This document shows, piece after piece, positions 1 through 64,000 of a stretch of 64,000 nt of DNA. The DNA is taken from assembly GCF_003596405.1 (NCBI RefSeq), contig NZ_QYUR01000002.1:884501-948500 (forward strand). Direction: 5' to 3'. The translations under genes were made by a program, and so were the position numbers. The stretch is from Pseudomonas cavernicola (GTDB lineage Bacteria > Pseudomonadota > Gammaproteobacteria > Pseudomonadales > Pseudomonadaceae). Each line of letters opens with the position of its first letter. Positions within the stretch are counted from its first letter, which is position 1. A model generated the notes under the pieces. The model saw nothing but the letters and a program-made list of their open reading frames with translations. It did no database searches and had not been told where the DNA came from.

Positions 1-337
1 TGGAGCGAGCGATGCCGTAGGCCATCGGGAAGCCAATCAGCAGGCAGAGCAAGGTGCTGAAGAAAGCCATCTTCAGCGAGCCCAGATAGGCCGCGATATA
101 CAGCTCGTCCTCGCCGAGCAGCAGGTAGTTGCCGAGGTTGAGGAGCACCTGCAACTTCTGCTCAACGAAGCTGTAGATCTCGGTATAGGGCGGAATGGCG
201 ACGTCGGCTTCGGCGAAGCTGATCTTCAGGACGATGAAGAACGGCAGCATGAAGAACAGGAACAGCCAAATGAACGGCACGCCGATGACGACGTGTCGGC
301 CCCTGGGCAGGAGCCGCTTTAGTTTTCGAGTGTTCAT
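1..337 (-). CDS. spuG: Polyamine ABC transporter permease SpuG/PotH, 5' part only
   Basis: Inner-membrane permease of the spermidine/putrescine importer, partner of the ATPase encoded just upstream. The ATG at 337 overlaps the spuF stop codon in an ATGA arrangement, which fixes the start. The visible ~112 residues begin MNTRKLKRLLPRGR, followed by one long hydrophobic segment (about residues 17-38) and a second starting near residue 90. The gene runs off the left edge, so the permease EAA loop is not visible. Identity follows from position in the spu operon and PotH-like N-terminal sequence. Confidence 0.88.
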   Translation of the reverse strand, partial: MNTRKLKRLLPRGRHVVIGVPFIWLFLFFMLPFFIVLKISFAEADVAIPPYTEIYSFVEQKLQVLLNLGNYLLLGEDELYIAAYLGSLKMAFFSTLLCLLIGFPMAYGIARS

Positions 338-1476
338 GAGCGCAATGCTACCCCGCTATCGTCTTCCCACCAGACGAACACTTCGTCGTTCCAAGTCGGC
401 CGAGTGCCGCGGCGCTCGGCGTTGGCCGCGAAGGACTGGACGACTTTGCCGCTCGGCAGCTCGACGTAGAACACCGAGTGGCCACCCAGGTAGGCAATGT
501 CCTGCACCTTGCCACGTGACCAGTTGTACTCGCCGGTCGGTTTTTCGGTGGTGACCAGCAGCTTTTCCGGGCGAATGGCGTAGGTGATGTTCTTGTCCTG
601 CACCGAGGTGCTGACGCCGTGGCCGACGTAGATGTTGCGCTCCAGCGCCGGGCTGTCGATCACCGCGTGGCCCTCGGCGTCCTCCACCACTTGACCGTCG
701 AACAGGTTCACGTTGCCGATGAATTCGCAGACCATGCGGCTGGTCGGCGTTTCATAGATGTCGATCGGGCTACCGATCTGCGCGATCCAGCCGAGGTGCA
801 TGATGGCGATGCGCTCGGCCATGGTCATGGCCTCTTCCTGGTCGTGGGTCACCATCACGCAGGTCACGCCGACCCGCTCGATGATTTCCACCAGTTCCAA
901 CTGCATCTGCGAGCGCAGCTTCTTGTCCAGCGCGCCCATCGGCTCATCGAGCAGCAGCAGTTTCGGGCTCTTGGCCAGCGAACGGGCCAGGGCCACACGC
1001 TGACGCTGGCCGCCGGACAGCTGATGCGGCTTGCGCTTGGCATACTGGCTCATCTGTACCAGCTTGAGCATCTCGGCCACTCGCGCATCAATCTCGGCGG
1101 CCGGCATTTTGTCCTGCTTCAGGCCGAAGGCGATATTTTGCGCCACGGTCATGTGCGGGAACAGTGCGTAGGACTGGAACATCATGTTGATCGGCCGCTC
1201 GTAAGGCGGCATATCGGTAATGTCTTCACCATCGAGGAAGATCCGGCCCTCGGTTGGACGTTCGAAACCTGCCAGCATCCGCAGCAAGGTGGATTTACCC
1301 GAACCAGAGCCGCCGAGCAGGGCGAAAATCTCGCCCTTGTTGATAGTCAGGGACACATCGTCCACCGCTATAGTCTCGTCGAACTTCTTGGTCACCCGGT
1401 CGATTTTAACCAGCACCTCTTTAGGTTGCTGGTTGCCCTCGAGGGCTTTCTTGTAGGCGCCGGAGGCAACTGCCAT
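334..1476 (-). CDS. spuF: Polyamine ABC transporter ATP-binding protein SpuF/PotG
   Basis: 380-residue ATPase that energises polyamine import. Walker A GGSGSGKST lies at residues 55-63, the signature [15 protein letters not shown] and Walker B LLLLDEP follow, and a C-terminal TOBE-like regulatory region completes the usual PotA/PotG length. ATG at 1476 has a GGGAG ribosome site 8 nt upstream. It follows spuE after 54 bp and its stop overlaps the spuG start by 4 bp, implying translational coupling with the permease. The N-terminal ~20 residues before the ABC core are typical of PotG. Confidence 0.95.
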   Translation of the reverse strand: MAVASGAYKKALEGNQQPKEVLVKIDRVTKKFDETIAVDDVSLTINKGEIFALLGGSGSGKSTLLRMLAGFERPTEGRIFLDGEDITDMPPYERPINMMFQSYALFPHMTVAQNIAFGLKQDKMPAAEIDARVAEMLKLVQMSQYAKRKPHQLSGGQRQRVALARSLAKSPKLLLLDEPMGALDKKLRSQMQLELVEIIERVGVTCVMVTHDQEEAMTMAERIAIMHLGWIAQIGSPIDIYETPTSRMVCEFIGNVNLFDGQVVEDAEGHAVIDSPALERNIYVGHGVSTSVQDKNITYAIRPEKLLVTTEKPTGEYNWSRGKVQDIAYLGGHSVFYVELPSGKVVQSFAANAERRGTRPTWNDEVFVWWEDDSGVALRS

Positions 1477-1499
1477 TACAAAACTCCCAACTTATAGAG

Positions 1500-1522
1500 G
1501 GCCAGGCCACTGCGGTCTGGCC
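1500..1522 (-). promoter_or_regulatory. Intercistronic hairpin between spuE and spuF
   Basis: Inverted repeat with 9-nt arms (one mismatch) and a 5-nt loop in the 54-bp gap after spuE. On the operon strand no U-tract follows, so it looks like an mRNA processing or stability hairpin rather than a terminator. On the + strand it is followed by TTTT and could stop antisense transcription. Confidence 0.5.
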
Positions 1523-1530
1523 TTTTGCAC

Positions 1531-2628
<1,098 letters not shown>

Positions 2629-2822
2629 TCAGTCCTCGTTCTTGTTAGGTCAGTATGGCCGTTGATCGCGGCCAGTTTTACGCCTCTGCTCAGCCAGGCT
2701 GGCAGAACGTCATATCCAGGGCGCAGCAAACTGCGAACGCCAACTGCTTGGAGCTAGCACTTCAACTATAGGTACGTCCAAGTACGGGGTTTAAGCACTT
2801 CATCCAACACGCTCCTGACAGG

Positions 2823-2848
2823 CCTCCAGCGGGAGCACCCGCCGGAGG
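2823..2848 (-). promoter_or_regulatory. GC-rich hairpin between spuD and spuE
   Basis: CCTCC-A-GCGGG / CCCGC-C-GGAGG inverted repeat with a 4-nt loop, 12 nt past the spuD stop and without a U-tract. It suits differential stability of the binding-protein message or partial termination before spuE. The 234-bp spuD-spuE gap could also hold a promoter, but none is convincing. Confidence 0.55.
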
Positions 2849-2859
2849 GTGTCGTGGGC

Positions 2860-3957
2860 TTATTTGCCGGACTTGATCTTGGTCCAGCTGCGGGTCATGG
2901 TGCGTTGCACATTGGCCGGCAAGTCCGGGAAGGCGTAGAGCTTCTTCATCGTCTCCGCGGTCGGGTAGATGCCCGGGTCGTTGCGGATCGCCTCATCCAC
3001 CAGCGGCGTGGCGGCGGCGTTGCCGTTGGGGAACTGCACTTCGTTGGTGATCTCGGCCATGATTTCCGGCTTCAGCAGGAAGTTCAGGAAGGCATGCGCA
3101 CCCTCGACGTTGGCGGCATCCGCCGGGATCGCCAACATGTCGAAGAAGGTACCCGCACCTTGCGTCGGAATGTTGTAAAGGACCTTCACACCAGCTTTGG
3201 CTTCATCGGCGCGCGACTTGGACTGGTAGATATCGCCCGAGTAACCGATAGCCACGCAGATATTGCCGTTAGCCAGATCGGAGATGTATTTGGACGAGTG
3301 GAAGTAGGCCGTGGACGGGCGAACCTTCAAGAACAGCTCTTCAGCCGCTTTCAGTTCTTTCGGATCCTGGCTATCGGATTTGTAACCCAGGTAGTGCAAC
3401 GCAGCTGGCAACATCTCGGTCGGCGAATCGAGGAAGCTGACTCCGCAGTCTTTCAACTTAGCCATGTTCTCTGGCTTGAACACCAGATCCCAGGAGTTCA
3501 CTGGCGCGTTTTCGCCGAGAGCTGCCTTGACCTTATCGACGTTGTAACCAATGCCGATGGAGCCCCACATGTAGGGGAAGGCGTACTGGTTGCCCGGATC
3601 GCTGACTTCCACGGTCTTCAGCAGGTTGGTGTCGAGATTCTTCCAGTTCGGCAGCTTGGACTTGTCCAGCGGCTGATAGACCTTGGCTTTGATCTGCTTG
3701 GCGAGGAAGTTGTTGGACGGCACGACGATGTCATACCCCGACTTGCCTGCGAGCAGTTTGGCTTCCAGGGTTTCGTTGCTGTCGAAGACGTCGTAGACCA
3801 CCTTGATGCCGGTTTCTTTGCTGAACTTCGCGACGGTATCCGGAGCGATGTAATCCGACCAGTTGTAAACGTGCAGCACTTTGTCATCGGCCTGAACAGC
3901 GCCGGCCATGACTCCCACTAGGGACAACGCGAGTAAGGACTTGCCGAATGTTTTCAT
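2860..3957 (-). CDS. spuD: Periplasmic putrescine-type binding protein SpuD
   Basis: 365-residue periplasmic solute-binding protein, paralogous to SpuE. Signal peptide of about 23 residues ending VQA-D; mature start [21 protein letters not shown]; conserved [13 protein letters not shown] and [22 protein letters not shown] blocks. ATG at 3957 has CAGGAG 8 nt upstream. It is the first binding-protein gene of the transporter half of the spu operon, 192 bp after spuC. Assignment to putrescine follows the known SpuD/SpuE order. Confidence 0.93.
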
Positions 3958-4149
3958 GCGTACAGCTCCTGTTGTTGTTTAAGTATCCGAACGGTGACGT
4001 TTGCCCTGGGAAGTTCGAAACCGCGAACCGCCCTTCAACTTCACCCTTCGGTGAGCCTGGCCAACGCACAAGTGCAGTCTGGCAAGGTCTAGCGCGGGTT
4101 TACAACTGCCAGCGAAACTGGCTAACAAGTTATAGACCCGCTCTGCGGC

Positions 4150-5520
4150 TTAACCCAGCACTGCACTGGCGGTGAGATCCAGGCACAGCCGCGCCTTGGC
4201 CACCAGTTCGTCGATTTCGGCTTTGCTGATCACCAGCGGCGGCGAAATGATCATGGTGTCGCCAACGGCGCGCATGATCAGCCCGTTATCGAAGCAGTGA
4301 CCGCGACAGATCATGCCGACGCCCTTGCCCTCGAAACGCTCGCGGGTCTGCTTGTTCTTCACCAGTTCGATCGCACCGAGCAGGCCGACGCCACGCACTT
4401 CGCCCACCAGCGGATGATCCGCCAGCTCGCGCAGACGCTTTTGCAAATAGGGTGCCGTTTCCTCGCGCACGCGCTCGAGAATCTTCTCTTCGCGCAGGAT
4501 GCGGATATTTTCCAGCGCCACCGCCGCCGCCACCGGGTGCCCGGAGTAGGTAAAACCGTGGTTGAAATCGCCACCCTCATTCAGGGTATCGACAATCTTG
4601 TCGCTGACGATCAGCCCGCCCATGGGGATGTAACCGGAGGTCAGGCCCTTGGCGATGGTCATCAGATCCGGCGCGTTGCCGTAGTAGTCGCTGCCGAACC
4701 ATTCGCCGGTGCGGCCGAAGCCACAGATCACTTCGTCGGCAACGAACAGAATGTCGTACTTGGCGAGGATCTCGCGGATTTTCGGCCAGTAGCTGTCTGG
4801 CGGAATGATCACGCCGCCGGCGCCCTGGATCGGCTCGGCAATGAAGGCCGCGACCTGGTCTTCGCCGACTTCGAGGATTTTCTTTTCCAGTTGCTCGGCA
4901 GCCCAGATGCCGAACTCGTCCGGCGTCATGTCACCGCCTTCACCGAACCAATACGGCTGCGGGATGTGCACGATGCCCGGAATCGGCAGGTCGCCCTGCT
5001 CGTGCATGTACTTCATGCCGCCCAGACTGGCGCCAGCCACGGTGGAGCCGTGGTAGCCGTTGACACGGCCGATGATGACTTTCTTCTGCGGCTGGCCCTT
5101 GATCGTCCAGTAATGGCGGACCATGCGCAGCATGGTGTCGTTGCCTTCCGAGCCGGAGCCGGTGAAGAACACGTGATTCATGCCGGCCGGCGCGATATCG
5201 GCAATCGCCTTGGCCAGTTCCAGCACCGGCGGGTGCGCGGTCATGAAGAAGGTGTTGTAGAAGGGCAGCTCTTTCATCTGCTTGCTGGCCGCCGCTACCA
5301 ACTCGTCACGACCATACCCCACCGCCACGCACCAGAGCCCGGCCATGCCGTCGAGGATCTTGTTGCCCTCGCTGTCCCAGATGTAGACGCCTTCGGCCTT
5401 GGTAATAATCCGCGGACCCTTCTCCTTCAGCTGTTTGTAGTCGCTAAAGGGCGCCAGGTGGTGCTCATTGCTGAGCGCCTGCCACTTGCGGGTCTGTGGG
5501 TTAGTCTCTTGGCTATTCAT
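4150..5520 (-). CDS. spuC: Polyamine:pyruvate aminotransferase SpuC (class III, PLP)
   Basis: 456-residue class-III aminotransferase that moves an amino group from putrescine/cadaverine-type diamines to pyruvate. The frame is open to 5679, but the start is taken at ATG 5520 (MNSQETNPQTRKW), preceded by AGAGGT, which gives the usual family length. Visible motifs: FTGSGSEGNDTMLRMVRHYW (cofactor phosphate region), the DEVICGFGRTG aspartate region, and the PLP lysine in MTIAKGLTSGYIPMGG. It lies between spuB and spuD in the same orientation; a palindromic repeat occupies the gap to spuB. Confidence 0.94.
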   Translation of the reverse strand: MNSQETNPQTRKWQALSNEHHLAPFSDYKQLKEKGPRIITKAEGVYIWDSEGNKILDGMAGLWCVAVGYGRDELVAAASKQMKELPFYNTFFMTAHPPVLELAKAIADIAPAGMNHVFFTGSGSEGNDTMLRMVRHYWTIKGQPQKKVIIGRVNGYHGSTVAGASLGGMKYMHEQGDLPIPGIVHIPQPYWFGEGGDMTPDEFGIWAAEQLEKKILEVGEDQVAAFIAEPIQGAGGVIIPPDSYWPKIREILAKYDILFVADEVICGFGRTGEWFGSDYYGNAPDLMTIAKGLTSGYIPMGGLIVSDKIVDTLNEGGDFNHGFTYSGHPVAAAVALENIRILREEKILERVREETAPYLQKRLRELADHPLVGEVRGVGLLGAIELVKNKQTRERFEGKGVGMICRGHCFDNGLIMRAVGDTMIISPPLVISKAEIDELVAKARLCLDLTASAVLG

Positions 5521-5570
5521 ATTCGTACCTCTTTCAAACAGGTTCGGCGGAGCCGAACCTGGCATCGTGC

Positions 5571-5630
5571 GTAGGGGCGGATTCATTCGCCCTGGGGAAT
5601 CAGTGTAGGGGCGAATGAATCCGCCCCTGC
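5571..5630. repeat. Palindromic repeat in the spuB-spuC gap
   Basis: Near-perfect inverted repeat of ~21-nt arms (AGGGGCGGATTCATTCGCCC and its complement) around a ~15-nt centre. A second small hairpin, GGTTCGGC-GGA-GCCGAACC, lies at 5541-5559. Both sit in the spuC leader within the operon. Confidence 0.8.
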
Positions 5631-5653
5631 AGTTGGCACTGACGCCCGTTTGA

Positions 5654-7012
5654 TTACACCGCGAACAGCAGGAACTCACGTTCCCAGGAGCTGATCACCC
5701 GCTTGAAGTTCTCGTGCTCGGCACGCTTCACCGCGACATAGCCGCTGATGAACTTGCTGCCGAGGTAATCTTCCAGCGTCTTGCAGTTTTCCATGCGCTC
5801 CAGGGCATCCTCGATGGTCAGAGGCAGACGCAGGTTGCGCCGTTCGTAGCCGCGGCCCTTGACCTGGGGGCTTGGACTGAGCTGCTCGACCATCCCGATG
5901 TAGCCGCACAGCAAGCTTGCTGCGATGGCGATATAAGGGTTGGCGTCGGCGCCCGGCAGGCGGTTTTCCACCCGACGGTTTTCCGGGCTGGCATCTGGCA
6001 CGCGCAGACCGACAGTGCGGTTCTCTTCGCCCCACTCGACGTTCACCGGTGCCGAGGTATCCGGCAGGAAGCGGCGGAACGAGTTGACGTTCGGGGCGAA
6101 TAGCGGCAACAGCTCAGGGATGAACTTCTGCAGGCCTCCGATGTGGTGGAGGAACAGCTCACTCATCGAACCATCGTCATTGGAGAAGATGTTCTTGCCG
6201 GTCTTCTTGTCGATGACGCTCTGGTGCAGGTGCATCGCGCTGCCTGGCTCGCCGGTCATAGGCTTGGCCATAAAGGTGGCGGCGACGTTATGTTTCAACG
6301 CCGCTTCACGCATGGTGCGCTTGAAGATGATGATCTGGTCGGCCAGGTGCAAGGCTTCGCCGTGACGGAAGTTGATCTCCATCTGCGCGGTGCCGTCTTC
6401 ATGGATCAGCGTATCGAGGTCCAACTCCTGGGCTTCGCACCAGTCATAGACATCTTCGAACAGCGGATCGAATTCGTTCGCGGCATCGATGGAGAACGAC
6501 TGGCGGCCGGTTTCCGGGCGGCCGGAACGACCGATCGGCGCTTGCAGCGGGTAGTCCGGGTCATCACTGCGCTTGGTCAGGTAGAACTCCATCTCCGGCG
6601 CCACGATCGGCTGCCAACCTTTATCGGCGTAGAGCTTGAGCACTTTCTTGAGGATGTTGCGTGGCGACAACTCGATGGGGTTGCCCATCTTGTCGTAGGT
6701 GTCATGGATCACCTGGGCGGTGGGCTCGACGGCCCAGGGCACGAGGAACACGGCATTCTCGTCCGGACGGCAGACCATATCGATATCGGCCGGGTCGAGC
6801 AGGTCGTAATAAATGTCGTCTTCCACGTAGTCACCGGTGACCGTCTGCAGCAGTACGCTTTCAGGTAAGCGCATGCCCTTCTCGTCGATGAACTTATTGG
6901 TCGGCGCGATCTTGCCACGGGAAATACCGCTGAGATCACTGATAAAGCATTCAACTTCAGTGATCTTGCGCTCTTTCAGCCAACTAGTGAGCTGGTCGAG
7001 TTTGGGGCTCAT
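5654..7012 (-). CDS. spuB: Gamma-glutamylpolyamine synthetase SpuB (glutamine synthetase family)
   Basis: 452-residue ATP-dependent ligase of the glutamine synthetase fold that attaches glutamate to polyamines in the gamma-glutamylation route. Family blocks: APEMEFYL (metal-binding Glu), GSAMHLHQSVIDKKTGKN, and GEENRTVGLRVPD...NRLPGADANPYIAIAASLL. ATG at 7012 is preceded by TGAGGT 6 nt upstream. It lies 39 bp after spuA and is a paralogue of SpuI across the divergent region. The C-terminus ends SSWEREFLLFAV. Confidence 0.93.
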   Translation of the reverse strand: MSPKLDQLTSWLKERKITEVECFISDLSGISRGKIAPTNKFIDEKGMRLPESVLLQTVTGDYVEDDIYYDLLDPADIDMVCRPDENAVFLVPWAVEPTAQVIHDTYDKMGNPIELSPRNILKKVLKLYADKGWQPIVAPEMEFYLTKRSDDPDYPLQAPIGRSGRPETGRQSFSIDAANEFDPLFEDVYDWCEAQELDLDTLIHEDGTAQMEINFRHGEALHLADQIIIFKRTMREAALKHNVAATFMAKPMTGEPGSAMHLHQSVIDKKTGKNIFSNDDGSMSELFLHHIGGLQKFIPELLPLFAPNVNSFRRFLPDTSAPVNVEWGEENRTVGLRVPDASPENRRVENRLPGADANPYIAIAASLLCGYIGMVEQLSPSPQVKGRGYERRNLRLPLTIEDALERMENCKTLEDYLGSKFISGYVAVKRAEHENFKRVISSWEREFLLFAV

Positions 7013-7051
7013 AAAGACCTCAGGGGGGGATTTAGAGCTTAGCTGTTATAG

Positions 7052-7810
7052 CTAAGCCCAGCGTTGACTCGCCCGCTTGCGACAGGCATCTCCAAATGCC
7101 TGGAAGATGGCGAGGTAATCGGGATTCGAGCGTACTTGCCACTCCGGGTGCCATTGCACCCCAAGGGCAAAGCTCTTGGCTCCCTCGACCGAGATGGACT
7201 CGATCAGCCCGTCAGGAGCCAAAGCCTCAACACGCAGGCCCGGCGCCAGACGTTCAACGCCCTGGCCATGAATCGAATTGACGTGAATCTCGTCCGGCAA
7301 GCCGAGGCCGGCGAGTACACCGCCCGGCTGCACGTGCAGCGGGTGGCTTGGTGCGTATTGGACTTCCAGCGGCTCGTTCTCCGGCTCGCGGTGATCCATA
7401 AAAGTTCCGACCTCATGCACCTTCTGGTGCAGGCTGCCGCCGAAGGCCACGTTCATTTCTTGGAAGCCGCGGCAGATGCCGAGCAGCGGAACACCGGCTG
7501 CCACCGCCGCACGAATCAGCGGCAAGGTGGTGCGGTCACGCTCAGGGTCGTGCTGAGTGCCTGGCGCACTGGCCGGGCCATGGTAGAGATGAGGTTCGAC
7601 ATTCGATGGCGAGCCGGTAAACAGCAAACCGTCTAGACTTTCTAACAAGGTCGGTTGGTCGATCAGTTCAGCCAGCGATGGAATGATCAGCGGCAAGCCC
7701 CCGGCTCCGACGACTACCGCACGAACGTATCTGTCACCCACAATATGGTAGTGCTTGAGGCCGATCTGCTTGGAGCAGGCGGTAACGCCGATTAACGGCA
7801 GGCGCGACAT
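7052..7810 (-). CDS. spuA: Gamma-glutamyl-polyamine/GABA hydrolase SpuA (class I GATase-like)
   Basis: 252-residue PuuD-like hydrolase that releases GABA or the acid product from gamma-glutamyl conjugates. The nucleophile Cys113 sits in PLLGICRGFQEMNVAFGG and the catalytic His in GVQWHPEW near residue 221. ATG at 7810 has only a weak ribosome site (GGGTG). First gene of the leftward spu operon; its product closes the pathway opened by SpuB/SpuI and supplies GABA to GabT/GabD encoded at 51-54 kb. Confidence 0.93.
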   Translation of the reverse strand: MSRLPLIGVTACSKQIGLKHYHIVGDRYVRAVVVGAGGLPLIIPSLAELIDQPTLLESLDGLLFTGSPSNVEPHLYHGPASAPGTQHDPERDRTTLPLIRAAVAAGVPLLGICRGFQEMNVAFGGSLHQKVHEVGTFMDHREPENEPLEVQYAPSHPLHVQPGGVLAGLGLPDEIHVNSIHGQGVERLAPGLRVEALAPDGLIESISVEGAKSFALGVQWHPEWQVRSNPDYLAIFQAFGDACRKRASQRWA

Positions 7811-7865
7811 GGGACACCCGTTTTATTGCTGTTATGGGTTTGAACCGAGCTTAGCCTTGTTCATT

Positions 7866-7892
7866 TTTTTACACAATAGTTATGTAAAAAAT
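7866..7892. promoter_or_regulatory. Candidate operator in the spuA-spuI divergent region
   Basis: Perfect inverted repeat TTTTTTACA / TGTAAAAAA with a 9-bp spacer, 56 bp upstream of the spuA start and ~195 bp upstream of spuI. The rest of the 276-bp divergent region (7811-8086) is unremarkable apart from TTGACA at 8006 without a good -10 at the right distance. Binding by PauR or another polyamine regulator is inference. Confidence 0.45.
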
Positions 7893-8086
7893 TAAACACA
7901 CCTCGCTGAGCGCCGCGCCGGCCAAGGCCGCGCGAGGGGTGACAATGCTCTGCAGCGCCCTAAAAACGGCCGTCACGCCCCTTTTGAGGGCAAAATGTGG
8001 CACTATTGACAGCGTGAGGCGTTTAAGATTGACTCACACCCCATCAGTCGAATGATTGATATTTTTAACAAAATAGGTGTTGCATC

Positions 8087-9463
8087 ATGTCGGTACCCCT
8101 GCGTGCCGTTCAGCTTAATGAAGCGAACGCGTTCCTTAAGGAACATCCTGAGGTCCTGTTCGTCGACCTTCTAATTGCAGATATGAATGGAGTGGTGCGC
8201 GGCAAGCGCATCGAGCGTACCAGCCTCCATAAGGTGTACGAAAAAGGCATCAATCTCCCCGCCTCTTTGTTTGCACTCGACATCAATGGCTCGACCGTGG
8301 AAAGCACCGGTCTTGGCCTGGATATCGGTGACGCCGACCGTATCTGCTACCCCATCCCCAACACCCTGAGCAATGAGCCTTGGCAGAAGCGCCCGACCGC
8401 GCAACTGTTGATGACCATGCATGAACTGGAAGGCGAGCCGTTCTTCGCCGATCCACGGGAAGTGTTGCGCCAGGTGGTGACGAAGTTCGACGAACTGGGC
8501 CTTACCATTTGCGCCGCTTTCGAACTTGAGTTTTATCTGATCGACCAGGAAAACGTGAACGGTCGGCCTCAGCCGCCACGTTCGCCGATTTCCGGTAAAC
8601 GTCCGCATTCCACCCAGGTCTACCTGATCGACGACCTGGATGAATATGTCGACTGCCTGCAAGACGTCCTTGAAGGTGCCAAGGAGCAAGGCATTCCTGC
8701 CGACGCGATCGTCAAAGAAAGCGCCCCGGCCCAGTTCGAAGTCAACCTGCACCACGTCGCCGACCCGATCAAGGCTTGCGACTACGCGGTGCTGCTCAAG
8801 CGTCTGATCAAGAACATCGCCTATGACCACGAGATGGACTCGACCTTTATGGCCAAGCCCTACCCAGGTCAGGCCGGCAATGGTCTGCATGTGCACATCT
8901 CGATTCTGGATAAAGACGGCAAGAACATCTTTGCCAGCGAAGATCCGATCGAGAGTGCACCGCTGCGCCATGCCATCGGCGGTGTACTGGAAACCATGGG
9001 CGCCTCGATGGCGTTCCTCTGCCCGAACGTCAACTCCTACCGTCGTTTCGGCGCACAGTTCTATGTGCCGAACTCGCCGTGCTGGGGTCTGGACAACCGC
9101 ACCGTAGCGCTGCGCGTACCGACAGGTACCGCCGATAACGTGCGCATCGAGCACCGTGTCGCTGGCGCCGACGCCAACCCCTACCTGTTGCTGGCCTCGG
9201 TATTGGCCGGCGTGCATCACGGCCTGACCAATAAGATCGAGCCCAATGCACCGGTAGAAGGTAACTCGTACGAGCAGAACGAGCAGAGCCTGCCGAACAA
9301 CCTGCGTGATGCCCTGCGCGAGTTGGACGACAACGAGATCATGGCGCGCTATATCGACCCGAAATACATCGATATCTTCGTCGCCTGTAAGGAAAGCGAG
9401 CTGGAGGAGTTCGAACACTCGATCTCCGACCTCGAATACAACTGGTACCTGCATACCGTGTAA
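8087..9463 (+). CDS. spuI: Gamma-glutamylpolyamine synthetase SpuI (glutamine synthetase family)
   Basis: 458-residue glutamine-synthetase-fold ligase, paralogue of SpuB and divergently transcribed from spuABC. Motifs: CAAFELEFYLIDQ (metal Glu), NGLHVHISILDKDGKN, LDNRTVALRVPTG and EHRVAGADANPYLLLAS. ATG at 8087 (MSVPLRAVQLNEAN) gives normal family length. Members glutamylate different polyamines, and the sequence alone does not say which. A strong terminator follows immediately, so it is probably monocistronic. Confidence 0.93.
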   Translation: MSVPLRAVQLNEANAFLKEHPEVLFVDLLIADMNGVVRGKRIERTSLHKVYEKGINLPASLFALDINGSTVESTGLGLDIGDADRICYPIPNTLSNEPWQKRPTAQLLMTMHELEGEPFFADPREVLRQVVTKFDELGLTICAAFELEFYLIDQENVNGRPQPPRSPISGKRPHSTQVYLIDDLDEYVDCLQDVLEGAKEQGIPADAIVKESAPAQFEVNLHHVADPIKACDYAVLLKRLIKNIAYDHEMDSTFMAKPYPGQAGNGLHVHISILDKDGKNIFASEDPIESAPLRHAIGGVLETMGASMAFLCPNVNSYRRFGAQFYVPNSPCWGLDNRTVALRVPTGTADNVRIEHRVAGADANPYLLLASVLAGVHHGLTNKIEPNAPVEGNSYEQNEQSLPNNLRDALRELDDNEIMARYIDPKYIDIFVACKESELEEFEHSISDLEYNWYLHTV

Positions 9464-9472
9464 GCAAGACCC

Positions 9473-9500
9473 GACGCCGGCCCTGAGCCGGCGTCGTTTT
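9473..9500 (+). terminator. Rho-independent terminator of spuI
   Basis: GACGCCGGC / GCCGGCGTC stem with CCTGA loop followed by GTTTT, starting 10 nt after the spuI stop. Confidence 0.9.
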
Positions 9501-9709
9501 ATCTAGCGACACCCACCGAATTATTCGCCGCACCCTTGGCTCTGCGCTGCGGCTTAGTGCTGCCGCTCAATTGCGGCGCGCACAACGTCAGCCAGCAGAA
9601 CAAGCCTCAGGCCCGCTCGGCGCCGCTCAGCTTGAATAGATGGACCTCATCCGCGGCACCTCGTGATGGCGCTGCACATGCTGTGAACCGACACTTAAGG
9701 AAGGTCGTC

Positions 9710-10783
9710 ATGCCCCGCTTTCTCGCTCCGCTGCTGCTCGCTTTGACTCCTCTGCTGGCCACCCCGCTACCGGCCAACGCCGAGGAGCTGATCCGCGTCT
9801 ACAACTGGAACGACTACATTGCGCCGCAGGTGCTCACGGACTTCGAAAAGGAGACCGGCATCCGCGTCGAATACCACACTTTCAGCACCGCCGAAGAATT
9901 GGAAAAAGCACTCGCCAGCAGTGAGGCCATCGATATTGCCGTCCCTTCCCATGACACCCTGCCCGCCTTGATCAAAGCCGGGCGCCTGCAGCCGCTGGAG
10001 ATGGCCAAACTGCCTAATCGCCAGCACCTGGATAAAGCCCTGCTGAGCAAGCTCGCTGCGGTCGATCCGCAGAACCGCTATGCGATTCCCTACCTATGGG
10101 GCGCCATCGGCCTAGCGGTGAATACCCAACTGGCGGAACAAGCCTTCGGTGGCCCGCTACCCGATAGCTGGAGTGTGTTGTTCGATCCCGCCCAAAGCTC
10201 GCGCCTGGCCAGTTGCGGGATCGGCGTCTTGGATGCCCCGGACGAAGTCCTGGCCGTGCTCCTGAACTACCAGGGACATAGCCTGGCCCACAGCCCGCCG
10301 CGGCAGATCAAACGGGCCGGCAGCGTGCTCAATGAGCTGCGCCCACACCTCAAATACGTCGACAGTGCGCGCTACATCGACGACTTGCAGCAAGGTCAGC
10401 TGTGCCTGGCCCTGGCCTGGGGCGGCGATGCCCTGGCCGCCGCCGATACCGGCCAGCCCGTGCGCTTTATCGTGCCGGATGAAGGCTCCGTGCTGTTTAT
10501 CGATAACCTGGTGATCCCCAGCAGCGCGCAACGACCCGATCTGGCGCACCGTTTCATCGACTACCTGATGCAGCCCAAAGTGGCCGCGCTGACTACCGCG
10601 CAAACCCTCTACCCGAGCGGTAACGCCGACGCCAAGCAGTTCCTCGACCCGGCGCTGCGCGATCAGCCGGGACTCTACCCGGACAGCGACACCAGGCGTC
10701 GCCTGTTCGCCCTGGAAACCCTGCCGGAGAAGCTCGGCCCGGTACGCGACCAGGTCTGGGCGCGCTTTCGCAGCGGCCAATGA
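9710..10783 (+). CDS. Third polyamine-type periplasmic binding protein
   Basis: 357-residue PotD/PotF-family binding protein. The signal peptide MPRFLAPLLLALTPLLATPL...NA is followed by LIRVYNWNDYIAPQVLTDFEKETG, the family start motif, then YLWGAIGLAVNTQL and SARYIDDLQQGQLCLALAWGGD. ATG at 9710 is preceded by AAGGAAGG; the frame stays open upstream to 9536 without start support. It stands alone between spuI and the aguR block and equals the PA0295-type protein in position. Relative to SpuD/E it has GQLCLALAWGGD where they have GNICVA.GYSGD, so its ligand may differ. Confidence 0.88.
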   Translation: MPRFLAPLLLALTPLLATPLPANAEELIRVYNWNDYIAPQVLTDFEKETGIRVEYHTFSTAEELEKALASSEAIDIAVPSHDTLPALIKAGRLQPLEMAKLPNRQHLDKALLSKLAAVDPQNRYAIPYLWGAIGLAVNTQLAEQAFGGPLPDSWSVLFDPAQSSRLASCGIGVLDAPDEVLAVLLNYQGHSLAHSPPRQIKRAGSVLNELRPHLKYVDSARYIDDLQQGQLCLALAWGGDALAAADTGQPVRFIVPDEGSVLFIDNLVIPSSAQRPDLAHRFIDYLMQPKVAALTTAQTLYPSGNADAKQFLDPALRDQPGLYPDSDTRRRLFALETLPEKLGPVRDQVWARFRSGQ

Positions 10784-10798
10784 ATCGGCCCGCACCTT

Positions 10799-10948
10799 GT
10801 AGGCTGGGTAGAGCGCAGCGACAAAACGGCAGGAAAGCCGTTTTGCACAGCTTTAGCTGCCCGCAGGGCGAGGTGCATGGATGCACCTCATGAAACCCAG
10901 CATTGGCTCCCGCTGGGTTTCGCCAAAAAACGGCTCTGCCCAGCCTAC
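10799..10948. repeat. Composite palindromic repeat of 150 bp
   Basis: Ends GTAGGCTGGGTAGAGC and its near complement GCTCTGCCCAGCCTAC. Nested inside are three perfect hairpins: AAAACGGC/GCCGTTTT, GAGGTGCA/TGCACCTC and AAACCCAGC/GCTGGGTTT. It sits 16 bp after the binding-protein stop and may also end transcription. A half copy occurs at 19221-19254. Confidence 0.8.
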
Positions 10949-11041
10949 AGAACCAGCGCCCGGTTATCCGCCTCGCATGCAGACTTGCGAGCTGCCCACC
11001 AGCTGACGTCCAATAGCACCCCCTAAGGAGAGGTGACCGTC

Positions 11042-11680
11042 ATGCAGCGCCCCGCTAACGCTCGCAAACCACGCGCCAGCAGCCAAGCACGGATCGCCGG
11101 GATACTCGCCGCCGCCCGTGCCCTACTGGCCGAAGAAGGCGTCGCCGGCCTGTCGATCTACAGCGTGGCCGAACGCGCGGAGATGCCGCCGTCCTCGGTC
11201 TATCACTTCTTCGCCAGCGTGCCGGCCATCCTCGAAGCCCTCACCGCCGATGTGCATGCGGCCTTTCGCGCCTGCCTGCAACAGCCAATCGAAACCAGCG
11301 CCCTGCGCGACTGGCGCGACCTCTCCCGGCTGGTCGAACAACGCATGCTGGCGATCTATGCCGGCGACGCCGCCGCCCGCCAACTGATCCTCGCGCAGCA
11401 CGGCCTTAGCGAAGTCACTCAGGCCGACCGCCAGCACGACATCGAACTCGGCCATCTGATGCACGCGTTGTTCGACCACCACTTTCCTCTGCCGGTGTTG
11501 CCAGCAGAAATAGATGTGTTCGCCCTGGCGCTGGAGCTTAGCGATCGTGTGTACGCGCGCTCGGTGCAACTGCACGGGGAGATCACACCCCGCCTGGCCG
11601 AGGAAGGCATGCGCGTCTTCGATGTGTATCTTGGTCTCTACCTGCCACCTTACCTGCCCAAGCGCGACTCGCAGTCCTAG
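11042..11680 (+). CDS. aguR: TetR-family repressor AguR
   Basis: 212-residue TetR-type regulator. The N-terminal helix-turn-helix (SIYSVAERAEMPPSSVYHFF, about residues 37-56) is followed by an all-helical ligand domain. The ATG at 11042 is preferred over the in-frame GTG at 11033 because the AAGGAGAGG ribosome site then sits 8-11 nt upstream. It lies beside aguB-aguA in the same orientation; in P. aeruginosa the counterpart represses aguBA and responds to agmatine and N-carbamoylputrescine. That function is transferred by family and context. Confidence 0.88.
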   Translation: MQRPANARKPRASSQARIAGILAAARALLAEEGVAGLSIYSVAERAEMPPSSVYHFFASVPAILEALTADVHAAFRACLQQPIETSALRDWRDLSRLVEQRMLAIYAGDAAARQLILAQHGLSEVTQADRQHDIELGHLMHALFDHHFPLPVLPAEIDVFALALELSDRVYARSVQLHGEITPRLAEEGMRVFDVYLGLYLPPYLPKRDSQS

Positions 11681-12153
11681 TGGCCAGTACGGCTAGCTGG
11701 TTAACTCAAGTTCGGATGCCCGGAGTCCTGAGACAAGGCGCCGTGACGAGTCATAGCTGGGCCATGACGAGGAGCGGCAACGCAGTATCGGGGCTTCAGG
11801 CGCCGAAATTGACTAATGGAACTAGCTACCCAGGCCACTAGACCGTCCGTAGCGCCCAGCAAGGCCAACGGCCGCATCAAACCGGATACAGTCCGCGCCA
11901 CCCGAGCAGGCGACGCAATTCGCTGTATTTGTTGGACTTGCTAACTTACTAAAACAGATATTTATCCGTATTTTTATCGATAAATATCTTCCAATAGAAA
12001 AAATAAGCCTCTAAAGCAGATTTTTATCGACTATAAAGTCAGTAACCGCACGACAGACGCTTGTCTGCCGACTCGGCATTGCCACAGCTGTCTGCTAGCG
12101 TCTGATGACCAGTGCAGATGACCCCAATCGTAATCTCTCTTACGAGGTGTTCC
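11681..12153 (+). promoter_or_regulatory. aguB upstream region with candidate AguR operator (11956-11989)
   Basis: 473 bp without a gene. At 11956-11989 there is a perfect inverted repeat AGATATTTATC / GATAAATATCT with a 12-bp spacer in an AT-rich stretch, 165 bp before the aguB start; a related half-site CAGATTTTTATCGAC begins near 12017. A TetR-type dimer such as AguR could bind here. Nothing else is recognisable in 11681-11940. Confidence 0.5.
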
Positions 12154-13032
12154 ATGTCCCGTATCGTCACCGTCGCCGCCACGCAGATGGCTTGTTCCTG
12201 GGATCGCACGGCGAATATCGCCAACGCCGAGAAACTGGTGCGCCAAGCCGCTGCCAAAGGCGCGCAGATCATCCTGATCCAGGAACTGTTCGAGACCCCG
12301 TATTTCTGCCAGAAGCCGAATCCGGACTACCTGCAACTGGCCACCAGCGTGGAAGAAAACGCCGCTATCGCGCATTTCCAGAAGCTCGCCAAGGAACTGC
12401 AAGTGGTGCTGCCGATCAGCTTCTTCGAGCATGCCGGGCGGGCGCGCTACAACAGCATCGTGATCATCGACGCCGACGGGAAAAACCTCGGTATCTACCG
12501 CAAGAGCCATATCCCAGACGGCCCCGGCTACCACGAAAAGTACTATTTCAACCCGGGCGACACCGGCTTCAAGGTCTGGCAGACCCGCTACGCCAAGATC
12601 GGCGTGGGCATCTGCTGGGATCAGTGGTTCCCGGAAAGCGCGCGCAGCATGGCGCTGCTCGGTGCCGAACTGCTGTTCTACCCGACCGCCATCGGCAGCG
12701 AGCCGCATGACCCGAACATCACCTCGCGCGAGCACTGGCAGCGCGTGCAGCAGGGCCACGCCGGCGCCAACCTGATGCCGCTGATCGCCAGCAACCGCAT
12801 CGGCCGCGAAGACCAGGGCGACTACCACATCAACTTCTACGGCTCGTCCTTCATCGCCAACCAGTTCGGCGAGAAGATCGCGGAACTCAACCAGACGGAG
12901 GAAGGTGTGTTGGTGCACAGCTTCGACCTGGATGCGCTGGAACATACCCGCAGCGCCTGGGGCGTGTTCCGCGACCGTCGGCCGAACCTTTACGGCCCGA
13001 TCAAGACTCTGGACGGCGAGTTGCAGTCCTAA
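12154..13032 (+). CDS. aguB: N-carbamoylputrescine amidase AguB
   Basis: 292-residue nitrilase-superfamily amidase hydrolysing N-carbamoylputrescine to putrescine, CO2 and ammonia. The catalytic triad is visible: Glu44 in LIQELFETPY, Lys117 in IYRKSHIPDGPGYHEKYYF and Cys154 in GVGICWDQWFPE. The start at ATG 12154 has GAGGT 7 nt upstream; the upstream in-frame start at 12112 lacks one. It works after AguA and delivers putrescine to SpuC/SpuI. Confidence 0.95.
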   Translation: MSRIVTVAATQMACSWDRTANIANAEKLVRQAAAKGAQIILIQELFETPYFCQKPNPDYLQLATSVEENAAIAHFQKLAKELQVVLPISFFEHAGRARYNSIVIIDADGKNLGIYRKSHIPDGPGYHEKYYFNPGDTGFKVWQTRYAKIGVGICWDQWFPESARSMALLGAELLFYPTAIGSEPHDPNITSREHWQRVQQGHAGANLMPLIASNRIGREDQGDYHINFYGSSFIANQFGEKIAELNQTEEGVLVHSFDLDALEHTRSAWGVFRDRRPNLYGPIKTLDGELQS

Positions 13033-13036
13033 GAAC

Positions 13037-13228
13037 CTGTTCACGATCGTCGCGAGCGAAGGTCAGGCAAGGCGCAACGCAGCAAAGCGGAGTAACAGCC
13101 GCAGGCTGGCCCGAAGGGCGAGCGCTAGCGAGTCAAAACTGGCGAGAAAGCGGAGTTTACGAGTTGTAGATGAGCAGTCCGAAGCCATTTTTAACGCAGC
13201 ATGACCGAGCGCAGCAGATCGTGAACAG
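13037..13228. repeat. Covarying-arm palindromic repeat, copy A
   Basis: Bounded by perfect 12-bp inverted ends CTGTTCACGATC / GATCGTGAACAG. It contains the conserved blocks GCGAGCGAAGGTCAGGCAAGG (13051-), AAAGCGGAGTTTACGAG (13147-) and AACGCAGCATGACCGAGCGC (13193-), shared with copies at 42691-42830 and 52851-52972. This copy has about 60 extra bp between the first block and the inner arm. Confidence 0.8.
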
Positions 13229-13273
13229 ACTCTAACCTGGCCAGCCCGAATTCGGGCTATGGACTTCTTGGCG

Positions 13274-13330
13274 GTAGGAGCGGGCCATGCCCGCGATATC
13301 CGATGTTTCGCGGGCATGGCCCGCTCCTAC
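13274..13330. repeat. REP-like palindrome upstream of aguA
   Basis: Perfect 23-bp arms (GTAGGAGCGGGCCATGCCCG..., 13274-13296 and 13308-13330) with an 11-bp centre. With copy A it fills most of the 331-bp aguB-aguA gap. A half copy is at 29096-29121. Confidence 0.85.
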
Positions 13331-13363
13331 TCATAGCCGCCCTTTGTAACAGGCCCAACAAGC

Positions 13364-14470
13364 ATGAAAACCCTAAACAGCATTCCGCGCACCGATGGCT
13401 TCCGCATGCCGGCCGAGTGGGAAGCACACAGTCAGACTTGGATGGTCTGGCCGGAGCGCCCGGACAACTGGCGCCTCGGCGGCAAGCCTGCGCAGGCCGC
13501 GTTCAGCGCGGTGGCCAAGGCCATCGCACGCTTCGAGCCGGTGACCGTCTGCGTCTCCGCCGGGCAATATGAGAACGCCCGCGCACGGCTCGATGAGGCC
13601 AATATCCGCCTCGTCGAAATCACTACCGACGACGCCTGGGTGCGCGACACTGGGCCGACCTTCGTGACCGACGACCGCGGCGAAGTACGCGGCGTGGACT
13701 GGGCCTTCAACGCCTGGGGCGGCTTTGACGGCGGCCTGTATGCACCATGGCAGCGCGACGATCAGGTAGCGAGCAAGATCCTCGAGATCGAGCGCTGCCG
13801 GCGCTATCGCACTGAAGGTTTCGTACTGGAAGGCGGCTCCATCCACGTGGATGGCGAAGGCACGCTGATCACCACCGAAGAGTGCCTGCTCAATCGCAAC
13901 CGCAACCCGCACCTCGGCCGTGAAGAGATCGAAACGGTCTTGCGCGAGCACTTGGCGGTGGAAACGGTGATCTGGCTGCCGGATGGCCTGTTCAACGATG
14001 AGACCGACGGCCACGTCGACAACTTCTGCTGTTACGTGCGCCCAGGCGAAGTACTGCTGGCCTGGACCGACGATGTGCAGAACCCCAACTACCCGCGCTG
14101 CCAAGCGGCCATGCGGGTGCTGGAGAGCGCGAAAGATGCCAAAGGCCGCAGCCTGATCGTGCACAAGATGCCGATCCCTGGGCCGATCTACGCAACCGAT
14201 GCGGAATGCGCTGGCGTCGATCTGGTCGCAGGGACGCAGGAGCGTGATCCGTCGATCCGCCTGGCCGGCTCCTACGTCAACTTCCTGATCGTCAACGGCG
14301 GCATCATTGCCCCGAGCTTCGACGCCCCGAAAGATGCCGAGGCGAAAGCCATCCTCCAGAGCCTGTTCCCAACCCATGAAGTGGTGCTGGTGCCAGGCCG
14401 GGAAATCCTCCTCGGTGGCGGCAATATCCACTGCATCACCCAGCAACAACCCGCGCCGCAACAGCGCTGA
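13364..14470 (+). CDS. aguA: Agmatine deiminase AguA
   Basis: 368-residue guanidino-modifying enzyme converting agmatine to N-carbamoylputrescine and ammonia. The nucleophile Cys357 lies in [12 protein letters not shown]; other family blocks are [33 protein letters not shown] and [18 protein letters not shown] at 13364 ([20 protein letters not shown]) has a weak ribosome site. It follows aguB but the 331-bp gap is filled by two repeats, so it may be transcribed with aguB or have its own promoter. Confidence 0.96.
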
Positions 14471-14481
14471 CGCAGCCTCCG

Positions 14482-14636
14482 TCGTCCTCGCGAAAGCGGG
14501 GACCCAGTACAGCCGACGCAGTCCTCCGCGGCCCCTGGATTATGAGCCCAGGGGCTCACCCTTCGGGCCAGCGCCAAAGCGCTGTTCAGGTCCCGCTCCC
14601 CGCTTACGCGGGGACAGGCTACGTGGGAATGACGGG
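14482..14636. repeat. Imperfect palindromic repeat between aguA and the diguanylate cyclase gene
   Basis: Left part GTCCTCGCGAAAGCGGGGACC and right part TCCCCGCTTACGCGGGGACA are inverted relatives about 100 bp apart, with GCCCCTGG/CCAGGGGC pairing near the centre. It occupies the space between the convergent gene ends. Confidence 0.65.
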
Positions 14637-14652
14637 TATTTTGCCCAGCCTT

Positions 14653-15624
14653 TCAGGCCAAGACGATCTGGTTCTTGCCTTGCCGTTTGGCCTGGTACAT
14701 GGCTGCATCGGCACGGGCGAACAGCGCATCGAGGGCGACGTCACTGCTCCGCAGGCTGGTCAGCCCCTGGCTGACAGTGACGCCGAAAATCTGCTCATCA
14801 CAGCTGAACGTCAATCGCTGGATTTCCCGCTGCAGGCGCTCGGCTATCTGCATCGCCAACTCCGGCGCACAGCATGGGAACAGCGCGGCAAACTCCTCAC
14901 CGCCGATACGCCCAAACAGGTCACCGCACCTGAGCGCGCCGGCACCGCATTGGGCAATTCGTTGCAGCACCACGTCGCCCATCTGGTGACCATAGGTGTC
15001 GTTGATTTGTTTGAAGTCATCGACATCCAGCAGCAGGAAGGCCAGTGGAGCAGCTGCCTGGCTCGCCTGCTCGAACTCAGACTGAGCGCACTCGAAGAAA
15101 TACCGGCGGTTGCTGCTTTGCGTCAGCACATCGGTGGTCGCCAACCGTTGCAGCTCGCCTTCCAGCTGCTTCTGCGCGGTGATGTCTTCGGCAATCCCGA
15201 CCACGATCAGCGGCTTGCCGGCAGCGGATTGGCGGCTGATAAAGCATTTATCGCTGAGCCAGCGCAGCTGCCCATCGGCGCGCAGGATGCGGTATTCACG
15301 AGCTTCGACCGCGCCCTTGACCAGCACTTCGGCGAGACTCGCGGCGGCGTACTCGACGTCGTCCGGATAGATGCTATTAAGCCACTCGCCATAGTCGGCC
15401 AACAGCAGCCCGGCGGAGCGGCCAAAGATCCGTTCGTAAGCCGGGCTGACGTAGATGATGCGCTGCGCTTGCCAGTCGAAAGCCCAGAGCACCGCGTTGA
15501 CGCTATCGAGCAGGGAACTGAACAACTGCTCGCGCTCACGCAAGCGCTCGACTTCCCCACGACTGTGCAACAAAGCCAGGGTCAACGCCTCGAGTTCCGG
15601 CGGAAGAGGGGTCTGCTCGTCCAT
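14653..15624 (-). CDS. PAS-GGEEF diguanylate cyclase
   Basis: 323-residue cytosolic signalling protein that should make c-di-GMP. Residues ~30-155 form a PAS/PAC sensor (VLWAFDWQAQRIIYVSPAYERIFG ... GIAEDITAQKQLEGEL), and residues ~165-320 a GGDEF domain. The active-site motif GGEEF is at 241-245, with an intact inhibitory I-site RCGD at 232-235 spaced five residues before it. No transmembrane segment is seen. ATG at 15624 has AAGGAAGGG upstream. No partner phosphodiesterase is adjacent. Confidence 0.9.
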   Translation of the reverse strand: MDEQTPLPPELEALTLALLHSRGEVERLREREQLFSSLLDSVNAVLWAFDWQAQRIIYVSPAYERIFGRSAGLLLADYGEWLNSIYPDDVEYAAASLAEVLVKGAVEAREYRILRADGQLRWLSDKCFISRQSAAGKPLIVVGIAEDITAQKQLEGELQRLATTDVLTQSSNRRYFFECAQSEFEQASQAAAPLAFLLLDVDDFKQINDTYGHQMGDVVLQRIAQCGAGALRCGDLFGRIGGEEFAALFPCCAPELAMQIAERLQREIQRLTFSCDEQIFGVTVSQGLTSLRSSDVALDALFARADAAMYQAKRQGKNQIVLA

Positions 15625-15691
15625 TAGAAGTCCCTTCCTTATGAATGCATGGCCGACACTTGCAGCTTACTGCGCCCGACACACGCGCAAC

Positions 15692-15717
15692 AAAAAGCCC
15701 GCCGAACGGCGGGCTTA
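15692..15717 (-). terminator. Rho-independent terminator after desA
   Basis: AAGCCCGCC / GGCGGGCTT stem with a GTTC-type loop, followed on the minus strand by TTTTT, 17 nt past the desA stop. Confidence 0.9.
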
Positions 15718-15734
15718 AGCCTAGCGGGCAACGC

Positions 15735-16919
15735 TTAAGCCAAGGCTGGACGTAGTGAGTAAGTCTTCAGTTGTTCGGCAAAATCGCGCAGCGATTGGAT
15801 GCCACTGGCCTCTGCCTCGTGTACCCAGACTTTCATCGCTTCGAGCATGTCGTGACCGTTAGCACTGGTTTTCACCCAGATCTGCTGCAGCGCCAGACGC
15901 TTCTCGTAAATCACCTTGAGCGCTTGGCTCTGCTCAAGCATGACCTGGATGCGCGCGTGATGTTTGTCCTCCAACAGGCTGGTCTCACGCGACAACAGAC
16001 GCTTAGCTCGGTGGAACTGATGCCTGACCGAGGCGTCGGCCTTGGCCAGCTCTTGCTTGACCAGTGGCCCGATCACCAACTTGCGGTACTGCGCCATGAT
16101 CTGGAAGCGGTTGTTGAGGATCGCCATGGCGGTATCCATGTCCAGGTTGCCCTTGCCGGCCACCCGGTGGGCAATCGGCGCGACCCGCTGCACCTTGGCC
16201 AGACGCAGGAAGCTGAACACTTGGATCCAGGCCCAACCGAGGTCGAACTCCCACTTCTTCACCGACAACTTGGCCGAATTCGGGTAGGTGTGGTGGTTGT
16301 TATGCAGCTCTTCGCCGCCGATCAGGATGCCCCACGGCACCAGATTGGTGGCGGCGTCGCGGCATTCGAAGTTGCGATAGCCGACCGCATGGCCAAGGCC
16401 GTTGATCACCCCCGCGGCCCACACCGGAATCCACATCATCTGCACGGCCCAGACGGTGATACCGATCACGCCGAACAAGGCCAGGTCGATGATGGCCATC
16501 AGCACGATACCGCCGATCGGAAAGCGCGAATAAACGTTACGCTCGATCCAGTCTTCCGGGCAGTTCTTACCGTAGATGCGCAGGGTCTCGGGGTTTTGCG
16601 CTTCTGCGCGATACAGTTCGGCGCCGGTGCGCAGGACAGTGGACAGCCCTTTGATCACCGGGCTGTGCGGGTCATCGACGGTCTCGCATTTGGCGTGGTG
16701 TTTACGGTGGATCGCCGTCCACTCACGGGTGTTCTGGCCGGTGGTCAGCCACAGCCAGAAACGGAAGAAATGCTTGAGCGCCGGGTGCAACTCCAGCGCG
16801 CGGTGCGCCGAGTAGCGGTGTAGGTAGACGGTGACCGCGACGATGGTCACGTGCGTCATCAGCAGAATAGCCGCCAGCACTTGCCAGGCCGACAGGTCGA
16901 GAAAACCGTTGTACCACAT
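15735..16919 (-). CDS. desA: Membrane fatty acid desaturase DesA-type
   Basis: 394-residue integral-membrane di-iron desaturase introducing a double bond into membrane-lipid acyl chains. Three histidine boxes are intact: HRYSAH (34-39), HRKHH (71-75) and HNNHH (206-210), with hydrophobic segments at ~10-30, ~50-60 and ~135-172. The C-terminal ~120 residues are helical and charged. ATG at 16919 (MWYNGFLDLS) has GAGGTAA upstream; the frame runs on to 17135 without support. Delta-9 specificity is from family knowledge. Confidence 0.88.
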   Translation of the reverse strand: MWYNGFLDLSAWQVLAAILLMTHVTIVAVTVYLHRYSAHRALELHPALKHFFRFWLWLTTGQNTREWTAIHRKHHAKCETVDDPHSPVIKGLSTVLRTGAELYRAEAQNPETLRIYGKNCPEDWIERNVYSRFPIGGIVLMAIIDLALFGVIGITVWAVQMMWIPVWAAGVINGLGHAVGYRNFECRDAATNLVPWGILIGGEELHNNHHTYPNSAKLSVKKWEFDLGWAWIQVFSFLRLAKVQRVAPIAHRVAGKGNLDMDTAMAILNNRFQIMAQYRKLVIGPLVKQELAKADASVRHQFHRAKRLLSRETSLLEDKHHARIQVMLEQSQALKVIYEKRLALQQIWVKTSANGHDMLEAMKVWVHEAEASGIQSLRDFAEQLKTYSLRPALA

Positions 16920-17218
16920 AGAAAACGTTACCTCGGGTAATGAACTCACGACTTGTCTGACAAGCCTGGACGCATTATCACCGAGCGTACTGAGAAAACC
17001 AGTCCGTCTTTTAGATAGGAATGACGCAATTGAGGCCTTAGCCGGGGCTGCTGAGCAGAAATGCGACGCCCGCGTACCGCCACGCGCCACCCAGCAAGCC
17101 CGCAAAGCCCGAAGCCGGTGATTTCTAGCCAGCAAAGCGACGGCCAGCCTGACAGCAACGCTGCCGGCTGACCGCCGATCCTTGTAACAAAGCCGCTAGA
17201 CAACACAGCCGCCGAACC
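16920..17218. other. Intergenic region between desA and ssuF
   Basis: About 300 bp upstream of desA and downstream of ssuF. It must contain the desA promoter, but I see no clear promoter, repeat or terminator. Confidence 0.5.
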
Positions 17219-17434
17219 TCACAGCTTGGCGATCGACACCTCGGTCGATTTGACGAAGGCGATGACTTCGCTGCCCACACCCAATTCCAACTCTTTCACC
17301 GAGCGGGTGGTGATCACCGAAGTGACGATGCCCGCGGTGGTTTGTACGTCGATCTCCGACAGCACCGGGCCTTCGATGACTTCCTTGATCACGCCTTTGA
17401 ACTGGTTGCGAACGTTGATGGCTTTAATGGTCAT
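17219..17434 (-). CDS. ssuF: Molbindin-like TOBE protein SsuF
   Basis: 71-residue single TOBE/Mop domain protein (MTIKAINVRNQFKGVIKEV...), the size of free-standing molybdopterin/oxyanion-binding proteins. ATG at 17434 has AGGAG 8 nt upstream. It is the last gene of the leftward ssu series, the position of ssuF in P. putida ssuEADCBF, where it is needed for growth on aromatic sulfate esters and sulfonates. A palindromic repeat separates it from ssuB. Confidence 0.85.
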   Translation of the reverse strand: MTIKAINVRNQFKGVIKEVIEGPVLSEIDVQTTAGIVTSVITTRSVKELELGVGSEVIAFVKSTEVSIAKL

Positions 17435-17510
17435 GGTGTTTCTCCTGAATGCTACGGGGTTGGGTTGAAACTCTGGGTGCGGCACAGGGAAGTGCCGCCT
17501 TAGGTGTTGC

Positions 17511-17582
17511 GTAGCCCGGATGTAACCCGGGATGTCCACGGGCTCCGCATTCCCGGATTGCGCTGCGCTAAATCCGGGCTAC
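17511..17582. repeat. Palindromic repeat overlapping the ssuB 3' end
   Basis: GTAGCCCGGAT ... ATCCGGGCTAC ends with inner CCCGGGA/TCCCGG pairing, a common Pseudomonas repeat type. The ssuB stop codon (17579-17581) lies inside the repeat's right end. Confidence 0.8.
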
Positions 17583-18388
17583 AGCGCCCAACGCAATTGC
17601 GTGGGCAAGGGTGAAACGGGGTCGGGTGTCGGCGGCGCGGGCGGGTGCGCGAGCACGCGGCCGAGCACTTCGGCTTCCAACGCGGCCAAGCGCGCCGAGC
17701 CACGGGCCCGAGGACGCGGTAGCGCGATCGGTAGATCGAGGCCGACCTGACCGTCTTCGATCAGGATCACCCGATCGGCGATGGCCACCGCCTCGCTGAC
17801 GTCGTGGGTAACCAGCAACACGGTGAAGCCATGCTGCTGCCAGAGGCGTTCGATCAGTTGCTGCATCTCGATGCGGGTCAACGCATCCAGTGCACCGAGC
17901 GGCTCATCCAGCAGCAACAGGCGTGGTTGGTGAATCAAGGCGCGAGCCAGGGCCACCCGTTGTTTCTGGCCACCGGACAACGCCGCCGGCCATTCATGCG
18001 CCCGCTCGGCCAAACCGACCGCTTGCAGCGCGGCCAGCGCCCGCTCACGCCAGTCGCCAGGCAGGCCCAGGCCGACGTTGTCGACCACCCGTTTCCACGG
18101 CAGCAGTCGCGCGTCCTGGAACATCAACCGAGTGTCTTCGCGCACCTCACTGAGTGGCGCGGCGCCGGCCAGCAAGGCGCCGCAGCTGGGTGAGTCGAGT
18201 CCGGCCAACAGGCGCAGCAGCGTGCTCTTGCCGCAACCACTACGGCCGACCACCGCGACGAACTGACCGGCAGGGATCAGCAGATCGATGTCCTGCAGCA
18301 CCGGGCGGCTGCCGAAGGCCTTGTGCAAGCCGCGCACCGCCAGCGGAATACCGCGCTTCAACTGTTGCGGTGGATTGAACGCCGTCAT
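17579..18388 (-). CDS. ssuB: Aliphatic sulfonate ABC transporter ATPase SsuB
   Basis: 269-residue ATPase of the sulfonate importer. Walker [10 protein letters not shown] starts at residue 48, followed by the signature [16 protein letters not shown] and Walker B LLLLDEP. ATG at 18388 overlaps the ssuC stop by 4 bp (ATGA). The last few codons and the stop come from a palindromic repeat, giving a proline-rich tail ([19 protein letters not shown]) outside the conserved domain. Confidence 0.95.
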
Positions 18389-19182
18389 ACCGCACCGCCT
18401 TTGGCTACTTGATAGGCCGGGTGCCAACGCAACCAGACCCGCTCCAAACCGCGAGCGGCGAGATCGGCCAACTTGCCGAGCACTGCGTAGAGCAGAATCG
18501 CCAGCACCACCACGTCGGTCTGCAAAAACTCGCGGGCATTCATCGCCAGGTAGCCGATGCCGGCGCTGGCGGAAATGGTTTCCGCGACGATCAGCGTCAG
18601 CCACATGAACCCGAGAGCGAAGCGCACGCCGACCAGGATCGACGGTAGCGCGCCGGGCAGGATCACCTGGCGGAACAGGCCAAAGCCGGACAAGCCATAG
18701 CTGCGGGCCATTTCCACCAAAGCCGGGTCAACGTTGCGGATGCCGTGGTAGGTATTGAGGTAAATCGGGAAGACCGTGCCGAGGGCGACCAGGAAAATCT
18801 TCGCCGACTCGTCGATGCCGAACCACAGAATCACCAAGGGGATCAGCGCCAGGTGCGGGACGTTGCGAACCATCTGCACCGAGCTGTCGAGGAAGCGTTC
18901 GCCCCACGTCGACAGACCGGTGATAAAGCCCAGCGACAGACCGATGCCGCCGCCGACTGCGAAGCCAATAGCAGCGCGCCAGCCACTGATCGCCAGGTGC
19001 TGCCAGAGTTCGCCACTACGCACCAGCGCCACTCCGGCTTCGATGACCGCACTCGGCGCCGGCAAGATGCGCGTCGACAGCCAGCCACCGACCACCGCCA
19101 GTTGCCAGCCCGCCAGCAGGGCCACGGGCAGCGCCCAAGGCGCCAGGCGCCGGGCCAAGGTATTTATGTAATTTGTCGTCAT
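18385..19182 (-). CDS. ssuC: Aliphatic sulfonate ABC transporter permease SsuC
   Basis: 265-residue inner-membrane permease with about six hydrophobic segments and the EAA-type loop ([26 protein letters not shown], near residue 165). ATG at 19182 ([12 protein letters not shown]) is chosen over 19188 because the AGGAAGGA site is then 6 nt away. Operon partner of ssuB (4-bp overlap) and ssuD. Confidence 0.94.
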
Positions 19183-19220
19183 GTCCATTCCTTCCTGGCT
19201 TACGCCCGCCACCCCGATAA

Positions 19221-19254
19221 CGCTGGGTTTCGGCTTTGCCTCTACCCAGCCTAC
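19221..19254. repeat. Half copy of the GTAGGCTGGGT repeat
   Basis: GCTGGGTTTCGGCTTTGCC followed by CTACCCAGCCTACG, matching one end of the composite repeat at 10799-10948. It lies in the ssuD-ssuC gap. Confidence 0.6.
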
Positions 19255-19269
19255 GAATCCATGAATCCC

Positions 19270-20433
19270 TTAGCTCTGCGACGCTGCTTTAGGCAGCTTT
19301 CTTTCCGGCGGACCATCGTTGGCCACCATCTCGCCGAACGGACTGACATAACCACGGCCTTCCGGTGCCTGCGGGCACGCCAGGTCCAGATGTGGAAACA
19401 GCAGCTCGGCCACGCGGTAGGACTCTTCCAGGTGCGGATAGCCGGAGAAGATGAAGGTGTCGATGCCCAGTTCCGCGTACTCCTTCACCCGGGCCGCCAC
19501 CGTCGGGCCATCGCCGACCAGCGCCGTACCCGCGCCACCACGCACCAGGCCGACCCCAGCCCAGAGATTCGGGCTGACTTCCAGGTTGTCGCGGCTACCG
19601 CCGTGCAGGGCGGCCATGCGTTGCTGACCGACCGAGTCGAAGCGCGCCAAGGACGCCTGCGCGCGGGCGATGGTGGCACCGTCGACGTGGGCAATCAGCC
19701 GTTCGGCGGCCTGCCAGGCCTCGGCAGTGGTTTCGCGCACGATCACATGCAGGCGAATGCCGAAACGCACCGTGCGGCCGAGCTTGGCGGCCTTCTCGCG
19801 CACCTGGACGATCTTCTCGGCCACCGCGGCGGGCGGCTCGCCCCAGGTCAGGTACAGCTCGACCTGCTCGGCGGCGAGGTCCTGCGCGGCATCCGAAGAC
19901 CCGCCGAAATACAGCGGCGGCCGTGGTTGTTGGATTGGGGGATAGAGCAGCTTGGCGCCCTTCACGCTGATGTGCTTACCGGCGTAATCGACGGTTTCGC
20001 CTTCCAGCACCCGGCGCCAGATGCGGGTGAATTCGACAGACGCCTCGTAACGTTCTTCGTGGCTGAGGAACAAGCCATCGCCGGCCAGTTCATCGGGGTC
20101 ACCACCGGTGACCAGATTGAACAGCGCACGGCCATTCGACAGCCGATCCAGAGTCGCCGCCTGCCGTGCCGCGACAGTCGGCGAGATGATCCCAGGGCGC
20201 AGCGCGACCAGGAACTTCAAGTTCTGCGTCACGGGGATCAACGAAGCAGCGACCAGCCAGGAGTCCTCGCAAGAACGCCCGGTCGGGATCAGCACGCCAG
20301 CGAAACCAAGACGATCCGCCGCCTGGGCGATCTGTTGCAGGTAGCCGTGATCCACCGCGCGGGCGCCCTCGGCGGTGCCAAGGTAATGGCCATCGCCATG
20401 GGTGGGCAGGAACCAGAAAATGTTGAGGCTCAT
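19270..20433 (-). CDS. ssuD: FMNH2-dependent alkanesulfonate monooxygenase SsuD
   Basis: 387-residue luciferase-fold monooxygenase releasing sulfite from alkanesulfonates with reduced flavin from SsuE. It starts [19 protein letters not shown], the conserved SsuD N-terminus, and contains [15 protein letters not shown] and [24 protein letters not shown] at 20433 has AAGGAG upstream. A ~108-bp palindromic repeat separates it from ssuA. Confidence 0.96.
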
Positions 20434-20469
20434 GGGAGTTGTCTCCTTGGGGGGCAGCGTTGTTTTTCT

Positions 20470-20577
20470 CCCCTCGCCCATTGATGGGAGAGGGGTTGGG
20501 GGAGAGGGAATACCGTCAGCAAACAACCCTCCCCCGACCCTGCGGGCCACCCTCTCCCGTAAACGGGAGAGGGTAAG
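20470..20577. repeat. CCCTCTCCC-type palindromic repeat in the ssuA-ssuD gap
   Basis: Several CCCTCTCCC / GGGAGAGGG units facing each other, e.g. CCCTCTCCCGT-AAACGGGAGAGGG at the right end. The same family lies at 21627-21718. Confidence 0.75.
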
Positions 20578-20580
20578 CGC

Positions 20581-21549
20581 CTATTGGGCTTTGCTGGCCC
20601 CCTTGAGCGGCGGCGTCCAGATCACATCCCTGATGCTCAACGGCTTGGGAATCAGCTTGAGCTGGTAGAAGCTGTCGGCGATTTTCTGCTGCGCCTGCAC
20701 CACTTCCGGGCTGAGGAACTGCGCGCCATAGCCTTGGCGTTTCACCGCGGTCAGGGTGATGTCCTTGGACAGGCCGAGCAGCGGAGCGACCTGCTCAGTG
20801 ACCTTCTGCGGATCGGCTTTCGAGTCCTCGCCGACAACACGCACTTCCTCGATCAGAGTGCTGATGACCTTCGGGTTTTTCTGCGCATAAGGTTTGGTCG
20901 CCAGGTAGAACTGGTGGTTGTCGACCAGGCCTTGGCCATCGCGCAGAGTGCGGGCCTGCAGTTGCTGCTCGGCGGCGGCCTGGAACGGGTCCCAGATGAC
21001 CCAGGCATCCACGCTGCCACGCTCGAAGGCCGCGCGGGCATCAGCCGGGGGCAGAAACACCGGTTGGATATCGCTGTATTTCAGACCGGCATCTGCCAAC
21101 GCCCGCACCAGCAGGTAGTGCACGTTGGAGCCTTTGTTCAGCGCGACCTTCTTGCCTTTCAGCGCCTGCACCGAGTTGATGGGTGAATCCTTGGGCACCA
21201 GGATCGCCTCACTGTGTGGCGCTGGCGGCTCGTAGGCGACATAAAGCAGATCCGCGCCGGCCGCTTGGGCGAAGACCGGTGGGGTTTCGCCGGTCACGCC
21301 GAAGTCGATCGAGCCGACGTTGAGCCCTTCCAGCAACTGCGGACCACCGGGGAATTCGGTCCACTTCACCTCAACGCCCTGCTCTGCCAAGCGCTTCTCC
21401 AGCGAGCCCTTGGCCTTGAGTAGCACCAGGGTGCCGTATTTCTGATAGCCGATCCGCAAGGTCTCAGCTTGTGCTTGGGTGATGGCGCCGAAGGAGATGG
21501 CCGCGACAAACAGGGCGACCAGGCTTCGACGCAAAGTGACAGTGCGCAT
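20581..21549 (-). CDS. ssuA: Aliphatic sulfonate periplasmic binding protein SsuA
   Basis: 322-residue periplasmic binding protein. Signal peptide of about 28 residues (MRTVTLRRSLVALFVAAISF ... AQAE), then LRIGYQKYGTLVLLKAKGSLEKRL and WTEFPGGPQLLEGLNVGSIDFGVTGETPP, the SsuA substrate-site blocks. ATG at 21549 has AAAGGAGAG upstream. It delivers sulfonates to SsuCB. Confidence 0.95.
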   Translation of the reverse strand: MRTVTLRRSLVALFVAAISFGAITQAQAETLRIGYQKYGTLVLLKAKGSLEKRLAEQGVEVKWTEFPGGPQLLEGLNVGSIDFGVTGETPPVFAQAAGADLLYVAYEPPAPHSEAILVPKDSPINSVQALKGKKVALNKGSNVHYLLVRALADAGLKYSDIQPVFLPPADARAAFERGSVDAWVIWDPFQAAAEQQLQARTLRDGQGLVDNHQFYLATKPYAQKNPKVISTLIEEVRVVGEDSKADPQKVTEQVAPLLGLSKDITLTAVKRQGYGAQFLSPEVVQAQQKIADSFYQLKLIPKPLSIRDVIWTPPLKGASKAQ

Positions 21550-21626
21550 AGCGCTCTCCTTTGCTTTCGGTTTGGTTGGCGACCTGCTGACCCGTTGGCG
21601 GGCGAGTAAGGCTGAGTTGTTTTTTG

Positions 21627-21718
21627 CCCCCTCTCCCGTTTACGGGAGAGGGCTGGGGAGAGGGCTGCTTTACGGACCCTCTCCCCCAGCCCCTCTCCCA
21701 CTAGTGGGAGAGGGGAGT
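21627..21718. repeat. CCCTCTCCC-type palindromic repeat in the ssuE-ssuA gap
   Basis: CCCTCTCCCGTTTACGGGAGAGGG at the left and CCCTCTCCCACTAGTGGGAGAGGGG at the right end, each a near-perfect hairpin. Same family as 20470-20577, so ssuA is flanked on both sides. Confidence 0.75.
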
Positions 21719-21725
21719 AGAAGCG

Positions 21726-22319
21726 TCAGATACTCCAGCGGGCACTCACCAGCCGGTCATTCAACACATTCGGGTCAAGCGGTCTGGGCCGTCGCGCCAG
21801 GGCGCTGACGAACTGTTCCAACGCCTCGTCCAGGCGCTGCTCCAAACCTGGCGCCAGCTGCGCCGCCGCGCTGCCCTCGCCATAGGCAATTTGGCTATCG
21901 TCGGCGAACACCCCGTGCAGCACTTCCTGTGCCTTCAGCGCGGTCAGCACCGGCCGCAGCGCGTAATCCACCGCCAGCATGTGCGACTTGCTGCCGCCGG
22001 TAGAAAACGGCAGCACCACCTTGTGGCTCAGTGCGCGCTCCGGCAGCACATCGAGCAGCGCCTTCAGGGCCCCCGAGAAGGAGGCCTTATAGACCGGCGT
22101 GGCAATCAACACCCCGTCGGCAGCGGCGATATGCTCAATCAGCGCGATGATCCGCGGGCTGTCGAAACGCGCATGCAGCAAGTCCTCGGCGGCAAAATCG
22201 CGAATTCCGTACGACACCACCTCGACGCCGCGTAACTGCAACCAGCGCCGCGAGCGCTCCAGCAAGATTCCACTACGGGATCTCTGGCTGGGACTGCCGC
22301 CCAATGAAACCACCAGCAT
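21726..22319 (-). CDS. ssuE: NAD(P)H-dependent FMN reductase SsuE
   Basis: 197-residue flavodoxin-like FMN reductase supplying FMNH2 to SsuD. The FMN-phosphate loop is [12 protein letters not shown] near the N-terminus, and the [21 protein letters not shown] block is typical. First gene of the ssu series, 66 bp after lsfA. ATG at 22319 has GAAAGGAAAGGAG upstream. Confidence 0.94.
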
Positions 22320-22385
22320 TGCTTACTCCTTTCCTTTCAAACCTGTTGCTGAGCGCCAATCGCAGTGCTCAGACGCAAGCGAGCA

Positions 22386-23024
22386 TCAGCGATTCGGCTG
22401 CGGGGTGAGGCGCAGGTAGGGTTTGATCGCGCGATAGCCTCTCGGGAAGCGCTGCTTGATTTCCTCCTCGTCCTTCAGCGAAGGCACGATCACCACCTCA
22501 TCACCGTCCTGCCAGTTGGCCGGGGTGGCGACCTTGTGGTTTTCGGTCAGTTGCAGAGAGTCGATCACCCGCAGGATCTCGTTGAAATTGCGCCCGGTGC
22601 TGGCCGGATAGGTGATGGTCAAACGCACCTTCTTGTTCGGGTCGATAACAAACAGCGAACGTACGGTCAGGGTGTCGTTGGCGTTTGGATGGATCAGATC
22701 GTAGAGGCCGGATACCTTGCGATCGGCGTCGGCGATGATCGGGAAGTTGACCGTGGTGTTCTGGGTTTCGTTGATGTCCTCGATCCACTTCAGGTGCGAG
22801 TCCGCCGGGTCGACCGAGAGCGCGATGACCTTGACGCCGCGTTGGGCGAACTGATCCTTCAACTTGGCGGTGAAGCCCAGTTCGGTGGTGCACACCGGGG
22901 TAAAATCCGCCGGGTGAGAGAACAGCACACCCCAGCTATTGCCCAGCCACTGGTGAAAACGAATGCGGCCTTCGCTAGAGTCTTGTTCGAAGTCGGGGGC
23001 GAGGTCGCCGAGTCTGAGGCTCAT
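22386..23024 (-). CDS. lsfA: 1-Cys peroxiredoxin LsfA
   Basis: 212-residue Prx6-type thiol peroxidase. The peroxidatic Cys45 is in HPADFTPVCTTELG, and there is no second cysteine anywhere, which confirms the 1-Cys type. ATG at 23024 has AGGAG upstream. Immediately upstream of ssuE in the same direction, as in P. putida and P. aeruginosa, where lsfA is induced by sulfate starvation. Confidence 0.95.
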   Translation of the reverse strand: MSLRLGDLAPDFEQDSSEGRIRFHQWLGNSWGVLFSHPADFTPVCTTELGFTAKLKDQFAQRGVKVIALSVDPADSHLKWIEDINETQNTTVNFPIIADADRKVSGLYDLIHPNANDTLTVRSLFVIDPNKKVRLTITYPASTGRNFNEILRVIDSLQLTENHKVATPANWQDGDEVVIVPSLKDEEEIKQRFPRGYRAIKPYLRLTPQPNR

Positions 23025-23205
23025 GGTGCTGCTCCTGAGGTAAGTCGTTGCGTGGGCTCACTATGCTCAGGACCAAATAAAATTAAAAAGAATAAATAAC
23101 AATTTATTTATATCATTATTGAATATAAGAGACCCACACTAAGCACACGAAGCCACGCCCTCGGAGCTGAGCGGCACCGCCTAAGAGGCATAAGCAAGTA
23201 ATTAA

Positions 23206-23224
23206 TTATTCTTTATAAGAATAA
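23206..23224. promoter_or_regulatory. Perfect 19-bp AT-rich palindrome upstream of the sulfate-binding protein gene
   Basis: TTATTCTT-TAT-AAGAATAA, 65 bp upstream of the gene at 23289, inside the divergent lsfA / binding-protein region. A looser repeat AATAAAT-AACA-ATTTATT lies at 23091-23108 nearer lsfA. Candidate site for CysB or a related sulfur regulator (inference). Confidence 0.45.
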
Positions 23225-23288
23225 GCAGGGGCTTTTATAGTTCGCCTGTTTACTCCCGAACCAAGGATCTAGGACTAAGGACCTTTCG

Positions 23289-24284
23289 ATGAAGCGATTA
23301 CTCTCCACCACCCTGCTCGCGGCCAGCCTGGCACTGGCTTCCAGCGTACAGGCAGCCACCTTGCTGAACGTCTCTTATGACGTGATGCGCGACTTCTACA
23401 AGGACTATAACGCGGCCTTCCAGAAGCATTGGCAAGCCGAGGGCGGCAAGGACCTGACCATCCAGATGTCCCATGGCGGTTCGAGCAAACAAGCCCGCGC
23501 GGTGATCGATGGTCTGCAAGCCGACGTGATCACCATGAACATGGCCACCGACATCAACGCCCTGCATGACGTCGGCAAGCTGATCCCGGAAAACTGGGCC
23601 ACGCGCCTGCCGGACAACAGCGCGCCATTCACCTCGGCCACTGTGTTTATCGTCCGCAAAGGCAACCCGAAGAACCTGCACGACTGGCCGGATCTGCTGA
23701 ACAGCGGCGTCGAAGTGGTGGTGCCAAACCCGAAGACCTCCGGTAACGGCCGTTACACCTACCTCTCCGCCTGGGGCTATGTGCTCAAGCAAGGTGGCGA
23801 TGAAAAGGCCGCCCGCGAGTTCGTCGGCAAGCTGTTCAAGCAAGCGCCAGTGCTGGACACCGGCGGCCGCGCGGCGACCACCACCTTTATCCAGAACCAG
23901 ATCGGCGACGTACTGGTGACCTTCGAGAACGAAGCGGAAATGATCGCCCGCGAGTTTGGCCGTGGCGGCTTCGAAGTGGTCTACCCCAGCGTTTCCGCCG
24001 AGGCCGAGCCGCCGGTGACCGTGGTTGACAAAGTGGTCGACAAAAAAGGCACCCGCAAAGAGGCCGAGGCTTACCTGAAATACCTCTGGTCCGATGAGGG
24101 CCAGCGCATCGCCGCCAACAACTACCTGCGCCCACGCAACCCGGCAATCCTCGCCGAGTTCGCCGACCGCTTCCCGAAAGTCGAGTTTCTGCCGGTGGTG
24201 AAAACCTTCGGCGAATGGCCGCAAATCCAGAAGACCCACTTCAACGATGGCGGCGTGTTCGATCAGGTCTACGGCGGGCAGTAA
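23289..24284 (+). CDS. Periplasmic sulfate/thiosulfate-binding protein (paralogue 1)
   Basis: 331-residue binding protein of the Sbp/CysP family. The signal peptide ends SSVQA-A and the mature start TLLNVSYDVMRDFYKDYN is the family signature; NPKTSGNGRYTYLSAWGY and GRAATTTFIQNQIGDVLVTFENEAE contact the oxyanion in relatives. AAGGA precedes ATG 23289. It stands alone without permease genes, opposite lsfA. A second, better-placed copy (32773) precedes cysTWA, so this one may share that permease or bind another oxyanion. Confidence 0.92.
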   Translation: MKRLLSTTLLAASLALASSVQAATLLNVSYDVMRDFYKDYNAAFQKHWQAEGGKDLTIQMSHGGSSKQARAVIDGLQADVITMNMATDINALHDVGKLIPENWATRLPDNSAPFTSATVFIVRKGNPKNLHDWPDLLNSGVEVVVPNPKTSGNGRYTYLSAWGYVLKQGGDEKAAREFVGKLFKQAPVLDTGGRAATTTFIQNQIGDVLVTFENEAEMIAREFGRGGFEVVYPSVSAEAEPPVTVVDKVVDKKGTRKEAEAYLKYLWSDEGQRIAANNYLRPRNPAILAEFADRFPKVEFLPVVKTFGEWPQIQKTHFNDGGVFDQVYGGQ

Positions 24285-24301
24285 CGGCCCGCCCGCAATA
24301 C

Positions 24302-24330
24302 AAAAAGCCCGGCCTTGCGCCGGGTTTTTT
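24302..24330 (+). terminator. Rho-independent terminator after the sulfate-binding protein
   Basis: CCCGGC / GCCGGG stem extended by A-T pairs and followed by TTTTTT, 18 nt past the stop at 24284. Confidence 0.9.
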
Positions 24331-24350
24331 GTTGGGTTGTGCATATGGCA

Positions 24351-24495
24351 GGTTGGCGCTCTCGGAGGTTGGCGCTGAGCGCAGCGATGCCCAACAAGGG
24401 GTCGACCAGCGGCTCCTTATTCTCGGGCTCGCGACTGGAAGCCCGGCCTTGCAGGCCGGTTGTTGGGCATCGCCTTTGGCTCAGCACCAAGCTAC
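24351..24495. repeat. GTTGG-type palindromic repeat
   Basis: GTTGGCGCTGAGCGCAGCGATGCCC at the left is inverted as TGTTGGGCATCGCC...GCTCAGCACCAA at the right, with GCCCGGCCTTGCAGGCCGG near the centre. Same family as 28131-28308. With two terminators it accounts for the 398-bp gap 24285-24682. Confidence 0.75.
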
Positions 24496-24633
24496 AGGAA
24501 GCTGCGGATAAAACCGGATAAGCAAAAGAAAACCCACCCCGGCATCCGCCCGCTCAATGAAAGGCCTAGGCACAGGTTCCAAGCCAACGAGCGGCAACGC
24601 TCTTACACCCATGACCAACCAACGCCCAGACAC

Positions 24634-24659
24634 AAAAAAACCGGACCCTGGGGCCCGGC
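24634..24659 (-). terminator. Rho-independent terminator after the OprD-type porin
   Basis: On the minus strand CCGGGCCC-CA-GGGTCCGG (one G-T pair) is followed by TTTTTTT, 24 nt past the porin stop. Confidence 0.85.
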
Positions 24660-24682
24660 TGGAAACTGCAACCTGAAGAGCT

Positions 24683-26041
24683 TTAAAGCAACGGCAAGGT
24701 ATAGCTGACGATCAGGCGGTTTTCATCCTGATCGTTCTGGGTCGCCACGCTGCTGCGCAGGACCGCATTGCGCCAGGAGAAACCCACCCCTTTGAAGGCG
24801 CCACCCTGCACCGCGTAGTCCAGGCGGAAGTCGCGCTCCCACTCGGACTGATCGCCGGTTTTCGAGTCGATGTGTTCGCCCTTGAGGTAGGTGATCACGG
24901 CTTTCAGGCCCGGCGCTCCGGCTTTGGCGAAGTCATAGGCATACTCGCTCAGCCAGGTCCGCTCGCCAGCGCGCGCGAACTTGCCGATCTGCCGGTCGGT
25001 GATCAGGTAGGCCGTCGCCCCATCGCCCTGGTCGAGGTAGGGGAAGTTGCTGTCGCCGGCGACTTGCTGATAGCCGGCGCTGAGCGCGTGGCTGCCCAGG
25101 CTGTAGGTGAACAAGCCACTCCAGGTGCGGTTGTCGACTTCACCGCTGTGGCGGTCGCCGGCGTTCCAGAAACCACTGCTTTTGAAGCCCTCGTTACGCC
25201 CGCTGAGGCTGCTGTTCTTGCCATCGGAGCTGCTGTTGAAGTAGCGCAGGTCGGACTTCAAGCTGCCCGCCGGCAGGGCCAGGGTGTGGGTCAGGCCGAG
25301 GAAGTGCTGCCGGTAGAAGTCTTCCAGGTTGCCGTAGTAATACTGCGCCAACAGGTCCTTGCTGATTTTGTAGTCGGCACCGGCGTAGTAGAAGGTGTTG
25401 CTGAACTGTGGATTCCTGCTGCGATTGTTCGCCCCACCGATCGACAGGCTGTCGCTGTTGCTCGAGCTACGGCCTTTGGCATGTTCCAGCTGGCCGCCGA
25501 TCAGGGTCAGGTTGTCGATCTCGTTGGAGCTGACCTGGCCGCCTTCGAAGGTCTGCGGCAACAGGCGACCGTCGTTGTAGGTCACCACCGGCAGCTTCGG
25601 CAGCAGCGTGCCGAGCCGTGCTTCGGTCTTGGAAATCTTCGCCTTGCCGGTCACGCCGAGGCTGCTGAAATTGTCCACCGCCTCGCCATTGCTCTCGGTC
25701 GGGAACACCGTGCCGCTGTAGCTACTGCTGGTCGGGTTGTAATGCGTGCCTTTGCCGGAATCCAGTTTGACCCCGAGCAGGCCCAGCGCATCGACCCCCA
25801 CCCCCACGGTGCCTTCGGTGTAGCCCGAGCTGTAGTTGAAGATCAAGCCCTGGCCCCACTCTTCCTGCTTGTTCGGCGTGGTCGCGGCCTTGTTGTCCCG
25901 CGCGACATTGCGGTTATCGGTGTTGATGTAGAAGTTACGCAGGCCAAGGCTGGCCTTGCTGTCTTCGATGAAGCCGGCGGCAGTGGCCTGTTGAGTCAGG
26001 ATGCCGAAAGCGATGGCCAGCGCCAGGGTGGATTTGTTCAT
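24683..26041 (-). CDS. OprD-family outer-membrane porin
   Basis: 452-residue porin with a 21-residue signal peptide (MNKSTLALAIAFGILTQQAT...A), then GFIEDSKASLGLRNFYINTDNR, the OprD start motif, and many alternating beta strands ending in the short DENRLIVSYTLPLL terminal strand. ATG at 26041 is used; the longer frame to 26116 would put a stretch before the signal peptide. Placed among sulfur genes, it probably admits an organosulfur or sulfonate compound (inference from context). The substrate cannot be read from sequence. Confidence 0.88.
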   Translation of the reverse strand: MNKSTLALAIAFGILTQQATAAGFIEDSKASLGLRNFYINTDNRNVARDNKAATTPNKQEEWGQGLIFNYSSGYTEGTVGVGVDALGLLGVKLDSGKGTHYNPTSSSYSGTVFPTESNGEAVDNFSSLGVTGKAKISKTEARLGTLLPKLPVVTYNDGRLLPQTFEGGQVSSNEIDNLTLIGGQLEHAKGRSSSNSDSLSIGGANNRSRNPQFSNTFYYAGADYKISKDLLAQYYYGNLEDFYRQHFLGLTHTLALPAGSLKSDLRYFNSSSDGKNSSLSGRNEGFKSSGFWNAGDRHSGEVDNRTWSGLFTYSLGSHALSAGYQQVAGDSNFPYLDQGDGATAYLITDRQIGKFARAGERTWLSEYAYDFAKAGAPGLKAVITYLKGEHIDSKTGDQSEWERDFRLDYAVQGGAFKGVGFSWRNAVLRSSVATQNDQDENRLIVSYTLPLL

Positions 26042-26514
26042 GGTCTTACTCCAGATGCAGTTCTTTTTTTGGCTTGGTTCCGACACTGCAAGGGAGACCT
26101 TCGGGAGGGCGCGCAAGGCGGCGCCTCAGGCTGACGTGGTCGACATTTAAACTTCCTTGGTGCGGGTCAGTGCGGCTGTCCGCTGTCGACGAGGCGCACA
26201 GTAATGAAAAAGACATAATCCTAAAAAGAATTATTAGTTAGTTTTTAATTCTTTTTTTGAATATAAACTTTTCAACCGCACATTTGCCGCCCCTCTTTGC
26301 GAGAGCCGTTTATTCGCTGGGTCATAGCCCTTTGTAGGAGCGCACTCAGCTCGCGATTCGCTTCATAAGCTAATATCTAAAAATTATTTATTGCGCTGTT
26401 TTTAGATCGTTTAGCTTTGCAACACCGGACTACCGGCTCTCGACCGTCCCCCCATTAGTCCGTGCTTAGTGCCCTTTTCGAGCCCGCACGACTGCTTCGA
26501 GAAGAGGTGAGTCC
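26042..26514. promoter_or_regulatory. Divergent region with AT-rich inverted repeat 26223-26256
   Basis: 473 bp between the porin and the small exported protein. AAAAAGAATTA / TAATTCTTTTT is a perfect 11-bp inverted repeat with a 12-bp spacer at 26223-26256. A single REP-like unit GTAGGAGCGCACTCAGCTCGC lies near 26335. No sigma54 -24/-12 pair with correct spacing was found near 26415. Confidence 0.45.
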
Positions 26515-26796
26515 ATGTCCCATTCTTTACCTCGGTTCCTGCTCGCAGGTTTCGTATTCACCCTGGCGGTGGCTGCGACTGCGCCGGTCGACGCCCACCC
26601 GCACCTGCGCAGCGGCGACCAGCAGCCATCCAGCCTGAGCACCCGGCTAAAAACGCCAGCCCCTTGGCAATACCAGCGCGACAAAGCCGATAGCCTCGGC
26701 GAGCCATCGCGCATCGTAGAAGCTGTCTTCGGCCCAGCGCTGCCAGCCAAACCGTTAGCGGCCAGTTGGCAAGCAGAGGCCAGTGATGGCCGCTGA
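26515..26796 (+). CDS. Small exported protein of unknown function
   Basis: 93 residues with a clear Sec signal peptide (MSHSLPRFLLAGFVFTLAVA ... VDA-H), then a short hydrophilic, proline-rich tail without recognised domain. GAGGT precedes ATG 26515. Its 3' end overlaps the start of the monooxygenase gene by 11 bp, so the two are translationally coupled. Not recognised as a family member. Confidence 0.65.
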   Translation: MSHSLPRFLLAGFVFTLAVAATAPVDAHPHLRSGDQQPSSLSTRLKTPAPWQYQRDKADSLGEPSRIVEAVFGPALPAKPLAASWQAEASDGR

Positions 26797-28018
26797 GCTA
26801 CGCGCAGCCCGCGCTCATCCCGGCCAAGCCCCCTTGTTCGAGTCGCGCCTGTTCCCGGCCGAGTTCGGCGGCCGCACGGCCAAGGTCGAACGCCTGGCCA
26901 GACGCCTCGCCGCCACCGCGGTGGAGCGTGACCAGCGTGGCGGCAGCGCCAGTGCCGAACGCCAGTTGCTGCGCGATAGCGGCCTGCTGAGCCTGGCGAT
27001 TCCGCAAAGCTTTGGCGGCCAGGGAGTGGCCTGGCCGGAGATCTACCATTTGGTGCGCTACCTGGCAGCGGTGGATAGCTCGCTGGCGCACCTGTTTGCC
27101 TTCCAGCATCTGCAAGTGGCGACCCTGCTGTTGTTCGCAAGCATCGACCAACAGCGTCACTGGCTAACCCGCACAGCGCAGGAACAGTGGTTCTGGGGCA
27201 ACGCCAGCAATGGCCGCGACACCCGCCTGAAGCTGACCCGGCGCGATGAGCACTACGAATTGAACGGGGTGAAATCCTTCTGCTCCGGCGCACTCGGCGC
27301 CGATGCCTTGATGGTCAGTGCGCCGCGCGGCCACAGCAGCGAAGAGCGGACCTTTTTGGTGTTGCCGACTCAGCGCGAAGGTTTGGCGATCAATGACGAC
27401 TGGGATGGTTTCGGCCAGCGCCAGACCGACAGCGGCACGGTGCAGTTTGAAAACGTCTTCGTCGACAGCAGTGAAATCCTCGGCCCCAGTGGCGCCAGTC
27501 CGCGTAGCAGCTTGCGCAGCTGCCTGTCGCAACTGGTGCTGACCCAGCTCTACCTCGGCAATGCCCAAGGCGCGCTGGACGCGGCGCTGCACTACACCCG
27601 CGAACAGGCTCGGGCCTGGCCGGCCTCGGGCGCCCCGGAGGCCCGCGACGAGCCGTTTATCCAGCAGCGCTATGGCGAGTTGTGGCTGCAATATCGCAGC
27701 GCCGTGCCGCTGGCCGAAGCCGCCGCCCAGCGCCTGCAAGCCGCCTGGGAAAAACCCGCGCTGACCGCCGCCGAGCGTGGCGAAGTGGCCGTGCAGGTGG
27801 CCGAAGCCAAGGTGGTCGCGGCTCGCGCTGCCCTCGAGATTACCAGCCAGATCTTTGAAGCCATGGGCGCGCGCGCCACCTCATCGCGTTACGGCTTCGA
27901 CCGCTTCTGGCGCAACGTACGGGTGCACACCTTGCACGATCCCATCGACTACAAGGTGCGCGACCTCGGCCGTTGGCTACTCAGCGGAGTGCCTCCAAGC
28001 CCCTCGCTCTATTCATGA
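26786..28018 (+). CDS. DszC/SfnC-type flavin-dependent monooxygenase (acyl-CoA dehydrogenase fold)
   Basis: 410 residues with the acyl-CoA dehydrogenase fold: N-terminal helical domain (about 1-125), middle beta domain with FWGNASNGRDTRLKLTRR and GVKSFCSGALGADALMVSA, C-terminal helical bundle ending RNVRVHTLHDPIDYKVRDLG, the DszC/SfnC/MsuC type. ATG 26786 is preferred to GTG 26783; both lie inside the previous gene. Relatives use FMNH2 to oxygenate organosulfur compounds (sulfones, sulfinates); sulfur-gene context supports this, substrate unknown. Confidence 0.82.
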   Translation: MAAELRAARAHPGQAPLFESRLFPAEFGGRTAKVERLARRLAATAVERDQRGGSASAERQLLRDSGLLSLAIPQSFGGQGVAWPEIYHLVRYLAAVDSSLAHLFAFQHLQVATLLLFASIDQQRHWLTRTAQEQWFWGNASNGRDTRLKLTRRDEHYELNGVKSFCSGALGADALMVSAPRGHSSEERTFLVLPTQREGLAINDDWDGFGQRQTDSGTVQFENVFVDSSEILGPSGASPRSSLRSCLSQLVLTQLYLGNAQGALDAALHYTREQARAWPASGAPEARDEPFIQQRYGELWLQYRSAVPLAEAAAQRLQAAWEKPALTAAERGEVAVQVAEAKVVAARAALEITSQIFEAMGARATSSRYGFDRFWRNVRVHTLHDPIDYKVRDLGRWLLSGVPPSPSLYS

Positions 28019-28130
28019 CGCGCCCTCAGCGGGGCACGTTGCAACGCTTTAGGGCGGGATGCTCAGGCAGGGCGCCCGCCCTTCTTTTCTGCTCGCACAA
28101 ATCGCCCCCGCGCCAAGCCATCGGTCGATG

Positions 28131-28308
28131 GTTGGTGCTGAGCCGAAGGCGATGCCCAACAACTGGCCTGCAAAGTTGGGCCGTCAAGTTCAAGACTTTC
28201 AGGGGCTACAGGTCCGTGCCACGTGGATTCCCGCCTACGCGGGAATCCACGTGCATCTGGAGCCGCAAGCGACTCCCTGTTGGGCATCGCTACGTTCAGC
28301 ACCAACCT
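28131..28308. repeat. Nested palindromic repeats in a 380-bp gap
   Basis: Outer GTTGGTGCTGAGCCGAAGGC and the inverted TACGTTCAGCACCAACC belong to the same family as 24351-24495. Nested inside is a different perfect palindrome, CACGTGGATTCCCGC-CTAC-GCGGGAATCCACGTG (28220-28253), as if one repeat inserted into another. The rest of 28019-28398 shows nothing. Confidence 0.75.
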
Positions 28309-28398
28309 ACTCCCCGAACATTGAACAGTTATTTATGAGGCTGCACACTACGAGAGTGAACCCGACTCTCCGATACCCTGAGCGCTCACCCGTCCCCC

Positions 28399-29025
28399 AT
28401 GAAGCTCTCTGCTGACGACCTCGCCCAAATCGCCGCCCTTACCCTTGAGCACTACAACCAGTGCGCCGAGGACTTCCGCGCGGGTACCCGCGATCACGAT
28501 GTGAGTCAGAACATCGCCGCGTTGTTGCGCCATATCGAGGCTGAGCCGCCGTTTACCCTCCTCGATTTTGGCTGTGGGCCGGGGCGCGATCTCAAGGTAT
28601 TCACTGGCTTGGGCCACGTGGCTATCGGGCTGGATGGCTCTTTGCGCTTTGCCGAGATGGCACGTGCCGACAGCGGCTGCGAGGTCTGGCAGCAGGACTT
28701 CCTCAAGCTCGATCTACCGGCGGAGCGCTTCGATGGCGTATTCGCCAATGCCGCGCTGTTTCATGTGCCAGGCCAGGAATTGCCACGGGTGTTGCGGCAA
28801 CTGCATGCCACGCTAAAACCTGGCGGCGTGCTGTTCAGCTCCAACCCGCGCGGGCACAATCAGGAAGGCTGGAATGCCGAGCGTTATGGCGCTTACCACG
28901 ATCTGCCGAGCTGGCGACGTTACCTGACAGCAGCGGGCTTCCAGGAACTCGAACACTACTACCGGCCGGCGGGTTTGCCACGCGAGCAACAGCCGTGGCT
29001 GGCCAGCGTGTGGCGCAAGCTATAA
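28399..29025 (+). CDS. Class I SAM-dependent methyltransferase
   Basis: 208 residues with the SAM-binding motif LLDFGCGPGRDL (about 53-64), the acidic loop GLDGS, and the later ANAALFHVPGQELPRVLRQL and LKPGGVLFSSNPRG blocks of small-molecule methyltransferases. Start ATG 28399 has no strong ribosome site. It stands alone between repeats and metQ; the substrate is not evident. Confidence 0.78.
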   Translation: MKLSADDLAQIAALTLEHYNQCAEDFRAGTRDHDVSQNIAALLRHIEAEPPFTLLDFGCGPGRDLKVFTGLGHVAIGLDGSLRFAEMARADSGCEVWQQDFLKLDLPAERFDGVFANAALFHVPGQELPRVLRQLHATLKPGGVLFSSNPRGHNQEGWNAERYGAYHDLPSWRRYLTAAGFQELEHYYRPAGLPREQQPWLASVWRKL

Positions 29026-29095
29026 CCGGCCTATCCGGACCATCGGCGGTGCCAAGAAGCACTCGACACAGCAAGTACGCTCAAGGTGAAGGGCT

Positions 29096-29121
29096 TTCGC
29101 GGGCATGGCCCGCTCCTACAA
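29096..29121. repeat. Half REP unit
   Basis: TTTCGCGGGCATGGCCCGCTCCTAC, one arm of the palindrome seen complete at 13274-13330. Confidence 0.65.
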
Positions 29122-29143
29122 AGAGCTTCAGCTCAACATTCGC

Positions 29144-29179
29144 AAAAAAACGCCGGCGCTAATACAAGCTCGCCGGCGT
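29144..29179 (-). terminator. Rho-independent terminator of metQ
   Basis: ACGCCGGCG / CGCCGGCGT arms with an 11-nt loop and TTTTTTT on the minus strand, 38 nt past the metQ stop. Confidence 0.88.
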
Positions 29180-29216
29180 GAGGAGAGACGTGAGGCGTGT
29201 TCACCCGGTGGTGAAA

Positions 29217-29999
29217 TCAGAACGCAGGAACCACGGCCCCCTGGTATTTCTGCTCGATGAAGGCTTTGACTTGCGGGCTGGTCAACGCGGCGGAGAGTTT
29301 CTTGATCGCGTCGCTGTTCTGGTTGTCCAGGCGCGCCACCAGGTAGTTCACGTAGGGCGAGCTGCGGTCTTCAATCACCAGGGCATCCTTGGCCGGGTTC
29401 AGCCCCGCTTCCAGGGCATAGTTGGTGTTGATCAGGTCCAGGTCGACTTGCTCCAGCACCCGCGGTAGCAGCGCGGACTCAAGCTCCTTGAATTTGAAGT
29501 TGTGCGGGTTCTTGGCGATGTCTTTAGGCGTCGCCAGGGCGTTTTTCGGGTCTTTCAAGGTCAGCAGGCCGGCTTTTTGTAGCAGGAGCAACGCCCGGCC
29601 GCTGTTGCTGCCTTCGTTGGGGATGGCGATGGTGGCGCCGTCCGGCAGTTCGCTGAGCGATTTGTACTTGGACGAATAACCACCAAAGGGCTCGACATGC
29701 ACACCGGTGACGATCACCAGATGGGTGCCCTTGCCGGCGTTGAAGTTGTCCAGGTACGGCTTGGTCTGGAAGTAGTTGGCGTCGAGGTGCTTCTCATCCA
29801 CTTGCAGGTTGGGCTGCACGTAGTCGGTGAACACCTTCACTTCCAGATCGACCCCCTCTTTCGCCAGCTGCGGTTTGATCAGCTCAAGAATCTCGGCATG
29901 CGGCACCGGCGTCGCCGCGACCACGAGTTTTTCCCCGGCTTGCGCCAGGCCAGCAGAGATGAAGGCAGCCAGGGCGGTGAGTAACAGAGCCTTTTTCAT
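29217..29999 (-). CDS. metQ: MetQ/NlpA-family methionine-type binding protein
   Basis: 260-residue NlpA-family binding protein for methionine or related organosulfur compounds. The signal peptide ends LAQA-G with no lipobox cysteine, so it should be soluble in the periplasm. Family blocks: VAATPVPHAEIL, FTDYVQPNLQVDEKHLDANYFQ and IPNEGSNSGRALLLLQKAGL. ATG at 29999 has AAGGA upstream. No metN or metI adjoins it, so it is an orphan here. Confidence 0.85.
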   Translation of the reverse strand: MKKALLLTALAAFISAGLAQAGEKLVVAATPVPHAEILELIKPQLAKEGVDLEVKVFTDYVQPNLQVDEKHLDANYFQTKPYLDNFNAGKGTHLVIVTGVHVEPFGGYSSKYKSLSELPDGATIAIPNEGSNSGRALLLLQKAGLLTLKDPKNALATPKDIAKNPHNFKFKELESALLPRVLEQVDLDLINTNYALEAGLNPAKDALVIEDRSSPYVNYLVARLDNQNSDAIKKLSAALTSPQVKAFIEQKYQGAVVPAF

Positions 30000-30108
30000 T
30001 TGATGTCCTTATGGAGGTTCTTCAGCAGCGTGAGACACGCCGGAATAAGAGGTGCCAGCGGCATTTGTTGGCTGGCGTGAGGCGGACGTTACGAGGATTT
30101 TTTATTCC

Positions 30109-30127
30109 AATAAAATACTGTTTTATT
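30109..30127. promoter_or_regulatory. AT-rich inverted repeat upstream of metQ
   Basis: AATAAAA-TACTG-TTTTATT, 110 bp upstream of metQ; one of several AT-rich palindromes before sulfur-related genes in this window. Confidence 0.35.
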
Positions 30128-30163
30128 ATTTTTATATGCCATTTTGTATAAGCGGTGAGGTTT

Positions 30164-30228
30164 GTAGGGCGGGTGCAACCCGCGCGTTAAAACGGATTAA
30201 GGTTCCGCGCGGGTTTCACCCGCCCTAC
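30164..30228. repeat. Palindromic repeat abutting the truncated activator gene
   Basis: GTAGGGCGGGTG-C-AACCCGCGCG and CGCGCGGGTTTCACCCGCCCTAC arms around AT-rich centre. Its edge is 4 bp from the stop codon of the sigma54 activator-like gene. Confidence 0.85.
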
Positions 30229-30232
30229 GATC

Positions 30233-31180
30233 TCAAGCCGACCTCTGCCGCAGCTGGCTGACGCGCTGCAATAGCACGTCCAACTGCGCCAGAGCGGCCT
30301 CCCCGGGCTGCTTGAGCAAGCGTTCCAGTTGCTGCTCTATCACCGTCAACGGCTCTAGCGCACCCACTAGTTTGAGGTGTTCGGGAAGAATTTCCGCGCC
30401 ACTGCTGACCAGCAGCGCGAAGTGAATGACGTTCTCCAGCTCGCGGGTGTTGCCCGGCCAGCCGTGCCATTCCAGCACCTGCTGCGCCGCGTGACTGATC
30501 AGCGGCACCGACAAACCCAGGCGTTGGGTGTAGATGCCGAGGAAGTACTCCGCCAAGGGCAGGATGTCGCCGACTCGCTCGCGCAACGGCGGCAGCAGCA
30601 AACGGCCCTCATTCAGGTAGAGGTAAAGACGCTCATGAAACTTGCCTGCCGCTACGGCCTGGGCCAGGTCGATGCTGGTCGCCGCGACCAGGCGCACATC
30701 CACCGGGCTCGGTTGCGGGGCGCCGACGCGGGTCACCTCGCGGGTCTCCAGGGCCGCGAGCAACTTGGTTTGCAGCGCCAGCGGCAGGTCGCCGATCTCG
30801 TCCAAATACAAGGTGCCGCCATTCGCCGAGCCGAACCAGCCGGCGCGGCTGCTGGCCGAACCTGCATGGGCGCCGGCGGCATAACCGAACAATTCGGCCT
30901 CCGCGTAAGTCGGGCTGAGGGTGCTGCAGCTCAGCGCGACAAACAGCCCCGGGCGATCACTCTCGCGGTGGATATGCCGCGCCAGCAATTCCTTGCCGGT
31001 GCCCATCTCGCCGTGGATCAGTACTGGCAAATGGCTGGGGGCGAGCTGCACAACCTCTTCGCGCAATTGCCGCGAACGCGCATCGACAAACACCAGCGCT
31101 TTAGCGCGGATGCTCAGCGGACTCTTATCCGCCTCCGGGAAGGTCAGCAGCGGCAGACCCAAGCTTTCAGTACGGCTCAT
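30233..31180 (-). CDS. SfnR-like sigma54 activator, C-terminally truncated
   Basis: 315-residue AAA+ bacterial enhancer-binding protein without an N-terminal receiver domain. Walker A GEMGTGKE (57-64) and Walker B GTLYLDEIGD (122-131) are intact, but the sigma54-contact loop reads GAHAGS (103-108) instead of GAFTGA, and FHERLYLYLN replaces the usual FRxDLYYRLN. The protein ends QLRQRSA with no Fis-type helix-turn-helix, right where a palindromic repeat begins. SfnR relatives switch on organosulfur genes under sulfur limitation; whether this copy still works is doubtful. Confidence 0.75.
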   Translation of the reverse strand: MSRTESLGLPLLTFPEADKSPLSIRAKALVFVDARSRQLREEVVQLAPSHLPVLIHGEMGTGKELLARHIHRESDRPGLFVALSCSTLSPTYAEAELFGYAAGAHAGSASSRAGWFGSANGGTLYLDEIGDLPLALQTKLLAALETREVTRVGAPQPSPVDVRLVAATSIDLAQAVAAGKFHERLYLYLNEGRLLLPPLRERVGDILPLAEYFLGIYTQRLGLSVPLISHAAQQVLEWHGWPGNTRELENVIHFALLVSSGAEILPEHLKLVGALEPLTVIEQQLERLLKQPGEAALAQLDVLLQRVSQLRQRSA

Positions 31181-31297
31181 GGCAGACTCCCGCCTAAGCC
31201 GACCTGACCACTCAGAGACTTAAGCGTGTAAAAGGCTATCGATACAGGGCGCGACGGACAGCGCTCCTGGCGAGGTGAATTGGTGCGAGTGCTGTTC

Positions 31298-31360
31298 GTA
31301 GGAGCGAGCTTGCTCGCGAACGCTCTTGCGCAAAGGCATCGCGAGCAAGCTCGCTCCTAC
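31298..31360. repeat. REP pair (BIME-like)
   Basis: GTAGGAGCGAGCTTGCTCGCGA and its perfect complement separated by 19 bp, in the gap between the activator and hydrolase genes. Confidence 0.88.
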
Positions 31361-31395
31361 AGGTTTGGCGGTTTTCCAGGTGCTCGACGGCCTCT

Positions 31396-31977
31396 TCAAG
31401 CACGGCGCCTGGCGTGTTGTTCGACCTGGCTCTGCAGGCGAAACAGGTAAGCGAAACCCTGCTCCCAACGTTGATGCCCGGACTTCACATTGATATGCCC
31501 GGCGCCACTCAAAATCGCCGCGTCAGCGCCCCAGTTGCGCGCCAACTCGATGGCACGGGTGGCACTCGCCGCCGAGTCGTTATCGGAACCGACCAACTGG
31601 CTGGGAAATGGCAGCGGCTGGCGCGGAATCGGCGCAAACCCTTGCAACGCCGCTGGACAGCCGGGCCGCTCGACATCCGCTGGCGCCACCAGCAGCGCTC
31701 CGCGAACCCGGCGCAACAGCTCCGGTGGGGCACTGGCCGCCCAATGCGCGACCGTCACGCAGCCCAGACTGTGGGCAATCAGAATTACCGGCGTGCTCTG
31801 CGCGGCGATGCTGCGCTCCAGCTCGGCGACCCACTCCGCCCGTTGCGGGGCGAGCCAATCGGCTTGCTCGACCCGCTGGCTGTTGGGCAGGCTGCGCTGC
31901 CAGTGACTTTGCCAATGCTCGTCGGCCGAGCCTTGCCAGCCCGGCACAATCAGATAGCGGATCGACTCGCTGCGCAT
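31396..31977 (-). CDS. RBBP9/YdeN-type serine hydrolase
   Basis: 193-residue alpha/beta hydrolase. It starts SIRYLIVPGWQGSADEHWQSHW, the family hallmark, with nucleophile elbow IAHSLGCVT near residue 79 and the catalytic His in SGAGHINVKSGH near the C-terminus. ATG at 31977 has GGAGG upstream; the longer frame to 32031 is unsupported. Its substrate is unknown; this family often sits beside sulfur-starvation genes in Pseudomonas. Confidence 0.85.
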   Translation of the reverse strand: MRSESIRYLIVPGWQGSADEHWQSHWQRSLPNSQRVEQADWLAPQRAEWVAELERSIAAQSTPVILIAHSLGCVTVAHWAASAPPELLRRVRGALLVAPADVERPGCPAALQGFAPIPRQPLPFPSQLVGSDNDSAASATRAIELARNWGADAAILSGAGHINVKSGHQRWEQGFAYLFRLQSQVEQHARRRA

Positions 31978-32042
31978 GGGGATGCCTCCTGCAAAATGGC
32001 TGTTTCGGCGGTCAGTATAGGGAGGGCTCATATACTCGTTAA

Positions 32043-32068
32043 GGAATAAGAAATTATTTAGTTATTCC
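32043..32068. promoter_or_regulatory. Inverted repeat upstream of the hydrolase gene
   Basis: GGAATAA / TTATTCC with a 12-bp spacer, 66 bp upstream of the hydrolase start. It belongs to the set of AT-rich palindromes before sulfur-related genes. The divergent region 31978-32404 otherwise shows only the oscA site below. Confidence 0.4.
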
Positions 32069-32302
32069 ATAAAAACCGAAACCGGGTTCCTTTTGCACAG
32101 CAGCCGAACCTTCCCCGCTCCGTCGATTAGTTGCGCGACCGCCTACCGTCACAGCAACTTTGCAGCTGCTCCAGCAGCCCTGCTGCGAGCCATTCAGGCC
32201 GCCGGCCAACACTTCGCCACCGCCCCTTGTCGCGGCACCCGTGCGCTGAATAACGCGCGCTGAACGCTGCGCAAACCTAACCTTCGATACAGTTATATAA
32301 AA

Positions 32303-32327
32303 ATTCTTAAATAGTATTTTTAAGAAT
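32303..32327. promoter_or_regulatory. Inverted repeat upstream of oscA
   Basis: ATTCTTAAA / TTTAAGAAT with a 7-bp spacer, about 78 bp upstream of oscA. The ATTCTT/AAGAAT half-sites match those at 23206-23224. Candidate CysB site (inference). Confidence 0.45.
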
Positions 32328-32404
32328 ATTACGCCTCACCCTACTATCCGCTCCACGCCCACTGACCCCGACGCGTCAGGGGCGCTTTTCCAAGGAGCAG
32401 ATTG

Positions 32405-32587
32405 ATGAGCGCATCCCTTCGAAGCATTGAAGGCCAGGACGAAGCCGGCATCCTGCGCGAGGTCCAAAGTGCCCTGCTGGGCCTGCGGTTTGGCTCGGTG
32501 GAGATCACCGTACATAACGGCCAGGTCGTGCAGATCGAACGTAAGGAAAAATTCCGCCTGCAGCAGCCCGCCGGCAAGCAAGCTTGA
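32405..32587 (+). CDS. oscA: OscA-type small protein (DUF2292/YezD family)
   Basis: 60-residue protein with the compact YezD-type core REVQSALLGLRFGSVEITVHNGQVVQIERKEK. AAGGAG precedes ATG 32405 by 7 nt. It lies directly upstream of sbp-cysTWA, the position of oscA in Pseudomonas, where it is needed for organosulfur use and chromate tolerance under sulfur starvation. Its molecular action is not known. Confidence 0.85.
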   Translation: MSASLRSIEGQDEAGILREVQSALLGLRFGSVEITVHNGQVVQIERKEKFRLQQPAGKQA

Positions 32588-32629
32588 TTTGAACCAACCA
32601 GGGCAGGCTCGACTGGACTACCGGAGGGC

Positions 32630-32722
32630 ATGGGAATGAACGCGAACATTACGAGCAGCACGCACATGAACAGCCACCGGTATTGCCGTTGTAGCCCGCG
32701 AATGCGGATCGGAACCCCATAA
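32630..32722 (+). CDS. Possible 30-residue Cys-containing leader peptide
   Basis: A short frame (MGMNANITSSTHMNSHRYCR... ending in a proline) between oscA and sbp, with CCGGAGGGC directly before the ATG, which is a little close for a ribosome site. It has two cysteine codons in a YCRCSP motif. A cysteine-sensing leader is conceivable, but part of its 3' half resembles a GTAGCCCG-type repeat, so it may be chance. Confidence 0.3.
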   Translation: MGMNANITSSTHMNSHRYCRCSPRMRIGTP

Positions 32723-32772
32723 GAAACTCAGCACCAACACTTGAACAAAATTGAATCTTTAGGAGTTACACC

Positions 32773-33771
32773 ATGTCCATTCGCCGTTTTGCCCTGGCAG
32801 CCCTGGCCAGCGCCCTGATCGCCGGCCCAGCCGTTGCGGCCACCGAGATCCTCAACGTGTCCTACGACCCGACGCGTGAGCTGTACCAAGAGTACAACGC
32901 TGAATTCAACAAATACTGGCAAGCCCAGGGCCACGAAGCCGTCACCGTGCAACAGTCCCACGGCGGCTCGGGCAAACAGGCACGGGCGGTGATCGACGGC
33001 CTGCGTGCCGACGTCGTGACCCTGGCGCTGGCCGGTGATATCGACGAGTTGAACAAGCTTGGCAAACTGATCCCGGCCGATTGGCAATCGCGTCTGCCAA
33101 ACGCCAGCACCCCGTACACTTCGACCATCGTGTTCCTGGTTCGCAAGGGCAACCCGAAAGGCATCAAGGACTGGGATGACCTGACCAAAGCCGGCGTCGA
33201 AGTCATCACGCCGAACCCGAAAACCTCCGGCGGCGCACGCTGGAACTTCCTTGCCGCCTGGGCCTACGGCCTGCAGAAATACGGCAGCGAAGCCAAGGCC
33301 CAAGACTACGTGCAGAAGCTCTACAAGAACGTCCCGGTCCTCGACACTGGCGCCCGTGGTTCGACCATCACCTTCGTCAACAACAACATCGGCGACGTGC
33401 TGCTGGCCTGGGAAAACGAGGCCTTCCTAGCGCTCAAGGAGCAGGGTGGCGAGAACTTCGAAATCGTCGCACCATCGCTGTCGATCCTGGCCGAACCGCC
33501 GGTTGCCGTCGTCGACAAGAACGTCGACAAGAAAGGCACCCGCGACGTGGCGGAAGCTTATCTGAAACACCTGTACAGCCCTGAAGCCCAACGCATCGCT
33601 GCGAAGAACTTCTACCGCCCACGGGATGAAAAAGTTGCCGCAGAGTTTGCCAAGCAATTCCCGACGCTGAAGCTGGTTACTATCGACAAAGACTTCAACG
33701 GTTGGAAAACTGCACAGCCGAAATTCTTTAACGACGGCGGCATCTTCGACAAGATTTACCAAGCGCAATAA
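32773..33771 (+). CDS. sbp: Periplasmic sulfate-binding protein Sbp
   Basis: 332-residue sulfate-binding protein with a ~22-residue signal peptide ending AVAA-T, then [40 protein letters not shown] and [29 protein letters not shown] precedes ATG 32773. It heads the sulfate importer operon sbp-cysT-cysW-cysA. A hairpin between it and cysT probably keeps its message more abundant than the permease part. Confidence 0.95.
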
Positions 33772-33785
33772 GCGCTAAACGACAG

Positions 33786-33815
33786 GCCCCGGCTCTTACC
33801 GAAAAGAGTCGGGGC
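33786..33815 (+). promoter_or_regulatory. Hairpin between sbp and cysT
   Basis: GCCCCGGCTCTT / AAAAGAGTCGGGGC stem with ACCG loop, 15 nt past the sbp stop, without a run of T. Likely partial terminator or 3' stabiliser of the binding-protein transcript. Confidence 0.6.
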
Positions 33816-33946
33816 TCTGTGCTGTAGTAAGCACTGACACAACAGACCAATCCCCGTGTAGTCGGAAACAATGGTTTGGTTCAGGGCCCCAGAAGCATCA
33901 GTAGCCGCGGATTGGCACCGGGCTGCAACCGTTAACAAGGACTTCT

Positions 33947-34765
33947 ATGTCTCGCCGTATCTCCCCCGTCATACCCGGCTTCGGGCTGACGCTGGGTTAC
34001 ACCCTGGTGTACCTCAGTTTGATTGTGCTGATTCCGCTAGCCGCCATGTTCTTGAAAACCAGCCAGCTCAGCTGGGATCAATTCTGGGCCATCATTTCCG
34101 CACCGCGGGTACTTGCCGCCCTGAAGCTCAGCTTCGGCACGGCGCTGGCCGCCGCCATCCTCAACGGCGTTATCGGCACCCTGCTGGCCTGGGTGTTGGT
34201 GCGCTATGAGTTCCCCGGGCGCAAAATCATCGACGCGATGATCGACCTGCCGTTCGCCCTGCCGACCGCCGTGGCCGGTATCGCGCTGACCGCGCTGTAT
34301 GCCCCGGCCGGCCTGATCGGCCAGTTCGCCACCGACCTCGGCTTCAAAATCGCCTTTACCCCATTGGGCATCACCCTGGCACTGACCTTCGTCACGCTGC
34401 CTTTTGTGGTGCGGACGGTGCAGCCGGTGCTGGCCGATATCCCGCGCGAGGTCGAAGAAGCCGCCGCCTGTCTCGGCGCCAAACCCTTGCAGGTGTTCCG
34501 CCATGTGCTCGTGCCAGCCTTGCTGCCAGCCTGGCTGACCGGCTTCGCGCTGGCCTTTGCCCGTGGCGTCGGGGAGTACGGTTCGGTGATTTTCATCGCC
34601 GGCAACATGCCGATGAAAACCGAGATTCTGCCGCTGCTGATCATGGTCAAACTCGACCAATACGATTACACCGGCGCCACCTCCATCGGCGTGCTGATGC
34701 TGGTGGTGTCCTTCGTTCTGCTGCTGTTGATCAACCTACTGCAGCGCCGCATCGAAACCCCATAA
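33947..34765 (+). CDS. cysT: Sulfate ABC transporter permease CysT
   Basis: 272-residue inner-membrane permease with six hydrophobic segments. The EAA loop is EVEEAAACLGAKPLQVFRHV (near residue 168). AAGGA precedes ATG 33947. It pairs with CysW and CysA; 12 bp separate it from cysW. Confidence 0.95.
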   Translation: MSRRISPVIPGFGLTLGYTLVYLSLIVLIPLAAMFLKTSQLSWDQFWAIISAPRVLAALKLSFGTALAAAILNGVIGTLLAWVLVRYEFPGRKIIDAMIDLPFALPTAVAGIALTALYAPAGLIGQFATDLGFKIAFTPLGITLALTFVTLPFVVRTVQPVLADIPREVEEAAACLGAKPLQVFRHVLVPALLPAWLTGFALAFARGVGEYGSVIFIAGNMPMKTEILPLLIMVKLDQYDYTGATSIGVLMLVVSFVLLLLINLLQRRIETP

Positions 34766-34777
34766 AAGGAGCGCGAC

Positions 34778-35650
34778 ATGTCTACTGCAACGCTAACTGC
34801 CGCCTCCTCCGCCAACGCCGCCCGGCGCGGCAATGCCATCGCCCGGCGGGTGCTGATCAGCCTGGCCTGGCTGGTGTTCGGTCTGTTTCTCCTGCTGCCG
34901 CTGTTCGTGGTGGTCTCGGAAGGCTTGAAGATGGGCCTTGGACCGTTCTTCACGGCGATCTTCGAACCGGACGCGCTGTCCGCCCTCAAGCTGACGCTGA
35001 TCGCCGTGGCCATCTCGCTGCCGCTCAACGTCCTGTTCGGCGTCTGCGCCGCCTGGTGCGTGAGCAAGTACGAGTTCCGCGGCAAAAGCATACTGGTGAC
35101 CCTGATCGACCTGCCGTTCTCGGTGTCACCGGTGATCGCCGGTCTGATCTACGTGCTGCTGTTCGGCGCCCAGGGCTATTTCGGCTCCTGGCTGCAGGAC
35201 CATGACATCCAGATCGTGTTCGCCGTGCCGGGCATCGTGCTGGCGACCATCTTCGTCACCGTGCCCTTCGTGGCCCGCGAGTTGATCCCGCTGATGCAGG
35301 AACAAGGCACCCAGGAAGAGGAAGCCGCACGCCTGCTCGGCGCCAATGGCTGGCAGATGTTCTGGCATGTGACCGTGCCGAACATCAAATGGGGTCTGAT
35401 CTATGGCGTGGTGCTCTGCACGGCGCGCGCCATGGGCGAGTTCGGCGCGGTGTCGGTGGTCTCCGGGCACATCCGCGGCGTTACCAACACCCTGCCGCTG
35501 CACGTCGAAATTCTTTACAACGAATACAACCACGTCGCTGCCTTCAGCGTCGCCAGCCTGCTGTTGATCCTGGCGCTGTTCATCCTGCTGCTCAAGCAGT
35601 GGAGCGAAGCCCGTCTAGCCCGCCTACGCCACAGCGGCGCGGAGGAATAA
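34778..35650 (+). CDS. cysW: Sulfate ABC transporter permease CysW
   Basis: 290-residue permease with an N-terminal cytoplasmic stretch, about six hydrophobic segments and the EAA loop [20 protein letters not shown]. It contains the CysW-type [15 protein letters not shown] block. AAGGAG precedes ATG 34778; only 4 bp separate it from cysA. Confidence 0.95.
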
Positions 35651-35654
35651 GTTC

Positions 35655-36644
35655 ATGTCCATCGAAATCAGTAACGTCAGCAAACGCTTCAATGCTTTCC
35701 AGGCCTTGAACCAGATCAACCTGGACATCCACAGTGGCGAACTGGTCGCCCTGCTCGGCCCGTCCGGCTGCGGCAAGACCACGCTGCTGCGGATCATCGC
35801 CGGCCTGGAAACCCCCGACCAGGGCAACATCGTCTTTCACGGCGAGGACGTATCCGGGCACGACGTGCGTGATCGCAACGTCGGCTTCGTGTTTCAGCAT
35901 TACGCGCTGTTCCGCCACATGACGGTGTTCGACAACGTCGCCTTCGGCCTGCGTATGAAAGCCAAGCACGAGCGCCCGAACGAAACGCAGATTGCCGAAA
36001 AGGTCCACGAACTGCTGAGCATGGTCCAACTCGACTGGCTTGCCGACCGCTACCCGGAGCAGCTCTCCGGCGGCCAGCGCCAGCGTATCGCCCTGGCCCG
36101 CGCCTTGGCGGTGGAACCCAAGGTGCTACTGCTCGATGAACCCTTCGGTGCGCTGGATGCCAAGGTACGCAAGGAGCTGCGCCGCTGGCTGGCGCGCCTG
36201 CACGAAGACATCAACCTGACCTCGGTGTTCGTGACCCATGACCAGGAAGAAGCGATGGAAGTCGCCGACCGTATCGTGGTGATGAACAAGGGCGTGATCG
36301 AGCAAATCGGCTCGCCGGGCGAGGTCTATGAGAACCCGGCCAGCGATTTCGTCTATCACTTCCTCGGCGACTCCAACCGTCTGCACATGGGCGACGATCA
36401 TCATGTGCTGTTCCGCCCGCATGAAGTCTCGTTGTCGCGTACCGCCGTGGAAGGCCATCAGCCCGCTGAAGTCCGCGATATCCGCCCGCTGGGTGCGATC
36501 ACCCGGGTGACCCTCAAGGTCGCTGGGCAAGATGAGCCGATCGAAGCGGAAGTGGTCAAGGATCATGACAGCCTGACTGGCCTGGTTCGCGGTGAAACCC
36601 TGTACTTCAAACCCAAGGTCTGGCAGTCGCAAGCCGGTCTCTAA
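35655..36644 (+). CDS. cysA: Sulfate ABC transporter ATPase CysA
   Basis: 329-residue ATPase. Walker [10 protein letters not shown] at 35-43, signature [15 protein letters not shown], Walker [12 protein letters not shown], then a C-terminal TOBE-like domain beginning near residue 240. GAGGAA precedes ATG 35655. Last gene of the importer operon. Confidence 0.96.
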
Positions 36645-36766
36645 GTCCGCGTGGCCGGCCTTGAACGCCGGCCAGGGCAAACTATGCTCAGCGCAAGGCG
36701 CTGCAGAGCGCCGCCCGCCCTCGCCGCGGCCGGGGCAGCCCTCCTTGAGCAAGGAAGTTCACCGCC

Positions 36767-37576
36767 ATGAGCCTTTTCCGCCGCTGCCTGCTGGTTCTGC
36801 TGTTGAGCCTGGCGCAAGCCCAGGCAGAAGATCAGGCCGTCGCTCCGGTACGCGTCGGCTTCCTGGAATTCCCGCCCTACTCTTACCTGGACACGCTCGG
36901 CAGTCCCGCCGGCTCGATGATCGACTTTGCCGAACGGCTGTTCGAATTGGCCGGGCTGCCAGTCGAAATGACCCCCTACCCACCTGCCCGCCTGTACAAG
37001 AACCTGCAGGACGGCTCGACCGAGGTCACCCTCGGCGCCGTGGGCAACCCGATGCTGCGCGAACACACGCTGAACGGCAGCGAGGTGATCGGCTCGCTCG
37101 ACCTCAACCTTTACTACCCCGCCGGCCAGGCGCCCCCACAGCTCCCTCAGGACCTCATCGGCAAACGCCTGCTGCTGATCCACGGCTTCACCTACTGGGC
37201 CCCGGAGGCCCGGAAGCTCCTGGAAGACCAGAGCCTGGGGTTGATTCTGCAAACCACCCACCGCCACCTGGCGGCCATCGAAATGCTCGACAAGCGGCGC
37301 ACCGATTACCTCCTCGACTATCAAATGCCGGTCGAAGAAGCCCTGCAGCAAAGCCAGCGCCCGGCGTTGCCAGCCCTGACCCTACATAGCCTGCCGCTGG
37401 GGCTAATCTTCTCGCGCCACTCCATGCGCAGCGAGCTGCTGCGCCAACGCCTGGAGGGCGCCTACCAACAGCTCAAGGACAGCGGTGAGCTGCAAGAGTG
37501 GCGGCGGGCCATGCGCCTGCATAGCGGCGGCCCGCGTATCGGGACAACCGCCCTTAGCACCAACCCAACGCCATGA
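36767..37576 (+). CDS. Periplasmic solute-binding protein, family 3 type
   Basis: 269 residues with a ~20-residue signal peptide (MSLFRRCLLVLLLSLAQAQA) and VRVGFLEFPPYSYLD...GSMIDFAERLFELAG, typical of amino-acid-type binding domains. It has no lipobox and no adjacent permease or kinase, so it may be a stand-alone sensor-like protein, as is common in Pseudomonas. It starts 122 bp after cysA. Ligand unknown. Confidence 0.75.
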   Translation: MSLFRRCLLVLLLSLAQAQAEDQAVAPVRVGFLEFPPYSYLDTLGSPAGSMIDFAERLFELAGLPVEMTPYPPARLYKNLQDGSTEVTLGAVGNPMLREHTLNGSEVIGSLDLNLYYPAGQAPPQLPQDLIGKRLLLIHGFTYWAPEARKLLEDQSLGLILQTTHRHLAAIEMLDKRRTDYLLDYQMPVEEALQQSQRPALPALTLHSLPLGLIFSRHSMRSELLRQRLEGAYQQLKDSGELQEWRRAMRLHSGGPRIGTTALSTNPTP

Positions 37577-37714
37577 TCGCCATTCATTCGCTGCGTAAAT
37601 CAACCTTTCGGGTTATTTTCGTCAGCCTCAGGCAGGGTACGCTTGCACTGCGGTTAGGCTTGCACTTTCCCCGGCCCTACTGTTCACAACAACAATAATA
37701 AGGAGCACCTTGGC

Positions 37715-38461
37715 ATGCGCTGTAAGCCTTTGGTTCGCAACATACTCATCTGGGCGTTTGGGCTACTGGCGAGCCTCGCGCTGCCGACCGCTGCTGAAGC
37801 CCTGACACCCCAAGAACAGATGCAAATCTATGCCTGCCGTGCCACCAGCAGTCTGCTGCTGTATCGCGGCGAAGGCTTCCAGGCCAGTTATGCCCAGCGC
37901 GTGGATACCGACCTCGCCGCATTGGCGGCGGCGCTGCAGAGTAGCCAGCAGGTGAGTGACGAGTTGCGCAAAACCCACCAGGAGCTTGTTACCCAGATTC
38001 GCCGCGGTGTTTCCTTCGGCCCCAATGAAGAAGATGTGCCTTGGGCCTATCAGAGAGAGCTGGGTAAAGCGCTGCGCGACTTCCTGCTGAGCGCCCATGC
38101 CCTGACCGGCAACACCGCGAAGGACGAATTGCCGGTCAAGATCGAATACCTGTCCGTGCAGTACCTGTTTCGCTCGTACATCGGCAGCTTCGAACTCGCC
38201 CGCGAGCACAGTGAGCAGTACCAAGGCCAGGATGAGCGGGCGCTAGTGCCTGACATCGATATTCAACTCGTCGAGTTGAACGACAAAGACAATCCAGCGA
38301 TCGGCAAAATCAAAACCCGCTGGGGCTACCTGAAAGTCGCCCTCAACGACATGAACAGTGGTGTCACCGCCATGACCAGCAGCTCTGGTCGCCCTTTTGC
38401 ACCGATCATGGTGGATCGCCACACGCGCACCCTGACCGAGCAATTGATGAGCTTGAACTAA
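37715..38461 (+). CDS. Exported protein of unknown function
   Basis: 248 residues with a signal peptide (about 1-29, LPTAAEA-L), then a mainly helical mature part with no recognised motif. AAGGAG precedes ATG 37715. Normal GC content for the chromosome. Neighbours give no clue to function. Confidence 0.7.
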   Translation: MRCKPLVRNILIWAFGLLASLALPTAAEALTPQEQMQIYACRATSSLLLYRGEGFQASYAQRVDTDLAALAAALQSSQQVSDELRKTHQELVTQIRRGVSFGPNEEDVPWAYQRELGKALRDFLLSAHALTGNTAKDELPVKIEYLSVQYLFRSYIGSFELAREHSEQYQGQDERALVPDIDIQLVELNDKDNPAIGKIKTRWGYLKVALNDMNSGVTAMTSSSGRPFAPIMVDRHTRTLTEQLMSLN

Positions 38462-38487
38462 GCCACCTCGCGTCTAATGCCGATAGC

Positions 38488-38545
38488 GTAGGGTGGGCTT
38501 CAGCCCACCACGTCCCCCGTATCGGTGGGCTAAAGCCCACCCTAC
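38488..38545. repeat. GTAGGGTGGGCTT palindromic repeat
   Basis: GTAGGGTGGGCTTCAGCCCACC and GGTGGGCTAAAGCCCACCCTAC arms; lies between convergent genes. Confidence 0.85.
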
Positions 38546-38550
38546 TCCTG

Positions 38551-39075
38551 TCAGATCAGGGCTTTCTTGGCGCGGATGCAGGTGGGGCCGGCGCGCTCTT
38601 CCACAGCCTGACGAACCTCATCGCGCAGGCCGAGCAGAAACGCCAGTTCGGCGACCACAAACAGCGGACCGACCATCAGCCCCATCACATCATCGACAAA
38701 AGCTGGCTTACGGCCTTCGTAGTAATGACCGATGAACTGGATGATCCAGCCGACCACGAACAGGCCAAGACCGGCGCTCAGCCAGACCATCGTCGATTGC
38801 ATGGCCAGCGCCTGGCCGCCCCACAGGCTGAGCCCGAGCAGCACCGTCATCAGCAGACCAAAACGCAGGTCCAGCCGCAGGTAAAACACCGCAGAAGCCA
38901 GCGCGGCGAGCGTTGCCGGTGACCACCACAGACCTAGCGCAGACAGCCCGGGGCGCGACAGCAACGCAGTGACGGCAAAGGCGATCAGCGGCACGCCGAT
39001 GAAGTGGCTGAAAATATTCCGGCGGTCGCGATGATAGGCCGCGTATTGGCCAAGGTGATCGACCAGGGTTTTCAT
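38551..39075 (-). CDS. Mpo1-like (DUF962) membrane protein
   Basis: 174 residues starting MKTLVDHLGQYAAYHRDRRN, with the NIFSHFIGVPLIAFAV and FIGHYYEGRKPAFVDDVMGLMVGP blocks that define the DUF962/Mpo1 family, whose yeast member is an iron-dependent 2-hydroxy fatty acid dioxygenase. The histidines of both blocks are present. Four hydrophobic segments. AGGAG precedes ATG 39075. Confidence 0.85.
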   Translation of the reverse strand: MKTLVDHLGQYAAYHRDRRNIFSHFIGVPLIAFAVTALLSRPGLSALGLWWSPATLAALASAVFYLRLDLRFGLLMTVLLGLSLWGGQALAMQSTMVWLSAGLGLFVVGWIIQFIGHYYEGRKPAFVDDVMGLMVGPLFVVAELAFLLGLRDEVRQAVEERAGPTCIRAKKALI

Positions 39076-39164
39076 GCTGCTACTCCTGAAGTTGGGCTGA
39101 CCAGATAATGCCGCGCAGCTAACCTCTAGCTCTGTCAGCTAGCCGACAAACCCTTGGAAAAACC

Positions 39165-39854
39165 ATGAATGATGCCCTGCGATATCGCCAGCGCCTGCTC
39201 AGCGGTCATTGGTTCAACGCCCTGCCCGCCAGCCTCCAGGAGGCGCTGCTGGGTGCTGCCCAAGTGCGTCGCTTGGAGGCCGGACAGTGTTTGTTCAGTC
39301 GGGGCGACCAACCCTGCGGTTTGTATGCGGTGGTGGAGGGCGCAATCCGCATTGGCGCGGTCAGCGCAAGCGGTAAGGAGGCGTTGCTGACCCTGGTCGA
39401 GCCGCCTTACTGGTTCGGCGAGATTTCCCTGTTCGACGGCCAACCGCGCACCCATGACGCCTTTGCCGAAGGGTCGGTAACCCTGCTGCAAGTGCCGCAA
39501 GCGGCGCTGCTCAGCCTGCTCGAACGCGAACCGCGACACTGGCGCGACTTCGCCCTGCTGATGAGCCAGAAGTTGCGCCTGGCCTTTATCGCCCTGGAAG
39601 AGATCAGCCTGCTACCCGCCGCGCCGCGTCTGGCTCGGCGCCTGTTGATGATTGCGGAGAATTACGGCGAGGGCGGACCGCGACGGGTGATCCACCTGGC
39701 CCAAGAGCAACTGGCGCTAATGCTGGCGATTTCGCGGCAGACCACCAACCAGATCCTCAAGGAACTGCAAGCCCAGGGCATCCTCCGCCTGACTTACGGC
39801 GAGATCGAAATCCTCGACCTCGACCGGCTGCGTCAGGCCACTCAGCAACAGTAA
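39165..39854 (+). CDS. Crp/Fnr-family transcriptional regulator
   Basis: 229 residues: cyclic-nucleotide-binding-like beta barrel (about 30-140, LFSRGDQPCGLYAVVEGAIRIG ... GEISLFDGQPRTHDAFAEG) followed by a winged HTH (LALMLAISRQTTNQILKELQAQGILR, about 185-210). No Fnr-type cysteine cluster at the N-terminus. Ribosome site weak. Divergent from the Mpo1-like gene, which it might control (inference). Confidence 0.83.
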   Translation: MNDALRYRQRLLSGHWFNALPASLQEALLGAAQVRRLEAGQCLFSRGDQPCGLYAVVEGAIRIGAVSASGKEALLTLVEPPYWFGEISLFDGQPRTHDAFAEGSVTLLQVPQAALLSLLEREPRHWRDFALLMSQKLRLAFIALEEISLLPAAPRLARRLLMIAENYGEGGPRRVIHLAQEQLALMLAISRQTTNQILKELQAQGILRLTYGEIEILDLDRLRQATQQQ

Positions 39855-39871
39855 ATGCGACGCGCTGACCT

Positions 39872-39941
39872 GTAGGAGCGAGCTCTGCTCGCGATCCCTG
39901 CCAACACCGAAACCCTGATCGCCAGCAGAGCTGGCTCCTAC
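39872..39941. repeat. REP pair downstream of the RAYT gene
   Basis: GTAGGAGCGAGCTCTGCTCG... and the inverted GCCAGCAGAGCTGGCTCCTAC. The transposase stop codon (39938-39940) lies within the right unit. Confidence 0.88.
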
Positions 39942-40402
39942 AGCCATATGGCATCCCATAAGGGATAGTCGCCAATGCGCTCGACCAAGCCAGCTCGCAG
40001 AGGATTGGCAACCACATAGCGAGCCAGCGTTTTGAGGCTCTCCTCGCGCCGCACCGCATGATCGTGATAGCCCTTCTGCCAAATTTTCCCCTGAGTCTGA
40101 CGAACAGTATTTATCGCCTTGGCGCTACGCGATTTGACTCGCTGCATCAAACCATCGAGGGACGCTCCCTCAAGCTCGACCAGCCAATGCAGATGATCGG
40201 GCATCACTACCCAGGCCAGAGAACGCGCCAATGCCAAGTCCTCGGCTAAACGCAGTTCATGCGCAACCAAGCGGCCGAGGCGCCAGTCGGCGAACAAACA
40301 TTGGCGGTTATGCACAACGGCCGTCAGCAGATAAATACGGCCTGCTTCGGAGAAACGGCCAGCACGCAGGCGGTTACCCTGCGGCAAAGCGGTGACTGGC
40401 AT
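39938..40402 (-). CDS. REP-associated tyrosine transposase (RAYT)
   Basis: 154-residue Y1-type (IS200-like) transposase domesticated for REP handling. HUH motif H70-L-H72 in VVMPDHLHWLVEL, catalytic Tyr112 in KIWQKGYHDHAVRREE, and the ARYVVANPLRAGLVERIGDYPLW tail typical of RAYTs. ATG at 40402 (MPVTALPQGNRLRAGRF) matches the family start; the frame is open to 40606. REP pairs lie on both sides, the diagnostic arrangement. Confidence 0.92.
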   Translation of the reverse strand: MPVTALPQGNRLRAGRFSEAGRIYLLTAVVHNRQCLFADWRLGRLVAHELRLAEDLALARSLAWVVMPDHLHWLVELEGASLDGLMQRVKSRSAKAINTVRQTQGKIWQKGYHDHAVRREESLKTLARYVVANPLRAGLVERIGDYPLWDAIWL

Positions 40403-40433
40403 TCCTTTGCCCCTGTATTTTTTTAAAGGCCAA

Positions 40434-40506
40434 TCGCGAGCAGAGCTCGCTCCTACAAGGTTTAGTCGCGCGACTTTCCATTGTAGGAGCGAGCGCTGCT
40501 CGCGAT
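40434..40506. repeat. REP pair upstream of the RAYT gene
   Basis: TCGCGAGCAGAGCTCGCTCCTAC (40434-40456) and the inverted GTAGGAGCGAGCGCTGCTCGCGA (40483-40505) with a 26-bp spacer. Same sequence family as the pair at 39872-39941. Confidence 0.88.
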
Positions 40507-40532
40507 CCCTGCCAACACTGAAGCCGGATGAC

Positions 40533-41609
40533 CTAACCCGGCAAGCGATGGCGCCGCATAAAGCTGCGATCGAGATAATCCTTCCACCAGCCGCATAAAC
40601 GCCCACCGGCGCTCCACTCGCGCCAACTCAGCAGCGCGCCGCCGTCGCCGGTGGCGAGCAGGGCCAGGCTTTGCCGCTGCGGGCGATACTGGCGCAGCGG
40701 CGCAGTGCGTAAAACGGCCTGTAGATTCGCCGCCAGCACCGGACCCTGGCGCACCGCGTAGACCCCACTTTTGTACGCGCCAGCCAGGCTGGCGCAGTCA
40801 CCTACGGCGAATATCTGTGGATGGGACTGGCTCTGCAAACTCGCGCTAATTTGCACGAAGCCCGCCGGATCGCAGGCCAGCCCGCTCTGCGCCAACCAGG
40901 GCAGGGCCGTGGCGCCAGTCGCCAGCAGCAGCCGCGAGCCGTGCCAAACTGGCTCGGCGCCGCTCAACAAGCAGTCCTCATCGATAGCGCTGATCGGGCA
41001 ATCCTCGCGCACCAGCACCTTTCGCAAACGCAGATGGCCGAGGGCGCGCAGGCGCAAACCCGGCGCATGCTCGGCGAGTAACGGCCCGGCGCTGAACAGC
41101 GTCAGCTCCGACACCTGCCCGGCCAAGGCCAACGCCAGCTCGACTCCGGCCGCGCCGCCGCCAAGAATCGCCAGCCGTTGAGGGGCGGCTTGCCAGGCTT
41201 GCCAGCCGGCGACAAAGCCGGCGAAGGGTTTCACCGGCAACAGCTGCAGCTCGCTGCCCCGCTGTGGCGGGCCGACCACCTGGCCACCGACATTCAGCGA
41301 CAGCCAGCTCGCACTCAGTTGACGACCATCGGTCAGCGTCAGTTTCCGCTGCCGGGCCGCCAGCGCCTGCACCTCGCCGTCCAACAACTCGACCCCAGCA
41401 GCGCGACACAAGGGCGCGAGTTCGATCTGGCACTCTTGCGCGCGATACCGCCCCGCCAGCAGCCCCGGCAACATCCCTGAATACCAGGCTGCCGGCCCGG
41501 CGTTGAGCAGGCCAATCCGCCCCGGTGGCCGCGCGCCACCGGCCCAACGACGGAGTACGCCAAGATGCGCGTGACCGGCGCCGACCAGCAGTACATCGAA
41601 GGGCTTCAT
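40533..41609 (-). CDS. FAD-dependent pyridine nucleotide oxidoreductase
   Basis: 358 residues. N-terminal FAD motif VLLVGAGHAHLGVLRRW, a second dinucleotide motif LAILGGGAAGVELALALAG near residue 150, and IFAVGDCASL near residue 270. The C-terminus GWWKDYLDRSFMRRHRLPG resembles type II NADH dehydrogenase-like proteins, as in the N-terminal domain of SelD fusions. Its start overlaps the upstream AraC-type gene by 4 bp. It might reduce the rubredoxin encoded at 44708, but that is inference. Confidence 0.8.
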   Translation of the reverse strand: MKPFDVLLVGAGHAHLGVLRRWAGGARPPGRIGLLNAGPAAWYSGMLPGLLAGRYRAQECQIELAPLCRAAGVELLDGEVQALAARQRKLTLTDGRQLSASWLSLNVGGQVVGPPQRGSELQLLPVKPFAGFVAGWQAWQAAPQRLAILGGGAAGVELALALAGQVSELTLFSAGPLLAEHAPGLRLRALGHLRLRKVLVREDCPISAIDEDCLLSGAEPVWHGSRLLLATGATALPWLAQSGLACDPAGFVQISASLQSQSHPQIFAVGDCASLAGAYKSGVYAVRQGPVLAANLQAVLRTAPLRQYRPQRQSLALLATGDGGALLSWREWSAGGRLCGWWKDYLDRSFMRRHRLPG

Positions 41610-42619
41610 CCGCGCGTCAGGCCTTCGCGGTATTGGCTCGGCGCCAGCCCGGTCCAGCGCTTGAAGGCGCGGCTGAAACTGCTGCTATCGGCAAAGCCGA
41701 GCAGGTAGGCGATCTCGCTGATCGAGCAATGCGGGTCGCGCATGTGCTGCAGGGCCAAGCTCTGGCGAGTCTCGCCGAGCAGGCTTTCATAGCGGCAACC
41801 TTCATCCGCCAGATGCCGTTGCAGGCTGCGCAAACTCAGGTGCAGAGCCTGGGCAATGCGCTCGGCGGAGGGTTCGCCATTCGGCAGTTGAGCTTCCAGG
41901 CAGGCACGCACCCGGCGTTTCCAAGTCAACGGTTGCAGTTGTTCGAGGGTGCGCTTGAGTACCGTCTCGTTGTGCTCGGCGAGCTCCGGGTTGCCATCCT
42001 CGAGAGGGCTGTCGAAGGGTTCGCGGGCGAACTGCAGGAGATTTTCCTCGGCGCCAAAGAACACCGGCGCACGCAATACCTCATGCCACGGCTGCGGATC
42101 CGCCGGCGCGGGACGGCGCAGGTACACCGCCAGCGGCGCGAAGTCACGGCCGAGCCGGTTGCGGCAGGTGCGCACATAGATCGAAACAAAGGCGTCCACT
42201 GCCTCGGCCGCCGGCGCCGGGCTGTCCGGCGGTACGCGCAGGCGGAACTCGTAACGCTCGCCAACCAGCTTCAGCTCCAGCGTCAAGGCGTCACTGACGA
42301 CCTGGTGATAACGCACGATGCGCTCGAACACCTCGCGCAGGCTGCCGCTGGCCACCAGGGCATAACCCAGGGCGTGAAAGGTGGTCGGGCCGACAAAGCG
42401 CGAGACCCGCAAACCCAGCGCCGGATCACCACTGGCGGCGACCGCCAACTGCCACAAGCGGGTGGTCGCAGACAGCGGGTAACGCGCATTCGGGTGTTCC
42501 ATCAACGCCGGGTCGAGCCCCGCCTCGCGACACAACGCCGCGCTGTCGAGGCCCAAGGCGTCGAGCTGCTTGCGCAGGGCACGGGTCCAACTGGCCAGGG
42601 TAGTGGGTTCAGCAGTCAT
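41606..42619 (-). CDS. AraC-family transcriptional regulator
   Basis: 337 residues: an N-terminal ligand domain of the Arabinose_bd-like type (about 20-205) and a C-terminal AraC double HTH (PNGEPSAERIAQALHLSLRSLQRHL ... ISEIAYLLGFADSSSFSRAFKRWTGLAPSQYR). ATG at 42619 has no strong ribosome site. Coupled to the oxidoreductase by ATGA. Divergent to the desaturase operon across a 240-bp region holding repeat copy B. Confidence 0.88.
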   Translation of the reverse strand: MTAEPTTLASWTRALRKQLDALGLDSAALCREAGLDPALMEHPNARYPLSATTRLWQLAVAASGDPALGLRVSRFVGPTTFHALGYALVASGSLREVFERIVRYHQVVSDALTLELKLVGERYEFRLRVPPDSPAPAAEAVDAFVSIYVRTCRNRLGRDFAPLAVYLRRPAPADPQPWHEVLRAPVFFGAEENLLQFAREPFDSPLEDGNPELAEHNETVLKRTLEQLQPLTWKRRVRACLEAQLPNGEPSAERIAQALHLSLRSLQRHLADEGCRYESLLGETRQSLALQHMRDPHCSISEIAYLLGFADSSSFSRAFKRWTGLAPSQYREGLTRG

Positions 42620-42690
42620 GCAGATTGGCGCATCCGGTCAACAGGTTGGCGTTCGCGGCCGGGCCGCGCGCGCGGCAGCACGGCACAGTA

Positions 42691-42830
42691 CAGGCTGTGT
42701 GAAAACGTAGCGAGCGAAGGTTAGACAAGGCAAAAACAGGCGAGAAAGCGCAATTTACGTGGTGTAAATGAGCATTTTGAGCCTGTTTTTAACGCCGTAA
42801 AACCGAGCGCAGTAGTTTTCACACAGCCTG
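42691..42830. repeat. Covarying-arm palindromic repeat, copy B
   Basis: Outer perfect arms CAGGCTGTGTGAAAAC / GTTTTCACACAGCCTG (16 bp) and inner arms AAAAACAGGC / GCCTGTTTTT, with the family blocks GTAGCGAGCGAAGGTTAGAC, AAAGCGCAATTTACG...GAGCA and AACGCCGTAAAACCGAGCGC between them. It lies between the AraC gene and the desaturase gene, ending 31 bp before the latter's start. Confidence 0.85.
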
Positions 42831-42861
42831 AGTAGGCTCACGTTAACTAGAGGATGTAAGC

Positions 42862-43932
42862 ATGTCCCACTCTCCTGCAAGCCCCGCGAGCCAGAATGCA
42901 CAGCAGCGTGCCGCGCATATTCGTGAAGTAGTGATGGCCCATGGCGTCGAACTGCGCCAGCGCTTCCCGCTTCTGCAGCATCAGGACGCCCTCGGCGCCG
43001 GCATCCTGGCCTTCGCCCTGGCCGGCATGCTCGGTAGCGCCGCACTCTATGTCAGCGGGCATATGGCCTGGTGGGTCTGCCTGCTGTTGAATGCCTTCTT
43101 CGCCTCGCTGACCCACGAACTGGAGCACGACCTGATCCACTCGATGTACTTCCGCAAGCAACGCGTGCCGCACAACCTGATGATGGCGCTGGTATGGCTG
43201 GCGCGGCCAAGCACTATCAACCCCTGGGTTCGTCGCCATCTGCACCTCAATCATCACAAGGTTTCCGGCACCGAGACCGACCTGGAAGAACGCGCCATCA
43301 CCAACGGCGAACCCTGGGGCATCGCCCGTCTGCTAATGGTCGGCGACAACATGATGTCGTCCTTTATCCGCTTTCTGCGGGCCAAGACTCGCCAGCACAA
43401 ATGGTCGATCATCACCCGCACCGCCAAGGTCTATGCGCCGCTGGGCCTGCTCAACTGGGGCACCTGGTATGTGTTCCTGGCCTTCCACGCCAGCAATGGC
43501 ATCGCCAGCCTGATCGGCGCACCGATCGACTGGTCGGCGAGCACCCTGGAGGTGATGAACATCATCAACATCGCGGTGGTGGTGCTGGTCGGCCCGAACG
43601 TACTGCGCACCTTCTGCCTGCACTTCGTCAGCTCGAACATGCACTACTACGGCGACATCGAGGCGGGTAACGTGCTGCAGCAATGCCAGGTGCTCAACCC
43701 CTGGTGGCTGTGGCCGCTGCAGGCGTTCTGCTTCAACTTCGGCAGCAGCCATGCGATCCACCACTTCGTGGTCAAGGAACCCTTCTACATCCGTCAGCTC
43801 ACGGTGCCCTTCGCCCACAAGGTGATGCGTGAAATGGGTGTGCGCTTCAACGATTTCGGCACCTTTACCCGCGCCAACCGCTGGACTCGCGCTGAGCGTA
43901 CAGAGCCCGCGCAGCAGCCCCAAACGGCCTGA
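42862..43932 (+). CDS. Membrane fatty acid desaturase/hydroxylase
   Basis: 356-residue di-iron membrane enzyme. Histidine boxes HELEHDLIH (85-93), HLHLNHH (126-132) and HAIHHF near residue 297, with hydrophobic segments at ~44-64, 68-82, 193-214 and 226-244. GAGGA precedes ATG 42862. It begins a likely operon with a quinone reductase-like flavoprotein and a rubredoxin; rubredoxin as electron donor would be as in AlkB-type enzymes (inference). A remnant of a second copy lies at 45354-45497. Confidence 0.85.
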   Translation: MSHSPASPASQNAQQRAAHIREVVMAHGVELRQRFPLLQHQDALGAGILAFALAGMLGSAALYVSGHMAWWVCLLLNAFFASLTHELEHDLIHSMYFRKQRVPHNLMMALVWLARPSTINPWVRRHLHLNHHKVSGTETDLEERAITNGEPWGIARLLMVGDNMMSSFIRFLRAKTRQHKWSIITRTAKVYAPLGLLNWGTWYVFLAFHASNGIASLIGAPIDWSASTLEVMNIINIAVVVLVGPNVLRTFCLHFVSSNMHYYGDIEAGNVLQQCQVLNPWWLWPLQAFCFNFGSSHAIHHFVVKEPFYIRQLTVPFAHKVMREMGVRFNDFGTFTRANRWTRAERTEPAQQPQTA

Positions 43933-43991
43933 CAGCCAACCGCGGCGCTACGGCGCCGCGTCTCTTTCCCCTCGCGTTACCGTACGAGCCT

Positions 43992-44711
43992 ATGAATATC
44001 CTGATCGTCCACGCCCACCCGGAGCCGCAGTCGTTCTGCAGCGCCATGAAAGACCTCGCGGTCGCAACCCTCAGTGACGCCGGCCACAGCGTGCAGGTCT
44101 CCGACCTGTATGCGATGAACTGGAACCCGGTGGCCAGCGCCGCCGACTTCAACGAACCCAGCAACCGGGACTATCTGGTCTATGCCCTCGAGCAAAGGCA
44201 TGCCCACGCCAAGGGCACGCTGGCTGCGGATATCAGCGCCGAGCTGGATAAGCTGCTGGCCGCGGATCTGCTGATCTTCAACTTCCCGATGTTCTGGTGC
44301 TCGGTGCCGGCCATCCTCAAGGGCTGGATCGACCGTGTGCTGCTCTCCGGGGTTTGCTATGGCGGCCTGCGCTTCTATGACCGCGGCGGCCTCAGCGGCA
44401 AACGCGCGCTACTGAGTTTCACCCTCGGTGCGCAACCCCACATGTTCGCCGACGAGCAGGCCATCCACGGCGAGTTGGAACCAATGCTCCGGCACCTGCA
44501 ACGCGGCACCCTGGCCTACGCCGGCCTCAGCGTGTTGCCGCCATTCGCGGCCTACCACGTGCCCTACATCACCCCGCAAGCGCGCAGCTCTATACTCGCC
44601 GACTACCGCGAGCACCTAGAGCTGTTGGACCGCCTGGAGCCGCTCAACTTCCCGACAATGGCCGGCTTCGACCGCCAACTGAATCCGCTGCCCCGCGAGG
44701 AGCTTGTATGA
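43992..44711 (+). CDS. Flavodoxin-fold NAD(P)H:quinone oxidoreductase
   Basis: 239 residues of the Flavodoxin_2 (NQO/KefF/MdaB) family: MNILIVHAHPEPQSFCSAMK for the FMN phosphate, ADLLIFNFPMFWCSVPAILKGWIDRVL in the centre. The stop overlaps the rubredoxin ATG (ATGA), so it is translated with it. It starts 59 bp after the desaturase. It may feed electrons to the rubredoxin or desaturase. Confidence 0.86.
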   Translation: MNILIVHAHPEPQSFCSAMKDLAVATLSDAGHSVQVSDLYAMNWNPVASAADFNEPSNRDYLVYALEQRHAHAKGTLAADISAELDKLLAADLLIFNFPMFWCSVPAILKGWIDRVLLSGVCYGGLRFYDRGGLSGKRALLSFTLGAQPHMFADEQAIHGELEPMLRHLQRGTLAYAGLSVLPPFAAYHVPYITPQARSSILADYREHLELLDRLEPLNFPTMAGFDRQLNPLPREELV

Positions 44712-44872
44712 AAACCTGGATCTGTGTGGTCTGCGGGCTGATCTACGACGAAGCCAAGGGTTGGCCCGATGAAGGCATCCCCGCCGGCACCGCCTGGGCC
44801 GATGTCGCGGATGACTGGCTCTGCCCTGACTGCGGGGTGAGCAAAGGGGATTTCGAGATGCGGGAAATCTAA
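44708..44872 (+). CDS. Rubredoxin
   Basis: 54-residue rubredoxin with the two metal knuckles CVVCG (6-10, after MKTWI) and CPDCG (39-43), and the invariant DWLCPDCGVSKGDFE. ATG at 44708 overlaps the previous stop by 4 bp. Electron-transfer protein with one Fe(Cys)4 centre. Operon position with a desaturase suggests it serves that enzyme. Confidence 0.95.
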   Translation: MKTWICVVCGLIYDEAKGWPDEGIPAGTAWADVADDWLCPDCGVSKGDFEMREI

Positions 44873-44899
44873 GACCACCAGGCCCAACCCACGGGCGAC

Positions 44900-45259
44900 T
44901 CAGTGGCTGCGAAAGTTCCAGACGATTTCCACCACCCGCAACGCCAACAGCACGTAAACCAAACACCCCACCGCTTGCAACAGTAGGTGGCGTTTCAAGC
45001 GAGCCAGCTTATGCAGACCATCCCAGATGTTCAGCAGGGTGAGCACAGCGGCCAGCCCGATCAGCCCCCAACCCGCCAGGCTCGAGACGAACAGCCCCAG
45101 GAACAGCTGCCGAGAATCGTGGAGGGCATCGGTGCCGGCGGCGAACAGCAGGGCGCACATGAGGAAATTGCGCAGGTTGTCAAAGACATCCTTGGCCAGG
45201 CCTTGCTCGAGAGCCCGGTTGAAGCGTTGCAGATAATCCCTGGCCATAGGCTCGTCCAT
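44900..45259 (-). CDS. Small inner-membrane protein of unknown function
   Basis: 119 residues (start 45259, or 45247 at MARDYLQRF) with three hydrophobic segments (about 32-42, 50-75 and 93-113) and a charged N-terminus. No recognised domain. Convergent with the rubredoxin gene. Start choice uncertain; no clear ribosome site. Confidence 0.6.
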   Translation of the reverse strand: MDEPMARDYLQRFNRALEQGLAKDVFDNLRNFLMCALLFAAGTDALHDSRQLFLGLFVSSLAGWGLIGLAAVLTLLNIWDGLHKLARLKRHLLLQAVGCLVYVLLALRVVEIVWNFRSH

Positions 45260-45353
45260 GCTGGCAGTGGTCGGTGATCGCCGCGACCAAGATGGCCGAA
45301 GCGCTATAGCGACTTTAGCTCAGCCGCGGCGCCAGCCATGGAAATGCTCGCCT

Positions 45354-45497
45354 CAACTGCGGCAGCTGACGGCGCCGCTAGCGCACCGGGCGATGCGTGA
45401 GATGGACGGGCGCGGCAACGACTTCGGCACCTTCGCCCGCGCCAACCGCTGGACCCGCGTCGATCAATCCGCCGCACCGTGCGGGCAAAACGCCTGA
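45354..45497 (+). pseudogene. Remnant of a second desaturase gene (C-terminal end)
   Basis: Encodes RQLTAPLAHRAMREM then GNDFGTFARANRWTR, clearly matching RQLTVPFAHKVMREM and FNDFGTFTRANRWTR at the C-terminus of the desaturase at 42862-43932, and ends at a stop at the same place. Nothing upstream matches the rest of that protein. So this is a decayed partial duplicate about 1.6 kb from the intact gene. Confidence 0.75.
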
Positions 45498-45606
45498 TCG
45501 ATACACATAGCACGGCCTGCCGTTGTCCCCGATCCGGCTGGGAGCCGGCCCTCCCTCAGGCCCGGCGAATAGCTGGCGGCTTGGCTTCTGCGCCATTCAT
45601 CAGCCG

Positions 45607-46353
45607 CTAGGGAGGCGCCGCTTCATTCGGCGCTTCCCTAACCTGCAGACTGGGCTCGGCGAACCAGCTCTCGGCGCGCTCCCCGGTATTGTCGCTGTCG
45701 ACGGCGAAGACCACGCCGAGGATCCGGCGCGGCGCGCTGCCGAAGGCGGCGATGGCGTCGGCGCGCAGGTCGCGGTGTTCCTCCAGCCACTGCCCGAGCG
45801 GCGCCTCGGGGCCGCGTAGCACCAGCATCTCGACCTGCTCGCTGTAGGCACTGCGGGCGTGGGCGCCGGGCGCGACGCGGTTGTCCCAGACGTAGGTGAG
45901 GGTCGCCGCCGGCAAACCGGGATCGTAGAAGGTACGCGCCAGACGCAGCTTCTGCCGGCTCAGGAAACCCACGCTGGTCAGCGGGTAATCCAGCAGCACA
46001 TAGACCCGTGCCGCATAGTCGTCGCCGACGCGGGTGGCGAAGCGGGCGCTTGCCAGCCGCCGCTCCGTGCGCCATTGCCAGGACAGCCGCCAGGGCCGGT
46101 CGCCGGGCAGTTCGAGAGGGTGCAGCAGACCGCCGGCGGCGGCTTCGGCACTGATCCGCAGCACGGCGCGACCGTCCTGCTCAACCAAGTTGCGCTGCGG
46201 CGCCTGGAGCCTGGGGATATCCGCCTCGCGCCAGGGCGCCGACCATTCGCCGTGCGGTGGCCCAGCCGTCCAGGGTGCCAGCTGGTTCTCCGCCAGGGCC
46301 AGCGGGGTCAGCAGCAAGCCGAACAGCAGGCCGCGGTTCAACCGAGGCGCCAC
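45607..46353 (-). CDS. DUF3047 family exported protein
   Basis: About 248 residues; hydrophobic N-terminal signal (LLFGLLLTPLALA-E) then a beta-rich domain with LSWQWRTERRLASARFATRVGDDYAARVYVLLD and IRRILGVVFAVDSDNTGE-type blocks that mark DUF3047. Start is GTG 46353 or TTG 46341; both overlap the end of the preceding gene and neither has a good ribosome site, so coupling is likely. Function unknown. Confidence 0.72.
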   Translation of the reverse strand: MAPRLNRGLLFGLLLTPLALAENQLAPWTAGPPHGEWSAPWREADIPRLQAPQRNLVEQDGRAVLRISAEAAAGGLLHPLELPGDRPWRLSWQWRTERRLASARFATRVGDDYAARVYVLLDYPLTSVGFLSRQKLRLARTFYDPGLPAATLTYVWDNRVAPGAHARSAYSEQVEMLVLRGPEAPLGQWLEEHRDLRADAIAAFGSAPRRILGVVFAVDSDNTGERAESWFAEPSLQVREAPNEAAPP

Positions 46354-48479
46354 TGGTGAAAGCGTTCGACCCAACGCAGCAAGCCTTGCGGCGCATGGCC
46401 GCGCTTCCACTCGCCGGCCGCGTATTTGTTGGCTTCGGCCAGGGTCGGGTAGCTGTGGACGGTGCCGAGGATCTTGTTCAGCCCTACCCCGAGCTTCATC
46501 GCCAGCACGTACTCGGCGAGCAGTTCGCCGGCCTGTGCCCCGACGATGCTGACACCGAGGATGCGGTCCTTGCCCGGTTCGCTGAGCACCTTCACAAAGC
46601 CGTGCGCCACTTCGTCGGCAATCGCCCGGTCCAGCTCCGCAAGATCGTAACGCGTGACCTCGTAGGCGACGCCCTGCGTCTTGGCCTCGGCTTCCGAAAG
46701 GCCGACCCGCGCCACTTCCGGGTCGGTAAAGGTGCAATGGGGAATCACCCGGTAATCGACCTTGAAGCGTTTGAAGCCGCCGAACAGCGCATTCACCGCG
46801 GCGTACCAGGCTTGATGGGCGCAGACATGGGTGAACTGGTAGGGTCCGGTTACATCGCCCACCGCGTAGATATTCGGCAAGCGGGTGGCCAGGTACTCGT
46901 CGGTCTCCAGGGTGCCGTTCGGCCGCACGACCAGACCCAGCTCTTCGACACCATACCCCTTCACATTGGCCACCCGGCCAAGGGCCAGCAGCAAACAGTC
47001 GAAGGTAATCGCGATTTCTTCATCGCTATCCAGCTGACGGGCGATCAATCGCCGTTCGCCCTCCACCAATTCGAAACGCTCGGCCTTGTGTCGCAGGCGC
47101 ACGTCGACGCCTTCATCGCACAGGCTGGCCAGCACCAGCGCGCTGGCATCTTCGTCCTCGCGCGGTAGCAGGCGCGTATCCAGCTCCACTTGAATCACCT
47201 GACTGCCGAGGCGCTGAAAAGCCTGTGCCAGCTCACAGCCAATCGGCCCGCCACCGAGTACCAGCAGGCGCTTGGGCTGCTCGCGCAGGTTCCAGATAGT
47301 GTCCGAGGTGAATGCCGGCATGTCGGCCACGCCGGGAATATCCGGCCACAGCGGCCGGCCGCCGGCGGCGATGATGATAGTGCGACTGCTCAGGAGCTGA
47401 CCGTTGACCTCCACCGTCCATGGCGAGCGGATGATCGCCTCGCCGGCAATCACCTCGACGCCCAGCTCGCGATAACGCTGCGGCGAGTCGTGTGGCTCAA
47501 TCGTGGAGATCACCCATTGAATACGCTTCATCACTGCCGGGAAATCCACCTCGGCGCTGACCTTGGTAAACCCCAAGGCCGCGGCCTTTTTCAGTTCGGC
47601 CGCGAGCTTGGCCGATCGCAGCAGCGCCTTGGACGGAACGCAGCCGGTATTCAAGCAGTCGCCGCCCATCTGTTGCTTTTCGATCAGGCTGACCTTGGCC
47701 TTCACCGCCGCGGCGATATAGGCGCTGACCAGCCCGCCAGCACCGGCGCCGATCACTACCAGGTTGCGCTGAAAGGTCTTCGGTTTGACCCAGCCGGCAT
47801 ACGCCCGCCGCGCCTGTAGCCAGCCGAGCAGCCTGCGCGCCAAGAGCGGGAACAGACCGAGCAAGATAAAGGCACCGAGCAGGCCAGGCGAAAGAATCCC
47901 GGCCAACGAATCCAGCTGCCCGAGCTCGCGCCCGGCGTTCACATAGACCAAGGTGCCCGGCAACATGCCGAGCTGGCTGACCCACCAATAGGTCACCAGC
48001 GGCAAGCGGGTCAGGCCCATCAACAGGTTGATCATGAAGAACGGAAACAACGGCACCAAACGCAGGGCGAACAAGTAGAAGCCGCCTTCGTCCTGCATAC
48101 CCTTTTCAACCCCGACCAACTGGCGAGCAAAGCGCCGCTGCACCCAGTCGCGCAGCAAAAAACGGCTGCTGAGCATGGCCAAGGCCGCGCCCAGGGTCGA
48201 GGCGAAGGACACCAACAGCACGCCTTGCCACAGGCCAAACAGTGCGCCACCGAGCAAAGTCATCAAGGCCGCGCCTGGCAACGACAGCGCAGTCACCGCC
48301 ACATAGGCCAGAAAGTACAGTAGCGCCGCCTGCCAAGGGTGCGCCGCCACCTGGGCGAGTAGCGTCGCCTGCTGGGTCTTGAGGCTGGCCAGGGTGAGGT
48401 ACTGGCCCAAGTCGAAGACGAAGAAGGCGGCGACCAGGGCCAGGATCAGGCCGAGCAGGAGCAGTTTGCGGGTGTTCAT
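46338..48479 (-). CDS. TVP38/TMEM64 - mercuric-reductase-like FAD oxidoreductase fusion
   Basis: 713 residues. Residues 1-225 are a TVP38/TMEM64 (DedA-like) membrane domain with about six hydrophobic segments (LPGAALMTLLGGALFG; FALRLVPLFPFFMINLLMG). Residues 238-700 form a class I flavin disulfide reductase: FAD motif VVIGAGAGGLVSAY, redox pair C275/C280 in GGDCLNTGCVPSK, NAD motif LLVLGGGPIGCELAQAF and YAVGDVTGPYQFTHVCAHQA. CCAAGGAG precedes ATG 48479. It sits between arsM and a DUF3047 gene; substrate unknown. Confidence 0.88.
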   Translation of the reverse strand: MNTRKLLLLGLILALVAAFFVFDLGQYLTLASLKTQQATLLAQVAAHPWQAALLYFLAYVAVTALSLPGAALMTLLGGALFGLWQGVLLVSFASTLGAALAMLSSRFLLRDWVQRRFARQLVGVEKGMQDEGGFYLFALRLVPLFPFFMINLLMGLTRLPLVTYWWVSQLGMLPGTLVYVNAGRELGQLDSLAGILSPGLLGAFILLGLFPLLARRLLGWLQARRAYAGWVKPKTFQRNLVVIGAGAGGLVSAYIAAAVKAKVSLIEKQQMGGDCLNTGCVPSKALLRSAKLAAELKKAAALGFTKVSAEVDFPAVMKRIQWVISTIEPHDSPQRYRELGVEVIAGEAIIRSPWTVEVNGQLLSSRTIIIAAGGRPLWPDIPGVADMPAFTSDTIWNLREQPKRLLVLGGGPIGCELAQAFQRLGSQVIQVELDTRLLPREDEDASALVLASLCDEGVDVRLRHKAERFELVEGERRLIARQLDSDEEIAITFDCLLLALGRVANVKGYGVEELGLVVRPNGTLETDEYLATRLPNIYAVGDVTGPYQFTHVCAHQAWYAAVNALFGGFKRFKVDYRVIPHCTFTDPEVARVGLSEAEAKTQGVAYEVTRYDLAELDRAIADEVAHGFVKVLSEPGKDRILGVSIVGAQAGELLAEYVLAMKLGVGLNKILGTVHSYPTLAEANKYAAGEWKRGHAPQGLLRWVERFHQWRLG

Positions 48480-48505
48480 AGAACTCCTTGGCTAGATGCT
48501 CTTTT

Positions 48506-48576
48506 GTAGGAGCCAGCTCTGCTGGCGATCAGCGGCTTCGCATATGCACCCAATCGCGAGCAGAGCTCGCTTTTAC
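48506..48576. repeat. REP pair between the fusion oxidoreductase and arsM
   Basis: GTAGGAGCCAGCTCTGCTGGCG and the inverted CGCGAGCAGAGCTCGCTTTTAC around a ~27-bp centre; one arm has diverged (TTTTAC for CCTAC). Confidence 0.8.
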
Positions 48577-48590
48577 CAAAACCCTCCAGC

Positions 48591-49634
48591 TCAACAACAG
48601 GCGGCCGCCTGGCCCGCGACCTGGCTATCGAAGGGGATGGCGCTGCCGCAGCCCTCGAACAGCCCATAGTGGGTGGCGAAGTCGCCGATGAACTCGAAGT
48701 GCGCGGCGAAGCGCGACTCCTTGAGCATGCGGTAGGTATTGCCGCACACCGGGAACACCTTGCCGCTCTCGATGCGGTGGTGTTTGTCGAGCACGAACAT
48801 CTGCGAGTGATGGAGGATGCCGCCCTTATAGATCACCGCCTGGCCGTAGTCCTCGCAGGCGCTTTCCAGGGCCTCCAGCTTGAACAGCCGATAGGTCGCG
48901 GAGAAGAAACGGATATGGCCGATGCGCGCGGCGATCTGCGGGTTGTTCAGCTGGATCGGCCGATCCTCCACCAGCCGTGGATCGGCAAAACCGGCGGCCT
49001 TGGCCAGGCGCAGGAAGTCGCCCCAGTAGAGCGCACCGGCCAGGCACTCGCCGTACAGCTCGGGGTCGGCGGCCAGCTCGGCCGGCACCCGGCGGTCGGC
49101 GTAGACGTCGGAGAAATACAGCTCGCCGCCGGCCTTGAGCACCCGCCAGGCCTCACGCAGCACCCGCGTTTTGTCCGGCACCAGGTTGATCACGCAGTTG
49201 GACACCAGCACGTCGAACTGTTCGGCCGCCAGGCCCAGGCTATCCAGGTATTCGATCTCGCCCTCGATGAAGCGCAGGTTGGAACGGCCATGGCCGAAGG
49301 CCTCGGCATGGAACTGCTGATGGCGGCGCGCCACGGCCAGCTGTTCGGGGGTCATGTCGATGCCGGTCACCCCGCCCTGCTCGCCCACCAGGGCCGACAG
49401 GCAATAAGCATCGCGCCCAGCGCCGCAGCCGAGATCGAGCACTTGGCAGCCGTCCAGCGCCTCGGGGGCGATCAGGCCGCAGCCGTAGTAGCGGCTCAGC
49501 ACCTCGGGGTGCAGACGGCAGAGGATCCGCTGCAGATGCTCCGGTGGCGGCGTGGCGGTGCAGCAGGCGCTGGTCTGCAGGTCAGCGGAGGATTGCAGGG
49601 TCTGGCCGTAGTAGGTCTTCACTTCGCTATGCAT
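48591..49634 (-). CDS. arsM: Arsenite S-adenosylmethionine methyltransferase ArsM
   Basis: 347-residue ArsM. YYGQTLQSSADLQTSACC places Cys24/Cys25 at the N-terminus; SAM motif LDLGCGAGRD at 66-75; arsenic-binding Cys147 in VSNCVINLVPDK and Cys197 in LYGECLAGALYW. The C-terminus ends AACC. ATG at 49634 is chosen by homology of the N-terminus; the frame is open to 49988. It follows arsS after a REP pair, and its product is the expected substrate source for ArsS. Confidence 0.9.
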   Translation of the reverse strand: MHSEVKTYYGQTLQSSADLQTSACCTATPPPEHLQRILCRLHPEVLSRYYGCGLIAPEALDGCQVLDLGCGAGRDAYCLSALVGEQGGVTGIDMTPEQLAVARRHQQFHAEAFGHGRSNLRFIEGEIEYLDSLGLAAEQFDVLVSNCVINLVPDKTRVLREAWRVLKAGGELYFSDVYADRRVPAELAADPELYGECLAGALYWGDFLRLAKAAGFADPRLVEDRPIQLNNPQIAARIGHIRFFSATYRLFKLEALESACEDYGQAVIYKGGILHHSQMFVLDKHHRIESGKVFPVCGNTYRMLKESRFAAHFEFIGDFATHYGLFEGCGSAIPFDSQVAGQAAACC

Positions 49635-49658
49635 GCTGGGTTCTCGTGCAATGTTTCT

Positions 49659-49766
49659 GTAGGAGCGAGCTCTGCTCGCGATTGGCCCGTGGATGGCAAG
49701 GCAGCAGCCGTTCCCGACGGCTTGCTGCATTTCCCACACCCATGTGGGGCACAGGCTCGCTCCTAC
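49659..49766. repeat. REP pair between arsM and arsS
   Basis: GTAGGAGCGAGCTCTGCTCG at the left and GGCTCGCTCCTAC at the right, with TTCCCACACCCATGTGGG near the centre. Confidence 0.8.
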
Positions 49767-49771
49767 GAAGG

Positions 49772-50734
49772 TCAGCCAAGCGCGCCACCACAACTGGAAC
49801 CCTGACCGGCGGTACAGGCGTAGCAGTGGTCGCGGGTGACTATCGGGTTGCCATCCAGCTCGCTGCTGAGCAGGTCGCGCAGATGGGCACGGTCGCGGCC
49901 GATCAGCTGCAACGGCAGGTCGAGCATCTGATTGAAGTCGCAGTCGTAGAGGTAGCCCTGCCAGTCGACGCTGACCAGCGAACGGCACATCAACCCGTCG
50001 AGGTTTTCCGCCCGGTAGCTGTCGCGCAGCAACTGCATATAGGCGGCGAACTGCCCCTTGCTGACCAGGGTGCTGCCGAAACGGGCAATCGGCTGGTTGG
50101 TGATGGTCAACAGGTGATCGAACTGAATGCCGAACTCATCACTGAGATGCTGCTTGTAGTCGGCCTCCAGTTGCGCCTGCGGCGGCGGCAAACTGGGGCC
50201 TTGCGGGTTATAGACCAGGTTGAGGATCAGCCCGCTGCCGGCTTGCCCATAGCCCAGCGCATTGAGCTGGCGCAGCCCCTGGATGCTGGCGTCGAACACC
50301 CCGTCGCCCCGCTGGCGGTCGACATTCTCCCGTGAGTAGCAGGGCAACGAGGCGGTGATCTCGACACCCTGCGCGGCGAGGAACGAACCCAAATCCGCCT
50401 GGCCCGGCTCACTGAGGATGGTCAGGTTGCAACGATCGATCACCCGCAAACCTTCGCGCCGCCCGTGACTCACCAGCTCGCGAAAGCGCGGGTGCAGCTC
50501 CGGGGCTCCGCCGGTCAGGTCGAGGGTGTGCACCGGATGGGCGTCGATCACCTGATGCAGTATCGCCAGGGTTTCGTCGCTCATGCTCTCGGTGCGGGTC
50601 GGCCCGGCGTTGACGTGGCAGTGCAGGCAACGCTGGTTGCAACGGTAAGTCAGATTGACCTGCAGGGCTTCCAGGTGGCCGCGGCGCAGCGGCGGGAAGC
50701 TCAGCTGATTGAGCAGGGGCAGCATGGCGTGCAC
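49772..50734 (-). CDS. arsS: Radical SAM arsenosugar-type protein ArsS
   Basis: 320 residues. Radical SAM [4Fe-4S] motif Cys32-x3-Cys36-x2-Cys39 in YRCNQRCLHCH, then DLTGGAPELHPRF; a C-terminal cysteine-rich part (CRSLVSVDWQGYLYDCDFNQML and CYACTAGQGSSCGG) as in the ArsS/DUF3641 family. The start is GTG 50734, with AAGGAG 6 nt upstream, rather than ATG 50725 (15 nt away). With ArsM it would build 5'-deoxyadenosyl-arsenicals on the way to arsenosugars. Confidence 0.9.
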   Translation of the reverse strand: MHAMLPLLNQLSFPPLRRGHLEALQVNLTYRCNQRCLHCHVNAGPTRTESMSDETLAILHQVIDAHPVHTLDLTGGAPELHPRFRELVSHGRREGLRVIDRCNLTILSEPGQADLGSFLAAQGVEITASLPCYSRENVDRQRGDGVFDASIQGLRQLNALGYGQAGSGLILNLVYNPQGPSLPPPQAQLEADYKQHLSDEFGIQFDHLLTITNQPIARFGSTLVSKGQFAAYMQLLRDSYRAENLDGLMCRSLVSVDWQGYLYDCDFNQMLDLPLQLIGRDRAHLRDLLSSELDGNPIVTRDHCYACTAGQGSSCGGALG

Positions 50735-50889
50735 AGCTAACTCCTTCGGAGGGATATACGCTATTAGAGGATAACGGCGCGCCCTCGTTACAAGCCTAGT
50801 GAGTTACAGACCCAATATGCTGCCGATGGCGCGCCTGACGCAATGTTCTATCTATAGACGCAATTGGTAGTCCTGTCTGGAGCATCCTG

Positions 50890-51306
50890 ATGCCACGTCT
50901 CGCCCTGTTCTTCATCGCCGGCTTCCTCGCCGTGCCCTGCTTTCACCAGCCGCTGGTTGGCCTTCTGCATGCTTACGGCGTGATCCCTTTTGCTCCCTTT
51001 GCCACCGCCCCGACCTTGCCGTTGGGCGTCCCGGCCTGGCTCTCCGCCGCGTTCTGGGGTGGCGTCTGGGGCGTGGTCATGCTGCTGGTATTGCGCTGGG
51101 ATGCGAACAAACCGCAACCCTGGCTCAAGGGCTGGTTGTTTGGTGGTATCGCCTTGACCACTGTCGCCCTGCTGGTGGTCTTTCCGCTCAAGGGTCTCGG
51201 CCTTGAGCCCAAGCAGCTACCCGGGCGCTTTCTGATCGGTTTTCTGCTGAACGGCGCCTGGGGCCTGGGCACGCTGATCTTTGCCCGCACCTTCCTGCAT
51301 AGATAG
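50890..51306 (+). CDS. Small inner-membrane protein of unknown function
   Basis: 138 residues with four hydrophobic segments (about 3-22, 48-67, 84-103 and 114-132). GGAG precedes ATG 50890. No recognised domain; no clear link to neighbours. Confidence 0.7.
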   Translation: MPRLALFFIAGFLAVPCFHQPLVGLLHAYGVIPFAPFATAPTLPLGVPAWLSAAFWGGVWGVVMLLVLRWDANKPQPWLKGWLFGGIALTTVALLVVFPLKGLGLEPKQLPGRFLIGFLLNGAWGLGTLIFARTFLHR

Positions 51307-51363
51307 CCTGGATGCCCCATGGTGGAAAACCGCTTTGCGGGTTTCCACCCTTCGCATACAGAC

Positions 51364-51389
51364 AAAAAAAGACCCGCCGAAGCGGGTCT
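51364..51389 (-). terminator. Rho-independent terminator of gabT
   Basis: AGACCCGC-TTCG-GCGGGTCT followed by TTTTTTT on the minus strand, 24 nt past the gabT stop; A-run on the other side may let it serve the convergent gene as well. Confidence 0.92.
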
Positions 51390-51412
51390 CAGGACTGCCT
51401 GGCTGGTGAGCC

Positions 51413-52693
51413 CTAGGCGAGTTCGTTGAAGCACTCGGCGATGATCGCCAAGCCTTTGTCCAGCAGTGCGTCTTCCGCGGTGATCGGCACCAGCACGCGC
51501 AGGACGTTGCCGTAGGTACCGCAGGACAGCAGGATCAGACCCTTGTCGCGAGCCTTGGCCACCACGGCATTGACCAATGCGGCCGCCGGTTTGTGGTGGT
51601 CGCCGTCTTCGAACAACTCGACAGCAATCATGGCGCCGAGGGCGCGCACATCACCGATGCTCTTGTGCTTGGCCTGAATGGCTTTGAGGCCAGTCACCAG
51701 ACGCTCGCCGACCGCTTTGCAGCGATCCAGCAGGTGTTCTTCCTCGAATACTTCCATCACCGCCAACGCAGCCACGCAAGCCAGCGGGTTGCCGGCGTAG
51801 GTGCCGCCCAGACCGCCCGGGGCGATGGCATCCATGTATTCCGCCTTGCCGCACACACCGGCCAACGGGAAGCCACCCGCGATGGACTTGGCGAAGGTGG
51901 TCAGATCGGCAGTCACGCCCATCTGCTCCATGGCGAAGAAGGTGCCGGTACGGCCAGCGCCAGTCTGTACTTCGTCAGCGATCAGCAGGATGCCGTGCTG
52001 GTCGCAGAGGGCGCGCAGGCGCTTCATGAAATCTTTCGGCGCGACGTAGAAACCACCTTCGCCCTGCACCGGCTCGATGATGATCGCGGCGATGTCTTTC
52101 GGCTCGGCGTCGTTCTTGAAGATTCGCTCGATGCTGGCGATCGCGTCATCCGTGCTGACGCCATGCAGTTCGCATGGGTACTGGGCACGGAAGATGCCGC
52201 CAGGCATCAGGCCCATGCCGGCCGAGTACGGTACGACCTTGCCGGTCAGACCGAGGGTCATCATGGTGCGGCCGTGGTAGCCGCCGGTGAAGGCGATGAT
52301 GCCGGCGCGACCGGTGGCGGCACGGGCGATCTTCACGGCGTTTTCCACCGCTTCCGAGCCGGTGGTGACCAGCAGAGTCTTCTTGGCGAAATTGCCCGGC
52401 ACCTTGGCGGCGACCTTCTCGCAGACTTCCACGTAGGGCTCGTAGGCCAGTACCTGGAAGCAGGTGTGGGTCAGTTTGGTCAATTGCTGCTGCACGGCGG
52501 CAATGATTTTCGGGTGCAGGTGGCCGGTGTTGAGCACCGCGATGCCGCCAGCGAAGTCGATGAATTCACGGCCTTCGACGTCAATCACGCTGGCGTTCTT
52601 TGCCGACTCGGCGAAGATCGGGTGGATCTGGCCAACACCGCGCGGAACGGCGGCCTGGCGGCGTTGCATCAGGGATTCGTTAGTCTTGCTCAT
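51413..52693 (-). CDS. gabT: 4-aminobutyrate aminotransferase GabT
   Basis: 426-residue class-III PLP aminotransferase converting GABA and 2-oxoglutarate to succinate semialdehyde and glutamate. TTGSEAVENAVKIARAATGR, IADEVQTGAGRTGTFFAMEQ and the PLP lysine in TTFAKSIAGGFPLAG are present. GAGGA precedes ATG 52693. gabD lies upstream, separated by 278 bp that include repeat copy C. Confidence 0.95.
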   Translation of the reverse strand: MSKTNESLMQRRQAAVPRGVGQIHPIFAESAKNASVIDVEGREFIDFAGGIAVLNTGHLHPKIIAAVQQQLTKLTHTCFQVLAYEPYVEVCEKVAAKVPGNFAKKTLLVTTGSEAVENAVKIARAATGRAGIIAFTGGYHGRTMMTLGLTGKVVPYSAGMGLMPGGIFRAQYPCELHGVSTDDAIASIERIFKNDAEPKDIAAIIIEPVQGEGGFYVAPKDFMKRLRALCDQHGILLIADEVQTGAGRTGTFFAMEQMGVTADLTTFAKSIAGGFPLAGVCGKAEYMDAIAPGGLGGTYAGNPLACVAALAVMEVFEEEHLLDRCKAVGERLVTGLKAIQAKHKSIGDVRALGAMIAVELFEDGDHHKPAAALVNAVVAKARDKGLILLSCGTYGNVLRVLVPITAEDALLDKGLAIIAECFNELA

Positions 52694-52850
52694 AGAGTCC
52701 TCATTTGCCGCTCATCGGTCGGCGCAGTTCAAGGATTAACGCAGCCGGGGAAAGGCGCGGGCAGCATACGATGATCGACTGCCACGGCCCTGCCGACTGC
52801 TCAGGGGTTCTTTGTTGCGTTATTACTTTTCTTTCTGGGTACCAAAGGAC

Positions 52851-52972
52851 CAGTAGTGTAGCGAGCGAAGGTCAGGCAAGGCGGCGGGTTCGGGAAAAAG
52901 CGGAGTTGGCTGTAGCCAATGAGCATTTTTCCCGAACCCGCCAACGCAGCATCACCGATGCGCAGTAGCTAC
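52851..52972. repeat. Covarying-arm palindromic repeat, copy C
   Basis: Inner perfect 17-bp arms GGCGGGTTCGGGAAAAA / TTTTTCCCGAACCCGCC, with family blocks GTAGCGAGCGAAGGTCAGGC, AAAGCGGAGTTGGC...GAGCA and AACGCAGCATCACCGATGCG. Its right edge (GCAGTAGCTACTAG) runs into the gabD stop codon at 52972-52974. It lies between gabD and gabT. Confidence 0.85.
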
Positions 52973-54414
52973 TAGATGCCGAGGCAGAGGTATTTGATTT
53001 CCAGGTAGTCTTCGATACCGTACTTGGAACCCTCACGGCCCAGGCCCGAAGCCTTGATGCCGCCGAACGGCGCCACTTCGGTGGAGATGATCCCGGTGTT
53101 GATGCCGACGATGCCGTACTCCAGCGCCTCGGCCACACGGAACACCCGGCCGAGGTCGCGGGCATAGAAGTAGGACGCCAAGCCGAACTCGGTGTCGTTG
53201 GACATGGCGATCACTTCGGCCTCGTCCTTGAAGCGGAACAGCGGCGCCAGCGGGCCGAAGGTCTCTTCCTTGGCCACCGCCGCGTTGTTCGGCACGTTGA
53301 GCAGGATGGTCGGTTCGAAGAAGTTGCCGCCCAGGCTGTTGCCGCCGGCGACCACGCTGGCGCCCTTGCTCACGGCGTCGGCGATATGTTCCTGGACCTT
53401 GGCCACGGCCTTCTCGTCGATCAACGGGCCGGTGGTGATGCCGTCGTCCAGACCGTTGCCGATCTTCAGCTTGGCCACCGCGGTTTTCAGCTTCTCGGCG
53501 AAGGCGTCGTACACGCCGTCCTGCACATACAGGCGGTTGGCGCACACGCAGGTCTGGCCGGCGTTGCGGTACTTGGAGGCCAGCGCGCCGTCGACCGCGG
53601 CATCCAGGTCGGCATCGTCGAACACGATGAACGGCGCGTTGCCGCCCAGCTCCAGCGAGATTTTCTTGATGTCCTTGGCGCATTCGGCCATCAGCTGGCG
53701 ACCGATCTCGGTCGAACCGGTGAAGGACAGCTTGCGCACGATCGGGTTGCTGGTCAGCTCGCCACCGATGTCGCCGGCACTGCCGGTGACCACGCTGAGC
53801 ACGCCTTTCGGGATACCGGCACGGTGCGCCAGCTCGACCAGCGCCAAGGCCGAGAACGGTGTCTGGCTGGCCGGCTTGATCACCATGGTGCAGCCGGCGG
53901 CCAGGGCCGGGCCGGCTTTACGGGTGATCATCGCCGCCGGGAAGTTCCACGGGGTGATCGCCGCGGTCACGCCGATCGGTTGCTTGATCACGATCAAGCG
54001 CTTGTCCGGTTGGTGGCCGGGAATCACGTCGCCATAGATGCGCTTGGCTTCCTCGGCGAACCACTCGATGAAGGAGGCGGCGTAGACGATCTCGCCCTTG
54101 GCTTCGGCCAGCGGCTTGCCCTGTTCCAGGGTCATCAGGCGGCCGAGGTCGTCCTGGTTTTCGATCAACAGCTCGAACCAACGGCGCAGCTTGTTGGCGC
54201 GGTCCTTGGCGGTCAGCGCACGCCAGGCCGGCAGGGCCTTGTCGGCGGCTTCGATGGCGCGGCGGGTTTCCACAGCACCCATTTTCGGCACAGTGCCGAT
54301 GATCTCGTTGGTGGCCGGGTTGTTGACCTTGATGGTCTGGCCGTTGTCCGCGTCCACCCAGGCGCCGTCGATATAGGCTTGCTGGCGGAACAGTTGGGCG
54401 TCTTTGAGTTGCAT
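52972..54414 (-). CDS. gabD: Succinate-semialdehyde dehydrogenase GabD
   Basis: 480-residue NAD(P)-dependent aldehyde dehydrogenase. The general-base Glu lies in SLELGGNAPFIVFDDAD and the nucleophile Cys in NAGQTCVCANRLYV; TPWNFPAAMITRKAGPALAAG is the cofactor loop. ATG at 54414 (MQLKDAQLFRQQAYIDGAW) has AGGAG upstream; the frame runs to 54453. Oxidises succinate semialdehyde from GabT to succinate. Confidence 0.95.
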   Translation of the reverse strand: MQLKDAQLFRQQAYIDGAWVDADNGQTIKVNNPATNEIIGTVPKMGAVETRRAIEAADKALPAWRALTAKDRANKLRRWFELLIENQDDLGRLMTLEQGKPLAEAKGEIVYAASFIEWFAEEAKRIYGDVIPGHQPDKRLIVIKQPIGVTAAITPWNFPAAMITRKAGPALAAGCTMVIKPASQTPFSALALVELAHRAGIPKGVLSVVTGSAGDIGGELTSNPIVRKLSFTGSTEIGRQLMAECAKDIKKISLELGGNAPFIVFDDADLDAAVDGALASKYRNAGQTCVCANRLYVQDGVYDAFAEKLKTAVAKLKIGNGLDDGITTGPLIDEKAVAKVQEHIADAVSKGASVVAGGNSLGGNFFEPTILLNVPNNAAVAKEETFGPLAPLFRFKDEAEVIAMSNDTEFGLASYFYARDLGRVFRVAEALEYGIVGINTGIISTEVAPFGGIKASGLGREGSKYGIEDYLEIKYLCLGI

Positions 54415-54789
54415 AGCCGTCTCCTTTACCCCCGACACACAGGCACCGGGCAAAATTGTTGTGACTCGACCCAGCTTAGACAGCTGCAGTCAGAAATAGT
54501 GGATGACCGTCGTACCGACTGAGCCCTGACGGCGGCAATTGGAACAAGGCGCAGACCGCTGAGTCCGGTATGCCCGTGTTCGCGTCGAAGGCGTTCGAAA
54601 TCTCAAACGAATCCTAGGGTCGTGACAGGCAAAGGGCAATAGCCCGTTCAAAAAAATTAACGAAATCCGATTAAGAGTGACGCTTTTCTGATCACTAGCA
54701 GGCAAGCCTAGTACTTTCGTTCAATATCACGAACAAGTCTCCCTGGCATGGACGCCTGCCAACGAGATGCGTATCATGGCGCCCGCATC
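54415..54789. other. Intergenic region between gabD and tRNA-Arg
   Basis: 375 bp holding the divergent promoters of gabD and the tRNA. I see no convincing -35/-10 pair, operator or repeat. Confidence 0.5.
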
Positions 54790-54866
54790 GCACCAGTAGC
54801 TCAGCTGGATAGAGTACTGCCCTCCGAAGGCAGGGGTCGTGGGTTCGAATCCCGCCTGGTGCACCA
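54790..54866 (+). tRNA. tRNA-Arg (anticodon CCG)
   Basis: 77 nt with encoded CCA. Acceptor GCACCAG pairs with CTGGTGC; D-arm GCTC...GAGT; anticodon stem CTGCC/GGCAG around loop CTCCGAA, anticodon CCG (reads CGG); T-arm GTGGGTTCGAATCCCGC. Its last 32 nt are the attachment site of the following island, and insertion leaves the tRNA intact. Confidence 0.97.
54835..54866 (+). repeat. Left attachment repeat (att) of the tRNA-Arg island
   Basis: 32-bp sequence starting GGTCGTGGGTTCGAATCCCG and ending GGTGCACCA, the 3' end of the tRNA. It is repeated exactly at 62772-62803. Confidence 0.95.
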
Positions 54867-54976
54867 TTTTCTGTAACTGCTTGTCGGGTATAGATTTCCC
54901 GACAAACACCGGGTTTGAAAGGCTAAGTGGGGCACTGTGTAGTGCTTTTAGGTGGGGCATCGCAACGGTGCCGACC

Positions 54977-56809
54977 ATGCCAGCCCAACCCGCTTTCCTC
55001 ACTCTTAATCGCCACGGAACCTACTACTTTCGCGTAGTAATCCCAAAGCCGTTGCGCTCTGCATTCGGCTTGCAACGCGAAATCCGCCGCTCCCTGAAAA
55101 CCGATAGCCTACGGCTAGCGCTTCGCCGTGCGCGGCAATACGCTGCACGCTTCGAAACTGCTTTTGACAAGGTGCTGGGCGTGGTAGACCAAAACGATTA
55201 CGAGCCGACTGATGAAGACTACGAACTGTTCATGGAGGAGATTGAGCAGGCTGGTCGGGGTGAGCCTTTAGGCGCTTGGTCGAGTAGTCCGGCTGAGCCT
55301 GAGCAGAAAGCCAGCTCAGCGCTTACAGACGAAGAATGGCAAAAAATCGATCAGCAGCAACGTTGGAGTGCTATCGCTGAAGTGCTGACTGGCAATGCCA
55401 AGCGGAGTATTCCAGAGGACCGAAAAGCGCTCGCAGACCAGCTTTTTAAGGCGGGTAACGGCATCCCAGTGCCAAGGCTCCGGAAGCTGCTACCGAGCCT
55501 CCTAGATGAGCTGGTGCGGCAGCGGCTCGGTAGTCCGGGCGCAACCGTAGCAGCACCAGCACAGGGCACAGCGCCGTCAGCATCGCAACCTCCAGGCCCT
55601 ACGCTGTATGAGCTTTGGTTGCTTCTGCGTGAGTCTGACAAGCGCCTGAATAGAAAAAAATCCCCCAGCGCCCACACTGACGAACAGGGACACGCCCGCA
55701 GGCTTACCATCCTGAGCGGTAACAGGCCGTTTGGTTCACTATCGCTAGACGACATCAATCAGCTGTATCTACTTACTCAGCAGGTCAAAGCCCTTCCCGG
55801 CAAAAATATTCCGCCACCTGATTCACCTATTGAATCAGTCCTTGCCTCTCCAAGGGACGACCTGATTAGCGGGCCAACTATTCAGAAGATGATCATCCGG
55901 CTTCGCGTGCTGCATAAGTTCGCTTACGCCAAAGGCTACACACACATCGACCCGGCCAAAACTGAAGCTCCATCAGTCAGCAGTGAGACCGGGCGTATCG
56001 CTCCAAAAGACAGGCCGTTTTCCAAAGAAGAGCTGCACGCAATTTTCTCCGGCTATCTCTACACAGGAACAGATAGCGGTTCAGCCAATCTCGTCTTCCC
56101 CTACCAATTCTGGCTTCCGCTGCTTGGTCTCTTTACTGGAGGGCGGCTCAATGAACTCTGCCAGCTCGAAACAACCGACATTGCTCAAGAGGCGGATACA
56201 GAAATCTGGTTTGCTCAGCTTGTTGAGGAAGGCTCGAAATCGCTGAAAAACAATCACAGCAGTCGATTCATCCCTATCCATAACGAACTGATCAAAATCG
56301 GATTCCTGGATTTTGTGGCGCAAGCTCAAAGAGAAGGTCGAAAAAACCTATTCTCAGACGGGCTCACCTACCAGAAGATCAAGGGCTGGGGCGGAATCGC
56401 AACCACCTTCTTCACCAGGATGCCAAGCCCCAGCACAAAGTATGGGGGCTACTTCCATAGCATCGGAATTCGCAAGCGCCTCCCTGATGGCAAGCCCGAC
56501 GGCAAGAAATTTCACGCTTTCCGACATACCTTTATTGATCTGCTTCGGAATACTAGCGATGAGGCATTGCCGCTCATCACTGTATTAACGGGACACGCGG
56601 CAAAGAACAAGAACCAGTCGGATGATTACGGCTCAGGGTTCTGGCTCTCAACACTGCACAGAGCGCTGCACACAGTGAAGTTCCCCATAGACCTCTCAGG
56701 CATTACCTATGCTGACTTTGAGGCGCGGCTGGGGCACATACTGAAGCCATGCATTCAGGAGCATCGTGATAGGCACGGCCTTAATCCATCACTCCACCCC
56801 GCCAGCTAG
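54977..56809 (+). CDS. Tyrosine site-specific integrase of the island
   Basis: 610 residues from ATG 54977 ([20 protein letters not shown]); the frame extends back into the tRNA. N-terminal DUF6538-like segment ([20 protein letters not shown]), SAM-like core, then the catalytic domain: Arg near 389 in [17 protein letters not shown], HxxR near 513 in [12 protein letters not shown], His near 540 in [16 protein letters not shown], Tyr nucleophile probably near 550. No strong ribosome site. Position beside attL is typical for integration at the tRNA 3' end. Confidence 0.92.
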
Positions 56810-56880
56810 GGCTAGCCGTTGGCTTAATCTGTTGATGAGTTGAGCGAAAGCCCCGTAGCGCAAGGCCCGCAAAGCAAATA

Positions 56881-56911
56881 CCCTCGGAAGATATTTTTCC
56901 GGGGGTTTTTC
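56881..56911 (+). terminator. Rho-independent terminator after the integrase
   Basis: CCCTCGGAA / TTCCGGGGG stem (one G-T pair) followed by TTTTT, 72 nt past the integrase stop. The remaining gap to 57220 shows no other feature. Confidence 0.85.
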
Positions 56912-57220
56912 GTTTCAGAGGCCCGAGATAGCGCCGTTCACCAAGCTGATTTCAACAGATTTACTGAACGGCTTGCAGCTAGGCGGGCTTTGCCTTTCTG
57001 TATGGCTTACTAGGCGACAGCAAAGAGCCTGGCTCAACGCAGCTAACCAATTAGAACAATCCGCTTTTCAACTCAGCGCCAGCCCCTCTCAGATGCCTAT
57101 ACCAACCTGAGAGGTCGGGAAAAATCTTCCCGCGCCTATCATCTTTCCTGTAGACACATGCCACATGATAGAAATATCATCTGCCTATCGACTTCAAACA
57201 AACTTGATAGGATGGCACCC

Positions 57221-57838
57221 ATGAGCAATGCACGTATCTACCTGAGAGCATCGACGAAGGAACAAGACAGCCTGCGAGCCAAAGCCCTGCTTGAAGACTT
57301 CGCCGCTGAGCACAAACTGACCATTACCAATATCTACAGCGAAAATATCAGCGGCACCAAGCTAGACCGCCCAGAGCTTCAACAACTGCTCAGTGATGCT
57401 AGCCAAGGTGACGTGCTGCTGGTGGAGTCTGTCGACCGGCTCAGCCGTCTTTCTCAGGATGAGTGGCACCAGCTCAAAACAACCATCAGAGCGAAGGGCT
57501 TACGCTTGGTTGTGGCTGACCTCCCGACCTCTCACCAGCTCATTGACGATAAGGGCATCACAGGCCAGATCATGCAGGTTATCAACGACATGCTGATTGA
57601 CCTGATGGCAACGATGGCTCGCCTCGATCAAGACAAGAGAGTTGATCGAATCAAACAGGGCCTTGCCCGCCGCCGCGAACGTGGGGAGGCAATCCCCTCA
57701 CGGGGAAAATCTAACGCCTGGGATGAAGTAAAAGCCATCATGGCGAAACACCCGGAGTTGTCTGTCGAGCAAGTAGCCAAGTTAGCAGGGTGTGGCGTGG
57801 CTACTGTTTATCGAGTTAAGGCTGCGGCAATGCCTTAA
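57221..57838 (+). CDS. Serine recombinase (resolvase/invertase family)
   Basis: 205 residues. Catalytic Ser11 in ARIYLRASTKEQDS, then GTKLDRPELQQLL and VLLVESVDRLSRLSQDEW, all typical of resolvases; the C-terminal HTH is ELSVEQVAKLAGCGVATVYRVK. ATG at 57221 (MSNARIYL) is chosen because earlier in-frame starts add unrelated residues. It could resolve dimers of an excised circle or invert a segment; no obvious recombination sites were found nearby. Confidence 0.88.
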   Translation: MSNARIYLRASTKEQDSLRAKALLEDFAAEHKLTITNIYSENISGTKLDRPELQQLLSDASQGDVLLVESVDRLSRLSQDEWHQLKTTIRAKGLRLVVADLPTSHQLIDDKGITGQIMQVINDMLIDLMATMARLDQDKRVDRIKQGLARRRERGEAIPSRGKSNAWDEVKAIMAKHPELSVEQVAKLAGCGVATVYRVKAAAMP

Positions 57839-57964
57839 ATCCTTACACATAATAAAAAGTCAATTACTTTCTAGACGCAAAACACATAAACACGGTAAAA
57901 TATTGGCTGCTGAATATTAACCACTGCCTTCAAACTTAACCATAACCACACGAGAGAGACCGCG

Positions 57965-58054
57965 ATGAACAAACAACTTTTTACCAACCGACGTTATAAG
58001 GAAAATACAAATGCCTCATACCGAGAAAACCGCAAGCGAGTTCATGGAATCTGA
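57965..58054 (+). CDS. Possible 29-residue leader ORF
   Basis: Short frame MNKQLFTNRRYKENTNASYR... preceded by GAGAGA, overlapping the start of the next gene in another frame by 44 bp. It could couple translation of that gene. No homology known; may be chance. Confidence 0.3.
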   Translation: MNKQLFTNRRYKENTNASYRENRKRVHGI

Positions 58055-58445
58055 TAACGGGAGTTATGCTCGCCTAGCAGATCACCTCAACAAATACGCA
58101 CCCCGCTCTGACGGTTCCCGCTGGACAAAAGACGCCGTTTACCATTTCTGCCGCACCCACAGCATCCAATCTAAGCGCCGCTGCAAAAACCAACCCGGAG
58201 TTGGTATTCGACAACGCGCCAACACCCGCAAACAAATCATTGCAGCCTCAATTGAAGCACTTACAGCAAGTGGCCGGACAATTACTGATATAGCCCCATT
58301 TAGCTTAAAAGAAATCACCCAGCTATCCGGCGCCCCCTATATCAACGTCAAGAATAACTGGCCGCAACTGGAAAATGAGCTGCTGATTCTTGCCGGACTG
58401 CCACCGAAGCCGCGCATTCTCACCATCATCGAAGACGACGAGTAA
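58011..58445 (+). CDS. Unknown island protein (144 residues)
   Basis: Begins MPHTEKTASEFMESDNGSYA and is basic in the middle (SKRRCKNQPGVGIRQRANTR). The N-terminal YARLADHLNKYAPRSDGSRWTKDAVYHF segment looks like a small DNA-binding fold with recombinase-like spacing. AAGGA precedes ATG 58011. It lies 5 bp before the next gene, so the two form an operon. Family not recognised. Confidence 0.65.
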   Translation: MPHTEKTASEFMESDNGSYARLADHLNKYAPRSDGSRWTKDAVYHFCRTHSIQSKRRCKNQPGVGIRQRANTRKQIIAASIEALTASGRTITDIAPFSLKEITQLSGAPYINVKNNWPQLENELLILAGLPPKPRILTIIEDDE

Positions 58446-58450
58446 CGGAA

Positions 58451-59092
58451 ATGGCCGGCATAAGAAAGACACCTGACCAATCTGCCCAGGCAGTTATCTT
58501 GCGTGAGGCCGGCTACACCTTGCCGGCCATAGCGGATCGTCTCAACATCAGCCTGAGCACCACGCAACGACTACTAAAGCGACACGGTGCTGTTGCTGGT
58601 GCTGCCACACAAGCGCTGATAGAGAAGGCCAGAGAAGACCTCCTACACAACGCCTTTGCCCTAGATGCTGTTCAGCAGACTGCCGCTTCGCTGGTGCTCG
58701 ACGACTTGTCGCTCAACCGTTTGATGAGGAATAAGCTCGCACAGGCTGTCGAGGCTTTAGAGGTGACTCCGGACAATGCTCCTATCGTATGTCGAGCCTT
58801 GGCTGCATGCGCAACCACACTAAAACTTACACAGCAGGTTGGCCGTCAAGCCCTTCCTCTGGACAAGCTTGAGCAGGCGTTAACAGTCGAAGAACTGCCG
58901 GAGCTTCAGATTCACATCATGACAGACCACGACGTTGCAGTTCTGCGGGCAGAGCAGCGACTCCAGGACGCCGAGCTGAACGGAAACCTCGCCGGAGTCA
59001 GTGACGAACAAGAAACCCTGCGCTGGTTGGCTGAGAGAAGAGAACACCAAACTTTGTGCGCGGTTGACGACGACATCGTAGTCGAAGGCTGA
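58451..59092 (+). CDS. HTH-containing island protein (213 residues)
   Basis: N-terminal HTH (QAVILREAGYTLPAIADRLNISLSTTQRLLKRHG, about residues 13-47), a helical middle and an acidic C-terminus. ATG 58451 follows the previous stop by 5 bp. Resembles DNA-binding accessory proteins of small mobile elements (terminase-small or replication-accessory type), but I cannot name the family. Confidence 0.65.
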   Translation: MAGIRKTPDQSAQAVILREAGYTLPAIADRLNISLSTTQRLLKRHGAVAGAATQALIEKAREDLLHNAFALDAVQQTAASLVLDDLSLNRLMRNKLAQAVEALEVTPDNAPIVCRALAACATTLKLTQQVGRQALPLDKLEQALTVEELPELQIHIMTDHDVAVLRAEQRLQDAELNGNLAGVSDEQETLRWLAERREHQTLCAVDDDIVVEG

Positions 59093-59223
59093 CACCACGA
59101 TGACCAGGTGATGACCATGCAGTTGTCAAAGTCTTAGGAATCACGAACAGAAGCCTTCCCCCTGGCCGCATCGAGCGCCACCAATTTTTGAAAATCGACC
59201 AGGGGCGGTATAGAGCACTCACC

Positions 59224-60231
59224 ATGACAGAACATAAGAAACCGCCCCTCGAACTTCCCGGCCTGCAAAGGCCGCTTCTCCCGGAGGAGATCGGGCGGTT
59301 TGCCACGGAAAAAGCAGCCGAGCGCGAACCTCTATCACTGGAAGAAAAGAGCGCGGCCTCAGACTCCCCATCGTCGAGTCTCGCGGAATCTTACAAATTT
59401 GGCACGACGCGGAAGAGAACAGTGAAGCTCCAGGCCCCGCAGGAGGCGTGGACTCTGGCCATAATCACGGGAATCCTGAGCACTGATTTTGGAGCTATTA
59501 GTAATTCTCCCTTTACTCACTTCCAACAAAAGCTTGCTAGGGATTGGCTAAGAACGAGGTATTGGGGAGAGGTAATCATCCTCAATCCTCCCCAGGTAGA
59601 CGACCTACCTGAGTGGGATGACCTGCCTGCCGACGTGAAGCATTTCTTCAAGCTCTCGTACCTGCTCAGCCAACCCGGAGCACAGTTCTTCACCATCCGG
59701 CTTGATCCTTCCATTGGTGAAAAAGCTTTGGCAGCGCCACGCGGCCCAAGTGATTGGCTGGCTGACAAAATCAAACGAGCGCTTGAGTCTGTCGGAGTTC
59801 CGGCTGATCAGATTGCCTTTGTTCTTGAGTTCGCCCCGAAGCAAGCTAAAACGCTGCACAAGCTGCATATTCATGGAGCCCTTTGCATTCCAGCCGAAAT
59901 GTTAGAGCGAGCCTCAGAGGCGCTTAAAAAGGCCCTGGCTCCTGAATACACGCATCACGGCAGGAACAAGGCAGTGATGCTTGAAGCTCCAAGGAAGGTC
60001 GCCGACGTTGCCAAGTATGTGGTGAAAGAATCCAAAATCACGAAGGACAGGATCATCCGGCTTCTCAATCAACTCCACGCCACCAACCACGGCAAGGGAG
60101 CCAATCCGCACCGGGCCTCAGAGATTGCGACTGCTGGCGGGCGCGCTATCTATACCAATCTCCGGAGTTCCTTGTTCGGTAAGCAGGAGGCCTTCAACAA
60201 GGCTTTCCACAAGGCGATTCGGGAAAACTAG
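59224..60231 (+). CDS. Candidate HUH-type replication initiator (Rep)
   Basis: 335 residues from ATG 59224; an in-frame TTG at 59188 is less likely. Three motifs occur in the order and spacing of rolling-circle Rep proteins: motif I GAQFFTIRLDP (153-162), HUH motif H215-I-H217 in LHKLHIHGALCI, and motif III Y265-VV-K268 in VAKYVVKESK. The N-terminal ~60 residues are hydrophilic. An inverted repeat CCCCTGG...CCAGGGG lies just upstream (59159-59205) and a strong hairpin just downstream. Function is inferred from motifs only. Confidence 0.6.
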   Translation: MTEHKKPPLELPGLQRPLLPEEIGRFATEKAAEREPLSLEEKSAASDSPSSSLAESYKFGTTRKRTVKLQAPQEAWTLAIITGILSTDFGAISNSPFTHFQQKLARDWLRTRYWGEVIILNPPQVDDLPEWDDLPADVKHFFKLSYLLSQPGAQFFTIRLDPSIGEKALAAPRGPSDWLADKIKRALESVGVPADQIAFVLEFAPKQAKTLHKLHIHGALCIPAEMLERASEALKKALAPEYTHHGRNKAVMLEAPRKVADVAKYVVKESKITKDRIIRLLNQLHATNHGKGANPHRASEIATAGGRAIYTNLRSSLFGKQEAFNKAFHKAIREN

Positions 60232-60268
60232 GGGGATGATGAGTAATTTGCTCTTTCTCGCCTTATAC

Positions 60269-60294
60269 GCGCTCACGGGGGCTTCCGTGAGCGC
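60269..60294. other. Strong hairpin after the Rep-like gene
   Basis: GCGCTCACGG-GGGCTT-CCGTGAGCGC, perfect 10-bp stem without a T-run, 38 nt past the stop. It could be a replication origin structure or terminator. The rest of 60232-60595 (365 bp) contains no recognisable gene or integron attI site. Confidence 0.5.
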
Positions 60295-60596
60295 AGGAGA
60301 GCATGGGCTTTTCCAGGGGTTTTGCATCTTGTCTGACCACCTGATTGCATCCAACGTGACAGGCTGAGATCGGCCACAAGCCGGCGATAGCCAAGCATTT
60401 CGTGCTGTAGTAGCGTTGTGCCCAGAATCTCCGCAAAAGCTGGAACACACGACCGGCCTCACGCAGATGTATAACTCCCTTATGCCGTCCCCGAGCCGCT
60501 GTAACGCCCTTTCTAGACAGGGAAACCAAGAGGACAAGGAATGTTATCCACCACGCCCGTAAAAGCCTTATCACACCATTAGGCGTCTATTTATAG

Positions 60597-61379
60597 TTAG
60601 CAGGCAAAGATGAAGATCCTCACATGGAATTGTAACGGTGCATTCCGCAAGAAGTATCAAGAAATTGAGAGGTTTCAGGCAGACCTGTATGTAATTCAAG
60701 AGTGCGAGAATCCAGAACATACGAAAGGGGAATACAGAAATTGGGCTGGTAGTTACCTTTGGTATGGCGATAACAAGAACAAAGGTATAGGCATATTTGC
60801 AAAAAATGGCGTAGAAATTCAACGCCTAGACTGGAAAGACAATAGTCTCCAGTTGTTTTTGCCTGTCAGGGTCAACAATCAGTTCAACATGATCGGGGTG
60901 TGGACAAAACAGGCCAACTCACCAACATTTCGCTACATTGGCCAGCTTTGGAAGTACCTAGAATTACACAAAGAGAAAATGGCCGCAGGCAGCACGGTGT
61001 TGTGCGGTGACCTCAATAGCAACAAAATCTGGGATGTATGGGATCGTTGGTGGAATCACAGTGACGTTGTCAGAGAACTAGATGCCGTAAACATGCAGAG
61101 TCTTTACCATTTGGCTACAGGTGAAGAGCAAGGTTCCGAATCCGCCCCGACCCTATACCTCCAAAGAAATCTAAAAAAGGCATATCACATAGACTTTGCG
61201 TTTGCCTCTGAAGGCATGTTTAATCCACAGAAAGATACGATAACAGTGGGTAGTCACAACCCTTGGCTGGAGTTCAGCGACCATGCCCCAGTTATATTCA
61301 CAATTGCCTGCTAACAAGTCGCTCAAATCGTTCGCTTCGCTCACTGGGACACGCTGACGCGTGCCCTTTAGCTTAATCG
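60597..61379 (+). mobile_element. Integron gene cassette 1
   Basis: Left boundary G/TTAGCAGGC (60596-60605) is the exact complement of the attC start GCCTGCTAAC at 61306-61315, so the excised circle would have perfect outer core sites. The single ORF fills the cassette and its stop codon lies inside the attC core, as in known cassettes. Confidence 0.8.
60610..61314 (+). CDS. Endonuclease/exonuclease/phosphatase-fold protein (cassette-borne)
   Basis: 234 residues of the EEP (DNase I-like) superfamily: Asn7 in ILTWNCNGA, Glu31 in VIQECENP, VLCGDLNSN in the middle, HIDFAFAS and the terminal Asp224-His225 in EFSDHAPVIF. It could be a nuclease or a phosphodiesterase. AT-rich codon use compared with the chromosome. 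Sole gene of cassette 1; ribosome site weak. A defence role is conceivable but unproven. Confidence 0.85.
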   Translation: MKILTWNCNGAFRKKYQEIERFQADLYVIQECENPEHTKGEYRNWAGSYLWYGDNKNKGIGIFAKNGVEIQRLDWKDNSLQLFLPVRVNNQFNMIGVWTKQANSPTFRYIGQLWKYLELHKEKMAAGSTVLCGDLNSNKIWDVWDRWWNHSDVVRELDAVNMQSLYHLATGEEQGSESAPTLYLQRNLKKAYHIDFAFASEGMFNPQKDTITVGSHNPWLEFSDHAPVIFTIAC

Positions 61380-61386
61380 TTAGGCC
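61306..61386 (+). repeat. Integron attC site 1
   Basis: Starts with core GCCTGCTAAC, followed by AAGTCGCTCAAATCG, internal stem GGGaCACGC/GCGTGCCC, then TTAGCTTAATC and core GTTAGGCC (61379-61386). The cleavage point G/TT is at 61379-61380. About 81 bp, normal attC size. Confidence 0.85.
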
Positions 61387-61404
61387 TCACTTAGGAAAAG
61401 TCAG

Positions 61405-61890
61405 ATGGATGAAGCGACAGTTAATCTTATAGTGCAAAAGATTGTCTCTCAGACTGATATACAGGTTGCGTTAATAGGCTTGGCGGGTGCTGTTGTTGGC
61501 AGTGTATTTACCATGTTTGGTAATTTCGTAATGCATCTTCTTTCATCGAAGAAAGAGGTTCGAATGAAGATTCTGTCCAAGGAGTTAGAGCGCCTGTATG
61601 CGCTGGAAGAGTCAGTTGGTATTTTCGTTGAGGAAGTTGGCTCTTACAAAGAAATAGACAGAATAAAAATTACTTCATTGGCAAGTCAAATAGATGACTT
61701 CGCGGGTAAGTTTAGGCGTTACAAAAATCTAATGCAGGCAATCCGAGATATTTCTCAGTACGGGAAAATACTAGCGGCAGAAAAAACAACTAATCCATCT
61801 GCTCAGCCGGAAAGGAAGGAATTAGAGGAAAAATATTCGGCTTTCGTTGAGCAATACCACAATGTTGTTAACCATATTAAAGCGGCCTAA
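61405..61890 (+). CDS. Single-pass membrane protein with coiled coil (cassette-borne)
   Basis: 161 residues: a hydrophobic segment about 20-45 (VALIGLAGAVVGSVFTMFGN...) then a long helical, charged region (KKEVRMKILSKELERLYALEE ... ERKELEEKYSAFVEQYH) likely to form a coiled coil in the cytosol. Its stop TAA (61888-61890) lies inside the attC2 core. AT-rich. Family unknown. Confidence 0.75.
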   Translation: MDEATVNLIVQKIVSQTDIQVALIGLAGAVVGSVFTMFGNFVMHLLSSKKEVRMKILSKELERLYALEESVGIFVEEVGSYKEIDRIKITSLASQIDDFAGKFRRYKNLMQAIRDISQYGKILAAEKTTNPSAQPERKELEEKYSAFVEQYHNVVNHIKAA

Positions 61891-61962
61891 CAAGTCGTTG
61901 AAGACGCGCCCTTCGGGCGCTGGTATCTGCTAAAGCAGGCCCCTTAACTCAGGCGCAAGGCC
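61884..61962 (+). repeat. Integron attC site 2, with altered right core
   Basis: Core GGCCTAAC at the left is the exact complement of the cassette 2 left boundary GTTAGGCC (61379-61386). AAGTCGTTGAAG and CTTAACTCAGGC follow the classical 59-be pattern, but the right core reads GCAAGGCC instead of GTTAGGCC, losing the TT at the cleavage point. Confidence 0.8.
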
Positions 61963-61995
61963 TAGAACTCTATCGCCGCAATATAAGGTAAAAAC

Positions 61996-62364
61996 ATGAA
62001 GTGGTTAATTTTAGCTTTACCATTCTTTATCTCAACCAATGCAGTATCTGCTGAATTCATTCACCCCATGGAATTTGACGGATCTGAAAGCCAGAAAGAA
62101 ACAGTCATAAGTTACATCAAGGCCAGGGTGCAACATGACTATTGCGAGAGCGGCCTTGACATGTGCCAGAACACAACGCTTCGAATGATGGAAAATAAAA
62201 ACCTAACCGCTTTCAAATCAGCCACCAAGGCTACTGATAGAAAAGTAATGGATCGCGTTATTAAAGACTACTGCCAAAGTGGTTTGGATATGTGCAACTA
62301 CACTACAATTTTCATGATGTACCAAAAAAACTCAGAAGCGAGCTCTCAATCATTAGAGTGGTAG
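61996..62364 (+). CDS. Exported protein with duplicated Cys motif (cassette-like)
   Basis: 122 residues: signal peptide of ~19 residues (MKWLILALPFFISTNAVSA), then two copies of the motif YC-x-SGLDMC-xx-TT (YCESGLDMCQNTT and YCQSGLDMCNYTT) about 42 residues apart, each preceded by a helical stretch. The two CysX6Cys pairs suggest two periplasmic disulfide loops. Its stop is followed after 2 nt by GCCTAAC, the start of an attC-like core. Family unknown; AT-rich. Confidence 0.75.
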   Translation: MKWLILALPFFISTNAVSAEFIHPMEFDGSESQKETVISYIKARVQHDYCESGLDMCQNTTLRMMENKNLTAFKSATKATDRKVMDRVIKDYCQSGLDMCNYTTIFMMYQKNSEASSQSLEW

Positions 62365-62771
62365 CAGCCTAACAATCGGTATATGGACTCTCCCCACAAG
62401 TAGTGAGCAAAGTTCTTCCAACCCTGTCGTCAGTGCGGTTGCATTCGTATATTCGGCCTGTGCTGGGCGTTATCGCCCTGGCCACGCTGTAGTTCGCGCA
62501 ACGGGGGCCAGTCGCTTATGGACGAAGGCAGGTAGCTCCCGACGGTGAACGACCGTAAAGGGCCGTCGGGTGACTCGCTGGCAGTGCCGTTTTTTTCACC
62601 CATCTACAGTGTATGGGCTGAGGTATGGGCTGGAGAGTCCACAGTCCTGAGCTTTCCTTGCATAAGCGTGGGTTCGCCGGATAAAGTCTAGTGGGCCATC
62701 AACCAGCCCTATCAAGGTGTGACACTGGCGCCAAACCAGCTTTGAAAGCCCCGGAAATAGGGTGCTCTACC
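62365..62771. other. Right end of the island
   Basis: 407 bp without a gene. It starts with a lone attC-type core GCCTAACAA (62367-62375), contains hairpin arms CCGACGG / CCGTCGG (about 62539-62569) and TATGGGCTGAGGTATGGGC direct units at about 62611-62630, possible integrase arm sites. No promoter is clear. Confidence 0.5.
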
Positions 62772-62803
62772 GGTCGTGGGTTCGAATCCCGCCTGGTGCA
62801 CCA
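62772..62803 (+). repeat. Right attachment repeat (att) of the island
   Basis: Exact copy of 54835-54866. Upstream of it (GTGCTCTACC) the tRNA anticodon arm is not restored, so only the tRNA 3' end is duplicated. Confidence 0.95.
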
Positions 62804-62811
62804 AATACGAC

Positions 62812-62842
62812 AAGGCCTCAGGTGAAAACCTGGGGCCTTTTT
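62812..62842 (+). terminator. Original tRNA-Arg terminator, displaced by the island
   Basis: AAGGCC-T-CAGGT / ACCTG-G-GGCCTT stem with GAAA loop and TTTTT, 9 nt after the right att repeat. In an empty site it would directly follow the tRNA. Confidence 0.85.
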
Positions 62843-63049
62843 GTTTTCCATATGTCCAGTCGTAGCTACACCTGAGATCAACGTCTCTGACCTCCCAGAC
62901 TGGACTATTTCCCCAAGGCGAGGGGGATCTGCGGCTAGGGCTGACGCACCACGGGTAGCCCCGACAGCCCGCGCATCGCGCATAATTGCACCCACCGCGC
63001 AGCCCGCCTGCCGCGTCATTCACCCTCGCCCGTTCAAGGAATCACGCTT

Positions 63050-64000
63050 GTGAGCCAGCCCATGCCGCCAGCGGCAAGCAAACTACTGGTCATCGGTTAC
63101 GTCTGGCCCGAGCCGCGCTCTTCGGCGGCGGGCGGGCACATGCTGCAACTGCTCGAGTGTTTTCTTGAGCAAGGCTGGCAGGTCACCTTCAGCAGCCCGG
63201 CCACAGAGGGCGAGCACAAGGCCGACCTGGGCGCGCTAGGCATTCGCGAACAGCCCATCGAACTGAACAACAGCAGCTTCGATAGCTTCGTCCGCGAACT
63301 GAACCCGGACGTGGTGTTATTCGATCGTTTCATGATGGAAGAGCAATTTGGCTGGCGGGTGGAGAAGCACTGCCCGCAGGCCCTGCGCGTCCTCGAAACC
63401 TCCGACCTGCAAAGCCTGCGCGATGCCCGCCAGCAGGCATTGAAAGAACGCCTGGCGACTGGCGATGTGGATGATTTTGCCGATTTGTTTGCCTTGAGCC
63501 AGCAGCAACTGTTTCAGCGCATGGCCGGCACTGACAGCGCGCAACGGGAGATAGCCGCGATTTATCGCTCGGACTTGAGCCTGATGATTTCAGATGCGGA
63601 AATTGACCTGCTCTGCCAGCACTTTCAGCTGCCCGCGGCGCTGCTGCTGCATTGCCCGCTGCTGCTCGACAGCACGCCGCGGCAAGTACCCGAGTTTGCC
63701 CAGCGCGCGCACTTCATCAGCATCGGCAACTTCCGCCACGCGCCGAACTGGGATGCCGTGCTGTGGCTGAAAAACAGCATCTGGCCACTGATCCGCCAGC
63801 ATCTGCCGAAAGCCCAGTTGCATATCTATGGCGCCTACACACCACCGAAAGCCAGCGCCCTGCACAACGCCGCGCAGGGCTTCCACATCATGAACTGGGC
63901 GGAGGACGCCTTGCAGGTGATGGCCGCCGCACGCGTGTGCCTGGCGCCGCTGCGTTTCGGCGCCGGGATCAAGGGCAAGATCGCCGACGCCATGCTCTGT
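63050..64000 (+). CDS. Glycosyltransferase (GT4-like), 3' end beyond window
   Basis: GTG at 63050 with AAGGA 9 nt upstream (an in-frame ATG follows at 63062); open to the right edge, 317 codons visible. Starts LLVIGYVWPEPRSSAAGGHMLQLLECF, a GT-B N-terminal glycine loop, and near the edge reads VCLAPLRFGAGIKGKIADAM, the donor-site motif of group 1 glycosyltransferases. Probably a cell-surface polysaccharide enzyme. First chromosomal gene after the island. Confidence 0.8.
   Translation, partial: MSQPMPPAASKLLVIGYVWPEPRSSAAGGHMLQLLECFLEQGWQVTFSSPATEGEHKADLGALGIREQPIELNNSSFDSFVRELNPDVVLFDRFMMEEQFGWRVEKHCPQALRVLETSDLQSLRDARQQALKERLATGDVDDFADLFALSQQQLFQRMAGTDSAQREIAAIYRSDLSLMISDAEIDLLCQHFQLPAALLLHCPLLLDSTPRQVPEFAQRAHFISIGNFRHAPNWDAVLWLKNSIWPLIRQHLPKAQLHIYGAYTPPKASALHNAAQGFHIMNWAEDALQVMAAARVCLAPLRFGAGIKGKIADAMLC

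Follow-up and report, generated by a model that had tools for sequence, protein, structure and literature searches.

A cassette array with an attI site and no integron integrase in a tRNA-Arg island of Pseudomonas cavernicola

In the usual picture of an integron, one integrase feeds the attI site beside it. Arrays that lack an integrase, intI pseudogenes, and mobilization in trans are nonetheless already known, as related in the portions of two sources drawn on here (PMC12444791, PMC2426708). We have analyzed a locus in P. cavernicola at which an attI site and three cassettes lie within an island at a tRNA-Arg gene (Table 1; "the window" is the whole 64-kb stretch of DNA that was analyzed). 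This array is an integron without its integrase, whether or not a scrap of intI is real, and its sequence leads us to think it rather probable that the cassettes were loaded by IntI acting in trans.

Table 1. Features of the tRNA-Arg island and its cassette array (window positions)
Feature	Position	Strand	Evidence or remark
tRNA-Arg(CCG)	54790..54866	+	ARAGORN; its final 32 bases (54835-54866) form the island's left repeat
Island tyrosine integrase with DUF6538 start, not an integron integrase	54839..56809	+	61% amino acid identity to the L100 integrase at the same tRNA; putative start codon
Island serine recombinase/resolvase	57158..57838	+	Pfam Resolvase, 1.6e-25
Island backbone protein without family match	58011..58445	+	46.9% (L100) and 48.3% (L104) amino acid identity
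HTH DNA-binding backbone protein	58451..59092	+	67% amino acid identity in island L051
Last backbone protein	59224..60231	+	relatives in 9/398 genus genomes, own genome counted
Left block common with island L051	60320..60599	+	95.7% over 281 nt; attI at right end
Stretch where intI would start	60403..60467	-	no start codon here; any intI scrap spans ~21 codons at most and is strongly diverged
attI, cassette crossover at G60596	60468..60600	+	R2, 105.9 bits
Cassette 1	60597..61379	+	ORF 60610-61314, endonuclease/exonuclease/phosphatase fold (PF03372, 2.2e-7); left edge 7/7 to own attC
attC1	61306..61386 (model match 61310-61385)	+	covariance model R1, 85.4 bits; leave-out profile
Cassette 2	61380..61955	+	ORF 61405-61890, membrane/coiled-coil by eye; left edge 6/7
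attC2, right core degenerate (GCAAGGC)	61882..61963 (model match 61886-61961)	+	R1, 67 bits; leave-out profile
Cassette 3, right end uncertain	61956..62474	+	ORF 61996-62364, judged by eye to be a small exported protein
Right segment: GCCTAAC core, long atypical attC-like stretch, tail	62365..62635	+	partly shared with L051 (86%), L094 (90%), and L014 (92%)
Right 32-bp repeat (attR) of the island	62772..62803	+	100% identity to 54835-54866

Cassettes and attC sites

A first-pass annotation of this DNA had claimed two attC sites, ORF stop codons inside the attC cores, and left cassette boundaries that mirror the start of each cassette's own attC, and it had suggested a covariance model and folding of the bottom strand as checks. 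Our covariance model (R1) was made from 20 attC sites of the same genome, both window sites being among the seeds; run over the 64-kb window at E ≤ 5, it returned attC1 and attC2 and no third match. A sequence profile built without these two sites recovered both of them as well (E = 3.3e-17 and 3.8e-7), and the same leave-out profile gave no match at E ≤ 0.01 in 20 shuffled windows, so that the two claimed sites are found both by R1 and by a profile that had not seen them. In the proposed attC stem, 83.1% of the cells of the 20 seed sites pair, and the covariation score and the number of cells changed on both sides were each reached by none of 500 shuffles; two more of the five measures, the pairs changed on both sides and the further pair types, were reached by 72/500 and 68/500 shuffles, respectively. 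Folding of single strands gave z values of -1.06, -1.03, and -1.28 for the bottom strand and -0.34, -0.07, and -0.83 for the top, none of them significantly beyond shuffles. Complementarity of R'' and R' within one site, which we also considered as a mark of attC, was discarded, as it misses the window sites and is wrong for integrated cassettes.

The stop codons of the first two cassette ORFs do fall inside R'' cores (61312-61314 and 61888-61890). Compared with the start of its own attC, the left edge of cassette 1 (GTTAGCAGGC, 60596) is a mirror image at 7/7 variable positions and that of cassette 2 (GTTAGGCC, 61379) at 6/7. Over 79 cassettes, the fit of the left edge to the cassette's own attC averaged 5.04/7 as against 3.06/7 for mispaired edges, a mean as high as this being obtained in 0 of 10,000 shuffles, and 35 of the 79 had a fit of at least 6/7, compared with 2.3% of mispairs. 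Given established integron biology, we infer from such own-attC edges that the cassettes came in as circles, in agreement with the earlier annotation. One ORF with an attC and an own-attC left edge, the hallmarks of an integron cassette, are present in cassettes 1 and 2; the mirror of cassette 3 is weak.

The third gene had been said to end at a lone GCCTAAC core. The core is present (62367-62373), but it lies just past the third stop codon (62362-62364) and not around it. It is unscored by R1, and the stretch to which it belongs recurs in other arrays; indeed, the copy of the right segment in island L051 is 87.7% like one in an IntI-linked array (L149). To judge from sequence, the third site would be a long atypical or decayed attC-like stretch, and both it and attC2 appear decayed.

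As to cargo, the nuclease-fold protein of cassette 1 belongs to a large family (2899 proteins) and has relatives in 7 of the 398 genomes of our genus sample, own genome counted. At the 8 other genus loci with such a relative none has an R1 attC beside it, and a sequence search finds no solved structure. The cassette 2 protein has one other relative in the protein search. For that of cassette 3 the search gave 124 proteins including the query, the named relatives coming from Vibrio, Vreelandella, Shewanella, Yersinia, and others; nothing convincing was seen beside attC in the plasmid records examined (3/5), the one weak match (E = 0.066) being about 2.5 kb off the gene. The window cassette ORFs match no other fetched locus at 1e-8, and the occurrence of these ORFs beside attC in other genomes, which the first annotation had named as a check, was found for none of them. 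Its suggestion that the cargo serves defense likewise failed to find a credible model: with PADLOC, two of the cassette proteins had no match, and the third had no more than a partial one (E = 0.0088).

The attI site and the island that carries it

The attI site adjoins the first cassette (60468-60600), as it does in a complete integron. It is matched by model R2, and a profile lacking the rows of the window and of L051 still finds it (E = 1.1e-33) and had no match in 20 shuffled windows. The site also matches, at 83%, the beginning of the chromosomal cassette array L012 on contig C6. The locus had been labeled a CALIN (cassettes without an integron integrase), which holds as an operational definition, there being two attC sites and no nearby intI, but is incomplete, since the array begins at attI; the accompanying proposal of a captured integron array holds.

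At L012 the first 39 codons of intI are kept and are followed by a stop. In the window, codons 4-21 of the supposed intI have a protein score that was reached by 2/1000 shuffles and a nucleotide identity of 0.34 that was reached by 42/1000, and the likeness over codons 22-31 is not significant. A truncated intI of 21-31 codons to the left of the window attI is therefore weakly supported. Remnants of intI are clear at L012, L083, and L075, weak in blocks of the window type, and unsupported at L014. A tblastn match of the window to the intI region covers just the stretch upstream of the intI start. It is possible, if weakly supported, that the sequence to the left of attI represents a diverged intI start, and possible on similarly weak support that it holds a cassette promoter as in P. 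stutzeri; a promoter scan gave two weak overlapping matches, at the crossover.

The earlier proposal of a tRNA island is confirmed by the exact 32-bp repeat of the end of tRNA-Arg(CCG). With this repeat and an integrase beside the tRNA gene, the element has the features of a tRNA-targeted island and may be mobile. A relative lies at the same tRNA-Arg(CCG) in another genome of the genus (G139, island L100), with an integrase 61%, a resolvase 61%, an HTH protein 58%, and a last backbone protein 41% identical to those of the window. The tRNA is thus the same in both islands, and their integrases, resolvases, and three backbone proteins match at 41-61%, whereas the cargo in G139 has neither attI nor attC and that in the window has both. 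More broadly, attI and attC are absent from all eight stretches that have a relative of the last backbone protein, five of which also have the HTH protein. Because of this absence, the integron is best seen, as far as sequence comparison goes, as occupying the cargo slot of the tRNA-Arg island. By eye we took the last backbone protein for a Rep protein; family searches gave no match. The left block matches no record in a search of plasmids and phages. Rfam at gathering thresholds reports only a tRNA, an sRNA, and a gabT RNA in the whole window.

Copies of the attI block in the genome and the genus

The first-pass annotation had noted that no IntI lies in the island, and the same is true of the whole assembled genome: no protein exceeds the TIGR02249 cutoff of 265 bits (the best reaches 79.3 bits), and none is found at 1e-50 or 1e-40. 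The array accordingly has no intI encoding an integron integrase, and as no IntI was found in the genome, the platform may be dead today. Nevertheless, a sequence model made from 22 attI sites finds 13 attI loci in this genome at E ≤ 1.6e-13, nine of them nearly full length and four partial, and an attC follows within 1.5 kb downstream at eight of the 13. One partial site (at L094) is interrupted by an inserted stretch that has a transposase-like frame, and two loci (L108 and L109) are carried by a repeat of about 7 kb whose copies are 98.7% identical. Matches to attC at E ≤ 0.01 number 52, in roughly 18 places.

A copy of the window block is in island L051 of the same genome, which has an integrase of another kind (Arm-DNA-bind_3 plus Phage_integrase), a resolvase, an HTH protein 67% identical to that of the window, and a last backbone protein 33.5% identical. 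Its layout is a left block 95.7% identical over 281 bp, eight ORFs in cassette positions, none of which matches a window cassette ORF at 1e-8, and a right segment at 86%. The similarity of the left block greatly exceeds that of the backbone, so this block would have been moved or exchanged between the islands. Another set of blocks that are nearly identical (93-95% over 178 bp) and lack intI comprises a pair in L052 and a single copy in L094; their flanks are unrelated and their first cassettes differ. A block at L014 is more distant (81%). A repeat at the left end was considered as a mark of the blocks and rejected: its exact pattern occurs at three places in the genome, all by attI, but with three mismatches it occurs at eight, about half of them not at attI.

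The edges of first cassettes at attI had a fit of at least 6/7 at 8 of 23 sites (among them window, 7; L051, 6; L111, 7; L080, 7; L113, 7; L012, 6) and of 5/7 or less at 15 of the 23, among them both L052 sites, L014, and L094 with 5/7 and three sites with 1-3. The first cassette of L051 is also the first cassette at an IntI-linked attI in another species (G242, L149; ORF 89.9% identical in amino acids), close identity extending from the crossover to attC while the bodies of attI and attC differ. As it has this first cassette in common with L149, the L051 island appears to draw on the cassette pool of integrase-bearing integrons.

We surveyed the 398 genus genomes, taking "beside IntI" to mean within 2.5 kb and counting attI and IntI among the matches listed, with up to 8 and 5 candidates scored per genome. 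At least 73 of the 398 have attI at E ≤ 1e-5 and at least 48 have IntI at E ≤ 1e-40; among the matches listed, 32 genomes have both, 41 attI alone, and 16 IntI alone. At E ≤ 1e-12 there are at least 81 attI sites in 57 of the 398 genomes, of which, again among the matches listed, 17 are beside IntI and 64 away from detected IntI. These 64 orphans come from 48 genomes, and in 19 of those IntI is present at another place (among the matches listed). Three orphans (L078, L117, and L119) share one place and are likely old remnants, so that not all orphans need be working platforms; several orphans of other species have no attC nearby. The fit of the attI core to the consensus was similar at 31 orphan sites (0.84) and 10 IntI-linked sites (0.80), a weak result since the consensus is dominated by orphans.

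The complete genome of Pseudomonas sp. CC6-YY-74 (G381) has, near 0.11 Mb, an IntI frame of 332 residues with its attI alongside and, at 3.56 Mb, an orphan attI accompanied by five attC sites. The cores of its orphan and IntI-linked attI agree at 63/63 aligned bases, with one internal gap, and the whole sites at 107/131; the window core agrees with the IntI-linked core at 60/63. The identical cores fit the view, as given in the section of PMC8946536 used here, that attI sites are matched to their own IntI.

Origin of the array and comparison with known systems

If the cassettes were indeed loaded in trans, as we think rather probable, then the block would already have lost intI when it was copied, and its copies would later have received cassette circles at attI, the IntI coming from another element, another lineage, or a gene since lost. 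The block itself would have spread most likely by homologous exchange between arrays and by segmental duplication. Copying after the loss of intI would imply that the arrays gained their differing first cassettes, or had them exposed by a precise recombination event, with no integrase in cis. Cassette movement is favored here because L051 and G242 share a first cassette and because CC6-YY-74 has attI sites with identical cores.

A somewhat unlikely alternative is that a complete integron was taken up by the island and that its intI then decayed or was deleted in place, the cassettes having entered in cis with no action in trans. Pseudogenes of intI are common, making up nearly a third of intI genes according to the text of PMC2426708 consulted, and the absence of IntI from the genome, the decay of attC2 and the third site, and the clear intI start that precedes a stop at L012 on contig C6 would all suit such a history. 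It accounts poorly, however, for two groups of near-identical blocks without intI (the window with L051, and the two L052 blocks with L094) that are followed by different first cassettes, the simplest reading of which requires recombination at attI after intI was lost.

A serious rival, albeit one to which we assign a low probability, is homologous recombination in place of IntI, by which either arrays would have been exchanged by way of conserved ends, or arrays already loaded would have acquired the attI block. In two otherwise diverged islands both the left block and the right segment are highly alike, homology would naturally stop at the crossover, the attC sites, each about 75 bp, are near-repeats of one another, and segments of 5-7 kb repeated at 98-99% in this genome carry attI copies. 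Trans loading is weakened by the faintness of the intI remnant in window-type blocks, by the lack of any window cassette beside attC elsewhere, and by the fact that homology between arrays stops at the attI crossover, so that the same pattern would result if the left block had been exchanged afterward; the first and last of these points led us to raise recombination and to lower trans loading in our estimates. What speaks for IntI is the cassette of L051 and L149, whose match from crossover to attC, with differing attI and attC bodies, is the trace that a moved circle would leave.

It is improbable that the attI copies spread as the right end of an unusual cassette moved by IntI itself, although Delta-attI cassettes do move in class 1 and 2 integrons (as described in the available text of PMC12901181) and L052 has two attI sites in the same orientation about 6 kb apart; by eye, the left ends of the blocks have no crossover-like edge. 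That the locus is a plain CALIN with an accidental likeness to attI, for which one could cite the lack of an integrase nearby, is refuted by the leave-out attI profile and its shuffled controls.

Returning to trans loading, we offer a broader and more tentative proposal: Pseudomonas may host dispersed integrase-free integrons, in which small attI blocks would be copied to further places in a genome, be carried by tRNA islands whose integrases are unrelated, and receive cassettes by means of the IntI of the cell or of a neighbor, the islands in effect outsourcing gene capture. Most attI sites of the genus sample (64/81, among the matches listed) are away from a detected integrase, and P. cavernicola has its 13 loci, two of them on islands, and no integrase. 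Were such sites to work in trans, cassettes would pass into mobile elements that do not move an integrase, and surveys that seek intI, or that call such arrays CALIN, would overlook landing sites. Because CC6-YY-74 encodes a full-length IntI and has, besides the attI of this integrase, an orphan attI of identical core, it makes trans loading directly testable.

A search of literature titles and abstracts, partial in its coverage and no proof of absence, returned nothing on attI in multiple copies without intI. As far as that search shows, what is new is the presence of many attI sites without intI in one genome and of one attI block on islands with different integrases. A CALIN, like the window array, has two or more attC sites without a nearby intI, and the text drawn on from PMC12444791 says that such cassettes can be mobilized in trans; the window array differs in keeping attI, a proper landing site for incoming circles. 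The chromosomal integron of Pseudomonas stutzeri, in which a cassette promoter inside intI is reported (PMC8876359, in the part cited here), is likewise chromosomal and of the same genus, a likeness at the level of description, whereas the window array lacks intI, has one of many attI sites in its genome, and lies on an island. Integrons with an intI pseudogene, such as that at the Xanthomonas ilvD locus, have also lost the integrase and kept the array (PMC12444791, PMC2426708), yet the integrase gene there is almost always at one locus, whereas in the present genome several loci have attI blocks that are nearly identical and lack intI. Finally, the Delta-attI cassettes of class 1 and 2 integrons resemble our arrays in having extra attI sequence inside arrays; there, by the account in the same text of PMC12901181, the attI piece replaces attC downstream of a gene, whereas here attI stands upstream of whole arrays.

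Chromosomal settings of attI

In three species (genomes G001, G358 and G147) attI occurs without intI, at the fetched loci L078, L117 and L119, and the upstream sequences are similar; these sites likely represent a single conserved chromosomal place. In the window's own genome (G000), a gene for a DnaE2-like polymerase, so identified by eye, is followed directly by attI and a cassette array (locus L014).

Repeated segments and an interrupted attI

Segments of 5–7 kb, 98–99% identical, are present repeatedly within G000 on contigs C2 and C8 (loci L092, L108, L109 and part of L094), where they adjoin attI copies and cassette arrays. One attI copy, in L094, is divided by an insertion of ~1.3 kb containing two transposase-like frames.

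The island's relatives and the window

In L101 and L102, relatives of the window's island have different cargo following the final backbone protein; judged by eye, it consists of one DUF262-like and one macro-domain-like protein. The window also holds two RNA features, a gabT motif with an aminotransferase gene downstream and a Pseudomonas P1 sRNA.

Coordinates of the features
Feature	Sequence	Position	Match
Repeated segment	L094	1-5386	
Polymerase gene, attI, array	L014	12896-16297	
attI copy with insertion	L094	11007-12289	
Different cargo	L101	9698-11737	
Different cargo	L102	11125-12261	
gabT RNA motif	Window	52740-52801	
Pseudomonas P1 sRNA	Window	7814-7993	
Stretch of dehydrogenase gene adjoining island	Window	54001-54429	L014:2815-3243 (contig C3), 98% identity
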